In this document: piece after piece, positions 1-64,000 of the stretch
How the letters are laid out: the number at the start of each line of letters is the position of its first letter
Numbering within the stretch: position 1 is the first letter of the stretch
Source: Hydnum rufescens UP504
Taxonomy: Eukaryota; Basidiomycota; Agaricomycetes; Cantharellales; Hydnaceae
Direction of reading: 5' to 3'
Assembly (NCBI GenBank): GCA_014904985.1
Contig: MU129116.1
Coordinates: 39,045-103,044 of the forward strand
DNA length: 64,000 nt
Made by a program: the position numbers and the translations under genes
The notes under the pieces: model-generated
Told to the model about the DNA's origin: nothing
The model's database searches: none
What the model saw: the letters and a program-made list of their open reading frames with translations, nothing else

Positions 1-2138
1 CATCTCTGTAGTAGGGACATATTCAAGTTGAATAGTCCCCAGCTCCACTTGGTCACGAATCCAGTGATAGGACAGGAGAAGGTGTTTCATTCGTCCATGG
101 TGCTCTGGATTTCTAGCAACAGCAATTGCAGATTGGTTGTCAGCATAGATGGTTGTTGGCCCAGTTGGGGGGTAACCGAGCTCTTGGAGGAATTGCCTCA
201 GCCAGATGGCCTCAGCTCCTGCATGGTTTGAGGCAATGTATTCAGCCTCTGTAGTTGACCGGGCAACCACTGTTTGCCTTTTGCTGCTCCAATTAACACA
301 GCTGGACCCAATGAAAAAGGCATAGCCATTTGTAGAACGCCCACTGTCCACATCCCCACCATGGTCTGCATCTGAGTACCCAGTGAGCCGAGACCCAAAG
401 GAAGAGGGACCATATTCCAAGGCAAGATCTGAGGTGCCACAAAGGTATTGGAAAACTCTTTGGACAGCTCTCCAGTGTTGGGGTCCTGCACATGAGTTGA
501 ACCTGCTCAGTACTCCCACTGCATAGGCAATGTCTGGACGAGTGCCAACTGCAAGGTACATGAGGCTTCCCACAGCACTGAGGTAGGGAACTCGTTTCAT
601 GTATTCAACCTCCTCAGGTGTCTTGGGAGACATATCTTTGGAGAGGTGGATGTTGGGATCAAGAGGAGTGGAGACAGGGCGAGCATTGGACTGGTGGAAA
701 CATTCCAGGATGTCATGGATGTGTTTGTGTTGGGAAAGGAACATTTTGCGATTAGGGCAGTCTCGAGTGATTTGAACACCAATGAGATAAGAGAGATTGC
801 CCAGGTCCCTCATCTTGAAACGTTTCTGGAGCTCAGTCTTGACATGGAGTCGTGTGGCCTGGTCATTGCAAGCAATGGTGAGATCATCCACATAAACTGG
901 AATGATGATTTTGATCTTGTTCTGAGCCCACACAAAGAGAGAGTGGTCAGATTGGATCCTCTTGAAGCCCAGTTCCATGAAAAGTTCATTGAGTTTCTTG
1001 TACCACTGTCGAGGGCTTTGCTTCAGACCATAGAGTGGTTTCTTGAGACGACAGACAAGGCCTTCCTTCCCCTTTGGAATGAACCCCTCTGGTTGAGCCA
1101 TGTAAATTTCCTCCTCAAGGTCACCATTTAGGAAGGCAGAGGAGACATCCATGTGGTCAATGTCCATGTCTTCAATGGCAGCAATGGCAAGAATGGCACG
1201 AAGGGAGGCAAATTTGGCAACAGGAGCAAAGGTTTCTGTGTAGTCGAGGTGGGGTTTTTGGGAGAAGCCCTGAGCAACAAGACGAGCCTTGTACCTCTCA
1301 ATGGAGCCATCTGCATTCTCCTTGATTTTGAAAACCCAACGAGAACCAACTGCTTTTCGACCTTGTGGAAGTGGGACAAGGTCCCAGGTGTTGTTGTCCA
1401 TGATGGCCTTGTACTCGACTTGGGCAGCCTCCAACCATTTGTGAGAGTCATCAGACTTGATGGCCTCCTTGTATGAACGAGGTTCAATTCCCCCTGAAAG
1501 GAAGGCATACTCAATCATCTCCTCAGTGCTGAGGACCCTTTGGGATGAATTGAGGTTTTCAAGTTGGAGGTGATGGGAAAGTCCCCCCAGGGGAGGAACA
1601 TGTGACTGTGCTGGAAGCAAATTGTGCGAAAGTGCCCTCAGTGAGGGTGCACGTGACTGGGCCGGAAGCAAATTGTGCGAAAGTGCCCCCACTGAGGGTG
1701 CACATGACCAGGCCGGAAGCAAATTGTACAAAAGTGCCCCCAGTGAGGGTGCATGTGACTGCACTGGAAGCAAATTATGTAATTCACCAGCCTCATGTTC
1801 CTGCACACGTTCTGCCCCTTCTGGTGAGGTGCCATCCTCTGGTTCAGGGGTAGGGGGGTGCAGTCTGGACATGTCCACCTTCCACCACTCGCCAGGAGGG
1901 GCACGAGCCCTAGTTGACCGACGAAGAGGGGCATCAGGAGGGGGTGCCAAAACAGGAGGGGGAACAGCATTCTGAGTGGCAGGGGGTGGTCCAGGTGACT
2001 GGGGGGGATCCTCAGGATCATCAGGGTGGGGTGGAGATCCTGGGGGAGGGGGAGCCTCAGGGGTATCAGGGGCAGATACTCCCACTGAACCAGGGGGGAT
2101 ATCAGGGGGGATGAAGAGGGGGTGTACTGGGGGTTCTC
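1..2138 (-). mobile_element. Ty1/Copia pol: reverse transcriptase and RNase H, partial
   Basis: Minus-strand frame that stays open to the window edge, so the 3' end of the element lies outside. It reads the Copia RT core (WVFKIKENADGSIERYKARLVAQGF, MDVSSAFLNGDL, then the YVDD catalytic motif near 870-885) and RNase H (YSDADHGG, STTEAEY, ADNQSA) in the usual order. Upstream of RT is the variable linker that normally joins integrase to RT. A 1-nt length difference near 2130 puts this frame out of register with the upstream integrase; the Copia copy near 28680 lacks it. The RT-RNase H itself looks uninterrupted, so it could be a recent insertion. Confidence 0.9.
1605..1790 (-). repeat. Intragenic ~51-bp minisatellite in Copia linker
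   Basis: About 3.5 direct copies of a ~51-bp unit containing GGAAGCAAATTGTGCGAAAG and GTGAGGGTGCACGTGACTGG. The unit is 17 codons, so the repeat keeps the pol frame and encodes a 17-residue repeat (LLPAQSRAPSLRALSHN-like). The same array recurs at about 3410-3580 in the duplicated copy. Confidence 0.8.
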
Positions 2139-2711
2139 TGATGTGAGGGAAGTCCCAGGGAGTAGACTCTCATCAAAAATAATATCCCGACTGATGATGA
2201 TACCCTTGGTGGTAGGGTTGTAGCACCTCCAGCCCTTGTAGTCAGGTGGGTAGCCAAGAAAGATGCATTTCATGGACTTGGGTGCAAACCCTTTCCTTTG
2301 GTCCTTTTGGACATGCACATAGGCTTGACATCCAAATACCCGAAGATGATCCACAGAAGGTTTCTTCCCATGCCAGGCTTCATAGGGAGTCTTCCCAGGA
2401 AGGGCAGATGTGGGGGATCGATTCAGAACATGGAGGAAGGTGGACAGGGCTTCACCCCAGAAGGAAGCAGGGAGATGGGCAGCAGTGAGCATGGAGGTGA
2501 TTCCATTCTCTAGGATCCTGTTAGTGATCTCTGCTACTCCATTCTGCTGAGGGGTGGCCCTGGTGGTATGCTGACGGGCTATACCATGTTCCTGCATGAA
2601 TGCCTCCCACTGCTTGGACATATACTCCCCACCCTTGTCATCTCTAAAAGCCTTGATGGTCCTTCCAGTTTGGTTCTCAGCAAGGGCCTTGAATTGTTTG
2701 AATGCAGCAAA
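2139..2711 (-). mobile_element. Copia integrase core and C-terminal part
   Basis: Minus-strand coding sequence for the integrase core from FKALAENQTGRTIKAF through DDKGGEY, NGVAEITN and FLGYPPDYKGWRCYN to the start of the linker. It is nearly identical to 3940-4510. At 2712 the similarity stops abruptly, and the next bases match the linker of the same element in the opposite orientation. Confidence 0.85.
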
Positions 2712-2845
2712 GAGTTTATTCCCCTGATCTGCCCCCAAGTTCAGTGGGAGCATCTCAACCCACTGCCCCAGGGCCCCCACCTCCACCAGATTCCCCAGGG
2801 ATCTCTCCTAAGTCCCCAGGGACTGTCCCTTCATCAGGGAGCCTC
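2712..2845 (+). mobile_element. Inverted Copia linker fragment next to assembly gap
   Basis: Read on the plus strand this piece encodes PDLPPSSVGASQPTAPGPP, the proline-rich integrase-RT linker found on the minus strand near 28640-28680. It is inverted relative to its neighbours and abuts the N run, so misassembly is possible. Confidence 0.7.
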
Positions 2846-2870
2846 NNNNNNNNNNNNNNNNNNNNNNNNN
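2846..2870. other. Assembly gap (25 N)
   Basis: Twenty-five consecutive N. Sequence on the right restarts in the RT N-terminal region that also occurs at about 1059. The gap separates two near-identical copies of the same Copia segment. Confidence 1.
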
Positions 2871-3731
2871 CCTTCCTTCCCTTTGGAATGAACCCTCTGG
2901 TTGAGCCATAAATTTCCTCCTCAAGGTCACCATTTAGGAAGGCAGAGGAGACATCCATGTGGTCAATGTCCATGTCTTCAATGGCAGCAATGGCAAGAAT
3001 GGCACGAAGGGAGGCAAATTTGGCAACAGGAGCAAAGGTTTCTGTGTAGTCGAGGTGGGGTTTTTGGGAGAAGCCTGAGCAACAAGACGAGCCTTGTACC
3101 TCTCAATGGAGCCATCTGCATTCTCCTTGATTTTGAAACCCAACGAGAACCAACTGCTTTTCGACCTTGTGGAAGTGGGACAAGGTCCCAGGTGTTGTTG
3201 TCCATGATGGCCTTGTACTCGACTTGGGCAGCCTCCAACCATTTGTGAGAGTCATCAGACTTGATGGCCTCCTTGTATGAACGAGGTTCAATTCCCCTGA
3301 AAGGAAGGCATACTCAATCATCTCCTCAGTGCTGAGGCCCTTTGGGATGAATTGAGGTTTTCAAGTTGGAGGTGATGGAAAGTCCCCCCAGGGGGGACAT
3401 GTGACTGTGCTGGAAGCAAATTGTGCGGAAAGTGCCCTCAGTGAGGGTGCACGTGACTGGGCCGGAAGCAATTGTGCGAAAGTGCCCCCACTGAGGTTCA
3501 CATGACCAGGCCGGAAGCAAATTGTACGAAAGTGCCCCCAGTGAGGGTGCATGTGACTGCACTGGAAGCAAATTATGTAATTCACCAGCCTCATGTTCCT
3601 GCGCACGTTCTGCCCCTTCTGGTGAGGTGCCATCCTCTGGTTCAGGGGTAGGGGGGTGCAGTCTGGACATGTCCACCTTCCACCACTCGCCAGGAGGGGC
3701 ACGAGCCCTAGTTGACCGACGAAGAGGGGCA
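2871..3731 (-). pseudogene. Second copy of Copia RT N-terminus and linker, frameshifted
   Basis: Near-duplicate of about 1060-1950. It differs mainly by single-base losses or gains in short homopolymers, for example AGCCCTGAG/AGCCTGAG, TGAAAACCC/TGAAACCC and CCCCCCTG/CCCCTG. These break the reading frame several times. The pattern looks more like sequencing or assembly error than normal divergence, but ordinary decay cannot be excluded. Confidence 0.8.
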
Positions 3732-4901
3732 TCAGGAGGGGTGCCAAAACAGGAGGGGGAACAGCATTCTGAGTGGCAGGGGGTGGTCCAGGTGACTGGG
3801 GGGGATCCTCAGGATCATCAGGGTGGGGTGGAGATCCTGGGGGAGGGGGAGCCTCAGGGGTATCAGGGGCAGATACTCCCACTGAACCAGGGGGGATATC
3901 AGGGGGGATGAAGAGGGGGTGTACTGGGGGTTCTCTGATGTGAGGGAAGTCCCAGGGAGTAGACTCTCATCAAAAATAATATCCCGACTGATGATGATAC
4001 CCTTGGTGGTAGGGTTGTAGCACCTCCAGCCCTTGTAGTCAGGTGGGTAGCCAAGAAAGATGCATTTCATGGACTTGGGTGCAAACCCTTTCCTTTGGTC
4101 CTTTTGGACATGCACATAGGCTTGACATCCAAATACCCGAAGATGATCCACAGAAGGTTTCTTCCCATGCCAGGCTTCATAGGGAGTCTTCCCAGGAAGG
4201 GCAGATGTGGGGGATCGATTCAGAACATGGAGGAAGGTGGACAGGGCTTCACCCCAGAAGGAAGCAGGGAGATGGGCAGCAGTGAGCATGGAGGTGATTC
4301 CATTCTCTAGGATCCTGTTAGTGATCTCTGCTACTCCATTCTGCTGAGGGGTGGCCCTAGTGGTATGCTGACGGGCTATACCATGTTCCTGCATGAATGC
4401 CTCCCACTGCTTGGACATATACTCCCCACCCTTGTCATCTCTAAAAGCCTTGATGGTCCTTCCAGTTTGGTTCTCAGCAAGGGCCTTGAATTGTTTGAAT
4501 GCAGCAAATGTCTCATCCTTAGTCTTCAACAAGTAGACAAAGCGATAACGAGTGGCATCATCAATGAAGGTGACCCAATACCGGTATCCAGAGGAGGTTC
4601 GAACAGGGGTAGGACCATGAAGATCAGAGTGGACAAGTTCAAGGGGTTTGGAACGACGGGAGGTGGCCACTTTTGGGAAGGGGTCTCTGTGCTGCTTTCC
4701 CAGGATGCATGCCTCACAGGTAGGGGGGAAAGGAGCAGTATTGTCAATTTTAAGGCCAGTGACAAGATCCTTCCCAACAAGTTGATTTAGCCTGTCATGG
4801 CCAATGTGGCCTAGACGACAATGCCAGAGTTCCAAGTCCTTAGCCACTTTGATAGAGTAGGCACTCTCCTGGGAGACAGTGCTTCCATCCAGGTAGGCCA
4901 C
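3732..4901 (-). CDS. Copia integrase (389-aa open frame), partial pol
   Basis: Open minus-strand frame for a complete-looking Copia integrase. The N-terminal zinc-binding HHCC motif is WHCRLGHIGHDRL...CEACILGK. The catalytic DDE core follows: HSDLHGP, then DDKGGEY, then NGVAEITN, in that order and with plausible spacing. After the integrase the frame runs into the proline-rich linker and then out of frame at about 3930, at the same 1-nt difference seen near 2130. It catalyses insertion of the cDNA copy. Upstream protease and gag sequence is displaced to 6379-8066 by rearrangement, so this copy cannot be expressed as a normal polyprotein here. Confidence 0.85.
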   Translation of the reverse strand: MAYLDGSTVSQESAYSIKVAKDLELWHCRLGHIGHDRLNQLVGKDLVTGLKIDNTAPFPPTCEACILGKQHRDPFPKVATSRRSKPLELVHSDLHGPTPVRTSSGYRYWVTFIDDATRYRFVYLLKTKDETFAAFKQFKALAENQTGRTIKAFRDDKGGEYMSKQWEAFMQEHGIARQHTTRATPQQNGVAEITNRILENGITSMLTAAHLPASFWGEALSTFLHVLNRSPTSALPGKTPYEAWHGKKPSVDHLRVFGCQAYVHVQKDQRKGFAPKSMKCIFLGYPPDYKGWRCYNPTTKGIIISRDIIFDESLLPGTSLTSENPQYTPSSSPLISPLVQWEYLPLIPLRLPLPQDLHPTLMILRIPPSHLDHPLPLRMLFPLLFWHPS

Positions 4902-4994
4902 ATTGTCCTTTTGGATAGTGGCTGTGAAGACAAGGTGGAACCATGTTTAAAATCCAATGCCTTGGTGGATGGTGACAGTAAAGCCATGATCCTG

Positions 4995-5395
4995 AAGGAA
5001 GGACAATGTGGTCCTACCCTGGATGGAAGCACTGTTCTACCCAGGAGGTGCCTACTCATCAAAAGTGCTAGACTTGAGAACTCGCATTGTCGATCTAGGC
5101 AACATTGGCCATGACAGGCATAAATCAACCTTGTTGGGAAGGTCTTGTCACTGGCCTTAAATTGACCAATACTGCTCCTTTCCCCCTACCTGTGAGGCAT
5201 GCATCCTGGGAAAGCAGCACAGAACCCCTTCCCAAAAGTGGGCCACCTTCCCTTGTTCCAAACCCCTTGAAACTTGTCCCACTCTGATCTTCATGGTCCT
5301 ACCCCTTTCGAACCTCCCTGGATACCGGTATTGGGTCACCTCATTGATGATGCCACTCGTTATTTGTTTTATGCTATTGTTGAAGACTAAAGATG
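4995..5395 (+). pseudogene. Inverted, decayed Copia integrase fragment
   Basis: On the plus strand the order is KDNVAYLDGST, then a broken HHCC region (GHIGHDR, CEAC-like residues in shifted frames), then GYRYWVT and LLKTKDET, so it is the integrase N-terminus inverted relative to both neighbours. It carries many frameshifts. With 4500-4990 it forms a diverged inverted repeat centred near 4995. Confidence 0.75.
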
Positions 5396-5396
5396 A

Positions 5397-6242
5397 GACA
5401 GGAGTATACTGCCCATTCTCTGAGGTGAGAGAGGTGCCTGGCAGTAGACTCTCATCAAATATAACATCCCTACTGATCACAATGCCCTTGGTTGTAGGGT
5501 TGTAGCAGCGCCAGCCCTTGTAATCAGGTGGGTAGCCAAGGAAGATGCACTTCAAGGACTTGGGAGCAAATCCCTTCCTCTGGTCCTTTTGCACATGAAC
5601 ATATGCTCGACATCCAAATACCCGGAGGTGGTCCACAGAGGGTTTCTTCCCATGCCAAGCTTGGTAGGGTGTTTTTCCAGGTACAGCAGATGTGGGGAGC
5701 GATTGAGAACATGGAGGAAGGTGGAGAGGGCTTCACCCCAGAGGGATGCAGGGAGGTGGGCAGCACTGAGCATGGGAGGTGATTCCATTCTCTAGGATAC
5801 AATTGGTGATTTCTGCTACTCCATTCTGCTGAGGGGTGGCCCTAGTCGTGTGCTCACGGGCAATACCATGTTCTTTCATAAAGTCCTCCCACTGCTTGGA
5901 CATATACTCTCCACCCTTGTCATCTCTGAATGCCTTGATGGTCCTTCCAGTTTGGTTCTCAGCAAGGGCCTTGAATTGTTTGAATGCAGCAAATGTCTCA
6001 TCCTTAGTCTTCAAGAGGTAGACAAAGCGATAACGAGTGGCATCATCAATGAAGGTGACCCAATACTGGTATCCAGAGGAAGTGCGAACAGGGGTAGGAC
6101 CATGGAGATCAGAGTGAACAAGTTCCAGAGGTTTAGAGCGACGAGAGGTGGCCATTTTGGGGAAGGGGTATCTGTGCTGCTTTCCCAGAATGCATGCCTC
6201 ACAGAGGGTGGGAAAAGGAGCAGAGTTGTCAATTTTAAGGCC
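5397..6242 (-). pseudogene. Third Copia integrase fragment, diverged copy
   Basis: Minus-strand integrase core and C-terminal region (HSDLHGPTPV, FIDDATRYRFVYLLKTKDE, DDKGGEYMSKQWEDFMKEHG, NGVAEITN) in several overlapping frames because of small indels. KEHGIAREH and SRDVIFDES differ from the first two copies and resemble the family at 28886-29665. It begins at the end of the zinc-finger region and duplicates sequence also present at 6379-6600. Confidence 0.75.
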
Positions 6243-6275
6243 ACGTCTGCTCTTTAGTCTTCAACAAGTAGACAG

Positions 6276-8066
<1,791 letters not shown>

Positions 8067-8085
8067 TGAGAAAGGTCTACAGCGG
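8067..8085 (-). repeat. 19-bp remnant of Copia 5' LTR
   Basis: TGAGAAAGGTCTACAGCGG matches the inner end of the 289-bp LTRs at 33258-33546 and 51488-51776 and is followed inward by the conserved leader GGTTATGGCCCATCCCT on the minus strand. The rest of the LTR is missing, so the element is truncated at its 5' end. Confidence 0.75.
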
Positions 8086-8288
8086 TCCACATGATCAAAG
8101 TCTTTGGACGTCATCAGGAAACTAGGCCATTGCAACTCAGGTGGCTCCAATTCCTCAACACTTTGGTGTCTATTGCATGAACTGGTACCTGGCACTAGAT
8201 GTTGTGAGTTCAGGTACCCGTGTTTGGTACCAAGTTCTGATGTGCAATTTCCTCTTGACTTAGAGGTACCCTTGTTGCTAATATTGAC

Positions 8289-10070
8289 TCATCGGTGTAG
8301 GTCTGCTGTTCTTTCTATCATTTGATGTTCTTCTAGCCTCCAAGGCAGCCAGTCAAACATTTTAAACATGAGAATGATCTCTTTCAAGATCCACAGCAGA
8401 TCAATCTTTGTACTTGGAAATCCAAAGTTATATGGTTCAAGGTCGTGTTCATTGGTAGACTCGTCAAGTCTTTTGTACTTAGTATCCTTGAATTTTGTGG
8501 AACAAATAGACATGGTAATAATGTTGTCAAAGGAATAGACTCGACATAGAACTTCATGGATTCTGGGGAACTCTGAAGTTTGATACAAAATTCCTGAAGC
8601 ATCAACAATGTGAGGCCTCAGCTTTTTCAAGTTGAAGTCCCCTTTTAGGAAAACTGTTGTGTTTCTTGGTATGACTTGAGATGTGTTCATTGGAAAAATG
8701 ATATCCATTGGATTAACAGGAGACATTGTCCTAACACAGGACTTGATGGTCTCGATTGGAAAGATACTCTGTAGAACAGACATTTTAGGCAAAGTGACTC
8801 ATATGGATCATCCAGTGTTGCAATTGTGATCTTGCCAGAATCTGGGGTACAAAATCAAACATAGCAAAGCTTGAAGTTTTGTAATGACCATCATCAAACA
8901 AGAGGGGTGAAGAGCATAGTCAGTTTCTTGAATATTAGATCATCATTTGTGTTCAATTTCAAGTTGTTGTCTATTGAATTTATCTGCTTGATCATTGATA
9001 TTCAAAGCAGAACCACTGGCATGTGTAAGAGTATCTTTGTCACTTGATTCGTCATCTGAGTCAACAACATTGTGCATAATTGTCTTTGGCGGACAATTGA
9101 TTAATTGGCGCCTTGGAGGGCGCTTTTTCATTTCCAAGCAATTGGTTCTGAATTTGGCTGAGTTAATTGAGATGTTGTCACTCTTTGCATGTGTGGCCTC
9201 CAGTGTAACCAACAATTGCTGAGTCTTTGAACCAATATGTAGGCTCTTGCCAAGCTCAAAGGAGGATCTGAGGATATCACTGAGTCTGATTGTCATGTCT
9301 TTGTTCATAATGGGCTTGAACAAAGGCTTGACATTCATGTTCTCTTGAAGCTCACTCACAAAGCAAAAGGCTGGGGAAGATCTCTTTTGTGTGTGGTCTT
9401 TCTTATTGCAGATGGTTACATCATCTAACGTCATCTTGTCTTTGGATTTAGATGTCAGCAGCTCCATCTCTGTAATGGCTGGTCTGTGAACTCATGGACT
9501 GTCTGTAACTTTCTCATGCATATCCACGTCCTCATTGGGCACATCTGAAACTCAAACGTTGTGTTCCAGGTCCATGGTTGGCTGGTTGACTGGCACCTGC
9601 TGGGGCCATTCAACATACATGCAATTGGGATGTTCTGCCATTTGTCCTTTCAATTCTTTTGCATCATAGGGCTCAACCCACTTCTTTGTACAAGCTTTTT
9701 GCTGTTCTTCAGGGAATGAAACCTCCTGATTGAACAGGTCAAAACTGTGTACTGTAGATACTCAGTTTCGACATTCTCAGCATGAGACATCTGATTGTGC
9801 AGGACTCAAGCAATACCACCATCATCAAGATCGCCATGAGGCAAACTCAATCCATCAGCTTGAACAAGCTGACCATCTTTTGACATCTTCAAGATGTTTT
9901 TTGTGATAAATGCCTTTGTCTCAAGGCAGTCTTTGAGTAAGTGGCCGTATTCTCCACACATAAAACATCATATTGGAGAAGTAGATTTTACAGGTGGTTT
10001 TGCAATCCTTTCAGCCTTGTACTGGCTTATCATGATTGTTAATGCCCAATCTTTTTGACAAGATCATCCA
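8289..10070 (-). pseudogene. Ty3/Gypsy-like gag and protease region, decayed
   Basis: The minus strand near 9950 encodes CFMCGEYGHLLKDC, a retroviral-type CX2CX4HX4C zinc knuckle, followed by KAFITKN...DGQLV, as in gag proteins of basidiomycete Gypsy elements. Further down, 9467-8943 (ISELQEN-like region with SELQENMNVKPLFKPIMNKD and LSDILRSSFEL) resembles the segment just before the protease in that family. The open frame 8792-8289 (KLRPHIVDASGILYQTSEFP, PSTKIDLLWILKEIIL) was not recognised. Several stops interrupt the frame, including a TGA just before the first knuckle cysteine. Family assignment is from memory of motif layout and is moderate. Confidence 0.6.
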
Positions 10071-10105
10071 TACTTGATTTAACAGGGATGGGTGCACCTT
10101 GGTCA

Positions 10106-10213
10106 GCCACTTGGGCTGACCTCAAAAGGAGTACCATTTGAGGTCATTTCACTGGCCTAAGGAGGACTGATTTTCTTTGATGTCAATTGACAATGATCAA
10201 ATTGACCTTAAGA
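10106..10213 (+). repeat. Dispersed short repeat, copy 1
   Basis: Contains GGTCAGCCACTTGGGCTGAC, CTCAAAAGGAGTACCATTTG and ATGTCAATTGACAATGATCA. The same sequence lies inverted at about 37316-37430, with diverged versions at about 54234-54355 and 61680-61850. Confidence 0.7.
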
Positions 10214-10653
10214 GAAATTCAACTTCAGCCAATATCAATACTACATGGAGGGGGAACCACATGGGGGTAGTGGGAGGGGGTCTGGAAACCAGGGGAATGT
10301 GGGCCTTGGGGTCAGCAGGCAATCTCAACACGGACTTGTACAAATTAGGCCTTGTATTCAATGGCCCCCAAGTTGCAGGTAAGTCTACCCATTCTTTGAT
10401 TGTTTGCTGCCAACACATTAAACTCTGATTTTTCGGTCATGCTAGCTTTGATTTCCAGCCTGTGCAAGTCAGGATCGTATGGCCGACAGCATTGTGTAAC
10501 ACTTTTTTGTACCAGGCCATTTTTATCCTGACCTTGCTTGCACTCTTGAGCATCTTCATAGTACATAGGTAGATGTTGTGTTCAAGTCCCAGTGTCTGGA
10601 TGGAATCAAGTACACAGCTTCGGTGTCAAGCTTCGGTGGTGGAAGGTAAGTGT

Positions 10654-10776
10654 CATCCGGTCCGAGATCACTGGATGCCATACATGGTGCTAACCAAAAA
10701 AGGAAATAGGGGCAAATAACAAATGTGTGAATCAGGGAAGAGAAATATCAAATGGGATACCCGTCACATCTCAACA
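10654..10776 (-). repeat. Truncated Copia LTR
   Basis: Matches 51654-51776 nearly base for base, from CATCCGGTCCGAGATCACTG to the terminal CATCTCAACA. Only the outer 123 bp of the 289-bp LTR remain. Confidence 0.85.
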
Positions 10777-10934
10777 GGATTCCCACTGTGATAGGTGCAA
10801 GACTTGTGTGTCCCTTGTTGTGTGGTGTATACTCAGGATTCCCACTGCGATAGTGTGTGGTTAATTAATCTCTTCCCTCTTTCTGTTTGTGGCTTTGACA
10901 GCAGTGTCACCCTGACAGGGATGAACTATGGACA

Positions 10935-11330
10935 TCCACAGCCACCTAAGACCCCATCTGAGAGGCAGGCCTGAGGGTCCCCCAACCTAGATGATGACAA
11001 ATAAACTATAGTACCACACATCTGCTGCAGTGGGTGTGTGGTACTATCTGGTGAGTTTCTCCTCAATGCCATGTACAATGGCACCAAAAGAGCAGCACCA
11101 GCTGCTCTTTTGGTGCTGCCTCTGTTTTATTTTTTTTACTAATGTATTATTCATTATTGTAGGTCCCTCCTTGTGCAAAACCCCACCTGATGAGAACACA
11201 GGCAAGCCCCAGGATGAACCACAAACATGCACAGCCACCCAAGACCCCATCCAAGAGCCAGCCCCAAAGATCCCAACCTATGCAATGACAAATAAAATAT
11301 GGCACATACCCACTGTGGTGAGTGTGGGCA
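10935..11330 (+). repeat. Outlying two-hairpin intron-like module, partly duplicated
   Basis: Hairpin A at 11011-11044 (outer stem GTACCACAC/GTGTGGTAC) is followed by ATCTG|GTGAGTTTC. Hairpin B at 11081-11116 has a perfect 16-bp stem (GCACCAAAAGAGCAGC and complement, loop ACCA). Next come TTTACTAATG, a branch-point match, and TTATTGTAG at 11162, giving a 112-nt intron-like unit at 11051-11162. The flanking C-rich body (ACAGCCACC...AAGACCCCATC...AACCTA...ATGACAAATAAA) occurs on both sides, so the body is tandemly duplicated. The downstream copy lacks hairpin B. Confidence 0.75.
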
Positions 11331-11487
11331 CAATTTTCTTGCACAACAGACATCTGACTCCATGCAGGTTGGATAACCTAGGTGAGTACTGCATGTTCTG
11401 ATCATTTCTTCTAGGGGAGCAGATATATATCTGGATTAATATCTAAATATATTGCAATACACTATGTTACAATTAATCTCTGCATGC

Positions 11488-11585
11488 CCTATATACCTCA
11501 GAGGTCTAGAGGGTGCCCCTTAGTTTGACACCTCCAAACTCTAGATATCACCCTCATGTGATTCCACTCTAGATGCTCAATATCT
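11488..11585 (+). repeat. Diverged Copia-type LTR relic
   Basis: CCCTATATACCTCAGAGGTC, CTTAGTTTGACACCTCCAAA and GATATCACCCTCATGTGATT follow the same order as the inner part of the 289-bp LTR family but with many substitutions, so this is an old or related LTR. Confidence 0.6.
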
Positions 11586-12143
11586 TGTGGTCCCTGAGAA
11601 TTTGTCAACTTGTGTGATATGTGGTTCATCAGCATGCAGACAATGACTGAGCCAGCCTCCCAAGGGAGAAGTCCATTATCTGGGTGGAATTCACATTTGT
11701 GCCTTTGAATCACAATCCTTAGTGCTCATTCATAACAGTACAAATTTTGCTGCATATGCCTCACATAACCACACAAGTTCACCATCTCTATTACTATTCT
11801 TCATCCTAGTGGAGGTAAAATTGGAGATGCCTGATATTCTTGCTTTCCTTGAGATTTACAATGAAATCTAACATAAGGCAGACTGCGGAGGTTGCATGTC
11901 AACAAATTCTCAGAAACAAGATACAACACATGTTGTGCCACTCATTCAGCAAGACCACTGATTTCTCTTTGTTGGTTATTTTTTGGAGAAATGAGATATC
12001 TGCCAAATGAATCACCAGGAGTCATCTGGGTTTCCAGGTGATTTGGCCCCTCATTTTCAACTTCATTTAGCTTCCTTTTGTGGTGATTTTGCCTACTGTG
12101 GAAACATCCTAATGACTATTTAAGAATTCACCCACATGTACAT
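11586..12143. other. Intergenic, no gene seen
   Basis: AT-rich sequence without a supported reading frame, between the LTR relic and the stop codon of the Stealth-type gene. Confidence 0.6.
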
Positions 12144-15100
12144 CTATGGAGATTCCCAAGTTAGCTTTGTTGGCCATATATTCTCCATCCAGCCACGGAA
12201 TGTGGAGTCCACTTCCTCTACACTATGCAGCAGGTCATCGTTAATGCATATCATTGCAAGTTGATGCATTGCTATAGATCTCGACAGACGAGATAACTTG
12301 TTTCTAGATGCAATAGCTCCGTTCAATTCGAGAAACTCGAACGGTGTGTCACCTACATGTTCAAGGTAGTCAAACTTCAACATTCGTGACAGAATTCCAA
12401 CAAACACAAACCAAGAACAAAATGATATCGGCTCATTGCACGAAGTGTCCAGTCTCGAATGTTGACTATGCCATTGGCTGCGCCACTGCCAACCCAAGGA
12501 GTGATGACATCCTTTAGTGAATAATTTATCTCAGCCCAATGGGTACCGAGGGGTAACAGTGGGTGGGAAGAGGGTGGGCGCGATGATCGCAGGGCACGAG
12601 TCCCATCAGGGAGAAATGCTTTAAGACCTATAGGCCCACTGGACGAAATCAAAGAACGGATGACTGCGACATTTGGAAACTTGAATACAGGGATCCCAAC
12701 CGATAAAATCCACGATATAGAATGACCCACCACAATCACCGCATTCGGGATGTTCGAAAGCTATATTTGTAAATGCGCGGCTTGCTGTATCGATCGACTC
12801 GGGAAAGCACCTCTCGAGTTGGATGGTACATTCAGATATCTTAGTTGAGGGGCGCATTCGTGACCCAGGAGATTTAGGTGTGAATTGTGGCCAGCTGGAG
12901 ATCGCACCGGATTGCGTGAAAGCGTAAGGGTACCCATCAACAGATGCTGCATGCGTATGAGCAAGACTCCAATAAGGCATTATTTATACCCAGGAAGAGA
13001 GATAGAGATGCGACTCACAAAAAACATATGAGGTAGAACCTGTGGTCTTACGCCCTAAGGCCCTGTTTACCACTTCTTCATTGAGAGTATCTCGGGCACT
13101 GGTCACGACATTGACATCTGAAGAGATCTGGCCTCGCGAAATTCCCCCAAGTTCCGACCATGCAGTCATTCTTTCAACGTTCGAACGCCATTCGCCTTGC
13201 GGTCCACCTAGGCGACCAATGACCCAAGACCATAGAAGAATCTCACGCCAACGCTCAACAATATGGCTAGTGATGGTGACACTTAAGTACTCTTGAACCA
13301 GCGCAGAGAGATCAGGAGTATGGTTCTGCTCACTGTCCAAAAAGGAACATAGCATATGCATCATCGTGATCCGCTTGACTGGAGTATTGTCCCCGGTAGA
13401 TATGTTGAGAGGTTCGGAGCAATGCATCATGGAAAGACTTCAAAACAACCCACGCCTCAGAATTGAGAGCGGTTCCGTTCGTAAGCGCCGTTAATTCCTG
13501 GAATATTGAGAGTGAAATGGATTTTGGAGCGTGCGCAAGATACGGCCGTTTGCGGGAGCCATAGCGTTGATCTAAGGATGGTATGAGCCAAATGTACAAT
13601 AATATGGAATCACACATTCACCGAGGAGCCAATTGCTATACTGCAGGGGTCGCCATTCGCCATTCGGATCATCACTAGAGGGATTACTCGAAGCGACAAG
13701 AAGATCCGACTGCATTCGGAGGACTATGCCAAATTCTAGAGAGTCAGGGATCGTCAGTCTTCTATCTTAGTATGTCCAGTGGGACATACTTGGGGTGTAA
13801 AAATCAGCGGGAGATAGGTCAGCAGTCATGAAATAGTCATCGTTCTGACCGAGAGTATCTATGAGCTTGATCATGTGCAAGGATGCCGGCTTTTACCATG
13901 TAGATACTAAGGACAGGAGTCTTGTTGGGAGGTGGTTGATTAGATTACTTGACGATTGGACATACAAATGTTCCGAGATACTAGGAACACGCCCGAGTTG
14001 AGATTCGATTGCAAAACTAGGAACGGAAACAAGTCAGCAAGGGATGCATTGGGGGTTGGACTACTTCCGGGTACCTGTTAAAAATGGTCTCGTGATATGA
14101 CTCGAAAAATTGGGCATGGGGGTGTATCTCTAGTTTGATGCCTTCATGCTCCCACATGGCCTTATTCGGCCAGTTCCCATCGGTTAACCACTGGGGGATC
14201 TGCCCTATCCGTGACGATTTTTTGACCTTGTTGGGTGACAGTACATCTAGGTCCGCAATTGAGGCATTGAGAACAAATGGCAGGGCGAAGTCAGCAGATA
14301 GGATATGCAATCGATGCGTATGAGGTGCGAAATGTTTGAGCACAGAACGTATCGAATATCGAAGCTCATCGTGATCCCTAAATCAATAGATTCGAGGGGA
14401 GAACCGAATTAGAGCACCAAAGCCAGGGCTCAGAGTGGCAATTCATTCACCGGTATAAGTGGACCAATGGAAGTTTACGCCTCTGGAAAGCAAGATCGTG
14501 TTCCTCCACACCCACCAAAGACTCCAAGTCACGTCTAAATCGGCCCCTCTGCTCCGCGAGGGTCTTGGACTCTGCCACTTTCATAGCCAAGTGATGCAAA
14601 GGATCAGACCCGTTCACCCATGTCCAGACAACATCAAACCGCGGATGGGAAAAATAGTTCCCAAGTTGGGAATCAGCAGCCATTCCCCGGGGTTCGAAAA
14701 GGGAATCTAGAACGGATTGGGGAATATAATGTGGCTGATCTAGAGCCTGTGCGGGCTGGTCGACATCGGGTTTGTGCTGGAAAACAACGTAGCGCAGTGA
14801 TTCAGGGGAACACCATTCGGATGGAGGCCACATAAAATAGGTTGAGGGCTTCTCGATCCCGCAGGCACCATTCCAAAGAGGAACATTTGGTGGCATTAGC
14901 CTTAGGATTCCTAAGATTATGAAGACGACCGTCATTATCAATTGCCATGTAGCACATTGTCGAAAAGCCTTGGCAGAAGGAGAGAAACTCTTGAGGCGAT
15001 AGCGGCAGCAGTGGTATAGTCGTCGACTAGTGAAGAATTCGGAGGGAAATGATAACAGCACAAGCGGTTTCCATGGGGTCTCAGGTGGCACCAAGGTGGG

Positions 15101-15160
15101 TGCAACATGCAGACCTTCCTCGATATCATCGTAGAGGTGCTCATAAGGGGATGAAGACAT
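12144..15160 (-). CDS. Stealth-family phosphotransferase, XPT1-like, 808 aa
   Basis: Model on the minus strand, exons 15160-14451, 14377-14075, 14016-13949, 13858-13790, 13735-13622, 13571-13334, 13266-13019, 12946-12731, 12663-12412, 12352-12144; all junctions GT-AG, total 2427 nt in frame. It encodes an N-terminal hydrophobic segment at about residues 72-91, suggesting a type II Golgi protein. Stealth conserved region 1 is FDVVWTWVNGSDP at about 175-187; region 2 is RDHDELRYSIRSVLKHFAPHT, created exactly across the first intron; region 3 includes FNSFAIESQLGRVPSISEH and NDDYFM; region 4 includes VERWREILLWSWV. CGDC and CINDD near the C-terminus recall fungal xylosylphosphotransferase (Cryptococcus Xpt1) relatives. 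Likely transfers a sugar-phosphate from a nucleotide sugar to a glycan; donor and acceptor cannot be read from sequence. The exon 3/4 junction is the least certain. Confidence 0.85.
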
Positions 15161-16362
15161 AGTGCCCCAGGGGGGAACCGTCGGCTTTTATGGTTGGACG
15201 AAGGAGTGGCGGGAGTGGGCATTGTGAAAATAGATGGGTTATTTTGGGAATATACACGAGAACAGAGCAAGAATAGATAGCGAGGAGAGCGCGCAGTATA
15301 CGCAGTCGGTGCTATATCTGTATACAACAGAGATAATGCCAAATCTACCAAATTTGACGGCTCTACTGTACTTACGGTCCAGTGGAAGCTACAGTAAGCG
15401 CGTTGCCAACAGTCTACTCAATTCTTATAGTCTCGTGACCAGTTTCTCTTTACTTGGTGTATCGGAAGAAAAACCCATTCCACAACGAGCGATCGATGGC
15501 CACAATAAATTAAGAGAGCACGGCCAACACATATGACTCCTGGTAACTCTCCTGAGTGTAGAGGCATTATGAAACAGTCTAAAATCTAAATATGTAGTTT
15601 GCCAGATGAGACACACGTGACAGACGTTTTTTCCCACTTAGCGAACTTCTGGGGGACCTGCGTCCGGCAGTTCCCAGAGCAGAAAAATTTACTATAGAGG
15701 TGTCGACAAAAAACGGTTATACGTTTCTGCCTCACACACTCACAATGCAACCTCATATATAATGGAAATATGGATTCTTGCTTCATATTTTCACTTTCTT
15801 TCTTTTCAAAATTCAAAGATTCGGTTCAGTATCCTGTGCCTTTGTTTTTCAGTGACCATTACTGGACCTGAGGGTCGTTTAAGACCTACATTTTGTAGCT
15901 ATGGTATTTCTCTTCGTGTTCATCTATATTTCAAGTGATTTCCGTGCATTGTTGTGTCCAGAAACATGTTTTCCTGAGGGGTGGTGAAAATTGTTTTGGT
16001 GGCTGTGTCAGGGCCTATAACCACGCGCTCCTGAATTCCACAAGAGTATTGGGAATATTGCCATGGGCCACCATGATACGTATGCTCAAGCAGGCATGGG
16101 GTTATACTGTAAAGTGGGATTCGAGTTTAATAGCTTCGCAAGTACTAATAAGAATCACGTGACGGTAACAACTGGTACGAGTCATTCAACGGATTGTCGA
16201 CCCCACAACCTCAATTCCCTCTCAAGACTGACTGACACTCATTTGTACCAAAACATGTGATACCACATCTCACAGATCGGGGTAGAATGGAACCAACGGA
16301 AGAGCGATACTAGCGCACCAAATGTACGTCTATTACCACCTACGCGGAGGTATCTAATGAAT
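15161..16362. other. Intergenic region between Stealth-type gene and PEX16
   Basis: No supported gene. It contains the promoter side of the Stealth-type gene (start at 15160, minus) and the 3' side of PEX16. Short open frames here are uncompelling and lack recognisable motifs. Confidence 0.6.
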
Positions 16363-17748
16363 TCACAAAGTCAGGGTTGATATTTGCAGACGGGTTGAGG
16401 TAGGCGTACAATAATGATACTCATCGATGAGGGGGATCCAGTCTCGAAGGAGAGCACTAAATAACCCCAAGATCGGCGTACGGTTCATGCCACCAATGAG
16501 GTACAATATCTTGGGGCTGCGGAGAAGTTGAATTCTCAGATATTTTGTAGTAGTGAAAAAACTGCGCACCGTGTATAACTTTCCCATACAGCACCGCGTA
16601 GAAGATACCAGAGCATTTCCCGATCTCGGCGGGCATACTCAGAGCGCTCGACCGAACGTGTGGCATTTGAATTTCGGCGAAGATATCGGGAAAGGATATC
16701 CAATGCAATAGATACGAAGATTGGCCCCGACCTCGAATCTTCTGAGGGTACTAATCGTGATGCGGCGATAACTGAAGTCCAAGGCAGCGCGTGAAGTTCA
16801 AATTACAAAGGTGGATCCGTGATCATACTCACCGTAGATGAACGGTCGCAGGATGTGAAGAACCTCGGAAAACCAATCGGTTGGAGTCGTGAGTGGACGA
16901 ACGAGTAATATTGGCGGACAAACGGAAGAGGGTTTAAGTGCTTTCGATAATAAAAAATCGTCTACGGGAAGTCGATCGAGGCCAGAAGCAGGGGATAACA
17001 CGGGGCTTGGTTGCGAAGGCGGAGTAGGGGGGAACAAGCGATTGTTCTTAATATGGTCCGGTGTATGTGGAGGTCCATGGGGAGAGACTGTTTCTTGTTT
17101 GGTACGAGCAACTGCCTCACCGACCACAATGGGATCAAGATCTCGTTCAGGGATGGGGGGATGTACTAGAGGACGGCGGGTAATCCATAAGAGGGAAAGG
17201 CGAAGCATCACCCTAGCGAGAGGACATCAGTGCGTTGCTATTTTAGAGCAGACAATGAGAACCGACTTGATGGCTTCTAAAGTAAGAATACCCCTCCAGG
17301 CTGCGCGGTCGGCTCCGCGCCTTCTCAAATACATCTCGATGACAAGTTGTAGATAGCGTATAACTTCCAGGGCACGAGCGACATGCTTGTAGCGGACTCT
17401 CTTTTCTGTCCACGCTCGGGTATACCTAGAATGGTCACTAGGAGGGATGAGGGGCGTGGACTTGTCTCCCACGAATCTCCGGGCCAGCAACGTATCGTGG
17501 TAGAGACTGATCAAATTGAGAACAGTGGTTACTGTCGGAGATATGGATGAGGGCCTTCTGGGCGAAGCGAGGGTGACGAGAGGGTACTCACACGACTCCG
17601 ACGCCAAATCGGCATCCTTGAACTTCCCAGGCAAGAACCAACTGAGGGAGCGAAGGGAAGATTCGATTGTTCCAATGATGGTGGAATTGTGGACTAAGAA
17701 GGACTCATAGCGGGCGATGGGGGAGAGGGTGTCTTTGACCTGGGTCAT
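16363..17748 (-). CDS. PEX16: Peroxisomal membrane protein PEX16
   Basis: Minus-strand model with exons 17748-17592, 17531-17267, 17212-16833, 16771-16570 and 16516-16363, all GT-AG introns of 53-61 nt and one continuous frame. It reads ARYESFLVHN, TIESSLRSLSWFLPGKFKDADLASESL, TTVLNLISLYHDTLL, WRGILTLEAIKVMLRLSLLW and ALLRDWIPLIDEYHY, in the order expected for PEX16. PEX16 acts early in peroxisome biogenesis, recruiting PEX3 and peroxisomal membrane proteins. The frame extends upstream to an ATG at 17805 (404 aa), but the internal ATG at 17748 fits the family N-terminus better and has A at -3, giving 385 aa. It is divergent from the RRM gene. No damage seen. Confidence 0.9.
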
Positions 17749-17819
17749 CGTGGTTGTTTGATCCCGGTACCACGTGCGCTTGTTTGCTTCTTTCTTGACC
17801 GCCATTGGGCTCGTGCTCC
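17749..17819. promoter_or_regulatory. Short divergent promoter between PEX16 and RRM gene
   Basis: Only 71 bp separate the preferred PEX16 start (17748, minus) from the RRM-gene ATG (17820, plus); 14 bp if PEX16 starts at 17805. Both genes must share regulatory sequence, or one start lies elsewhere. No TATA box is visible. Confidence 0.5.
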
Positions 17820-19415
17820 ATGCACCGCACTCTTGAAGTTTCGCCCTGTCTTCCTCCCCCCCAGCTGCAGGAGTCTGGAAAGAAATCTACTGGGAGTCCA
17901 CGCGAAGGCAAGAAACGCACTCAACTTCTTGATCAACGTCGCAATCTCTACGTGCTAGGTATCCCCCAACATATCTCCCTGGAACAGTTTACGGGTCTCT
18001 TCAGTAGTTTTGGCGTAATTTCCCATGCCGTAATTCTTGCTGTTCTCGACGCGTTCTCTCGTCGCAGGGGCTTCATCGTCATGTCAAGTAATGAAGAAGC
18101 GGCACTTGCAATGAAGCGGATGTCGGGCGCGGTCGTGCAGTTAGTCCACAATACTGGAGCTCCCTTTTTTCCTTAGTAAAGCAGCAGTCTAACTAACCAC
18201 CTCTTGCAACCAGAGGGTATAAACTCCATGTGTCCTGGGCAGTTGTTCAGCGTTCAAACGGTGTGCTTCAGCGTGGTCTTACGGGTGTCTTCCGCTATAA
18301 TTACCCTTAGGATTTCTCGACGGCACTGATCGCAACCCATATTCCGGCGGTCTATGCCCGCCACCTTCAATCCTTCCTAATATCTCTTCGCCTTCGTACC
18401 CTGCCATCCAGTCTCATGAACAAACCTCTCCTGCGTCACACGGCTCTTCTTCCCTCCACTTGTCTGCTCAAATGCCGATTCTATTCCTCGCGAATCTTCA
18501 TCCTGACGTCTTTCGCAATTCTACGGATGTTCTCCCTCTCTTGACTCCATACGGCCCCGTTCGCTCAATTAAGCTCCTAGAAACGAGACCTGCATTGTAT
18601 GCTGACGACTATTCGAAGGACGAGGCCGCCAAGACTGCTACTTCTATTGGCCATCGCCTCCCCGAGGCCCCACTTGGCGCCCTCATTGAATACGTCCATC
18701 ATCCCGATGCTTTAATGGCCCAAAAGGCTCTCCATGGTCAGCTGTATGGGTCCGTTTCAGGCCCAGGCCTCCACGCTTCTTTCATACCAAGCAGTTCCAA
18801 ACGAAATCAGGACACCTCTTTGACATCAGTTCATAACCTTCCTTCAATTTTTCGGAGTGAGCAATTTCTCCACAAGAATAACTCGATACCTGGGAATTCC
18901 AAATGTCTGTATTCCCCAAAGTCTGGTAAATCATTCGATGGTTACACGCTAACTGCATTGATAGCGATCGTTCCCAAGCAAGGTGATCACACGCTCCGTG
19001 AGGGCTCTATGCGGCTTCACATGAACAATCATATTCTTGATCATTCTCGTCATCATTCCCAACTCCTTCCCCATCCTACGGCCCAGCGATACTCCCACTC
19101 CGTTCCATCATCTCTCCTAGGCTACAACTACGACTCAGCTCAGGCTGATGCTTCTCTTCAGCATCGTATCTTCATGTCCACAGCTCTCCCTGCAAGTTCT
19201 CTCTGCACTTATTCAACCTCCGAAGCGTCAGAACTATACATGTCTTCGTAAGTTCAGTCAGCACCATTATGACCGTATTTGATCCATAATCTACATCTAT
19301 CAGTGAAAGCAATCTCGACCAACCTCTTGGCGTCTCCGAGAATCCACGTGTCCAAACTCCAAGCCATCAATTCCACTCTTCGCCTTCAATTCGCAATGAC
19401 TGTTCATTCCTGTAG
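17820..19415 (+). CDS. RNA-binding protein with two RRM domains, 471 aa
   Basis: Exons 17820-18139, 18214-18260, 18311-19247 and 19304-19415, with GT-AG introns of 50-74 nt (CTAACTAAC branch point in the first); total 1416 nt in frame. RRM1 covers about residues 41-115 with RNP2 LYVLGI and RNP1-like RRGFIVMS. RRM2 starts near residue 177 with ILFLANL and continues through YGPVRSIKLLE and GALIEYVHHPDA. The rest is serine- and histidine-rich and looks disordered. Binds single-stranded RNA by analogy with the RRM family; the target and a precise orthologue were not recognised. The last exon is supported only by good splice sites and an open frame. The start is the first ATG in the frame and could be wrong. 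Confidence 0.8.
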
Positions 19416-20221
19416 ATATCCTGACCCCCTGACAATGAGTTTGTCGGCCTATACTTGAATCAATATCCATCACTGGTCCCAATCTTCATCTTTGAATTGT
19501 GATTCTGCACTCAAGGTCCATTGCTTGATGTTCTGTGCATTCCACCTGATTTTTGTGTGAAGGTTGTTGATGAGTGCACTTGGGTCTCACTCAGGTTTGT
19601 TGGTCATTTCTAAAACCTTGGAAACATACAGTCTTTCACCACTGTTGAAATGGCTTTTTTGAAGAAGTGATGCCTTACTCTGTAAATCTTTAACAATTAT
19701 TTAGAACTTTCAGGTTATGAACCACCTCAAGCCCCTCATGTTGGCCACCTTAGGTTGACTACATCCTGTGTGGATGTCAACCTAGTGAGGTACAATTGAA
19801 TGTGTATCATTGTGGAGCTACAATTTGATTGCTCCATGTAAATAAGTACATAGCCTGAAGTGTAGTTCCACCAGGGGTATAGGGGTGCAGCCCCCAGGAA
19901 CTCCAGGGTAGTGTAGCCACAGTTTTGAATGAGACCATTGATGGAGCAGTTATGTGCCTAGGGTATCCATGTACATTACTATATAGGTGTCACTACACCC
20001 CAGTAGAGTAGCCACACACAACAATACCTATTACAACTGTTTTCAAATTGATTGGCACAGCCTGCATTTCTCCAGCTGCTCAGCAACAACCTCAAAACTT
20101 GTGCAAAGGATTGAGCCCTAACAAACCAAGATATCAACAAGTGGACAATTTCTTAAGTGTCTGGAGCAAGTGGAGGGAACAGCTAGAGTTCCAGAGGTAT
20201 AAGACTAAGAGATATCTATGT
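19416..20221. other. Non-coding stretch with imperfect inverted repeat
   Basis: No gene supported. AGGTTGACTACATCC near 19755 pairs imperfectly with GGATGTCAACCT near 19780, giving a small hairpin. The remainder shows no recognisable family. Confidence 0.5.
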
Positions 20222-20555
20222 ATCTATCTATAACAGAAGGGAGTTAGGTCAAGGATTACCTCATCTTCAGAGTTTCAATTTTGCTTAGCTCATCTGCAGA
20301 GTTTGAACTGGGCAGTGAGCCAGCACATCCCATGTGATGAGAGCCAAGGTGCCAAAAACAAATACCCTTACTCAGGTTTGAACATGGGACCCCTCAATGC
20401 CATTACAGCAGCAGTCCACCTTAAGCAATGAGACTAAGGAGATTGCTTATTTACTTGGTAATTAGAATCCTATGTACTGGCACTTCTAAGTGGTATGGAG
20501 GGAGTGTGATCAATCCACTTGCTCAGGGGGTTGTCCTTGGTAGGGGTTGAACTCC
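20222..20555 (-). repeat. SINE-like dispersed repeat, copy 1
   Basis: About 90% identical by eye to 31349-31655. On the minus strand it carries an A-box-like TTGCTTAAGGTGG and, about 45 nt later, a B-box-like TGTTCAAACCTG, the spacing of a tRNA-derived pol III promoter. It ends in a GTTATAGATAGATACATAGA simple tail. A further ~110 bp upstream of the tRNA-like part is also shared, which is unusual for a SINE head. Confidence 0.6.
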
Positions 20556-20747
20556 TAAGGCAGATTCAACCAGGACCTTGTGGTAATTGAATTTACATGC
20601 ATAATTCCCAGCAAAGGGATGATGAGTGGTTCACAAAATCACAGCTTGTCCGGAGATGTCTTTTCATAGTGCATCCCATCCTAAATCAGTGGCTCTATGG
20701 CTAATCTTGTGGTGAGGCTGGCAGGGGTCCATCCAAGCTTGGTGTAG

Positions 20748-21278
20748 TCACTTCAACAAGTTGGGCATGGGAGGAAGCAATGATAAGGATCCCATGGGTG
20801 ATTTACCAGATAGTTCAATGCTGTTATGCAAAGCTTTCAACTTTACCAGGCAAGCTAGAGTAAGCTCCACTTGCAGCTTCAGTAGTTTGTCTGCAATCTT
20901 AATTTCTTCTATCGAGCCAGCACTTCTCAACCTAAGTTGGTACTGCAAGTCCACATCGATGACAAAACACTGTTTTTCTCCTCCCACTAAGACAACAGCA
21001 TCCTTAATGACAGACTCCAGAGTGGATACAGAAAGCTGTATATTATGCATTAGATCTTCTTGTAATGTCCAACTACTCATATCTATGATTTCTTCAAAGT
21101 ACTGTAGTAGGTGTAATACTTGGATGGGGAGAACTTTGCCCAAGCTGATAAAAACTGGTATATAGAGATGGGGAGGGTGGTCTGGGGGTCCTGGTAGCCT
21201 TCTTGGGCTAAATATAGGTGTGAGGTAATCTCCTGGAATCAGATTAAATTTCACATTTGGGGAGGCAGATATAAACAT
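20748..21278 (-). CDS. Hypothetical ORF, 176 aa from first ATG
   Basis: Minus-strand open frame, 176 codons from the first ATG and longer with upstream non-ATG codons. The middle reads LPIQVLHLLQYFEEIIDMSSWTL and TLESVIKDAVVLVGG with regular hydrophobic spacing that could be helical. I do not recognise it. It sits between repeats, has no obvious introns or neighbours, and may be a transposon remnant or a chance frame. Confidence 0.3.
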   Translation of the reverse strand: MFISASPNVKFNLIPGDYLTPIFSPRRLPGPPDHPPHLYIPVFISLGKVLPIQVLHLLQYFEEIIDMSSWTLQEDLMHNIQLSVSTLESVIKDAVVLVGGEKQCFVIDVDLQYQLRLRSAGSIEEIKIADKLLKLQVELTLACLVKLKALHNSIELSGKSPMGSLSLLPPMPNLLK

Positions 21279-21442
21279 TCTGCTGTGGCTGGATGAAACC
21301 TGGTGCCTGCTTGCATGAAAGGGGCCTGCAGATGTGGTGGGATGTCTCTTGACAGCAGTGAGAGGGCATGCCAGCTTGACAATGCTGTTGGCTGAGTGAG
21401 CAAACACTCAGACAGTGCTGGAGATGGGCCTGGGGCAAGGGG

Positions 21443-22165
21443 CTATGAAGGGGCATCTGAGGCTTTAATTATGATAGGAGGACATCCCAGATCACTACTG
21501 CACATCAATGGGTCTGTGGAAGGATTGGGGATGCAGGGCATTGAGAAGGAGTAGGTCACCTCATCAGCTAGAGGGAACCAATGTAATGGGTGCACTGAAA
21601 ATAGGGGCACAAGAGTTGAGGTCAAGAGGTAGATGAGATGAAACCTAAGTGAGGGTGATTGACTCCATGTGATCAATGCTAGCCTACCATGTAGAGGGCA
21701 GGGGCAGAGAGAGAGAGTGGCCTGGTGCAAGAACATGGCAGGACCTACAGGGGCAAGAGTATAAGCAGTACAATTGGCACTGGCCTCTCTCATACTGTCC
21801 TCATAGGCACATTGGGTGCTAGCTTCCCTGTGTTTGGAGACAGAAAGGAAGGGGAGGGGTAGGAGGTGGAGGGAGTGATGTTTAAGGGTTAGTAGGCATG
21901 ATGAGTCACATACTAAGCTGATGAATAGATGCTACTGCATTGGCTTACCTCTTGGTCATCTATGGTACAGCCCAAGAGAAGTCAGAGACAGGAATGAGAG
22001 CACAAGAAGATGCAGCTGAGTCATATTGTTCATGTGAATGGCTACTAGAGCAAAGCAGAGATCTTGGCTAAGAGCATGTAGGACATAGAAGAGAAGATAA
22101 TTCTCTGCAGCAAATGCTGCAGCTTACAAATGTGAGAACTAATTACATAAGGCTTAGGTGCAGTA
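21443..22165. other. Unassigned repeat-flank sequence
   Basis: A minus-strand open frame of 116 codons (21793-21443) shows no recognisable motif. The rest, up to the Copia RNase H fragment, holds nothing I can support. Confidence 0.4.
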
Positions 22166-22820
22166 CTACAGACTACATAAATGAATATATATATGTATTC
22201 CATTACATGCATGGTTTGAAGCAATGCATTCAGCTTCTGTAGTTGACCAGGCCACCACTGTTTGCCTTTTGCTGCTCCAATTCACACAGCTGGACCCAAT
22301 GAAGAATGCATAGCCATTTGTAGAACAGCCACTGTCCACATCCCCACCATGGTTGGCATCTGAGTAGCCTGTCAGTTGGGACCCAAATGAAGATGGACCA
22401 TATTCCAACACAAGGTCTGAAGTGCATGGAGGTATTGTAAAACCCTTTGGACAGCTTTCCAGTGCTGGAGTCCTGCACATGAGTTGAACCTGCATAGGCA
22501 ATGTCTGGATGAGTGCCAACTGCAAGGTACATGAGGCTTCCCACAGCACTGAGGTAGGGAACTCATTTCATGTATTCAACCTCCTCAGGAGTCTTGGGAG
22601 ACATGTCTTTGGAGAGGTGGATGTTGGGGTCAAGAGGAGTGGAAACAGGATGAGCATTGGACTGGTGGAAACATTCAAGGATGTCATGGGTGTGTTTTTG
22701 TTGGGAAAGGAACATTTTGTGATTAGGGTGGTCTTGAGTGATTTGAACTCCAATGAGATACGAGAGACTGCCCAGGTCCCTCATCTTGAAACATTTCTGG
22801 AGCTCAGTCTTGACATGAAG
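22166..22820 (-). pseudogene. Second Copia copy: RNase H and RT C-terminus, frameshifted
   Basis: Minus strand: RNase H with DANHGGDVDSGCSTNGYAFF, WSSKRQTVVAWSTTEAE and the RT-RNase H connection MRDLGSLSYLIGVQIT...PLDPNIHLSKDMSPKTPEEVEYM. The frame changes several times, and a stretch of GVLSRFNSCAG is shortened relative to 480-520. The 3' end of the element and its LTR are not found downstream. Confidence 0.8.
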
Positions 22821-23381
22821 TCATGTGGCCTGGTCATTACAAGCAATGGTGAGATTGTCCAAATAGACAGGAATGATGATTTTGATCTTGTTCTGGGCCC
22901 ACACAAAGAGAGAGTGGTCAGATTGGATCCTCTTGAAACCTAGCTCCATGAAGAGCTCATTCAGTTTCTTGTACCACTGCCTGGGGCTTTGCTTCAGACC
23001 ATAGAGTGGTTTCTTGAGATGACAGACAAGGCCTTCCTTGCCCTTTGGAATGAACCCCTCTGGTTGGGCCATGTAGATTTCCTCAAGATCACCATTTAGG
23101 AAGGCAGAGGAGACATCCATGTGATCAATGTCCATGTCTTCAATGGCAGCAATGGCAAGGATGGCATGGAGGGAGGCAAACTTGGCAACAGGGGCAAAGG
23201 TTTTGGTATAGTCAAGGTGGGGTTTTTGAGAGAACCCCTGAGCAACAAGACAAGCCTTGTACCTCTCAATAGAGCCATCTGCATTCTCCTTGATCTTGAA
23301 TACCCAATGAGAGCCCACAGCTCTCCAGCCTTGCGGAAGTGGGACAAGGTCCCAGGTGTTGTTGTCTATTATGGCCTTGTA
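22821..23381 (-). CDS. Copia reverse transcriptase core, catalytically altered
   Basis: Open minus-strand frame through the RT core: VFKIKENADGSIERYKACLVAQGF, MDVSSAFLNGDLEEIYMAQPEGF, KKPLYGLKQSPRQWYKKL. The catalytic box reads YLDN in IIPVYLDNLTIA (near 22860), where the first copy has YVDD, so one of the two metal-binding aspartates is gone. The upstream end is interrupted by the palindromic element at 23383; the coding sequence resumes at 27836. Confidence 0.85.
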   Translation of the reverse strand, partial: YKAIIDNNTWDLVPLPQGWRAVGSHWVFKIKENADGSIERYKACLVAQGFSQKPHLDYTKTFAPVAKFASLHAILAIAAIEDMDIDHMDVSSAFLNGDLEEIYMAQPEGFIPKGKEGLVCHLKKPLYGLKQSPRQWYKKLNELFMELGFKRIQSDHSLFVWAQNKIKIIIPVYLDNLTIACNDQAT

Positions 23382-23382
23382 C

Positions 23383-24234
23383 ACCTAATGCACCCTCAAA
23401 ATAGTACCTCTTAGGTGGTTTGAGTTTGCATCTGCAAACCACCTAAGAGGTGTTCTGAGTATAGGCATGTCTGAGACACACCTGAGGGGTATTTTTGGGG
23501 AATTTTTTTTCTAAGTTCACTATATAGACATGTCTAAAATAGCCTGCCACAGGCGCCACCTGGGAGGGTTTGTTCACTGGCTGGAGAGTGCTACAGGTCT
23601 AATTTAGGCATGTCTAATAAGATATTTTCAGGAGCCTTAGAGGTGTCTATCATCCTTACTGTGTGTCTACTGGTGTCTAAATCAACATTTTGAGCCCAAG
23701 ACCTCTGGTGGCAGTACTAATAGGTGTCTAATGTTGTCTAGATCCAATAATAATGGTGCTATTGTGGATGCATGTCTACTAGTGTCTAAATTAAAACAAA
23801 GGCATCTGCTCAGGGGGAGATCATTAGATGGTGTCTAATGGTGTCTAATTTAACAGTTGTGGTACTCTTGTGGATGTGTGTACAGTAATGTCTAAATCAA
23901 ACTTTTTGACATAAGGGCCCCTGCTCAGGTGACATCATTAGGTGGTGTCTAATGGTGTCTAAATCAAACATTTTGACATAAAGGCACTTGCTCAGGTTGC
24001 AGTACTAAGGGATGTCTAATGGTGTCTAGATCAATAATTGTGGGACCATTGCAGATGTGTGTCTACAGTGTCCAAATTAAAACAAAGGCAACTGCTTGGA
24101 CAACATCATTAGGTGTCTCATGGAGTCTAATGCTGTCTAAATCAATAGTTGTGGTTGCTCCTGTGCATGTCTGTCTACTAATCTACACCTAGACATGCCT
24201 AGACATGTCTAGACAAGGAAAGGGTGCATTAGGT
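23383..24234 (+). repeat. 852-bp unit with 14-bp terminal inverted repeats, left arm
   Basis: Begins ACCTAATGCACCCT and ends AGGGTGCATTAGGT at 24221-24234. The mirror copy is at 26983-27834. The unit is filled with degenerate repeats of GTGTCTAATGGTGTCTAA type and palindromic AGACATGTCT. Confidence 0.75.
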
Positions 24235-24464
24235 AATATCCCATAATAACTTTGGATATCCAGTTACATAATAAAGTGTTTCTTATTTAAAAAAAGCCTA
24301 AATGCGGAAATTGGATGAAGTACATCCAAATAATATTTAGCCATCCAGCCCAGTGGAGGCCCAGGACCAGGTGCCTGGGATGGGTGGAGGGACCCCTAAG
24401 GACCCTGGCTGAGTGAAGACACCAGGCCCAGAGCAAGTGGCTAGTGCCTGGAGAGATAGGGGCA

Positions 24465-25020
24465 GTAAAATGAATACCAGAAATTGCGAAACTTGCCGGA
24501 TCTGAACTGCTGGGCGGTTCATTCTGAAATTTGGCACATGATTGGGGACTATTAGGGCAAAGAACATATTAAAATTTCAGCCAATTCCGATCAGTAGGTA
24601 TTGAGATATGAGGAAATCAAGTTTGGACACTGAAAATTAATTTCCTCCCCTTACAGAATACCTGGGAACTTGAAAATTTGCACAGTATGATGATATAATG
24701 TACTAATTATGTGCCAAAAATCATCCCAATCCACCCACTTTAAGGTAGGGAACTGGACAATGGATACCAGAGGCAGTGAAAATTGCCAAAAAATACCCAA
24801 TGAGCAGACCATTCTGAAACTTGGCATGTGATTAGACACTACTCAGGCAAAGAACATATTCAATTTTCAGCCAAATCCATGCAGTATGTACACAGATATG
24901 AGGCAAATAGGTTTCAACCTTGAAAATTGATTTACTCCCCCTACAGACAAGATATGGACTTGAAATTTTACATGGAGTATTACCATGTAATCAAATAAAT
25001 ATGTGCCAAGAATCAGTTTA
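24465..25020 (+). repeat. Two ~290-bp degenerate tandem units inside palindrome arm
   Basis: ATACCAGAAATTG...TTCTGAAATTTGGCACATG...CAAAGAACATATT recurs one unit later as ATACCAGAGGCAGTG...TTCTGAAACTTGGCATGTG...CAAAGAACATATT, both followed by a similar CTCCCC(T/C)TACAGA segment. The mirror occurs in the right arm. Confidence 0.65.
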
Positions 25021-26982
25021 TTTTGTTTACTTCTAGGCATTGAACTCCCTTTTCAGGCAGAAAGGGAACAAAAGCCTACCATAAATGTAGAACACTCCAC
25101 ATTAGGACCAAACTAAGTGGAATAGGCTTAGAATATTATAACACTGACTATATCCAAAAATGAAATACATTGGATGTGTGGAAGTGGTTGAAATTCAGGG
25201 GGAGGGGGAGGAAGATCAAAAGTCAATTATATAAGATGTAGAGCAGAGGTAGCTCTAATATAATGCCAATAGGTTAATACACATATGGGGAGTATACATA
25301 CCAAATATCAGCCTGATTGGACTTCATCTAGGCACTATTCCACAGCACTCCCCCCTAAATAATAATTTCCTTGCCAGAGCCTTCCATCCATGCAATGGCC
25401 CTCAAAATTCACCCTTAGGTTATCCAAATACATTCATAACATTGCCCAAAATTTCAGATTCATCACTCCAGTGTGAGAGTTTCCATAATATTTTCAGGTT
25501 TCACTGACATACCCCCTCCAATTGGGGCACTTCCAGAGCTCCAATCACTCCCATTTTTTGTAGGCCACACCCGGCCACCATTTGAGGCTCAGGCCCAAAA
25601 TTTCAGCCCATTCTAAGCACTTTTGACATTGGTCACATGATCAAGATCCCCCCCTACAAAAAATGGGAGTGATTGGAGCTCTGGAAGTGCCCCAATTGGA
25701 GGGGGTATGTCAGTGAAACCTGAAAATATTATGGAAACTCTCACACTGGAGTGATGAATCTGAAATTTTGGGCAATGTTATGAATGTATTTGGATAACCT
25801 AAGGGTGAATTTTGAGGGCCATTGCATGGATGGAAGGCTCTGGCAAGGAAATTATTATTTAGGGGGGAGTGCTGTGGAATAGTGCCTAGATGAAGTCCAA
25901 TCAGGCTGATATTTGGTATGTATACTCCCCATATGTGTATTAACCTATTGGCATTATATTAGAGCTACCTCTGCTCTACATCTTATATAATTGACTTTTG
26001 ATCTTCCTCCCCCTCCCCCTGAATTTCAACCACTTCCACACATCCAATGTATTTCATTTTTGGATATAGTCAGTGTTATAATATTCTAAGCCTATTCCAC
26101 TTAGTTTGGTCCTAATGTGGAGTGTTCTACATTTATGGTAGGCTTTTGTTCCCTTTCTGCCTGAAAAGGGAGTTCAATGCCTAGAAGTAAACAAAATAAA
26201 CTGATTCTTGGCACATATTTATTTGATTACATGGTAATACTCCATGTAAAATTTCAAGTCCATATCTTGTCTGTAGGGGGAGTAAATCAATTTTCAAGGT
26301 TGAAACCTATTTGCCTCATATCTGTGTACATACTGCATGGATTTGGCTGAAAATTGAATATGTTCTTTGCCTGAGTAGTGTCTAATCACATGCCAAGTTT
26401 CAGAATGGTCTGCTCATTGGGTATTTTTTGGCAATTTTCACTGCCTCTGGTATCCATTGTCCAGTTCCCTACCTTAAAGTGGGTGGATTGGGATGATTTT
26501 TGGCACATAATTAGTACATTATATCATCATACTGTGCAAATTTTCAAGTTCCCAGGTATTCTGTAAGGGGAGGAAATTAATTTTCAGTGTCCAAACTTGA
26601 TTTCCTCATATCTCAATACCTACTGATCGGAATTGGCTGAAATTTTAATATGTTCTTTGCCCTAATAGTCCCCAATCATGTGCCAAATTTCAGAATGAAC
26701 CGCCCAGCAGTTCAGATCCGGCAAGTTTCGCAATTTCTGGTATTCATTTTACTGCCCCTATCTCTCCAGGCACTAGCCACTTGCTCTGGGCCTGGTGTCT
26801 TCACTCAGCCAGGGTCCTTAGGGGTCCCTCCACCCATCCCAGGCACCTGGTCCTGGGCCTCCACTGGGCTGGATGGCTAAATATTATTTGGATGTACTTC
26901 ATCCAATTTCCGCATTTAGGCTTTTTTTAAATAAGAAACACTTTATTATGTAACTGGATATCCAAAGTTATTATGGGATATT

Positions 26983-27834
26983 ACCTAATGCACCCTTTCC
27001 TTGTCTAGACATGTCTAGGCATGTCTAGGTGTAGATTAGTAGACAGACATGCACAGGAGCAACCACAACTATTGATTTAGACAGCATTAGACTCCATGAG
27101 ACACCTAATGATGTTGTCCAAGCAGTTGCCTTTGTTTTAATTTGGACACTGTAGACACACATCTGCAATGGTCCCACAATTATTGATCTAGACACCATTA
27201 GACATCCCTTAGTACTGCAACCTGAGCAAGTGCCTTTATGTCAAAATGTTTGATTTAGACACCATTAGACACCACCTAATGATGTCACCTGAGCAGGGGC
27301 CCTTATGTCAAAAAGTTTGATTTAGACATTACTGTACACACATCCACAAGAGTACCACAACTGTTAAATTAGACACCATTAGACACCATCTAATGATCTC
27401 CCCCTGAGCAGATGCCTTTGTTTTAATTTAGACACTAGTAGACATGCATCCACAATAGCACCATTATTATTGGATCTAGACAACATTAGACACCTATTAG
27501 TACTGCCACCAGAGGTCTTGGGCTCAAAATGTTGATTTAGACACCAGTAGACACACAGTAAGGATGATAGACACCTCTAAGGCTCCTGAAAATATCTTAT
27601 TAGACATGCCTAAATTAGACCTGTAGCACTCTCCAGCCAGTGAACAAACCCTCCCAGGTGGCGCCTGTGGCAGGCTATTTTAGACATGTCTATATAGTGA
27701 ACTTAGAAAAAAAATTCCCCAAAAATACCCCTCAGGTGTGTCTCAGACATGCCTATACTCAGAACACCTCTTAGGTGGTTTGCAGATGCAAACTCAAACC
27801 ACCTAAGAGGTACTATTTTGAGGGTGCATTAGGT
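26983..27834 (-). repeat. 852-bp unit with 14-bp terminal inverted repeats, right arm
   Basis: Exact inverted counterpart of 23383-24234, ending at the outer terminus of the palindrome. Confidence 0.75.
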
Positions 27835-27835
27835 G

Positions 27836-28885
27836 GCCTTGTACTCAACTTGGGCAGCCTCCAACCATTTGTGAGAATCATCTGATTTGATGGCCTCCTT
27901 GTATGAATGAGGTTCAACTCCACCCAATAGAAGGGCATACTCAATCATCTCCTCAGCACTGAGGGCCCTGGGGGTGAATTGAGGTTTTGGAGTTGGAGGT
28001 CATATGGGAAGTCTAATGAGTCCCATTGAGGCAGAAGCAAATTGGGAAGTGAGGATGGTGGCTGTGCAGATGGAAGTTGTTGTGGTGGAAGCAATTTTTG
28101 TGGCTGTGCAAGGCCTGGATGCAAGTTTGCTGGGAAAGGTTGTTGTGGTGAAAGCAAATTGGGTGGCTGTCCAAGGCCTGGATGCAAATTTGCTAGTGAA
28201 GGTTGTCACAGCAGAAGCAAATTGTGTGGCTGTCCAAGGCCTGGCAAAGGTTGTCATGGCAGAAGCAAATTGCCTCCATTGGGTCTCAGGTCCAGTGAAG
28301 GTTGTCCACCCAGATGCAAATTGGCTGCTGAACCACCCTCAAAGTGTGATGAGTTTTGTTGAGGCCAGTGGCAATGTTGGCAAACATCTGCACTTTCTCC
28401 AGCTTCTGGTGTGCTGGCAGCCTCTGCCTCAGGTGTAGGGGGGTGCAGACTGGACATGTCCACCTTCCACCATTCACCAGGAGGTGCATGGGTCCAGGTT
28501 GATTGACAGAGTGGAGGATTCAGGGGTGCCAAAGCAGGGGGAGGGGGAGGGGGGGATTGTGGATGAGGGATCACTGGAGGATCTGGACAAGGTGGGGAGC
28601 CTGGCTGAGGGGGAACCTGAGGGGTAGTAGGCACAGATGCTCCCACTGAAATTGGGGGCAGATCAGGGGGGATGAAGAAAGAGGTATACTCTGGATTCTC
28701 TGAGGTGAGAGAAGTGCCAGGGAGTTCACTCTCATCAAAAATGATATCCCTACTGATGATGATGCCCTTGGTAGTAGGGTTGTAGCAATGCCAACCCTTG
28801 TAGTCAGGTGGGTAGCCAAGGAAGATAGACTTCAAGGACTTGGGAGCAATCCCTTCCTCTGGTCCTTTTGCACATGAACATATGC
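27836..28885 (-). pseudogene. Second Copia copy: linker with ~63-bp minisatellite and integrase C-terminus
   Basis: Minus strand continuing RT upstream of the palindrome: YKEAIKSDDSHKWLEAAQVEY region, the proline-rich linker (PPDLPPISVGAS) and the integrase C-terminal part (YPPDYKGWHCYNPTTKG). At about 28020-28270 the linker holds about four copies of a ~63-bp unit with GAAGCAAATT and GTGGCTGTCCAAGGCCTGGA, distinct from the 51-bp unit of the first copy. A small frame change near 28855 separates it from the integrase frame. Confidence 0.75.
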
Positions 28886-29665
28886 TCAACATCCAAACAC
28901 CTGGAGGTGGCCCACAGAGGGTCTCTTCCCACGCCAAGCTTGGTAGGGAGCCTCTCCAGGGACAGCAGATGTGGGGGACCAATTGAGGACATGGAGCAAA
29001 GTGGACACAGCTTCACCCCAGAAGGAGGCAGGGAGGTGTGCAGCACTGAGCATGGAGGTGATTCCATTCTCTAGGATCCTGTTGGTGATCTCTGCTACAC
29101 CATTCTGCTGAGGGGTGGCCCTAGTGGTGTGCTCACAGGCAATTCCATGTTCCTTCATGAAGTCCTCCCACTGCTTGGACATATACTCTCCACCCTTGTC
29201 ATCTCTGAAAGCCTTGATAGTCCTTCCAGTTTGGTTCTCAGCAAGGGCCTTGAATTGCTTGAATGCAGCAAACATCTTGTCCTTAGTCTTCAACAAGTAG
29301 ACAAAGTGATAACAAGTGGCATTATCAATGAAGGTGACCCAATACCTGTATCCAGAGGAAGTTTGAACAGGGGTAGGACCATGGAGATCAGAGTGAACAA
29401 GTTCAAGGGGTTTTGAATTACAGGAGGTGGCCACTTTTGGGAATGGGTCTCTGTGCTGCTTTCCAAGGATGCATGCTTCACAGAGGGGAGGGAATGGGGT
29501 GGGATTGTCAATTTTGAGTCCAGTGGCAAGGTCCTTCCCAACAAGTTCTTTCAGCCTGTCATGGCCAATGTGTCCTAGCCATCTGTGCCAGAGTTCCAAG
29601 TCCTTTGGCACCTGGACAGAATAGGCACTCTCCTGAGAGATGGTCCTTCCATCAATGTAAGCCAC
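28886..29665 (-). CDS. Copia integrase of second copy, 259-aa frame
   Basis: Open frame with the zinc-binding motif WHRWLGHIGHDRL...CEACILGK and DDE core HSDLHGP, DDKGGEY, NGVAEITN. FIDNATCYHF replaces FIDDATRYRF in the other copies, but this is not the catalytic triad. It ends at a stop near the DHLQVFGC region. Protease sequence continues upstream to 29811, where another LTR element cuts it off. Confidence 0.85.
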   Translation of the reverse strand: MAYIDGRTISQESAYSVQVPKDLELWHRWLGHIGHDRLKELVGKDLATGLKIDNPTPFPPLCEACILGKQHRDPFPKVATSCNSKPLELVHSDLHGPTPVQTSSGYRYWVTFIDNATCYHFVYLLKTKDKMFAAFKQFKALAENQTGRTIKAFRDDKGGEYMSKQWEDFMKEHGIACEHTTRATPQQNGVAEITNRILENGITSMLSAAHLPASFWGEAVSTLLHVLNWSPTSAVPGEAPYQAWRGKRPSVGHLQVFGC

Positions 29666-29811
29666 ATTGTCCTTTTGGATAGTGGCAGTGAAGATGAGGG
29701 TAGGACCTTGCTTAAAATTCAGATGCCCTTGGTGGATGGTGAGGGTGAAGCCATGGTACTGAGTAAGGGAGAGGACAGATAATAGATTATTTGCAAGGGA
29801 AGGAACATGGA
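29666..29811 (-). pseudogene. Copia protease-integrase junction, truncated
   Basis: Minus strand reads LSLTQYHGFTLTIHQGHLNF and FTATIQKDNVAYIDG, homologous to 6680-6870. It stops exactly where TGTTGAAATGGGC begins at 29812, so gag and the 5' LTR of this copy were lost or displaced by that insertion. Confidence 0.75.
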
Positions 29812-31350
29812 TGTTGAAATGGGCAGTTATCAGCTACAGCATATTCATATCACATGCCAAATTGCAGCCTCCCCTTTTCTTTGCTGTTCCGGCCCATTCT
29901 AGGGCCACCCCTTTTTACTATATATAGTGTAGGTACTGCATGTAAACCCCCACTGGTTTGTACCTCCGTGACACACACGAGGTTCTTTATCCCAAAACAA
30001 ACCAGTGAACCTCTGTGTTTTTCTATGTGACTAAACCTGTGACCGTTGGGACGAACTGTGCTGTAGTCCGTGACATCAATACCATGTCTGAAAACCTGCC
30101 ATTCATGCCTTTTCCGCTTCTAAAGTGTGTGACTATTCCATTGCCCATCTGGGGGCACCCCTGTCTATACCTGGGAGTACCTGTTCTTTGGGGAAACCTC
30201 TACTTGCACCTGGGATCGACATTCTACCTGTGCTTGTGAACCCGTGTCCCATGTCTACTGTGACTGTTGGACCCATGTCTTTTTCAGGGAATTTTTCTAT
30301 TGCCACTGTGCCATGTTGGTGAGGTGGAGGATTTAGTTGGGTGTTTGGGTGGGCTCTGGCCCTGGACCCAGAACACTATTTTGAGATGTGCATGAGGAAG
30401 TCTCTGGACTTGGCTCATGACTCTTGGGTCTTTTAAGTGGGATGGAGGTGGTGCCTGGGTGAGGGGATTTCATGGATCTGGCTCATCGATTGGGGTGCAT
30501 GGAGGGGATTTGGATATCTGGCTCGCAGCACACGACATCATCAAGACATCTACCATTGTTCTTCTGGTTTGCATGACGGAGTTTGGGGTCAGCTTGTGGT
30601 ACCTGCTACTGTTGGGGATTTATCAATCTATGTGGGCCCAGCTCGCTGTTTCAGGATGTGCATGAGGGGATTCGGATTTCCGGCTCATGGTTCTTGACAT
30701 CATCAAGACATCCACCATTATATTTTTCGGTTTACGGTTTGTGCAAGGGGATTTGGATATCTGGCTCATGGTACATGACATTATTTTCGGTTTCCAGTTC
30801 ACACAAGGGAGCTCAGTAAGCTTGGCTTGTGGTCCTCCTACCGAGGGGTTCATTTTTTGATTTTGGTTCATGCAAGGGAGTTTTTTGGAGGACTCAGCTT
30901 GTGGTACCCACTATTACTTGTGAGCATTTTTTATTTTCGGTTCTCAGTTCATGTGAGGGAGCTCGGACAGCTTGGCTCACGGTCCTGCTACCAACAGGTT
31001 TAATTTTCAGTGTTTATGGTCTCTACTCCAGGGGGAGTATGATTTCTTCCTGTTTCTCTTGCCCCCCATTCCTGTTCAAACTCATTTGCTCCAGTGGGAG
31101 CTGTTGTCCATGTTTTGCTCACTTTCCCATTTCCCATTTTCTTGTTCTAGTGGGAGCATATGGGGACTGCCCCATTTTTCTTCTTTTGTCTCATGTTTTT
31201 TTTGCTGGTGCTGTAGCCTCCACCATCAAGGGGAGTGTTGAAATGGGCAGTTATCAGCTATGGCATATTCATATCATGTGCCAAATTGCAGCCTCCCCTT
31301 TTCTTTGCTGTTCCAGGCCCATTCTAGGGCCACCCCTTTTTACTATCTAT
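29812..31350 (+). mobile_element. Non-coding LTR element (TGTTGAAATGGGC family)
   Basis: A 5' LTR starts at 29812 and a second LTR cop starts at 31236; both begin TGTTGAAATGGGCAGTTATC and stay alike for about 115 bp. A polypurine tract AAGGGGAG lies directly before the second LTR, as expected for plus-strand priming. The second LTR is cut after CCCTTTTTACTAT by the SINE-like repeat. The ~1.2-kb interior has degenerate repeats (ATCAAGACATC...GGATTTGGATATCTGGCTCATGG) and no coding frame, so it depends on enzymes in trans or is a deletion derivative. Confidence 0.75.
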
Positions 31351-31655
31351 AACAGAATGGAGTTAGGTCAAGGATTACCTCATCTTCAGAGTTTCAATTT
31401 TGCTTAGCTCATCTGCAGAGTTTGAACTGGGCAGGGAGCCAGTGGATCCCATGTGATGAGAGCTGAGGCACCAAAAACAAATACCCTCACTCAGGTTTGA
31501 ACATGGACCCTCTCAATGCCATTACAGCAGCAGTCTACCTTAGGTAGTAAGACTACAGAGATTGCACATGTACTTGGTAATTAGAATCCTATGTACTGGC
31601 ACTTCTAAGTGGTACCGAAGGTCTAATCAATCCACTTGCCCTGGGGTGTTGTTAA
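31351..31655 (-). repeat. SINE-like dispersed repeat, copy 2
   Basis: Matches 20232-20550 at roughly 90% identity, including the B-box-like GTTCAAACCTG and the GTTATAGATAG tail, which lands on the truncated LTR sequence CTTTTTACTAT. Confidence 0.6.
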
Positions 31656-32611
31656 ATGGGGGGGAGGGGTTATTACCTTCGGAGGGGGGGTATTACCAGC
31701 AAGGGAGGGGGGGTGTTACCAATGAGGGGGGGGGTATTACCAGCAAGGGAGGGGGATGTTACCAGCAAGGGAGGGGGTTACCAGCAAGGGGGAGGTGTTA
31801 CAACAAGGGGGGGTTGTTGCCAGCAGGGGGGTGGGTTGTATTAGCAAGGGGGGGTGTATTAGCAGGGGGGTGTATTAGCAGGGGGGTGTATTAGCAGGGG
31901 GGTGTATTAGCAGGGGGGTGTATTAGCAGGGGGGTGTAGTGCAGGGGGTGTAGTACAGGGGTGTAGTAGCAGGGGGGGTGTAGTAGCAGGGTGTAGTAGC
32001 AGGGGTGTAGTAGCAGGTGTAGTAGGGGGTGTAGTAGCAGGGGGGTGTAGTAGCAGGGGGGGTGTAGTAGCAGGGGGGTGTAGTAGCAGGGGGGTGTAGT
32101 AGCAGGGGGTGAGTAGCAGGGGGGTGTAGTAGCAGGGGTGTAGTACAGGGGTGAGTAGCAGGGGGGTGTAGCAGGTAGTAGCAGGGGGGGTAGTAGCAGG
32201 GGGGTGTAGTAGCGAGGGGGTGTATAAGGGGTAGTAGCAGGGGGGGTGTAGTAGCAGGGGGTGTAGTAGCAGGGGGGGTGTAGTAGCAGGGGGTGTGTAG
32301 CAGGGGGTGTAGTAGCAGGGGGGGTGTAGTAGCAGGGGGGTGTAGTAGCAGGGGGTGTAGTAGCAGGGGTGTAGTAGCAGGGGGGTGTAGTAGCAGGGGG
32401 GGTGTAGTAGCAGGTGTTAGGCAGGGGGGTGTAGTAGCAGGGGGTGTAGTAGCAGGGGGGGTGTAGTAGCAGGGGGGGTGTAGTAGCAGGGGGGGTGTAG
32501 TAGCAGGGGGGTGTAGTAGCAGGGGGGTGTAGTAGCAGGGGGGGTGTAGTAGCAGGGGGGGTGTAGTAGCAGGGGGGGTGTAGTAGCAGGGGGGGTGTAT
32601 TAGCAAAGGGG
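31653..32611. repeat. G-rich minisatellite, ~16-18-bp unit
   Basis: Nearly 1 kb of tandem GTAGTAGCAGGGGGGGT units with varying G-run length. The left 200 bp has earlier variants (TATTACCAGCAAGGGAGGGG, then TATTAGCAGGGGGG). Runs of 4-8 G every ~17 nt give high G-quadruplex potential on the plus strand. Long Pro/Thr/Tyr open frames on the minus strand are by-products of the repeat. Confidence 0.95.
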
Positions 32612-33257
32612 GCCACTTGATGAGAATATGGGCATATTCTGTAGAGTGCATATGGGGAGCATTGTCTTGATTCCACATCTGAATTTGACATCCTCAGAAA
32701 CAAGTGTATTGGCCCCAGAGTCCCAAATGCTATTCTAATATGAATTTCCATTTAAAATACCCTGATGAAATGCATTTCAATTTGGCATAATCAATGTGGT
32801 TATCTCATGAAAATACAGATTATATCATTTTTTAAATGCAGGCATACAGACTTATGGCTGTTAGTGAGAGAAAAACTTAATAGGGGGGTCAGGGGTTCCT
32901 GAGCTATATACTGTACATCATGTGGATTACATAATCAAGATGAGACTGATCCAATCCCAACAGCAGACAACAGGTCTCAATCAGAATAGAAAAAAAGTCC
33001 ACCAGGAACAAATGAAAAAAAAAGAGTGGCTGGGCTGGTTACATAAGGGATATCTGCACTGGCAGTACAAAGGAATGGAGGGTGTGCATGTGATAGGTGA
33101 AGATGGGGTGTAATAGCATTATGGGTTATGGATTACAGTCATGGGTTTGGGTTATGGGTGCAGGTCAGCCACAATACAGTCAGGTAACTTTTTCAGGGTA
33201 CAGGTATGGTTTCAGTTTCAGTTGCAGGTTAGCCACAGGGGCCATGGTTGTAGGTTA
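32612..33257. other. Unassigned sequence
   Basis: No gene. 33117-33245 has a loose GGGTTATGG/CAGGT repetition. The following LTR begins at 33258. Confidence 0.5.
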
Positions 33258-33546
33258 TGTTGAGATGTGATGGGTATCCCATTTGATATTTCTCTTCCCT
33301 GATTCACACATTTGTTATTTGCCTCTATTTCCCTTTTTTGGTTAGCACCATGTATGGCATCCAGTGATCTCAGACTGGATGCCCTTTATATACCTTGGAG
33401 CTCTGGAGGCAGTCCCTTAGTTTGACTCCTCTGAACTCCAGGTATGTCTCTTTTCTTGTCACTCATGTAGATATCTTCATCCTCAGTTTGACTCCTCCGA
33501 ACTCCAGATATCACCCTTCGTGTGATTCCACTGTAGACCTTTCTCA
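33258..33546 (+). repeat. Copia 5' LTR, 289 bp
   Basis: Starts TGTTGAGATGTGATGGGTAT and ends CTGTAGACCTTTCTCA, followed by the leader GGTTATGGGCCCATCCCT. Matches 34819-35106 and 51488-51776. Confidence 0.9.
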
Positions 33547-33664
33547 GGTTATGGGCCCATCCCTCTAGCCATACCAATACTGTCTTCAGCGCTTACCTCT
33601 CTCCATCTGTCGAGTTCACTTCACTCTCCAACCACTCATATTCTCACACCTCCACCTCCTCCCA

Positions 33665-34729
33665 ATGTCTTCTGATTCTTGGAAATTCTCTTTTCCTCCC
33701 CTCAACAATACCAACTATCGTCAATGGGCCAAATCAATGGAGGCCTACCTTCGCACCATCGGTGCCTGGAGACGAATGCAGCCATCCTACACCTCCCCTC
33801 GCGACGGAAAAGAGCTTGACGACTACCTTGACAAGCTTGAAGCTGCAGCCGGTGCCATCCTCCTTGCTTGTGAGCCCGAGCAACATGGAATCATTATCCC
33901 CCACAAAGGGGACCCTTGGAAGATGTGGGATGCTCTTCGCTCCCATCATGAGACCAAATCTGCTGGTTCTCGCTTCCTTGCCTATTCCACCCTCCTCTCC
34001 ATCCGCATGGCTCCTGATGAGTCTGTGCAAAACTTCTCTGGTCGAGTTGATGATGCCCTCCGTGCTGTCAAGGATCTCCGTCCAGAAACCTTCACCATGG
34101 ATTCCTTTGATGAGGAACTGGCCACTATGGCCCTCCTTCGTGGTGCCTCTGATACCTATCAAGAGCTCACCACTGCTCTCCTGGCCCAGGACACTCTCAC
34201 CAAGGCCAAGGTGACCAATGCCTTCAAAAATGAAGAGCTCCTTCGTGCTGCCACTCATGACTCCACTTCCTCCTCCACATCCTCTGCCCTCAAAGTCACC
34301 ACTCCTCCACCACCTCCCACATCATCATCCCCTAAATGTGATTTCTGTGGGGGAAAAGGCCATGTCCAGAATGATTGCAATCGTTTCAAGGCTGCCAAGG
34401 GAAAGGCTCATGAGGAACGTTCTTCTTGTCACAAGCCCAAAACAGCCAACTCCAATGTGGCCAAGGCAGAGGACACCCCCACTGAGTTTGCTGGAAGTGC
34501 AAGTCGTCAATCTCCCTCCTCCTCCTCTCCAGCCTCTGACTCTTGGAATGCAGACACAGGGGCCACGTCTCATATGACACCACACCGTCACTGGTTTGTG
34601 TCATATTCCCCCTGCAATATCCCCATTTGTCTTGCAAACAATGAGGTCATTAGAGCTGCTGGAGTTGGTACTGTGGAGTTTAGGCCTGTGAAGGATGGAC
34701 GTCCCCTTCAATCTGTTCTGTTTAGTTGA
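33665..34729 (+). CDS. Copia Gag with protease active site, 354 aa
   Basis: Intact frame starting MSSDSWKFSFPPLNNTNYRQ. The N-terminal Gag domain (to about residue 195) includes KMWDALRSHHETKS and FSGRVDDALRAVKDLRP. A CX2CX4HX4C zinc knuckle (CDFCGGKGHVQNDC) lies at 225-238, and the aspartic protease motif DTGA at 297-300. Translation ends at a TGA (34727-34729) where the copy at 6786-7160 has CGA, a C-to-T change at CpG, so the protease is cut short here. Gag forms the particle that packages element RNA. The frame is otherwise the best preserved gag in the window. Confidence 0.9.
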   Translation: MSSDSWKFSFPPLNNTNYRQWAKSMEAYLRTIGAWRRMQPSYTSPRDGKELDDYLDKLEAAAGAILLACEPEQHGIIIPHKGDPWKMWDALRSHHETKSAGSRFLAYSTLLSIRMAPDESVQNFSGRVDDALRAVKDLRPETFTMDSFDEELATMALLRGASDTYQELTTALLAQDTLTKAKVTNAFKNEELLRAATHDSTSSSTSSALKVTTPPPPPTSSSPKCDFCGGKGHVQNDCNRFKAAKGKAHEERSSCHKPKTANSNVAKAEDTPTEFAGSASRQSPSSSSPASDSWNADTGATSHMTPHRHWFVSYSPCNIPICLANNEVIRAAGVGTVEFRPVKDGRPLQSVLFS

Positions 34730-34818
34730 GTACTCCATGTTCCCTCCCTTGCAAACAATTTATTGTCTGTCCTCACTCTCACTCGGCACCATGGCTTTAC
34801 TGTCACCATCCACCAAGG

Positions 34819-35106
34819 TGTTGAGATGTGACGGGTATCCCATTTGATATTTCTCTTCCCTGATTCACACATTTGTTATTTGCCCCTATTTCCTTTTTTG
34901 GTTAGCACCATGTATGGCATCCGGTGATCTTGGACCAGATGCCCTTTATATACCTTGGAGCTCTGGAGGCAGTCCCTTAGTTTGACTCCTCCGAACTCCA
35001 GGTATGTCTCTTTTCTTGTCACTCATGTAGATATCTTCATTCCTAGTTTGACTCCTCCGAACTCCAGACATCACCCTTCGTGTGATCCAGCTCTAGACGC
35101 TTCTCA
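34819..35106 (+). repeat. Copia 3' LTR, 288 bp
   Basis: Starts TGTTGAGATGTGACGGGTAT and ends TCTAGACGCTTCTCA. Differs from the 5' LTR by about a dozen substitutions by eye, so insertion was not very recent. Confidence 0.9.
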
Positions 35107-35433
35107 GTTAGGTCAGGGGGGAACCCAATTGTGTGTCTGTGAGGTCCCTCAAATCATCAACAGGAGGAGGAGTGTAATATAGAGCCCCAATTCTTTAAGT
35201 ATATACTTGTTGCGTCCTGTTTGTATCTTACATAATAGCATGGCCGCGAGGATTCTAAGTCCCAGCAGCGCCAGAATCAAAGGTACTCTTTTGCCCAGAC
35301 TTTGTAGCCTCTGCTCAAACTGTGAAACCAATGTAGCCATGCAACAACTATGTGACCAAGTCATGCAATGAAGCAACCACATCAAGACCTGCGATCTGTC
35401 GCCACAGAGCATGGGGCAGAGACAGATAAGGGG
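35107..35433. other. Unassigned sequence before satellite
   Basis: No gene or recognised repeat beyond the LTR end. Confidence 0.4.
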
Positions 35434-37035
35434 GGTGCATTCTGTGCGCCCAAATCACAGCCTTTCAACACACCTACTTTCAGTGTTTTCTGAGAACTTC
35501 TGGCCTCACAGTTCCTCATCTTCCCCTCATCTCCCACTCAACATCACCTGGGGGGGTCAAATCATGGCCAATTTTGATGTTATTGGGGTCAATCAATTTG
35601 TCTCATTCATCTGAATCCGTCAAGCATATTTATGTGATGAACCAACCACTTTCCACTGTGCTATCCTCAATCTTCCATTTTGGGTTCATGTGCCCCCCCT
35701 GGGGGCTAGGTGTTGTTGCTCAGGCTGTGTGTGGGTGCATTCTGTGCACCCAAATCACAGCTTTTCAACACACCTACTTCCAGTGTATTCTGAGAACATC
35801 TGGCCTCACAGTTCCTCATCTTCCCCTCATCTCCCACTCAACATCACCTGGGGGGGTCAAATCATGGCCAATTTCAACGTTCTTGGGGTCAATCAATTCA
35901 TCTCATTCGTCCAAATCCATTGAGCATATTTATGCAATGAACCAACCCCTTTCCACTGCACTATCCTCAATCTTTCATTTTGGGTTCATGTGCCCCTCCT
36001 GGGGGCTAGGTGTTGTTGCTCAGGCTGTGTGTGGGTGCATTCTGTGCGCCCAAATCACAGCTTTTCAACACACCTACATCCAGTGTATTATGAGAACGTC
36101 TGGCCTCACAGTTCCTCATCTTCCCCTCATCTCCCACTCAACATCACCTGGGGGGGTCAAATCGTGGCCAATTTTGATGTTCTTGGGGTCAATCAATTTG
36201 TCTCATTCATCCAAATCCATCAAGCATATTTACGTGACGAACCGACCACTTTCCACTGTGCTATCCTTAATCTTCCATTTTGGGTTCATGTGCCCCCCCT
36301 GGGGGCTAGGTGTTGTTGCTCAGGCTGTGTGTGGGTGCATTCTGTGTGCCCAAATCACAGCTTTTCAACACACCTACATCCAGTGTATTCTGAGAACATC
36401 TGGCCTCACAGTTCCTCATCTTCCCCTCATCTCCCACTCAACATCACCTGGGGGGGTCAAATCATGGCCAATTTCAATGTTCTTGGGGTCAATCAATTCG
36501 TCTCATTTGTCCAAATCCATTGAGCATATTTATGCAATGAACCAACCCCTTTCCACTGTGCTATCCTCAATCTTTCATTTTGGGTTCATCTGCCCCTCCT
36601 GGGGGCTAGGTGTTGTTGCTCAGGCTGTGTGTGGGTGCATTCTGTGCACCCAAATCACAGCTTTTCAACACACCTACATCCAGTGTATTTTGAGAACATC
36701 TGGCCTCACTGTTCCTCATCTTCCCCTCATCTCCCACTCAACATCACCTGGGGGGGTCAGATCATGGCCAATTTCGACATTCTTGGGGTCAATCAATCTT
36801 CCTCATTTGTCCAAATCTGTCAAGCATATGTATGTGACAAACCGACCACTTTCCACTGCGCTATCCTCAATCTTCCATTTTTGGTTCATGTGCCCCCTGG
36901 GGACCAGGTGTTGTTGCTCAGGCTGTGTGTGGGTGCATTCTGTGCACCCAAATCACAGCTTTTCAACACACCCACTTCCAGTGTATTATGACCACTTCTG
37001 GCCTCACAGTTCCTCATCTTCTCCTGTCACCAATG
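35434..37035 (+). repeat. 300-bp satellite, about 5.3 copies
   Basis: The landmark GGTGCATTCTGTG recurs at about 35434, 35734, 36034, 36334, 36634 and 36932, an almost exact 300-bp period, with units differing by a few percent. Each unit contains CTCAACATCACCTGGGGGGGTC and TGTTGTTGCTCAGGCTGTG. Because 300 is a multiple of three, one frame (about 35574-37121, 515 codons) stays open across all units with a 100-residue repeat; a second frame is open for one to two units at a time. Confidence 0.95.
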
Positions 37036-38613
37036 TTGGTCAGTTACCTCTGCTGATCTCAAAAGGCATTCTTTCCCTGGTCAAGGGAATTGATCCTTTG
37101 TCTATTCTCATTGTATTGTAATAATTCCTCTTAATTTTGTTCACATTCATTAGAATAGTAAAACAATAACTATAAGCACTTGAGACTATCACTGATAAAG
37201 CCATATTGCCTGCTGACCCCAAGAAGGGCATCTTCCGGGTTTCTGGACTCCTTCCTGGTCCCCCTATGCTACAACCCCTCTATGTAGTATTGATATTGGG
37301 TCATGTCAAAATTTCCCATAAGGTCAATTTGAGGATTGTCAATTGACATCAAAGAAAATTAGCCCTCATCAGGCTGGTGAAATGACCTCAAATGGTACTC
37401 CTTTTGAGGTCAGCCCAAGTGGCTAACCAAGGTGGTTAGAGGCCAGATCCAGCAGGCAACCCAAAGGACCCTGACTCCCAGTACAAATTCAGATTCAAAT
37501 CCCAGACCAAATCTGGGAAATCAACTCTAGGCTCCTCACAGGCCATGAAAAACTGGGAATTCACCCCTAGCCTCAAAAAAATCTCAAAAAATTCCAAAAA
37601 TCCCAAAAAATTCCCTGACCTTCCCAAACTACTCCAGGCATCCCCAGTGTTGTCCAAGGCAAGTGTACTCAACCCCACTATCATCTAAACTTCTCTTCCA
37701 TCCTCCACCTTTTTCTCCTTGTCCAGCTCTTGGGCAGTGCTGATGGTAGGATAGCAATTCAGGCATTTGGAATTTGGTTGACCAGGATAAGTCATTAAAG
37801 TGAGGCTGTTCAATTTCACAATAGTGCATACCAAGTTTCCTGGAGTAGTTAAGTACTGCAGCAAGCCATAAAGCAACATTCTGTAGGTATTTTAGAAGCC
37901 CAAAAAGAAACACACCTACCCAGGGTTGAACACAGAACATTATTATAATAGTACCAAAGGCACTTACACCCCACATTACTATAACACCATCCGGACTACA
38001 CCCCTACAGATGGGATTTCAGATCTAGCCTAGTTTGGTTGAAGAGCCAAATCCGGGAACCTACCCCTCGCCTCACCGTTGGCCGACACCAAATTTTGGCT
38101 CCGGATCCGGGAATTTGCCCCTCGCATAATCTCAAAATCACCCTCAAAATCCAGGAACCTTGGATCTCGCCTCTAATAGTGCTTGCAGGGGTCCTACTGT
38201 CTCTCGCGGGGAGGAAGTTGTAATAACGTGACTCAATCCGCTCGCTTATCTAACTGTGAGTCTGAGGCTCGTTCCTCGCTCTCAGACTCTGTCAGCAAAT
38301 CTTAGAGATAGATAGATAGATAGATTGTTTATAGTCTTTTATCCAGTCCACTGACACTGGGGGGAAGGGTTACACCTCTGAGGGTATCAACTTGAGGACG
38401 TTGATCGATGGATTGGCGAAATCATGAATATTTGAATATTGTTGTGCTTTGTTTGGGTCGCGGAAGGAAGCGTCACTTTGACCAACCAGTAGCGCCCCGG
38501 TCGCTCGTCCACCGCCCTATTTTGTGATATTCTCCCTCCTCGCTGTCTGGGCCGTCATCAGAGCCGCAAGCACCTCTTACTGCGAGAATCCCACCCTTCC
38601 TCGCTTGTGCTCC
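37036..38613. other. Intergenic with dispersed repeat and (TAGA)n
   Basis: 37316-37430 is an inverted copy of the 10106-10213 repeat. 37560-37620 has an AAATTCCCAAAAA-type low-complexity run. A TAGA microsatellite lies at about 38305-38326. The segment before 38614 should hold the CDC27 promoter, but no box is recognised. Confidence 0.6.
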
Positions 38614-41451
38614 ATGAGCGTGCCTTCCAGCCATTATGTTGGCTTGCGCCTTCGCGCTCTCATCTGGTCTTGTCTTGATTGTGACCTCGTTCGTTCAGCA
38701 GTCTTCTTTGCTGAAAGATATTATTGCCTTGATACACAGAGCCATCAAGCCCGTCATCTGTACGCGAACGCTATGTTGCGTGCAGGACACACTCATTCCG
38801 CCCTTAATCTCGTCAACGACAACTCATGTTTAGGCTGCACCGAAGTTTATTCTCGATGTTGTGATGCCCTTGGGCGGTATCGAGCTGGACAGTTGGCTCT
38901 GGGAAAGTGTCTTGCTCGGGGCGATGCAAACGGGGCGCTTGGTGCGTATATTTAGTACCTGTCCCACGTCAGCTGTTCTGAACCTCGACCGCAGACGCAT
39001 CGACCTTCCAAGAGATTCGGCAGTTTCCTGATGCGGCCGTTCTCGCCTGTCGTGCGGGATCTATGGCAATGAAGGGAAATCTAACAAACGATGCAATAGC
39101 CAGTTTCAATCGCGCGTTGACGGTAAATCCATTCATATGGGAAGCTGTCGAAGGATTGTGCCAACTTGGTAATTGTATCCTGTAATGTGTTTCAGTGGTG
39201 CCTAACTTTGTACATGGGCCCTTAGGCTCTTTTCCCGAGCTGAATGAACTTCTCCCGCCGCGCGGGCAGTACGCCAAAGAGGTATTTACTCTGAAAAAGC
39301 CGTCCTCTCCTTCACCTGGTCGCCCAACACTCTTCACACCCGACACTTTCTCAAATGGGCATGCTCCTAATCGACAGCAGAACACGAATCTTGGGAAGGG
39401 ACATCTGTTCCAATTGAACGGCCGCTTTGGTAGAGGACGTGATTCAGTGTTAGTAGCAGTTTAATTCCTTTCGTAAGATCCTCTCGAGTACCATTGACAA
39501 GTAAATTACCTTGTACGTGTTCATTAGCGCGTCAATCGCCGATTCTTCTTTCGGAGAGGTCAATTCGCCAGGATTCAATCCTCGGATGTACACAGCAGAT
39601 ATGATGCTTACTGCTACGCATAGACCAACCGACGATGGACGACCTGCCCCAAAACGAGCTCGCCCCGAGATTGCGCCCAATCCAAATTCTGATGCAGGTA
39701 ATAAGACGTCAGGCTCTCGAGTCGCCTCTGCCATTACACAAAAGAGGGTATGTCCAACTCAGACATCTTTTGTTGTGTGTTGATCCCGAAGGCCTCCCTG
39801 TAGAGCTCACAGCGTGTGCCCCCTGATACAAGTCGAGAAACACCACGGCGGAATATTCGTCACCTTGGGGCAAAGAATGTTGTACCTGGCAAGGTTGTGC
39901 GTGGAACATGCTCCGTGTTCAATCCCTTTGATATCTGACCTCATTACCTTTTTTTTGCTGCTTAGCGAGACCGAAGACGTGGGGCACTTGCCACCGCATC
40001 GATCGCCCTCGGACATGGCTCAGATGGCGACGAGGAGATGATGCCCGTCAATACACAAGCACCTCCTTCGGTCGGGGACCCGAATATCGATTCACTCTCT
40101 TGGGACGACGTCAACAATCGACAAATGACAGAACAAGCAGCCGTAGAGGAGGCTGATGCATATATCCTCGAGCTCGTGCGGATATTTGCAAAGGCCATGC
40201 AATGTCTAACACAGTACCAATGCCAAGATGCAATCGACGAATTGGAACGATTGCCGATTGAGCAACAGCATTCACCGTGGGTTCTCACTCTCACAGGGAG
40301 AGCGTGCTATGAGAAGTTGGATTATGTCAAGGTCTGCATTGACACCCAATTTTGCTCCCGCCATGAAGGTGTCCGGCGCCCTACTCATCAGCTCCCTGGA
40401 TACGCAATTTCACAGGCTGAGAGATGTTTCCAGCAGGCGCGAGGCCTTGATCCATATAGAATGCAAGACATGGAGATATATTCTACACTCCTTTGGCACC
40501 TCCAGCGGGAAACCCTCCTTTCGTTTCTTGCCCAGGAGCTGATTGCAATGGACAAAACGTCATCCATAGCATGGGTCGCAGCGGGGAATTGTTTCTCCCT
40601 GGAGAAGGAACATCAGCAGGCGTTGACGTGCTTTCGACGTGCCACGCAGCTTGATCCGAGATGCGCGTATGCGTACAACCTGAGCGGACACGAATGCATT
40701 GCTATCGATGAGCATGATAAGGCGATTGACTTTTTCCGGCAAGCGCTGAAGGTAGATCCACGGCATTATCCTGCGTGGTGAGTTGCGGCTTGAAAATGCG
40801 AATTGTCATTGATCAGTGCTCTGGGTATGTCTAGGTATGGTTTGGGAATGGTGTATTATCGCACGACCAAGTTTGATCTTGCGCAGTGGCACTTCCGGAA
40901 AGCCATAGATATTAATCCTTTGAATGCAGTGTTGATATGTTGCGAAGGGATGGTGTGTGTGTCTCCTGGTCGAACGATTTGGCTTCCGACCATGTTCATT
41001 GATTCAAGGTCTACGAACAAAAGAAAGAGTATCGCCTTGCACTGGCGGTATATACTCGCGCGGTGGACGCCGCGCCCAGTAGTTCTCTTGTGATGTTTAG
41101 ACGGGCACGGATGCTGGTCGAGCTAGAGCACCATGATGTGAGTGTTGCGTTTCTTTGTGATAGACCTTGGTGTGTTTCATGGGTTCTTTGCAGGAGGCTC
41201 TTCAAATTCTATTGCGACTACAGGACATCATCCCAGAAGAGGCAAATATCCCATTCATGCTTGCGCAAGTGTATAAGAAGCTTGGGGAAACAGCACAGTC
41301 CGCCCAGTACATGTCTATTGCACTCGATGTTGAGCCGAAAATTGCAGGTGCCATACGATTAGCGCAGCGTGCCGGATCGATCATTCTTGATGGGCTGAAC
41401 CCGTTGCCATCTGCGGAGCAGTCGATGTCGATGGACGCCGATGGTGGTTGA
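38614..41451 (+). CDS. CDC27: Anaphase-promoting complex subunit CDC27/APC3, 725 aa
   Basis: Exons 38614-38941, 38995-39168, 39226-39448, 39528-39747, 39966-40331, 40416-40777, 40835-40952, 41009-41137, 41194-41451; 2178 nt in frame. The N-terminus has the APC3 TPR layout (ALIWSCLDCDLVRSAVFFAERYY, HLYANAMLRAGHTHSALNLV, YSRCCDALGRY), then NPFIWEAVEGLCQLG...ELLPPRG, a disordered middle, and a C-terminal TPR array (WVAAGNCFSLEKEHQQALTCFRRA, AYAYNLSGHECIAIDEHDKAI, YGLGMVYYRTTKFDLAQWHFRKAI, MLAQVYKKLG). APC3 is a scaffold TPR subunit of the APC/C ubiquitin ligase and binds the IR tail of CDC20/CDH1. The 3-4 and 4-5 junctions (5' sites GTTAGT, GTATGT; 218-nt intron) are the least certain. Appears intact. 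Confidence 0.88.
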
Positions 41452-41660
41452 GGCAAGGCAGTCCGAAGGAGAAATACTGCATACATTAGCACCTGATTCC
41501 TATCTGTTCACGCGTTCTGTGTCCCATCTGTTCTATCAGCAACCACGCCTCATCCATTATTCTACACTTGCTGTTATGAGTAAGCGAAACCACGTGCTCC
41601 GATTCCCTGTGGTTCTATGAAAGCAACTTGTCAATATTAATATCAAGATATCGTATATTA
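41452..41660. promoter_or_regulatory. Compact intergenic region, CDC27 3' end to SUN gene
   Basis: 209 bp separate the CDC27 stop from the next start. It must hold the CDC27 terminator and the SUN-gene promoter. TTAATATCAAGATATCGTAT is AT-rich just upstream of the ATG, without a clear TATA box. Confidence 0.4.
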
Positions 41661-44600
41661 ATGGCTCCCCACTATTTCTCTGTCCTCGATTGGCGGGTGA
41701 CGTTGGCGGTGATTGGACTTGCTGCCCTTTCTGTTGCTCAACAGCCTGTACTCGGCCCCCCAGGGATTTGCACCGTTGCGGTCAAAGAGCGCTTTCGTGC
41801 ATTCCAGGCCGTCCTGGGGCCGACTTGCTCTGCTACCACGCAGTCGACACAATATTTGGACGAGTTCCTGCCGTTTGAACAATGGAAGTCACTCAAACTC
41901 TCTCAGACGCCCGTGACGATGTACCAGAGCCTTGGCGCGCCCATGGAAACTGGTGTCCTCCGTGGTTCATCTTACATATCTGCCTCGCACCCGATCTTAT
42001 CGCCATCACCTTCCGATACTGCTTACATGCCATCGCTCCGCGTACCCCTGACTGATAGATTCAACTATGCGTCCCAGGATTGCTCCGCACGTGTACCCCT
42101 TGCTCACAAGGCATCCAAATCACCCGCAGCAATATTGAGCTCCAAGCGCGACAAATACATGCTTAGTCCATGTTCCGCTCCTGATAAATTTGTGGTTGTG
42201 GAGCTCTGCGATGACATCCAAATAGGTCGGTGTGCTAGTGCTAACAACGGGAAGTCCCCTTGCTCACCGCTGTTGCTGGTACAGATACCATTCAACTAGC
42301 CAACTTTGAATTCTTCTCTGGGGTATTTAAAGATTTTACCGTCAGCGTGGCGCAAACCTACGACGCAGAACAGTGGAATGTAGTCGGTACTTACAGAGCC
42401 AAAAACGTTCGTGGTGTCCAGGTATGTGTGTGCTTGGTACCATCAGTAGCTTGACTGTCTCAAGTCCGAATCTATCAAGTCGTTCCATCCTGCACAAGAT
42501 GCTCGATTCTATCGCTATGTCCGGATCGACTTTCTGTCGCACTATGGTCAAGAATATTATTGTCCTGTCAGTCTCCTCCGCGTCTATGGCCTGACCCAGA
42601 TGGAGGAATATAAGTGGGATGAATGGCAAGCCATTTGGCACAACGAACACGATACAGCCCACGCCCCACTTGCTCTCGACGCAGTGGAATATCTTTCCCA
42701 AGGAGACCATCACGATGTCATTCCGCCCGCCCCACTACACCCTGAGGGCATAGTGGTTAGCCAAGAACCCATCATCGCCTCAGGTCTCCCACCTACTATT
42801 GACACCGTCTTGGAGTCTTCTACGACTTCCGAGCTTACATTTGCATCAGTCTTAACAGATGTTCCATTTCTATCGCGGCCCACTAACTCAAATCGCAATC
42901 CTACCAGCCAAACAATCCTATTTAGTCTCGGAGACAGAAATCCAAGAGATTGTTAACAGCATCATGTTCGATGATATCGACCTTCTGGATGCATTGTCCA
43001 CCCTGGCCACAGCTCATTCGACAGGCTCACCCTTATCAGAACATGTTTCCTCACCTCGGACGTCGCCAGACGGGCCTGTGCGCATGCCTACCTCTACAGA
43101 CCCCTCGGAACTTCACTCCTCCACCGCATTCGCGGAGAGTCCTCTGCCGTCACCAGCTTTTCTCTATGACACTTCCTTTATCCCTGCTGTCGCTAGTCAC
43201 ACGAGGAACCAAGCAACAGATGCAGAAAACATACTGGAAGACCCAGGCGTCTCTGTCACCCCTATGAGCTCGATCGACGATGCTCCCATGTCATGCCTTA
43301 CTCCGTCGCCCTCGATGATCTCCAAGCCTGCGATAGTCCATGGGCCGACCCCAAGTCGCCATACCACATCGTCGTGGACTTCGGGACCCGGGGAATCGAT
43401 CTATAGGGCAATCATGAATCGTCTCGGGGCGCTCGAGTCCAACAGCTCACTTAGTGTCCGATATGTAGAGGATCAGACAAGGTCCATAAGGGTGTCACTG
43501 AACAGACTGGAGGAAAATATTGGCCGCCTGGAAGGCATTGTATGATGCTATTAGCTGGTTGTTCCGAAGAGCATCTTATTTCATTTGAACCCAGAGCAAT
43601 CACCAGCGGCAGGCCCTTCGCAAAACATTGACAGAACTGCAACGACACAAGCATGAGATGGAACTGGAGAGATCCTTCCTTCTTTCTCGGGTTCACCACC
43701 TATCTCATGAGGTACAGTGTCCTAGGGTTAGTCTATGGACCTCCTCGTTGACTATTTGCGGGAATGGATGCCAGGTTACGTTGGAAAAGAGATTGGGCAT
43801 TGCCCAACTATGTTTATTATTAGTGGTTCTCATTTTTATGACCCTCACGCGTGGAGCATCTCTCAATACGAACTTGCATAACGTCTCCCTTTCAAATCCC
43901 GATATTTCTGAAAAAAACCAACGTGGTTCATTATGGAGAGTTCGTGGATGGACTCGCACCAAGTCCGAGCCAGTATCGCCTCGCCCTCCTGGTATCTTTT
44001 TTCCTTCCTCTCGTTTTACAGTATAGTCTAATTCACAACACACTATGTTTAAGAATTCATAGAATCTCCAGAACCTTCTCCACATTCGTCTTGGCCTAGG
44101 GATACTAAGATCAATCCCACCCCTCTTCCGTTCCCCTCATTTCAAACCCCTCGCGTGTGCCAATCGCCGTCTCCAACTGACTCCTCAATCAGATCGTCTG
44201 TCGGTGTCCATTTCTCATCATCGGTTCGTTCAGCTTTTGTCCAGAATCCCACTGTTCATGAATCTCTACCCACCCCCGATATTGTTGCGAGCTTTGCTTC
44301 TTCCAAATCTGCCGCAGGATCTCCACACCCATTCTCCCGTAGAAACCCCGGCCCCCGTCGCGAGGTGAGCTTGAGCCCCGCCAGCGCACAATATGCCCTC
44401 GCCAAGACCACACACTTGCACGATGTTAGTCGGCGACGGCGGGTCAATTCATATACCAAGGCTTCTTATGAAGGACCGACCCCCAACGAGAATCTCCCTG
44501 ATGTATTTCGCAGCAGTCCGCCCTCAGGCAGTGTCAGAGCACGCAGTTGGCAGACGAGTCGGGGGGCTGCGGGGGTGGAAGCTGAGCGGGTGAAACGTGT

Positions 44601-44922
44601 CATTCGCCCAATCAATGCGAAAGCTCAAATGCCTTCGTCCCCTGTGTCCCCTCCTGGGCCATGGGTACGGCAGATTAAATCGGCTCCGTTATCGCTATCA
44701 ACATCCTTATTCCAGGGAGGAATCCATAATCACCCTCCTAGCGTTCAGGGCGGCGATGCATGGGAAGATACGTCTGAGTTTGGCGACGATCCAATCGATG
44801 GAGACGGCCAGGACGATAATGATGCTTTTGGAGGTCAGCAATCATCCTTCCTTCTTGACCCAGAGCGACCCAACCAGCAGCGATCCTCACAGCACCCTCT
44901 CCAAGTATGCGAACCCACATAG
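41661..44922 (+). CDS. SUN-like domain protein (SLP1-type), 936 aa
   Basis: Exons 41661-42225, 42285-42421, 42480-42783, 42908-43539, 43607-43711, 43775-43991, 44072-44922; 2811 nt in frame. A signal peptide (VTLAVIGLAALSVAQQ) is followed by the LPFEQWK motif near residue 70 and a SUN-like domain at about 130-285 ([86 protein letters not shown]). A serine/proline-rich region leads to a coiled coil (IYRAIMNRLGALESNSSL...QALRKTLTELQRHKHEMELERS) and one membrane segment (LCLLLVVLIFMTLT, about 590-606), then a long disordered tail. SLP1-type proteins act in ER membrane quality control and nuclear-envelope organisation. The intron after exon 3 is the weakest junction. Confidence 0.85.
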
Positions 44923-45135
44923 ATGCTCATAGCGATGCGTGAGTGTTGGGTCATTTTATTCGATGCAGATGCATCGAGTCACCCCCACCTGGTGCACCGT
45001 GAGGCGCACTTCGGTCTACCTCCCTACTCCACGGCTGGATGGAATGAATTGGCATTGGATATATTCCCAGTTTTTTTGGTTCCCTCGCTTTCTTAGATTA
45101 TTACACACCCATAGGTAAATGGGAACTCGCCCCAA
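44923..45135. terminator. Convergent 3' ends of SUN gene and carrier gene
   Basis: A 213-bp tail-to-tail interval between stop codons 44922 (plus) and 45136 (minus). Both transcripts must be polyadenylated here or overlap. No canonical AATAAA is seen. Confidence 0.4.
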
Positions 45136-46979
45136 CTACATGGGGAATGACCGGAAGCAGGAAACTAAATCCAAAGACTCTAAATACTCTACAATGAGGT
45201 GTGCTTTTGGAGAAATTCTTTTGAGTTCAAGTATCAAAGGAAAATCAGTCGGATAACAAGAATAAGCTCCAGAATGCGGTTTACCTCGCGTTGTTTCAAA
45301 TGCTGAAACGGAGGACCCGTGAGATTCTGAAAGAAAAAGAGGAAAAGCGAGGACTGACCTGCAAACGTAGATGCTGCTGCAGGGATACTACAGGAAATTA
45401 ACAGTGAAGGTGACAATGGAGAGTACAGATGCGACTCGACAACTTACCTTCGAATTACTATAGAAAACGGATTGGAGTCAATACGCTCTCGAACCAATGG
45501 ACGTGGCTCCTCACACGATGGCGTCAATCCACGATACCACCCTCTTCTGTCCCCCATGAAAAGAGAAGATTCTAATCAGTTTGTGCACGACACATAACGG
45601 GAGTGGAAAGAAAAGAACCCAACACACATTCCTTGTTCCCTGAAGATGAGGCCCAGGTCCCGAACCACATATCCCAGTCCGCCGCTAGGAGGCTTTTCCG
45701 CCAGCTGCACCCGGGACTTAACGACATCTAGTAATCCAGTAAATGTGCATCGTAGGTAAATCGCAACAGGGTACTGAGGGAGGACCAACCGAGAGGATAA
45801 CAGGCAAGCCAGTAGGCAATCTACAGTTTCCAGACGTATGGCAGAAACCACAGGAATGGATGAGAACCTTACAGCAAGTCCACAGCGTAGTGTTTTATAG
45901 TTGCTCACCCCACCGCAGGAGCCGCTGGCTAAGAGAACCCAAACGGACAATTTCGTCCCAAAGGAAGTCTTGAATTTCCGCCGAGTGTACTCGTAACCTA
46001 TGGACCCCAATCAGGGTCGTCAGTCAAACGTGGTCGAAGGAAAACCTACCGGAATAGAATCTTAACAAAAATCATTGGAACAATTTCAGAGTCCCGACGG
46101 GCTACAAGCCAGGATAGAAAAGGCAGCACCCTGCATAAGCTGGAACTTCCCTTGCAACTGTTGCCTATACCAAAGAGTGAGAAGGCACTTCGCACCCCAA
46201 AAAGAGGAGAAACGAACCCAGAAACCTCTCATCACGCCTCTCCGGAATCCCCATTCCCTCCACATGTCCGCTGCAACTCGACCGAGCGACTTATTCCCCA
46301 CAGTACCATACTGGCCTTGCATCCGAATCTTGAAGAGCTCCACTGCGATTGGGAATAGAAAGGACTCTTATTGCCCGCTCTGTTGGATCCAACAGGGAAC
46401 ACAAACCAGGACTCGCAAGGATAGAGTTGACAGCACCAGCCATGGAGCCTGCGAGGGCAGTCTGGGCGATGGACAGTTCAGGGAAGGGACTCACTATCCT
46501 TCGCGATACCGAGTAGGCGCCAAAGAGAAGAGAATTAACCCCAGCTATTCCAATAAGGGGACTAGCCATTCCTGGAGTTTGAATGCCAGTCGCCTCAGCA
46601 GTCTGGAGGGATGAAATGGCAGAAACTGAAGCACCCTTGTAAAGAGCAAAGAAACCTTCTTTTCTGAGCGTCTGGACTAGAATGTCCATAGGGCCCCTCT
46701 ATTTACGCCCTGAATCTACTGGCTTAGCAAGAGAATGAAATCACCACGTACAAACATTCCCACTGGAAAGCAGAACGGGAGATAAATCGGATGCTGTGGA
46801 ATGGGGGAAACGGGAGGCTTAACTCAACTGGGTGCAATCTGGGCCCGTGTTTTGATGGTATCCAGTGGCTGTCCGATGAGCACCTGGGCAGCACCTCCAA
46901 CAGAACCTGAAAGCAATTCAACGGTGAGAGATGGGTGACGATCAATTTCCACATTGACGCGTAGTTGCGAGTCTTTCAT
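45136..46979 (-). CDS. Mitochondrial carrier (SLC25 family), 307 aa, three microexons
   Basis: Minus-strand model of 15 exons: 46979-46829, 46762-46752, 46698-46635, 46571-46407, 46342-46218, 46164-46130, 46060-46050, 45997-45909, 45820-45790, 45727-45628, 45546-45515, 45457-45448, 45387-45359, 45302-45285, 45188-45136; 924 nt in frame, all GT-AG. The three signature repeats are QPLDTIKTRAQ, SPVELFKIRMQ and YPLDVVKSRVQ (PX[DE]XX[KR]), each with the expected helices, e.g. ALYKGMASPLIGIAGVNSLLFGAY, AREVPAYAGFYSGYE and RGLTPSLIRSIPAAASTFAAFETTREYLE. Exons 2, 7 and 12 are 11, 11 and 10 nt; without them conserved residues (GMF, GFYSG, SLIRS) are lost or a TAG enters the frame. Transports a metabolite across the inner membrane; the substrate (basic amino acid or carnitine-type) is not determinable. 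Convergent with the SUN gene. Confidence 0.87.
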
Positions 46980-47026
46980 ATGTGCAATAGGACTGAGTTA
47001 CAACCCTCTTGGAGGTGGAAATCTTG

Positions 47027-47034
47027 TTTATATA
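47027..47034 (-). promoter_or_regulatory. Candidate TATA box of the carrier gene
   Basis: Minus-strand TATATAAA about 48 bp upstream of the carrier ATG at 46979, in an otherwise C/T-rich upstream region. Position fits a short 5' UTR. Confidence 0.4.
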
Positions 47035-47994
47035 CCGCGTCAGGCTGCCGGCAGGCGCCGAGGGCGGTCTCGTACTAGTAAGTAATGTAGATGCTAGTGC
47101 AGAGGTAGGGCTTAAGTATGAAGGCAGTTCTTTCTTTGTATAGGGGGGGTGGGTTCGAGGGGTGGGGCCACTTGTGGAGTTTTCTTTGGTGGTGGCGGTA
47201 GGAACGGCCACCGGGAGTATGAGAATAACAGACAGCCTAGGCTGTTAGTTTCAGGCCTTAATTAGGGGGAAATCAATATATGTGTCAGTAGGGCCTAAGA
47301 GGCATTGTACAGTTGTGGACAGCCAAAGGTGACAAATTTTCTGGAACCTGATCCATTAAATCCTAGGCTTTGAAACCATCAAATTCAGGATCTCCTGGCT
47401 CCTAGGATGCCAAAAATGCCCAAGATGAGGTTATCTGACCACTTTTAATTTTGGCTAATTTTGGGGCAGAATTTCCCAAAAAATTTATGCCCTGACATAA
47501 TCAGAGGTTTTGTGGGGCTTTATTGAGCTTGTACTGTCCTATTTCAACCATAGGTTTGCTTGAAATTCATGTGACACCCCTCCATCAGTAGTTCACCAGT
47601 TCAAACCACCCTATGACCCATGACCAGCCACCAGTTCAGTTCAATCTCTATAGAGAATGCATCCTGGTCCACAGCAAAGTCACCCCATGACTTCTGTTGA
47701 ATTTGACATGGAATGGCTAAGCAGGTGACTCTATAGGGTGTGCCAGGGAAACCCAGCTGTTACAGTAGCAAGACCAGCATAGGCAGAAGTTGAGTAGAAG
47801 ATCAGACACATACTGGATTGGCTTCAGACTCTATCTTATATACATGAGTGAGAGACAATGTGTGAACATAGCAGGATTGAGGAAATCAAGGAAATCAAGA
47901 GAAACAAAAGGAAACACCAGGGTCAATGGTGGAGACATAGCATAGTGTGCGCATATGGGGACATTGTGTGTGGATGTATATGGAACAATCTAAC
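47035..47994. other. Intergenic, no gene seen
   Basis: Upstream region of the carrier gene passing into AT-rich repeat-like sequence. No frame or family recognised. Confidence 0.5.
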
Positions 47995-48599
47995 CTCAAT
48001 ACTCCCCCTCATCCCATGCAGAGTCCCAGATCTTCGTGGAATTTCTTGAATTTCAGGCATGTAAGGGCCTTAGTGAGTACGTCAGCAGTCATTTCATCAG
48101 TTGGACACCATATGAGGTCAATTGTGCTGGTCTCGATGGTGTCATGTATGTAATGGTGATGGATGTCAATGTGTTTGGAGTGCACATGGTACTCAGGGTT
48201 ATGTGAGAGTGCAATGGCAGCTTGGTTGTCAAGATATAGTGCACTTGCACTGTCCTGAGGGAACCCAAGGTCACAGAAGAGTGAGTGGAGCCAGACAGCT
48301 TGCTTGACTGCATGAGAAGAGGCCATGTATTTGGCTTGCATGGATGATAGAGCAACAGTTGGTTGTTTCTTGGAGGACCATGCAATGGAGCTGCCACCAA
48401 GGAGGAAGGTGTAACTGGAGATGGAATGCTGGTCAATAATGTTAGAGCCCCAGTCGGCATCAGAAAAGCCAGTAACACAGACCATGGCATGGCTGTTGAG
48501 AGTGTCATAGCAAATGCCATAGTCTTTGGTGCCTTGTAAATAGTGTAAGATATGTTTAACAGCATTCCAATGTGCATTGGATGGGTTAGAGGAGAAGGT
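47995..48599 (-). pseudogene. Copia RNase H fragment of a different lineage
   Basis: Minus strand open frame 48485-48009 reads GFSDADWGS, YTFLLGGSSIAWSSKKQPTVALSSMQAKYMA, LYLDNQAAIALSHNPEYHVHSKHIDI and PTDEMTADVLTKAL, the C-terminal RNase H of Ty1/Copia. It ends the pol frame. SSMQAKYMA has lysine where the family has the catalytic glutamate (EAEY). RT is missing upstream, where a tandem repeat begins at 48600. It differs from the 1-8085 lineage at most positions. Confidence 0.85.
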
Positions 48600-49735
48600 G
48601 CTATAGAAGAAGGGTTGGGAGCTCTGATGACTGTCAAATCAAAATCTGGTTCAGCCAGTGTGTAGATGGGAGACTGTATTTCTGTTGTTATTCATTGGGT
48701 TGGTTCACTTCAATGGTTGATCACACTCTGCAAGATGTGTATGGTGTTCAGTGGAGAATAGAATGGGATATGGACTAGCAGTAGTCAATGATATATCATC
48801 TAGGATGCTTGTAGAAAGGCTTATATGTAGGGGATGCTTGTAGGAAGGCTTATATGTTGTGTAGGATGCTTATGGAAAGGCTTATACATCTGGGATGCTT
48901 GTTGAAAGGCTTATACATTGCTCATGTTGTGTTGGTTCATTTACTGATATTTGTGTATTCTTGTTTACATTCTCCTGGTCAAAATGTGGATATCTGTGAG
49001 TTACAGACTGGTCAGTACTTGGTTAGTCTTGTTAGTATGTTTCTTTCTTCTTTCTTCAAAACCTGATTCGTATTTTGTTATGCTTACTTTTCCTTGGATG
49101 TCCAGTAACTCTAACCTTAGGTCCTGCAACTATCCTTGGCTTTAGTGATTCACATAGAAGGCTTCCAGTGGCTTTGTCTCAACAACCTTGAAGCTGACTT
49201 AGCTCCAGATGGCTTATAGATAGACTGTTCTTTAGAGGCAAGCAGAAAAGTTGACAGTGGTTGACAGTGATGATTTCCAGAGAGGAGATGATTGTGTGGG
49301 GATACAGGAAATCTACCAGCTTTTATACCTTTCTGGAGGTGGCTGTGTTTAAAGAAAATGACTCCCTCATGGGTGAGTCATATGTGAGTCATAGGTGAGA
49401 ACAAAAGAAAAGTGAAGATATGAGTCATAGGTGAGTCATGCATAAAGAGAACAAAAGAAATCATGGAAGGGTGATGTCATAGTGATGTCATTCATAAAGA
49501 GAACAAAAGAAATCATGGAAGGGGTGATGTCACCAATTTGCTGAGCATGTGGAATGCTTGGAGCATGAGGTCACTGACCATGTGGAGCATTCTAGGAGGT
49601 GAAATGAAGGGATATCTCCAGGTTCTGGAGATTAATTTGAGCATAGTCCAATGGTTAAGGTGTTTTGTTGCTTGTTGATAATGGGGACAAGTGCATGGGA
49701 TGGGATTCAATGCAGAAACAGCAGTGTGCATCCAT
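48600..49735 (+). repeat. Tandem repeat unit 1 with tRNA-like end
   Basis: Starts TATAGAAGAAGGGTTGGGAG and ends in a tRNA-like segment at about 49640-49735 (TAGTCCAATGGTTAAGG, an A-box match, and GGGATTCAATGCAG, a B-box match). Contains a small tandem array (GGATGCTTGTAGAAAGGCTTATA) at about 48800-48925, absent from unit 2. Confidence 0.7.
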
Positions 49736-50722
49736 TATAGAAGAAGGATTGGGAGCTCTGATGACTGTCAAATCAAACTCTGGTTCAGCCAGTGTGTAGA
49801 TGGGAGACTGTATTTCTGTTTTTATTCAATGGGCTGGTTCGCTCTGATGGTTGATCACTCTCTAACAAGTTGTGTATGGTATTCAGTGAAGGATAAGATT
49901 GTGGTATGGACTAGCTATAGTCAATGATATATCGAGGGATGCTTGTGGAAGGCTTATATGTGTTGTATTGAACTGTTTACTGCTATTTGTGTGTACCTAT
50001 TTGTGTCCTCCTGGTCAAAATGCAGATTCTAAAGAGGGCTCTAGACTAGTTTAAGCTTGATTTAGTATGTCAATGTGTTTCTCTCTTCTTCTGACTTAAC
50101 TTTGTTATCACTCACCTTTCCTTGGATGACCAGCAACTCTAACCTTAGGTCCTGCAACTATCCTTGGCTCAGTATTTCATGTAGAGGGCTTCCAGTGACT
50201 TAATCTTAACAACCTTGTATATGACTTAGCTCCAGATGGCTTTCAGATCAGTACTCTCTTCAGATGCAAGCAGATTTGTAGACAGTAGTATATTCCAGTA
50301 GTGAGAAGATGGGGGGATACAGGAAAATCTACCAGCTTTTATACCTTTCTGAAGGTGGCTGTGTTTAAAGAATATGACTCACTCCTAGGTGAGTCATATG
50401 TGAGAACAATAGGGTTGTCAAGGAGGGTGAGTCATTCATAAGGTGGTTGCATGATAGGTGAGTCATTCATAAAGTGGTTGCAAGGAAGGTGAGTCATTCA
50501 TAAACAGAACAAAAGGGTAGTCAAGGAGGTGTTATCTTTCTTATCTGTGAGGTTCTAGAAGTTATTTGTGGCAATGGGAGATGAAATCAAAGGATATTTC
50601 TGAGTTCTTGGAGATTAATTTGTTTGTAGTCCAGTGGTTAAGATGTTTTTGTTGCTGGTTGATAATGGGGACAAGTGCATGGGATGGGATTCGATGCAGA
50701 AACAACAGTTTGCATCCGTAAT
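49736..50722 (+). repeat. Tandem repeat unit 2 with tRNA-like end
   Basis: Directly repeats unit 1 from TATAGAAGAAGGATTGGGAG to the tRNA-like end at about 50628-50722 (TAGTCCAGTGGTTAAG and GGGATTCGATGCAG, about 50 nt apart). Unit 2 keeps the CpG of the B box that unit 1 has lost. A tRNA-derived SINE inserted within, or forming the end of, a larger repeat would explain this. Confidence 0.7.
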
Positions 50723-51487
50723 AGACGTTATTAATATCATTCGATGCGTATTTTTAACAGCTTTCTGGGCGCAGTGGTTCCGAGCAGATCCAGTGTAAAC
50801 TGACGGAGAAATTCGTTTTTTACTGATGGGTGTTGATTCTGATAGTAATATTGTTCTGCAGAGTTCAGTTTTGATCTGTTCTTCGCATGCTCAGTACCAT
50901 TGGATGTGGATTTTTATATCTTTCCAGGAGCGGTTGTTCCGAGAGGATTGAATCTGAACTGATGGAGAAATTCGTTTTTTACTGGAAATCCTGGATTTTG
51001 ATAGTAAAATTGGCCTGGAGAGTGCAGTTTTGGTCCATTCAACTTGTGTTTGGTACCATTCAAAAGGTGTGAATTGTGGCTTTCCAAGAGTTATATGGGT
51101 GTACCTCTCCAATCAAAACTGATGGAGTTATAGAATGAATTTGATTTCCGCATGTAGCCATAATTAATTTCGTAATTGGTCATGTGATCATCCAAAGGCT
51201 GGGAGTGGTATGATTTCGCATTTTCTGATACTGGATGTTTTTATCTTCCACAGATGGTGAACACTTTTAATTGCAGCCCCTTGCAATGTTGTTTGCCTTT
51301 TTCCACAGTTATATGATTGAGATCTGATCATGTCTCCTTGTGTAGAACCACCATGTCGATCCTTTGAACCAAAGTGAGATTTCCTGTGAGTTTATGCTTC
51401 GAATTTGGTGATAGAAGTCACTTATTGTTGGGTAAGGGTTTTGGATGATATTGTTAGGGTGGAGGTCAAGAGCATCTGTGGAGAAGG
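50723..51487. repeat. Degenerate ~160-bp tandem units
   Basis: GGAGAAATTCGTTTTTTACTG occurs near 50803 and 50960 with similar sequence before (GGATTTTTATATCTTTCCAG-like) and after; a third, weaker copy follows near 51050-51130. No coding frame. Confidence 0.6.
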
Positions 51488-51776
51488 TGAGAAAGGTCTA
51501 CAGCGGAATCACACAAAGGGTGATATCTGGAGTTCGGAGGAGTCAAACTAAGGATGAAGATATCTACATGAGTGACAAGAAAAGAGACATACCTGGAGTT
51601 CGGAGGAGTCAAACTAAGGGACTGCCTCCAGAGCTCCAAGGTATATAAAGGGCATCCGGTCCGAGATCACTGGATGCCATACATGGTGCTAACCAAAAAA
51701 GGGAAATAGAGGCAAATAACAAATGTGTGAATCAGGGAAGAGAAATATCAAATGGGATACCCGTCACATCTCAACA
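51488..51776 (-). repeat. Solo Copia LTR, 289 bp
   Basis: Full-length copy of the 33258-33546 LTR in inverse orientation, from TGAGAAAGGTCTACAGCGG to ACCCGTCACATCTCAACA. No internal element on either side. The 5-bp flanks (GAAGG, TCTAA) do not match, so it is not a simple recombination product with an intact target-site duplication. Confidence 0.9.
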
Positions 51777-54233
51777 TCTAATCAGTGCATTTTGTTGTTA
51801 CAGACTTGTGGAATTTTGTTTTATACAGGCTATGACTTTGTTTCTTTTGACTTGTTGTTTTTCTTTTGATTTTGATTGATTTTTTTTTTTTTTGACAAGT
51901 TCACATCACCAGGCAAGGTCAGTTTTAAGAAAAAGATTCAAGCAACATAAAGGCTTTCAGACTTTGAGAGAAATGAGAGTCAGGAGAAATGGACATTGTT
52001 TTGCCAACAGGCAACATATTTTTACATGGAGAGAAAGAAGGGCAAAGGAGGGGTTTTTCCTTCAGGTGAGAGAGATGGTACATTGGGGTGAGCACATATT
52101 TCTTTTTGTTTTTAATGAGAGAGAGAGGAAGAGGATAGGGGAAGGAGGGGAGAGGATAGAGGACTGCATTGGGTGAGGCATGTGTACTGCGAGACAAGGA
52201 TGAGTTGTGGTGATGGGCTACCAACCATTTGCATCATCATCTGATTCATCAGTCACTGGGTTGGATGGAAGTTCCGTTAGTTCATACACAGTCAGGGTGT
52301 CCTTAAATTTGGCCCATTTGTCATCCTTTAGGTTGTACTGAATGTCATGCATGTATTTCTTATAATATTCAACAGCTCAGTCATCGGTCGAGATGGAAGG
52401 GGCAAGATTGTGTGGAGTGTGGAGGGATTCAGATAACTTTGCAAGTGTGGGAGTGATGCAACAATGAAGGACAAATGCTGTGTATGGGGTGTCTAAGTGA
52501 TGCTGCTGTCAGCACAATATCTGCTGCTTGGATAAAGATTTTAGTGAGATGGTTGACTTGTGTAACATGGTGATACATAGATGGATAGAGTAACTGATTG
52601 CACCAATTGGTTACACACTGCTCATATTGTAAGAGTTTGAGGTTGTGTCTGTTGAGGTCTTTGGCTTTCACCTTGAGGTTGGCTTCTTGTTGATGTAGGG
52701 TTGCCAAAAGAAGAGAGAGGGGTGGCATGAGAGAATCCATTTGAAGGTTGTGATTGGCAATGGTATGACTTAACTGGTCAAGAAGTTCTGTGTTGTCCCC
52801 TATATCCTCCTTTCACTTCTCTTCATACTCGCATTGGATCTCGTCAAGTTTCTGCACTGCATTGTACTTGCAATCTATAATTGCTTGTTGATAGGATGGC
52901 CATGTGCAGTAAGAGTTGGCATTTTTACCAGGTCGTGGTATACTGATTCTTCAAAGGCTGTGGGGTGTGCAAGGAGGCTGGGAAGGAGAATAGGACCAAT
53001 GGGAAGGGTGATATGAAGAACAGGTGCTTTTCGAGGTGAGGGATCCTGTGGGAGAGTCTGAGGATTCATGCAACTGCTGTGTGGTAGGAGTTGTCTGGCG
53101 ACTGATGATGTTCTTCTGAATCAATTCAGGTTCTTTCGAGGGTTGAGTGGGAAGAGGAATGGACAGAGGAAGTATAGTGCATGGGTAGAGATTAATGGTC
53201 TGGGGACACAATGTGAGGCAAGGGTTGATGGTTTGCTGGGTTTCAAGCCCTGTGATTGGCTGCACATTGGTAAAGGATTCATTGATATTGTAATTCTTGA
53301 CAATAGCATGTGAAGAGGAGATAGAGTCAGGCCAAAAGGTCTGATTTGTCATTAGTGATGTCTTTTTTTTGGTTGACTTGTGTTCCATACCTCATTGGTT
53401 ACATTTTGTTCCTTTTTGACTTGAGATGAAAGGAAGATGTCCCCATCCAGGTTGAGTTCTACAAGTGGTGTGGGTGGAGTAGGGGAGGGAGCAGGTGTTT
53501 GGATGTATTAGAATGTATAGCTTTGAACAGAGGTCACAGTTGAATCGAAATGAGTGGAGTCGGACATGTTGAGAGAGGATGGCTTTGACAAGGTATGATG
53601 GTCATGGAAAGTGGGTATACTCATGTTTGATGTTATTTGGCCATTCCTTGTTGTAGTTGAGATATCAGCTGAGATAATTTAGTTGACAGGTTGATGGAGT
53701 TGTTGTGTGTGGATGATACATACCGAATGGAATAAGAATGGGAAGATGAAGGGTCGCCAGAGTCCATTATGCCATATTTTTAAGTTAGACTTCATGGCAG
53801 TCAGTCAGGAGTGTGGAGGATTACATAGCCATATAGAGAGAGGAACCAGAAGGGGAGGGGTGTCAATTTTTGATGTGGCTGCTGTAGAAGGATAAAGTAA
53901 AAGAGAGGATCTGATTTATGCATTTAGGGGTCTAGGAAATGCGGCTGTGAAAAGAATCACATGATCAGAAAAGTGGAGAAGGTCCTAGAAAGAACAAGGG
54001 ATGGAATATTAGATTGCAATAGAAACCTCTAGAATGGTAAGGAAGTTAGATGGAGGAATGATAGAATGTTCTAGAATGGGTCCTTAAAGGTATAAATATC
54101 CCTGCTATCTGGCATGGTAGAACAACAAATCCAACACTAGGACTAGCTAGTAGAAGTTTGTCTCATAGATAGCTTCCTCTGAATCATAGTGATTGACTGT
54201 TCCCTGGTATCAAACCTTGTAAATTCCACCTTC
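51777..54233. other. Unassigned, several non-matching open frames
   Basis: Minus-strand open frames at 52740-52429 (103 codons) and 53388-52951 (145 codons, Thr/Pro/Ser-rich) have no motif I recognise; they could be remnants of a retrotransposon gag. A T run of about 15 lies near 51880. Nothing else supported. Confidence 0.35.
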
Positions 54234-54355
54234 GGTCAGCCACTTGGACTGATCTCAAAAGGCATGTCGAACCACATCAAATTAATTGCCTATGAGGCAT
54301 CAAAATCCTTTGATCTCAAATAATTTCAACAGGGTGACCTTAGGTCAATCTGTAA
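54234..54355 (+). repeat. Dispersed short repeat, diverged copy 3
   Basis: GGTCAGCCACTTGGACTGAT, CTCAAAAGGCATG and later CCTTAGGTCAATCTG follow the order of the 10106-10213 copy, with substitutions. Confidence 0.55.
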
Positions 54356-54585
54356 GTCTGCCCATAGGCATTTTGATATCAAACTCATATTTGGCTTGGG
54401 GTATCAGGATAGGCCCCGGCAAGCCCAGGAATGCCCCCAAGCGGGTCAACAGGCCATACGGGCTTATCAGCAACTATGATTATTTAGTTATTATTGTTTA
54501 TTCTCATGGATAATTATTAATTTATTATATACACATGTATCTATGGGTGTGTGTTTCATTCACTGGTTCTGGTTCAGGCGATGTC

Positions 54586-54720
54586 CTAGAAAAATCATTA
54601 AGATGTTAGTTAAAATTTATAACCATGCAAAAAGAGCAGCAAATGCTGCTCTTTTTGCGTGGTTGCATACACTACTTACCTTGGCGGTTTTTTGGCGGTA
54701 GTATTGCTGGGATGTGGTGT
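54586..54720 (-). repeat. Module L1
   Basis: Minus strand: degenerate hairpin A near 54700, CCAAG|GTAAGTAG at 54679, hairpin B with a perfect 14-bp stem GCAAAAAGAGCAGC (about 54627-54658), TTTTAACTAAC, and TTTTTCTAG ending at 54586. Intron-like length 94 nt. Confidence 0.8.
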
Positions 54721-54913
54721 ACTGCCTGCTGTCCCCACGGATTTGTCCGTTGGATTCCTCGCTCGTGTGCAGTCATAAGACCCACAGAAGGGGACGCGCA
54801 TTCGAGGCAAAGGGAGGGAGGGGGCTGCGTAAATTCGAGGCTGGGGGTACACTGGTTCGAGGTGGGGGGGGTTGCAATCGCTCGAGGGGGGCGCATAGGA
54901 CTAGCAATTGACT

Positions 54914-55050
54914 CTATAATGAAAATAAAACTTGTTGTCAGTAAAAAATCAAAGGAGGGCAAAATGGGCAGCTTAGAGCTGCCCATTTTGCTCAAGATTT
55001 GTGGCTATACTTGCCTCATCACCACACCCTAGCAATGCTAGGGTGTGGTG
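54914..55050 (-). repeat. Module L2
   Basis: Hairpin A stem CCACACCCTAGC (55020-55048) with full complement; GATGAG|GCAAGTAT at 55014, a GC-type 5' site; hairpin B stem GCAAAATGGGCAGC; TTTTTACTGAC; CATTATAG ending 54914. Length 101 nt. Confidence 0.8.
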
Positions 55051-55152
55051 TACTCCTTAGGGCGGTCTGTCATAAGACCTGGGGTCGTGGGCGACAACGG
55101 CGATATTGTCGTCGTTTGAGGGGTAAGGTGGACGGGTGGCTATCGCGATGGC

Positions 55153-55253
55153 CTATATTAAAGACACGGAAGAGGCAGCTTAAAGCTGCCCCTTGTGCAT
55201 AGCAAACGTACTTTACCTTAACACCACATCCCAGCTATGCTGGGGTGTGGTGT
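55153..55253 (-). repeat. Module L3, short
   Basis: Hairpin A stem ACCACACCCCAGC with one mismatch; TTAAG|GTAAAGTA at 55216; hairpin B GGGGCAGC/GCTGCCTC with a G-U wobble; AATATAG at 55153. Only 64 nt, and no clear branch-point motif. Confidence 0.7.
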
Positions 55254-55511
55254 ACTGGGGGTGCTCCTGTGGGTTCGTGCTTCAGATTCCCCCCTTATAT
55301 GTGGTCACAAGACCCGTAGGCCGTAGAGGGGGTCTGTTCGTTTGGGGCTGAGGGTGGGTTTATTTCATTTGGGGTGGGGTGGGCGTATTTCATTTGGGGC
55401 AGGTTGGGGAGTGGCATAAAATCCGTAATCATTACAACAACGATGATCTCATCGTCATTGTCGCCATGTCGTCATTCAGGGGGCAGGGCTAGTAAGGGTG
55501 ATGGGGATAGT

Positions 55512-55645
55512 CTATAATGAAAATAGAGCATTAGTAAAAAAGTAAAGCAGCACAAAGGAGCAGCTCTAAGCCGCTCCTTTCGTGCATAAGGAACCACGAA
55601 TTTACCTTAATACCACACCCCAGCATTTCTGGGGTGTGGTGTACT
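55512..55645 (-). repeat. Module L4
   Basis: Hairpin A stem CCACACCCCAG; TTAAG|GTAAATTC at 55605; hairpin B GGAGCGGC/GCTGCTCC with a G-U wobble; TTTACTAATG; CATTATAG ending 55512. Length 94 nt. Confidence 0.8.
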
Positions 55646-55821
55646 GCCGTGGGCTCCTGTGGGTCCGGATCCCTCGCTCGTACGTGGCCGTTCGAGGTTG
55701 AGGAGGGGGGGGGGGCTGCGTGCATTCAAGGCTGAGGGGTTGCATACGTTTGAGGTTGGGGGGTGAGATCATTCGAGGGTGGGGGCTGTGGCCGGGGTCA
55801 GGTGTGTTGGTACTGACGATC

Positions 55822-55955
55822 CTATAATGGAGGGGGTTCTTATTATTAGTAGACTTAAAGTGGGGGAAAATGGGCGGCTTAAAACCACCCATTTTGCCCC
55901 AGAATCATAATACTTACCGCATCCCACACCCCAGTGATGGGGGGTGTGGTGGATG
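55822..55955 (-). repeat. Module L5
   Basis: Hairpin A stem CCACACCCC; GATGCG|GTAAGTAT at 55917; hairpin B AAAATGGGTGGT/GCCGCCCATTTT with two U-G wobbles; TCTACTAAT; CATTATAG ending 55822. Length 96 nt. Confidence 0.8.
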
Positions 55956-56088
55956 GTTTATCGCATTCGCGACTTCTGTCTTTGGGTCCATTGGTCCCGT
56001 GGAACCAGGGATTCTCGACAACGACAATGATGTAGCATCATCATCATCATCGTTCGAGTTGGGGGTGCATGGGTAGTTGCAGTCGCGC

Positions 56089-56215
56089 CTAACAATGAAA
56101 CCTTATCAGTAAAAAATTAAATACACACAAAAAGGGGCAGCTTAAAGCTGCCCCTTCCACATAAGATGGAACCCGAGAAGCAAGAACTCGCCTTGCGTCC
56201 CAGCTTTCGGCTTTT
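56089..56215 (-). repeat. Module L6, hairpin A degraded
   Basis: CGCAAG|GCGAGTTC at 56191 (GC-type 5' site); hairpin B stem AAGGGGCAGC perfect; TTTACTGAT; CATTGTTAG ending 56089. Length 103 nt. Hairpin A is reduced to a weak AAAGCCGAAAGCT remnant. Confidence 0.65.
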
Positions 56216-56599
56216 CTAATGGCAGAGTGGGATGGAAAGAAACAACATATCGAGGACCTGAAGATGCCTTCACAATAACTATGAAGCAAGTTGCATTATA
56301 TTAGTACAATATGCAGACACTATATCATGAACCAACACACATCGATCGTCATCAAGCTGTTTGAGAATTTCGGCAATGATTTGGCTGACGGATTGCATGG
56401 CCTTGAGGCCATCTTCTGTCTTTTCATATTCTTTCTTGAGATCCCTCGAAGAAAATCAAACTACATTACGCGGTATAATCAGCATAGATCTTTTGTCACT
56501 TAGAAAGTGTACTGACGGGTCTTCCAGCGCTCGCTCATAGTCTTATGTTCACATAGTTTCTATGCAGAGGAATCTTTGTGAGTACACTCCCAATATACC

Positions 56600-56662
56600 A
56601 GCCACCGTGCACTCACTATGATATCTCTACAGCCCAGCTTTGCTGGGCTGTGGTGTACCATT
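56600..56662 (-). repeat. Module L7, partial
   Basis: Hairpin A only: stem ACAGCCCAGC with full complement (56629-56658), followed on the minus strand by CATA|GTGAGTGC. No hairpin B or 3' site follows. Confidence 0.55.
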
Positions 56663-56789
56663 CATTGTACTCGCAACTTCGGTTGTCAGTTGGATCAGTC
56701 ATGTGGCTGTGGAGCCCGGAATCCTTGACAACGATGACGACGACGTCATCACCGTTCAGGGTGGGGTGCCTAGACAATCGCGATACTGC

Positions 56790-56935
56790 CTACAATGAAA
56801 AGGATTCAAAGCGTTAGTAAAAATTAAGCAGTGCACAAGGAGCGGCTTAAAGCCACTCCTTGTGGGGAAAGGGGTAAAAATTACATGCCTTATCCGCACC
56901 CCACCATTCTGGGGTGTGGTGGTGTTCACTTCGGC
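56790..56935 (-). repeat. Module L8
   Basis: Hairpin A stem CACACCCCAG-like at 56895-56925; ATAAG|GCATGTAA at 56888 (GC-type); hairpin B AAGGAGTGGC/GCCGCTCCTT with a U-G wobble; TTTTTACTAACG; CATTGTAG ending 56790. Length 99 nt. Confidence 0.75.
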
Positions 56936-57225
56936 CTTGGCATCATTGGTGGGGTATCACAAGATGGTGACTGGGTGAAGCCGAAACTCAATGTCAACAC
57001 GTGCCGGGTTCTGAAAGCGCCAAACCACTCATCAGTAGTAATACACCACAATGCATTGGGTCAACTATATACGAGCGGTACACCATAAACTTAATAATAA
57101 TATATTCCACATTTTTAATATTCCGAGTCAGTGCTTGGCTGCAATGCTCATCCTGGCAATTGCCGGCATTGAGTCACGTTTCTTTCTCGCAACCTAATAA
57201 GGAAACCACCCAAACAGGGAAAGAC

Positions 57226-57371
57226 GACCACACCCCTGCCGATGCGGGTGTGTGGTCGCAAGGTGAGTTTTCTTTATTGTAGTAGATACAACAGCACAAA
57301 AAGAGCAGCGAAAGCTGCTCTTTTTGCACTGCATTGAACTTGTTTACTGACACAGCACTTTTTATATAGAT
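57226..57371 (+). repeat. Module R1
   Basis: Plus strand: hairpin A outer stem GACCACAC/GTGTGGTC (57228-57259); CGCAAG|GTGAGTTT at 57265; hairpin B stem AAAAAGAGCAGC with a GAAA tetraloop (about 57299-57328); TTTACTGAC; TATATAG ending 57371. Length 107 nt. Confidence 0.85.
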
Positions 57372-57534
57372 CGTGACCTGGTCCTAGGGACCAGTTGAGA
57401 ATCAGCCAAACAATGAGGACCCGACTGCCAGGGCCCAAACAGGATTGAGAATGCGAGAAAGGGGACCGCAACAACGTGACGAACACGACCAACGCAACCA
57501 CGACAGACAATAACGCGCCCAGTGAGTGGCCGCA

Positions 57535-57679
57535 CGAACCCCACACCCGCTATGGCGGGCATGTGGTTCTCTACATAAGATGGCTCCCCCCCCAATGTAT
57601 CCAGCCGCGCAAAAAGAGCAGCGAACGCTGCTCTTTTTGCACTGGTTTTAATTTCTAACTAACATAAATATTTTTCTAG
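57535..57679 (+). repeat. Module R2, 5' site altered
   Basis: Hairpin A around CCACACCCGC/GCGGGCATGTGG; the position of the 5' site reads ATAAGATGGCT, so the GT is lost; hairpin B stem AAAAAGAGCAGC with GAAC loop (about 57608-57638); TTTCTAACTAAC; TTTTTCTAG ending 57679. Confidence 0.7.
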
Positions 57680-57926
57680 GTTATCCCCTACCCTATAATC
57701 GACAAAATGAAGAACCGCCCAACAAGAACGAATGGAATGGACGCCTGCCAAACGAAGGACCTGCCAAATGAACCCCAAGCCCCCCGAAACCACAGCCCAC
57801 AACACGAACATGCGCCAGATGGTAACCCGCGCACCAAAGGCCATACGCCCAATAAAAACTGCGTAGGCGAAGGATCACCAACCAGACGAAGGCACGAAAC
57901 AACGCAGAGCCAACGAGTGGCTCCAG

Positions 57927-58063
57927 GAACCACACACCTGCCACAGTGGGTGTGTGGTTCCACAAGATAAGTTTTATTTTTTGTTTTGTGGTGCAAGAAG
58001 AGCAGCGTAAGCTGCTCTTCCTGCGATCTTTAATATTTGACTAACCCGTTTATTTTTTTTTAG
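57927..58063 (+). repeat. Module R3, 5' site altered
   Basis: Hairpin A with a 12-bp outer stem GAACCACACACC; CACAAG|ATAAGTTTT has AT instead of GT; hairpin B stem GAAGAGCAGC with GTAA loop (57993-58024); TTGACTAACCC; TTTTTTTTTAG ending 58063. Confidence 0.7.
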
Positions 58064-58271
58064 CTTTTAGACTCGCACCTGCACGAACCCCCATTCCCCA
58101 ATCTGCCAAGCCAAACCCTGCACCCCCAACCTCACTGAACAAAGACCCGGTGAGCAAAACCCCGCCCAGTGATACGCTAAACAACCCACCCCCCCTTCCC
58201 ATACAACATGACCAAAAAAACCACAAAAACGCGACCAACACAAGATGACAACACACGCAGTGAACGGCCGT

Positions 58272-58425
58272 GAACCACACACCCGCCCCGGCGGGTGTGT
58301 AGTTCTATATAAGGTGAGTCCCCCCCCAGTATATACAGCCGCGCAAAAAGAGCAGCTTCGCTGCTCTTTTTGCGCTGGTTTTAATTTTTAACTAATCTTT
58401 TCTTTTTATTGTATATCATGAAAAT
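58272..58425 (+). repeat. Module R4, 3' site missing
   Basis: Hairpin A stem ACCACACACCCGCC with one mismatch (58272-58305); ATAAG|GTGAGTCC at 58314; hairpin B stem GCGCAAAAAGAGCAG (58341-58375); TTAACTAATC; a clear terminal AG is not seen. Confidence 0.65.
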
Positions 58426-58530
58426 CCGCCCAACGAGAACCCGGGGATACGCCAGACGACCCCTCCTCCCCTTCCCATATGCATCAACCCACACAAATGA
58501 AGATGCGCGAAATGAAAACCCAGGAAATCC

Positions 58531-58680
58531 ATACACCACACACCCACTGAGGCGGGTGTGTGGTGATTCTTTAAAGTAAGTTCTTTTTATCTATGTGTAC
58601 CATCGCCCAAAAGGAACAGCCAGCGCTGTTCCTTTGTGCGACCTTTTTCTTTTTTTCTTTGTCTACTAATGTTATTTGAA
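58531..58680 (+). repeat. Module R5, 3' site missing
   Basis: Hairpin A stem ACCACACACC (58533-58566); TTTAAA|GTAAGTTC at 58576; hairpin B AAAGGAACAGC/GCTGTTCCTTT (58604-58640); TCTACTAATG; no AG follows closely. Confidence 0.65.
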
Positions 58681-59079
58681 CACGAACCACCCCCAGCCCG
58701 ACCTGCAACCTGCATGAACCACCAAGCAAAGACCCGCTGAATCGAAACCCGCGACTCAGCCAAATGAAGCCTGCGAGCCAGCTGAGCGAAACCCACAATC
58801 CAGCCGAACAAAATACACAACACGGTGGCAGAACAGTGGGCCCCCCTGGATCCCTGGGGATGTCCAGCGACGGATGGATATAATACAACTTGTGTATAAT
58901 AATAATAATAGTATTTAAATGAATATTAATAATATGTTGATACATATCAGAGGTGGTAACTTACCATAGGGTAAGACACTGTGTTTATATGCTAATTAAG
59001 CATGGTACCATACCATAATTGATATATCTATACTGTAAATGAAACCCCGGCGAGCGATGACCCAACAAATGGCGGGTGA

Positions 59080-59200
59080 GTAACACAGGAATGACACCCA
59101 CTGCGGCGGGTGTGTTAGTGTAAGGTCTTTTTTATTGTATTAGATACAGTTGCACAGAAGGAGCAGCTCTGGCTGCTCTTTCTGTGGTACTGGTGAGCCA
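59080..59200 (+). repeat. Module R6, degenerate
   Basis: Hairpin A ACACCC/GGGTGT around 59093-59112; GTAAGGTCTTTT follows; hairpin B stem CACAGAAGGAGCAGC with one G-U wobble and TCTG loop (about 59152-59186). Downstream splice-like signals are not clear. Confidence 0.55.
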
Positions 59201-59343
59201 TCGGCTCACCGGATGTATGTGTATAATAAATAAATCAATAATAATAATAATAATAATAGTATTTGAATATTAGTAATCATATGCTATCCCTGGGATAGCA
59301 TGAATTATCACAGGAGCTTTGTGGGTTTTTAGCCTATAATCTT

Positions 59344-61020
59344 ATGGCCAGGGCTGCCAACTGGACTCCATTTAGGGAGTGCTCCACAGGCCCCCTAAAC
59401 AACAATTTCCTCCCCAGAGCCTTCCATCCATGCAATTGCCTTGAAAATGCACACTTGGGTCATCCAAACACATCTATAGCATCCCTCAAACTTTCAAATT
59501 CATGGCTCCAGTGCCAGAGTCTCCATAATATTTTCAAGTTTCACTGAAATACACCCTCCAGTTGGGACACTTCCAAAGCTCCAATCACTCTGATTTTTTG
59601 TAGGCCACACCTGCTCACCATTTGAGCCTCAGCCCCCAAATTTCAGCCCATTCTGAGGACTTTTGATATCTGTCACATGACCAAGATCTTCTCCTCCCCC
59701 TGCTTCACTCAGTCCTCTAGTTTGTATGGACTTTGTTGCCATTTGTAGTAGTAGTATGTGACAGTGTATGATTTAAATTTCAAGATATTCCATGCAATAT
59801 TCATGGAGTTATTCAAGAAACATTCCAGATCAATTCAATTTGGGGTCAGAACAGCAGTATTTCCACTAAATACCGCTGTTCTGACCCCAAATTGAATTGA
59901 TCTAGAATGTTTCTTGGATAACTCCATGAATATTGCATGGAATATCTTGAAATTTAAATCATACACTGTCACATACTACTACTACAAATGGCAACAAAGT
60001 CCATACAAACTAGAGGACTGAGTGAAGCAGGGGGAGGGAAAGATCTTGGTCATGTGACAGATATCAAAAGTCCTCAGAATGGGCTGAAATTTGGGGCTGA
60101 GGCTCAAATGGTGAGCAGGTGTGGCCTACAAAAAATCAGAGTGATTGGAGCTTTGGAAGTGTCCCAACTGGAGGGTGTATTTCAGTGAAACTTGAAAATA
60201 TTATGGAGACTCTGGCACTGGAGCCATGAATTTGAAAGTTTGAGGGATGCTATAGATGTGTTTGGATGACCCAAGTGTGCATTTTCAAGGCAATTGGATG
60301 GATGGAAGGCTCTGGGGAGGAAATTGTTGTTTAGGGGGAGGCCTGTGGAGCACTCCCTAAATGGAGTCCAGTTGGGCTGATATCTGTCATGTGCACTCCC
60401 CACATATGTATTAACTCAGTGATGCAATATCAGAGCCACCCCTGCTCTACATCTTATGTAATGGACTTTTGATCTTTCTTCCCCTCCCCCTCAATTTCAG
60501 CCACTTCCACACATCCAATTAATTCCATTTTCAGATATAGTCAGGGTTATAATATTATAAGCCTATTCCACCCAATTCAGGTCTATTTTAAACTGCTTAA
60601 CATTCATGGTAGCTTTTTGTTCTTTTTTTGCCTGAAAAGGGAGTTGAATACCTAGGAGCAAACAGAATAAGCTGATTCTTGGCACATGTTTAGTTAACTA
60701 TGTGGTCATACCCCATGTCAAATTTCAAGTCCATACCTTCTCTGTGAGGGGAGTAAATTTATTTTCAATATTTAAACTCATTGTCCTTATAGCTCTGTAA
60801 TTAATGAATGGATCTGGCTGAAATTTTAGTATGATTTGCATAGAAGTAGCCTCTAACCATGCACCAAATTTCAGAATGATCTGCTTAGCACTTATTTGGA
60901 TGTACTTCATCCAATTTCTGCATTTAAGCTTTTTTTAATGGGAATCACTGTATTATGTAATGGGATATTATCCAAAGTTATTATGGAATATTATCTAATG
61001 TACCCTTTTATATTGGTCTA
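59344..61020. mobile_element. Diverged relative of the palindromic element
   Basis: 59344-60385 is an inverted repeat centred at about 59864, with only about 4-5 nt between arms (AGCAGTATTT...AAATACCGCT). Its outer part is recognisably homologous to 25330-25640 and the mirrored region. The right side continues to 61020 (GGATGTACTTCATCCAATTT, then TCTAATGTACCCTTTT, a decayed ACCTAATGCACCCT end), while the left side stops at 59340. Thus one arm is truncated. Confidence 0.8.
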
Positions 61021-61185
61021 TCTGGTTACTGCATTTAGGCTTTTTCATAGCAGCAGGTGGCTTGCCTTTGAAACTGGGCAACTGCCGGTGTTGAGTCCCG
61101 GGTTCAATTTACTGGCAATTGCCGGCAATTTTTTTCTGTTGTGCGACACCACACCACCTCCATCCACCAAGAGCCCAGGACAAGC

Positions 61186-61330
61186 CACCACACCCCAGTA
61201 TAGACTGGGGTGTGGTGTTAAGGTATGTTATTGTAACTTTAGCTACTCTAGTATGAAAAGGGCAGCCTCTGGCTGCCCTTTTTGCACTACTATTGATTTT
61301 TTGAACTAACCCATTGTCCCCCCATTATAG
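61186..61330 (+). repeat. Module R7
   Basis: Hairpin A perfect 14-bp stem CACCACACCCCAGT, loop ATAG (61186-61217); TTAAG|GTATGTTA at 61223; hairpin B AAAAGGGCAGC/GCTGCCCTTTT (about 61256-61284); TTGAACTAACCC; CATTATAG ending 61330. Length 108 nt. Confidence 0.85.
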
Positions 61331-62678
61331 GATCCCCCTAAGTGTACACCCAGGGCCCCTGTCCCCCCTGGTGGCCCCTCTACCCCCTCCCCACCCCTTG
61401 AGTTGGTCTGGGGCAGGGGTGCTCCCTCTTGTCGGCACTGGTGTAGTAATGCAACCTGGATTATGTAATCAATTAGGTAATATGTATATTAGGTAATAGG
61501 TATTATGTAATATATTTAATTATATCATCAACTAATTATGTAATTTAATATTATGTAATATTATTGTTGTGCACAATTATGTCACTGCTGTTTTGGGTGG
61601 ATTACATCATTTCCTATTTAGGATATTAGGTAATTGACAGGTCGGCCAGTGGTATTCCAGAGTTCTACAAGTAAAAGTTCCAAGTCCCTACTTTGATCTC
61701 AAATTGATGTCAAAACTATGTCAAACTGCACTTGTTCGATATAAAGGCCCATTTTGATCAATATTTGATATCAAAGAGAACACAGGCCTATTAGGTCCTA
61801 TACAAACATCAAAATGACATGCCTTTTGAGATCAATGGAAGTGTCTGACCAGCCTGGTAAATTCACCTTGCCAGTGCAATTAAGTACCTCTGGTGTGGTC
61901 CAGCTAGTGAATGGAACATGTGTAGTCCCACTAGTTGTAGAATAGCCCACTATAGTTAAAGCTCACTTGTATCTGAATCTGAATCTAAACCCAGGCATAG
62001 TGATCTGGTAAATACTGCATATCCAATACAGGCATAGTGACCTGATACAACCTCTCACCTGGACTCCAAGTAGCCGGAACCTTTGATTACATAATATGCG
62101 GATATTGACACAATTGACATAGCACTACAGGCCATTACTCTCTTACAACACTAGACCACTACCTTTCCAGTTTGTCTCATCCTTCCTTGACTTGACTCAG
62201 AGTCATACCACTTCTCCCTGAGGACCTCTATTGTGCCTTCTTGTCCAAGTCTGCAGCTTGCAAGTTGTAAGGTATTAATATCGTTCCACCTCAGTAGCGT
62301 GCAGTTCCTGCATACCTCTCCCACCTTCTTATAGCTTCTAGCTACACCTAGTGTACTTAGAGCATCCTGTGAAACCTTGCACCATTCTCACTGACTAAGA
62401 CTGAGGCTCGAGTTGGACAGCTTGCCCTCGGAGTTCTGTGGTCATACAACCTCACCCATAAAACTCTTCTACAAATTCTGGTGGTCCTTACAGGGGAAAG
62501 TATTCCTTTCTAAGTAACACAAACACTTGATTCCAAACTGGAAGGTTTCACTCATATTAGTGAATCCAACTCTCCACTGAGCACACCCAGTGAGCTGGAC
62601 TCAGAAATCAGTGCTCCAAACCAAGACTTCCGAAACACACCTATTCCTGCAGCTCTTAAATCCACTACAGTCTTAAAC
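61331..62678. other. AT-rich flank and possible retrotransposon leader
   Basis: 61445-61560 is an AATTATGTAATATTA-type low-complexity run. 61680-61850 holds a diverged inverted copy of the 10106 repeat. 61900-62678 lies upstream of a gag frame and may contain its LTR and leader, but no LTR boundaries can be set from one copy. Confidence 0.45.
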
Positions 62679-64000
62679 ATGTCAAGCTCTCATGATACTA
62701 TGATGGTCAGGGCAGCTATGCCTATGCCTTCTTCTAGAGATGCCCCTAGATTCACTGGCAAGAACCTTCAAGAGTTCTTGGCTGATTATGAAATTGGGAC
62801 TAGTGAAGCTGGATGGACAGATAAGAAGAAGTGCAGCCAGATACCTCTATACTGTAGGCGGTCTATCTGACACCTTGTCTCTACACTTGAGGAAGTCAAG
62901 TCTGCTTCTAATTGGGATGAGTTGAAACATAAGCTCACTGAGCTTTACAACCCTGACCAATTCTGACCTCAGTATACCCATGAAGATATTATTTTTTATT
63001 AAGCACAAACAAATAATTGAAACTCGGAAGCAACTTGCTAAATACTACCGAGAATACAAGACTCGAGTTGAGTATCTCAAGCCTAAAGGATCTCTGAGTG
63101 AGGCAGATCAGAACTTGTATTTCTGGAAAGGTCTACCCAAGCATCTCCAGAAGGATGTTTTTGATGCATTAAAGCTGAGAACCCACAACTAAATCATTCC
63201 AGTGCTGAAAGCATTGAGAAGGTTAAGGGAATGGCCACTAAAGTGCTAGACAAAGAATCTATCTACTTGAGGATAACCCACACAGGGGTAACAAGAAAAA
63301 GTCTGATGAATCTGATTCAGATGATGAACTGTCATACTCCAAGTCCCATAAGAGTAGTAAGCATCATCATCACAAGGAAGACTCAGACAGTGATAGTTCT
63401 TCAACCGATCATGAGTCTGAAGACAGCAGCTCAGAGAGTGATTCTGACTCTGAACATGACCATCGCTGGTCTCGCCATAAGCGATCTGCAAAGAGGAAGG
63501 AAAAGCGGAAATCTAGCAGGGAAACTAGCTTGCCAAGGACAAAGGCAGCTCCCAGTAAATCTGCAGACAGCCAAGTAGATGACTTAGCAGAAGAATTGCG
63601 GAGGTTATCCCTTAAGCTTAACTGAAGTAGCTCTGGGAATCCAGCAGCAATTGGCCAACCTAGCAACACTGATGGAGGATCCCATAGCTCAGCTTACTAG
63701 AGAAATATGTGATCTTTCTTGCAGAATGGCAGGGAACCCACCAGATCCTACAAGCTATAACCGTGACCGGCCAGATCTCAGTCGACCTTTTGAGCCTTGG
63801 CCATGCTGGTTCTGCAACAGGATGAATAGTCACCCAGGAGGTACTCGAAGCTGTCCTGCAGCTCATCAAATGAGGGATGAAGGTCTCATCCACATGAGTG
63901 GAGACAGGCTCTACACAGCAGATGGACTAACCTTGCAAACCTGACACTGCACCTGGAGAGTCTAGGAACAAGCTGTTAGAAGACTCAGTCCCAAGGGAAA
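62679..64000 (+). pseudogene. Retrotransposon gag, frameshifted, runs off the window
   Basis: Starts MSSSHDTMMVRAAMPMP and continues RDAPRFTGKNLQEFLADYE...WTDKKKCSQIPLYC, then in other frames YNPDQF, KQLAKYYREYKTRVEYLKPKGSLSEADQNLYFWKGLPKHLQKDVFDAL, an acidic serine stretch with lysine-rich end, and WPCWFCNRMNSHPGGTRSC, a CX2CX5HX6C zinc-knuckle-like motif. Gag proteins of basidiomycete Ty3/Gypsy-type elements have this order. At least four frame changes or stops interrupt it. No protease, RT or integrase is reached before the window ends. Confidence 0.7.

Follow-up and report, generated by a model that had tools for sequence, protein, structure and literature searches.

The window analysed here, 64,000 nucleotides of contig MU129116.1 of Hydnum rufescens UP504, contains at positions 54227–61856 a 7.6-kb element flanked by the 8-bp direct repeat GTAAATTC. 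This element hosts an array of 13 modules with two hairpins each (A and B), one module with hairpin B alone and one hairpin A alone, in agreement with the roughly 15 repeated modules that a first-pass annotation had described. The order of signals within the modules is strict: hairpin A precedes a predicted splice donor, followed by hairpin B, a branch-point-like CTAAC or CTGAC and a TAG acceptor. The modules form two divergent arms, with minus-strand modules at 54.6–56.9 kb and plus-strand modules from 57.2 kb onward. The first-pass annotation had left this two-way facing out. The individual features are:

54219–54226, no strand: left target-site duplication GTAAATTC, identical over 8 bp to 61857–61864
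54227–54268, plus: left terminal repeat CACCTTCGGTCAGCCACTTGG...CATGTC, found by pattern match
54508–54545, minus: AT-rich tail at the outer end of the left arm, a possible RNA 3' end signal judging from its sequence and the tails of other copies
54586–54679, minus: outermost left module, predicted intron AAG|GTAAGT..CTAAC..TAG, hairpin B at 54621–54664
54914–55014, minus: predicted intron GAG|GCAAGT (GC donor), hairpin B at 54957–54993, hairpin A at 55020–55050
55161–55252, minus: module with hairpins A and B, donor AAA|GTACGT, covariance model 44.7 bits
55512–55605, minus: predicted intron AAG|GTAAAT, hairpin B at 55554–55580, hairpin A at 55612–55640
55860–55951, minus: module with hairpins A and B, 45.5 bits, donor GCG|GTAAGT read from the sequence
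56089–56191, minus: predicted intron AAG|GCGAGT, hairpin B and splice signals, no hairpin A
56629–56651, presumably minus, from its arm: hairpin A standing alone, with no hairpin B
56790–56888, minus: the left arm's first predicted intron, AAG|GCATGT, with hairpin B at 56834–56864, found by covariance model
56925–57223, no strand: centre between the divergent arms; its right edge, about 70 bp including GGCAATTGCCGGCATTGA, is 81% like locus L007
57263–57369, plus: the right arm's first predicted intron, AAG|GTGAGT..CTGAC..TAG, preceded by hairpin A and with hairpin B at 57292–57331
57537–57679, plus: second right-arm module; the donor, as read from the sequence, is a decayed AAG|ATGGCT (the automated choice fell on a word inside hairpin A); hairpin B at 57607–57642, acceptor TAG
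57967–58063, plus: predicted intron, decayed donor AAG|ATAAGT, hairpin B at 57993–58024
58273–58378, plus: module with hairpins A and B, good donor AAG|GTGAGT, no TAG or CAG acceptor in range
58534–58696, plus: module with donor AAA|GTAAGT, hairpin B at 58610–58635, intron at 58576 with a distant CAG acceptor only
59090–59270, plus: last module of the right arm, in which hairpins A and B are followed by a GGTGAGCC/GGCTCACC hairpin and a (TAA)n tail
61056–61330, plus: separate stretch resembling a first exon and containing GGCAATTGCCGGC, hairpin A at 61186–61217, predicted intron 61223–61330
61816–61856, minus: right terminal repeat, reading inward CAGGCTGGTCAGACACTTCC.., found by pattern match and by similarity to ends beside KDZ transposase genes
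61857–61864, no strand: right target-site duplication GTAAATTC

The window copy is partly decayed, and several splice signals are gone from its right arm. The module at 61186 lies past a 1-kb palindrome (59357–60375) that is probably a separate insertion. A terminal hairpin followed by an AT-rich tail recurs in similar layout in two other copies, L008 and L019. A covariance-model search, one of the checks that the first-pass annotation had suggested, recovered 13 array modules above 42 bits (minus strand: 54622, 54954, 55161, 55547, 55860 and 56828; plus strand: 57226, 57537, 57928, 58273, 58534, 59090 and 61186) and a single match outside the array, at 11012; 33 modules had been selected for the model and 32 were used, 6 of them from the array itself. 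The four modules whose folding was tested lie 6 to 11 standard deviations below shuffles. Long palindromes occupy the centre of nine loci (0.4–1.1 kb, arm length from about 200 bp, half-to-half identity 84–99%); the window copy lacks one, and that of L020 is broken. That the central palindrome acts as a promoter is a guess. In only two of eight loci, L005 and L007, do the palindrome halves resemble each other more than they resemble another copy, and given this mixed result we make no claim of concerted evolution between them.

Across the genome, the hairpin-B core occurs 4921 times as against once for a reversed control, and the modules are thus real rather than chance resemblances. An exact donor word stands upstream of hairpin B in 822 cases (413 + 409) and downstream in none (0 + 0), with 1 + 1 for each of the reversed controls. 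These genome-wide counts are free of the bias that affects the comparison within our loci, where 114 of 122 modules have a donor in sense and 4 of 122 in antisense but had already been filtered for a sense-strand donor. In those loci, 320 hairpin-B candidates on both strands were reduced to 147 with donor and acceptor, to 143 after strand conflicts were settled and to 136 after refinement, 122 of them with a recognisable hairpin A. The 136 predicted introns have a median length of 105 nt; 126 start with GT and 4 with GC. GTGAGT (49), GTAAGT (29), GTATGT (13) and GTACGT (4) are found along with the four GC donors, in a tally that leans to good donors by virtue of choosing the best-scoring one each time. 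Base composition switches at the predicted boundaries: T makes up 11.1% of exon bodies, 44.6% of introns without hairpin B and 27.2% of outside DNA. Donor-like words are not depleted in exon bodies (1 against 1.1 expected from base composition), giving no sign of cryptic-donor avoidance. One strict hairpin-B pattern had 0 matches in viral contigs.

The ends point to the kind of element that carries the arrays. A 35-nt end pattern is present at both ends of the element in inverted orientation, with a chance expectation of 0. Duplications of 8/8 bp flank the window copy, L008 (GGTTACCA) and L019 (AGTTAAAC), and a 7-bp duplication flanks L020. Ten further end pairs, out of 32, were picked by spacing and their flanks read afterwards: three have 8/8 matches (one of which includes a base common to the element's end), one has 7/8 and six have 4/8 or fewer, and the best score among 90 mispaired control ends was 6/8. 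The six pairs without a duplication count against the mobile-element reading. Copies of the element are dispersed and bear terminal repeats, which sets aside the tandem non-coding RNA offered as an option by the first-pass annotation.

The right end resembles ends found in this genome beside genes for transposases of the KDZ (Kyakuja-Dileera-Zisupton) class. Beyond the shared word CAGGCTGGTCAGNCA, it is 71%, 73% and 58% identical to three KDZ-side ends, with a shuffled maximum of 0.60, so that the third is not clearly similar. On contigs C1–C26, to which the comparison is confined because it draws on 150 of 154 KDZ matches and about the first 100 end-word places among the matches listed, an inward CAGGCTGGTCAGNCA end lies 1.6–2.3 kb downstream of 7 of the 23 KDZ matches listed, and the other 16 have no exact end nearby. 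Transposase-bearing KDZ relatives thus share these termini. Duplication length also agrees: in the accessible part of one account, Zisupton makes 8-bp duplications and Kyakuja has 7-bp duplications and CA..TG ends (PMC12730594), and the elements described here likewise have CA..TG ends and 8-bp, in some cases 7-bp, duplications. We had first suspected hAT from the 8-bp duplications and CA ends, and rejected this assignment because the 3 kb downstream of each of the 17 hAT matches listed contain no exact inward-facing end, whether of the one type or the other. No transposase was found in the arrays, none of the elements examined combines a KDZ gene with arrays, and the covariance model has 0 matches in 12 KDZ or hAT loci of about 3.5 kb each, where modules might have served as transposase-gene introns. 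Because its right end resembles those beside KDZ transposase genes, the element is likely a non-autonomous KDZ-type transposon. It differs from the KDZ transposons described in carrying two hairpin-intron arrays and no transposase that we could find; the main text of that account contains no word starting with 'hairpin', and such arrays go unmentioned in its accessible part (PMC12730594).

The conservation alignment comprised 25 rows (one reference and 24 loci), one row having been dropped for gaps. In the 24 aligned copies, conservation is highest at splice sites and in hairpin B: over all sites, diversity is 0.036 at splice sites and 0.041 in hairpin B, compared with 0.1145 in exons and the other intron sequence (p 0.0024 and 0.001, respectively). 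At non-CpG sites the values are 0.0025 and 0.0069 versus 0.073–0.074 (p 5e-5 for splice sites), the splice figure being a favourable one since the CpG filter drops the first intron's variable donor positions. Over all sites, hairpin A has not been kept better than exons (0.105 vs 0.1145, p 0.35). Exons are about as diverse as the intron interior, at 0.130 and 0.105 over all sites and 0.073 and 0.074 at non-CpG sites. Exon sequence is therefore as variable as the rest of the intron and the splice signals are not, which suggests that spliceability, and not the sequence of the product, is selected. Together with the placement of donors upstream of hairpin B, this conservation bears out, at the level of sequence, the splice reading advanced in the first-pass annotation. 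Selection on pairing at the RNA level was considered and rejected, as G-T mismatches are not preferred over A-C overall (32 vs 48 in hairpin B, 56 vs 56 in hairpin A). In a small, related sample, hairpin B of two orthologous introns, we counted 13 G-T and 0 A-C.

The predicted exons show little sign of encoding protein. Open frames in the spliced exons fall within the shuffle range in 20 of 22 arms, as expected of a non-coding RNA gene; the exceptions are the two arms of L018, where frames of 241 and 176 codons exceed 95% of shuffles. Exon lengths spread over the three phases (27/35/30). On these grounds we rejected a protein-coding reading, and with it the gene built of repeated exons that the first-pass annotation had listed. 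The related idea of a protein gene family of repeated exons, in decay or evolving fast, captured as cargo and spread by the transposon, would account for the conserved splice signals and for the long L018 frames, but it is opposed by the same 20 arms and phase spread and by exon diversity that is close to that of the intron interior; we rate it as the least probable explanation.

Fold-back (FB) elements have long inverted halves and internal repeats, and so do the elements studied here; in the latter, however, the repeats carry ordered splice signals that run outward on both halves, and the ends and duplication length fit KDZ. The hairpins and conserved words could be a device of the DNA itself, namely cruciforms or sites bound by the transposase of a fold-back transposon, with an incidental likeness to splice sites. 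The central palindromes, the strand-symmetric hairpin mismatches and the terminal repeats fit such a device. However, the donor words are mostly acceptable to the spliceosome (in a list that leans to good donors), distances are as in short introns, composition switches at the predicted boundaries and a DNA motif has no need of a T-rich tract before TAG; we consider this explanation unlikely. Introners, intron-making non-autonomous DNA transposons of many eukaryotes according to the accessible text of PMC9860276, offer a precedent for a different history, in which each hairpin intron was mobile and landed time and again in a gene that was non-coding or had decayed, leaving the arrays as a graveyard of insertions. 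The single module consensus across arrays could then go back to one mobile ancestor. But the nearest relative of 121 of the 136 modules lies in another element, and module order is kept between the close copies compared (L008 with L019, L020 with L011), indicating that the unit copied today is the whole element; whole elements have their own 8-bp duplications, and the 12 transposase loci hold no module. We find this history quite improbable for the present arrays, and possible as their first origin. Finally, in Cryptococcus transposon RNAs that are spliced inefficiently supply siRNA production (PMC5851062, accessible text), and reading through a central palindrome with its long arms could yield long double-stranded RNA and small RNAs, making the arrays part of a silencing locus rather than of an expressed element. 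Yet the window copy has no such palindrome, and splice signals have been kept close to consensus, whereas a bait for splicing-coupled silencing would need the opposite, which leaves a hairpin-RNA source very improbable.

We consider it probable, from sequence comparison, that the 7.6-kb element is a KDZ-ended transposon with two divergent hairpin-intron arrays, likely mobilised in trans and predicted to be transcribed outward into spliced, non-coding RNA. A KDZ transposase would move the element in trans, and two transcription units would run outward from its centre, their transcripts being spliced. Hairpin B would bring donor and branch point closer together within a 105-nt intron. The purpose of splicing is the least certain part of this proposal: the likeliest gain would be that the element is expressed efficiently and escapes a silencing coupled to splicing, such as is known in another basidiomycete, and this escape would keep the element's chromatin open to the transposase. 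A bolder version, which we put forward tentatively and rather doubt, takes splicing itself as the cargo: two divergent units with up to nine hairpin introns each and T-poor exons, whose sequence would be nearly irrelevant and whose only selected trait would be good splicing. Spliceosomal traffic might then serve as a host-like disguise, by which the element stays expressed and mobile under silencing keyed to poor splicing.

Among known systems, introners and Introner-Like Elements resemble these arrays in being many-copy introns with spliceosomal signals that in many families move by DNA transposition (PMC9860276, PMC4457414, accessible texts). Their mobile unit is one intron inside a host gene, whereas here it comprises many introns and exons with ends of its own. 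The elements do not belong with introners, since what multiplies is a whole element with many introns; of the introner-type option raised in the first-pass annotation, the DNA-transposon basis and the introns hold and the unit of mobility does not. The stwintrons of Hypoxylaceae are also repeated fungal spliceosomal introns, but they are nested, and the accessible accounts mention neither terminal repeats nor non-coding arrays. In the literature searched, no transposon matched in having hairpin-intron arrays as cargo, which is consistent with the earlier suggestion of an undescribed genetic element; the accompanying statement that the modules match no transposon stands, within that literature, for the cargo and is wrong for the KDZ-like ends.

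Annotation and RNA-seq pipelines may take such arrays for multi-exon genes. If our reading is true, one genome holds thousands of spliceosomal introns outside genes, as the cargo of a DNA transposon. They would form a natural series of introns in a great many variants, under selection for splicing and scarcely for what is produced, and would allow direct tests of whether splicing shields transposons from silencing, whether hairpins help short introns to be recognised and whether genes draw new introns from such elements as from a reservoir.

The array at 54.6–61.3 kb of the window consists of about 15 modules that share one order: first hairpin A, next a 5' splice-like site, and then hairpin B within the predicted intron, a branch-like word and TAG. 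The first-pass annotation had proposed this organization, and the sequence, a hairpin scan and a covariance model agree on it. By model and scan, 13 modules carry both hairpins, one carries hairpin B only and one hairpin A only. The model was built from 32 modules, six of which came from the window array itself, and in this alignment 14 of the 21 predicted pairs display changes on both sides that preserve pairing. For four modules, two of which belong to the window, the folds lie 6 to 11 standard deviations lower than those of shuffles. Mismatches in the hairpins of all modules show no G-T preference of the sense strand, which counts against a pure RNA-structure reading. Because the strand switches between 56.9 and 57.2 kb, the window modules form two arms facing outward from the centre:

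54227–61856: putative non-autonomous transposon enclosing the array
54.6–56.9 kb, minus strand: modules of one arm
57.2 kb onward, plus strand: modules of the right arm, in which several splice signals are missing (the window copy is partly decayed)
59357–60375: 1-kb near-perfect palindrome inside the array, 97.6% identical half to half

This divergent plan is common to L005–L009, L011 and L018–L020, loci fetched from the same genome; an arm has as many as nine predicted introns in the parts that were read. A palindromic centre of 0.4–1.1 kb (half-to-half identity 84–99%) occupies nine loci (L005–L009, L011, L012, L018 and L019); it is broken in L020 and missing from the window element, where about 70 bp of its edge remain, 81% like L007 and containing GGCAATTGCCGGCATTGA. 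The window right arm and one arm each in L008 and L019 close with a terminal hairpin and, after it, a (TAA)n tail rich in AT, a possible RNA end. At the search level applied, the palindrome at 59357–60375 did not match the array centres; it has relatives at window 25238–25979 and L015 3016–4180. It is of another family and probably a fold-back element of its own, nested in the array. A short palindrome that resembles ATATGACTCACCTAGGAGTGAGTCATAT also recurs at four places (window 50372–50399, L005 8176–8203, L012 5000–5027 and L014 5563–5590).

Comparison of the near-identical loci L008 and L019 revealed sharp borders and 8-bp duplications. The same border search found GTAAATTC on both sides of 54227–61856, whose terminal repeats match in inverted orientation across 35 nt; the L020 duplication is 7 bp. 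Ten of 32 listed end pairs, picked by spacing and then fetched, gave duplications of 8/8 in three (one of which counts a base common to the element's own end), 7/8 in one and at most 4/8 in six, and 90 mispaired controls did not exceed 6/8. Inside an array element of L009, some 440 bp (7246–7688) are inverted between a left-type and a right-type end, which we read as a by-product of mixed-end transposition, as if ends of different copies had moved jointly.

Inverted ends of the CACCTTGGT(C/T)AGCCACTTGGGCTGACC type also enclose about 27 kb at window 10095–37434, in which there are copia-like pieces, a Pex16-like gene and a single isolated module with both hairpins (11008–11162); no matching target duplication was seen for this pair. 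A 300-bp tandem repeat (35433–37025, five copies, 91% matches) lies under a 563-codon open frame, possibly a repeat protein or a coincidence of a unit length divisible by 3. The 103 consecutive C at 6276–6378 may be a matter of assembly or a biological curiosity.

Genome-wide counts of the two end words are 691 for CAGGCTGGTCAGNCA and 456 for CACCTTGGTCAGNCA (reversed controls, 0). Two transposase classes were considered as their source, KDZ (Kyakuja-Dileera-Zisupton; PF18758, at least 154 matches) and hAT (PF05699, 90 matches). Among the matches listed on contigs C1–C26, an inward CAGG end lies 1.6–2.3 kb downstream of 7 of 23 KDZ matches and of 0 of 17 hAT matches. Past the 15-nt word, the window right end shares 71% and 73% identity with two KDZ-gene-side ends, against a shuffled maximum of 0.60; with a third it shares 58%, no more than its shuffles reach. 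Kojima 2025 (PMC12730594) describes duplications of 8 bp for Zisupton, and for Kyakuja duplications of 7 bp together with CA..TG ends, a pattern that the array elements fit. On these grounds, a non-autonomous transposon of KDZ type is the most likely identity of the window element. None of the loci fetched held both arrays and a KDZ gene. Many of the KDZ matches carry internal TGA stops, perhaps a sign that copies decay by C-to-T change.

Genome-wide there are 4921 hairpin-B cores (control, 1); if each element has some ten of them, the estimate is several hundred elements. Exact AAGGTGAGT stands 10–40 nt upstream of GAGCAGC 413+409 times, and follows GCTGCTC 0+0 times (reversed controls, 1+1 each). 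Taking the best-scoring donor for each of 136 introns predicted in the fetched loci, 126 start with GT, 4 with GC and 6 otherwise; the median length is 105 nt (central 90%, about 93–121), and the donor lies 7–11 nt downstream of the end of hairpin A in 109 of 122 modules. For 121 of 136 modules the closest relative is in another element (we divided L009 and L011 into two elements each), and in the copies inspected the related modules follow the same order. Judged by these sequences, the multiplying unit is the whole element, not the single intron. Since whole elements multiply and have their own ends, they are set apart from introners as described in PMC9860276 and PMC4457414, differing in their multi-intron mobile unit. 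A literature search of non-subscription journals and one library's preprints found no description of a transposon with hairpin-intron arrays.

A protein-coding cargo was rejected, as 20 of 22 arms spliced in silico hold no open frame beyond shuffles and exon lengths are mixed across the three phases (27/35/30). Both arms of L018 yield frames (241 and 176 codons) above the 95% shuffle level, possibly by chance or as a coding remnant. T content is 11.1% in exon bodies (76 exons, up to 320 nt) versus 27.2% in outside DNA (15 kb), and 44.6% in introns without hairpin B.

A 181-nt query from one element gave 40 scored full matches, 25 of which became loci, the query included; 24 copies (reference included), picked by overall similarity and not by splice sites, were aligned over 345 nt and two introns. 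Mean diversity at all sites was 0.036 (splice signals), 0.041 (hairpin B), 0.105 (hairpin A), 0.130 (exons) and 0.105 (other intron). Compared with exon plus other intron (0.1145), it was lower in splice signals (p 0.0024) and hairpin B (p 0.001) and no different in hairpin A (p 0.35), permutation values that serve as a guide because sites in copies of common ancestry are non-independent. Excluding CpG-affected sites left 0.0025 (splice signals; p 5e-5), 0.0069 (hairpin B), 0.0435 (hairpin A), 0.073 (exons) and 0.074 (other intron), the splice figure being a favourable one because the filter also drops variable first-intron donor positions. The second-intron donor is AAGGTGAGT in all 24 copies. 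We conclude that lineages that went on multiplying retained splice signals and the intron hairpin as exon sequence drifted.

Our commitment is to two predicted outward, non-coding, intron-rich transcripts, in which splicing would be selected more than the product. RNA levels are reported to rise cumulatively with introns (PMC3744415), and in Cryptococcus neoformans the SCANR complex is described as channelling inefficiently spliced transposon RNAs into RNAi (PMC5851062). If the host has splicing-coupled surveillance of the kind seen in that yeast, an element whose introns are all well signalled would get past it; that a well-spliced element escapes in this way is a tentative proposal, which we hold to be rather unlikely.
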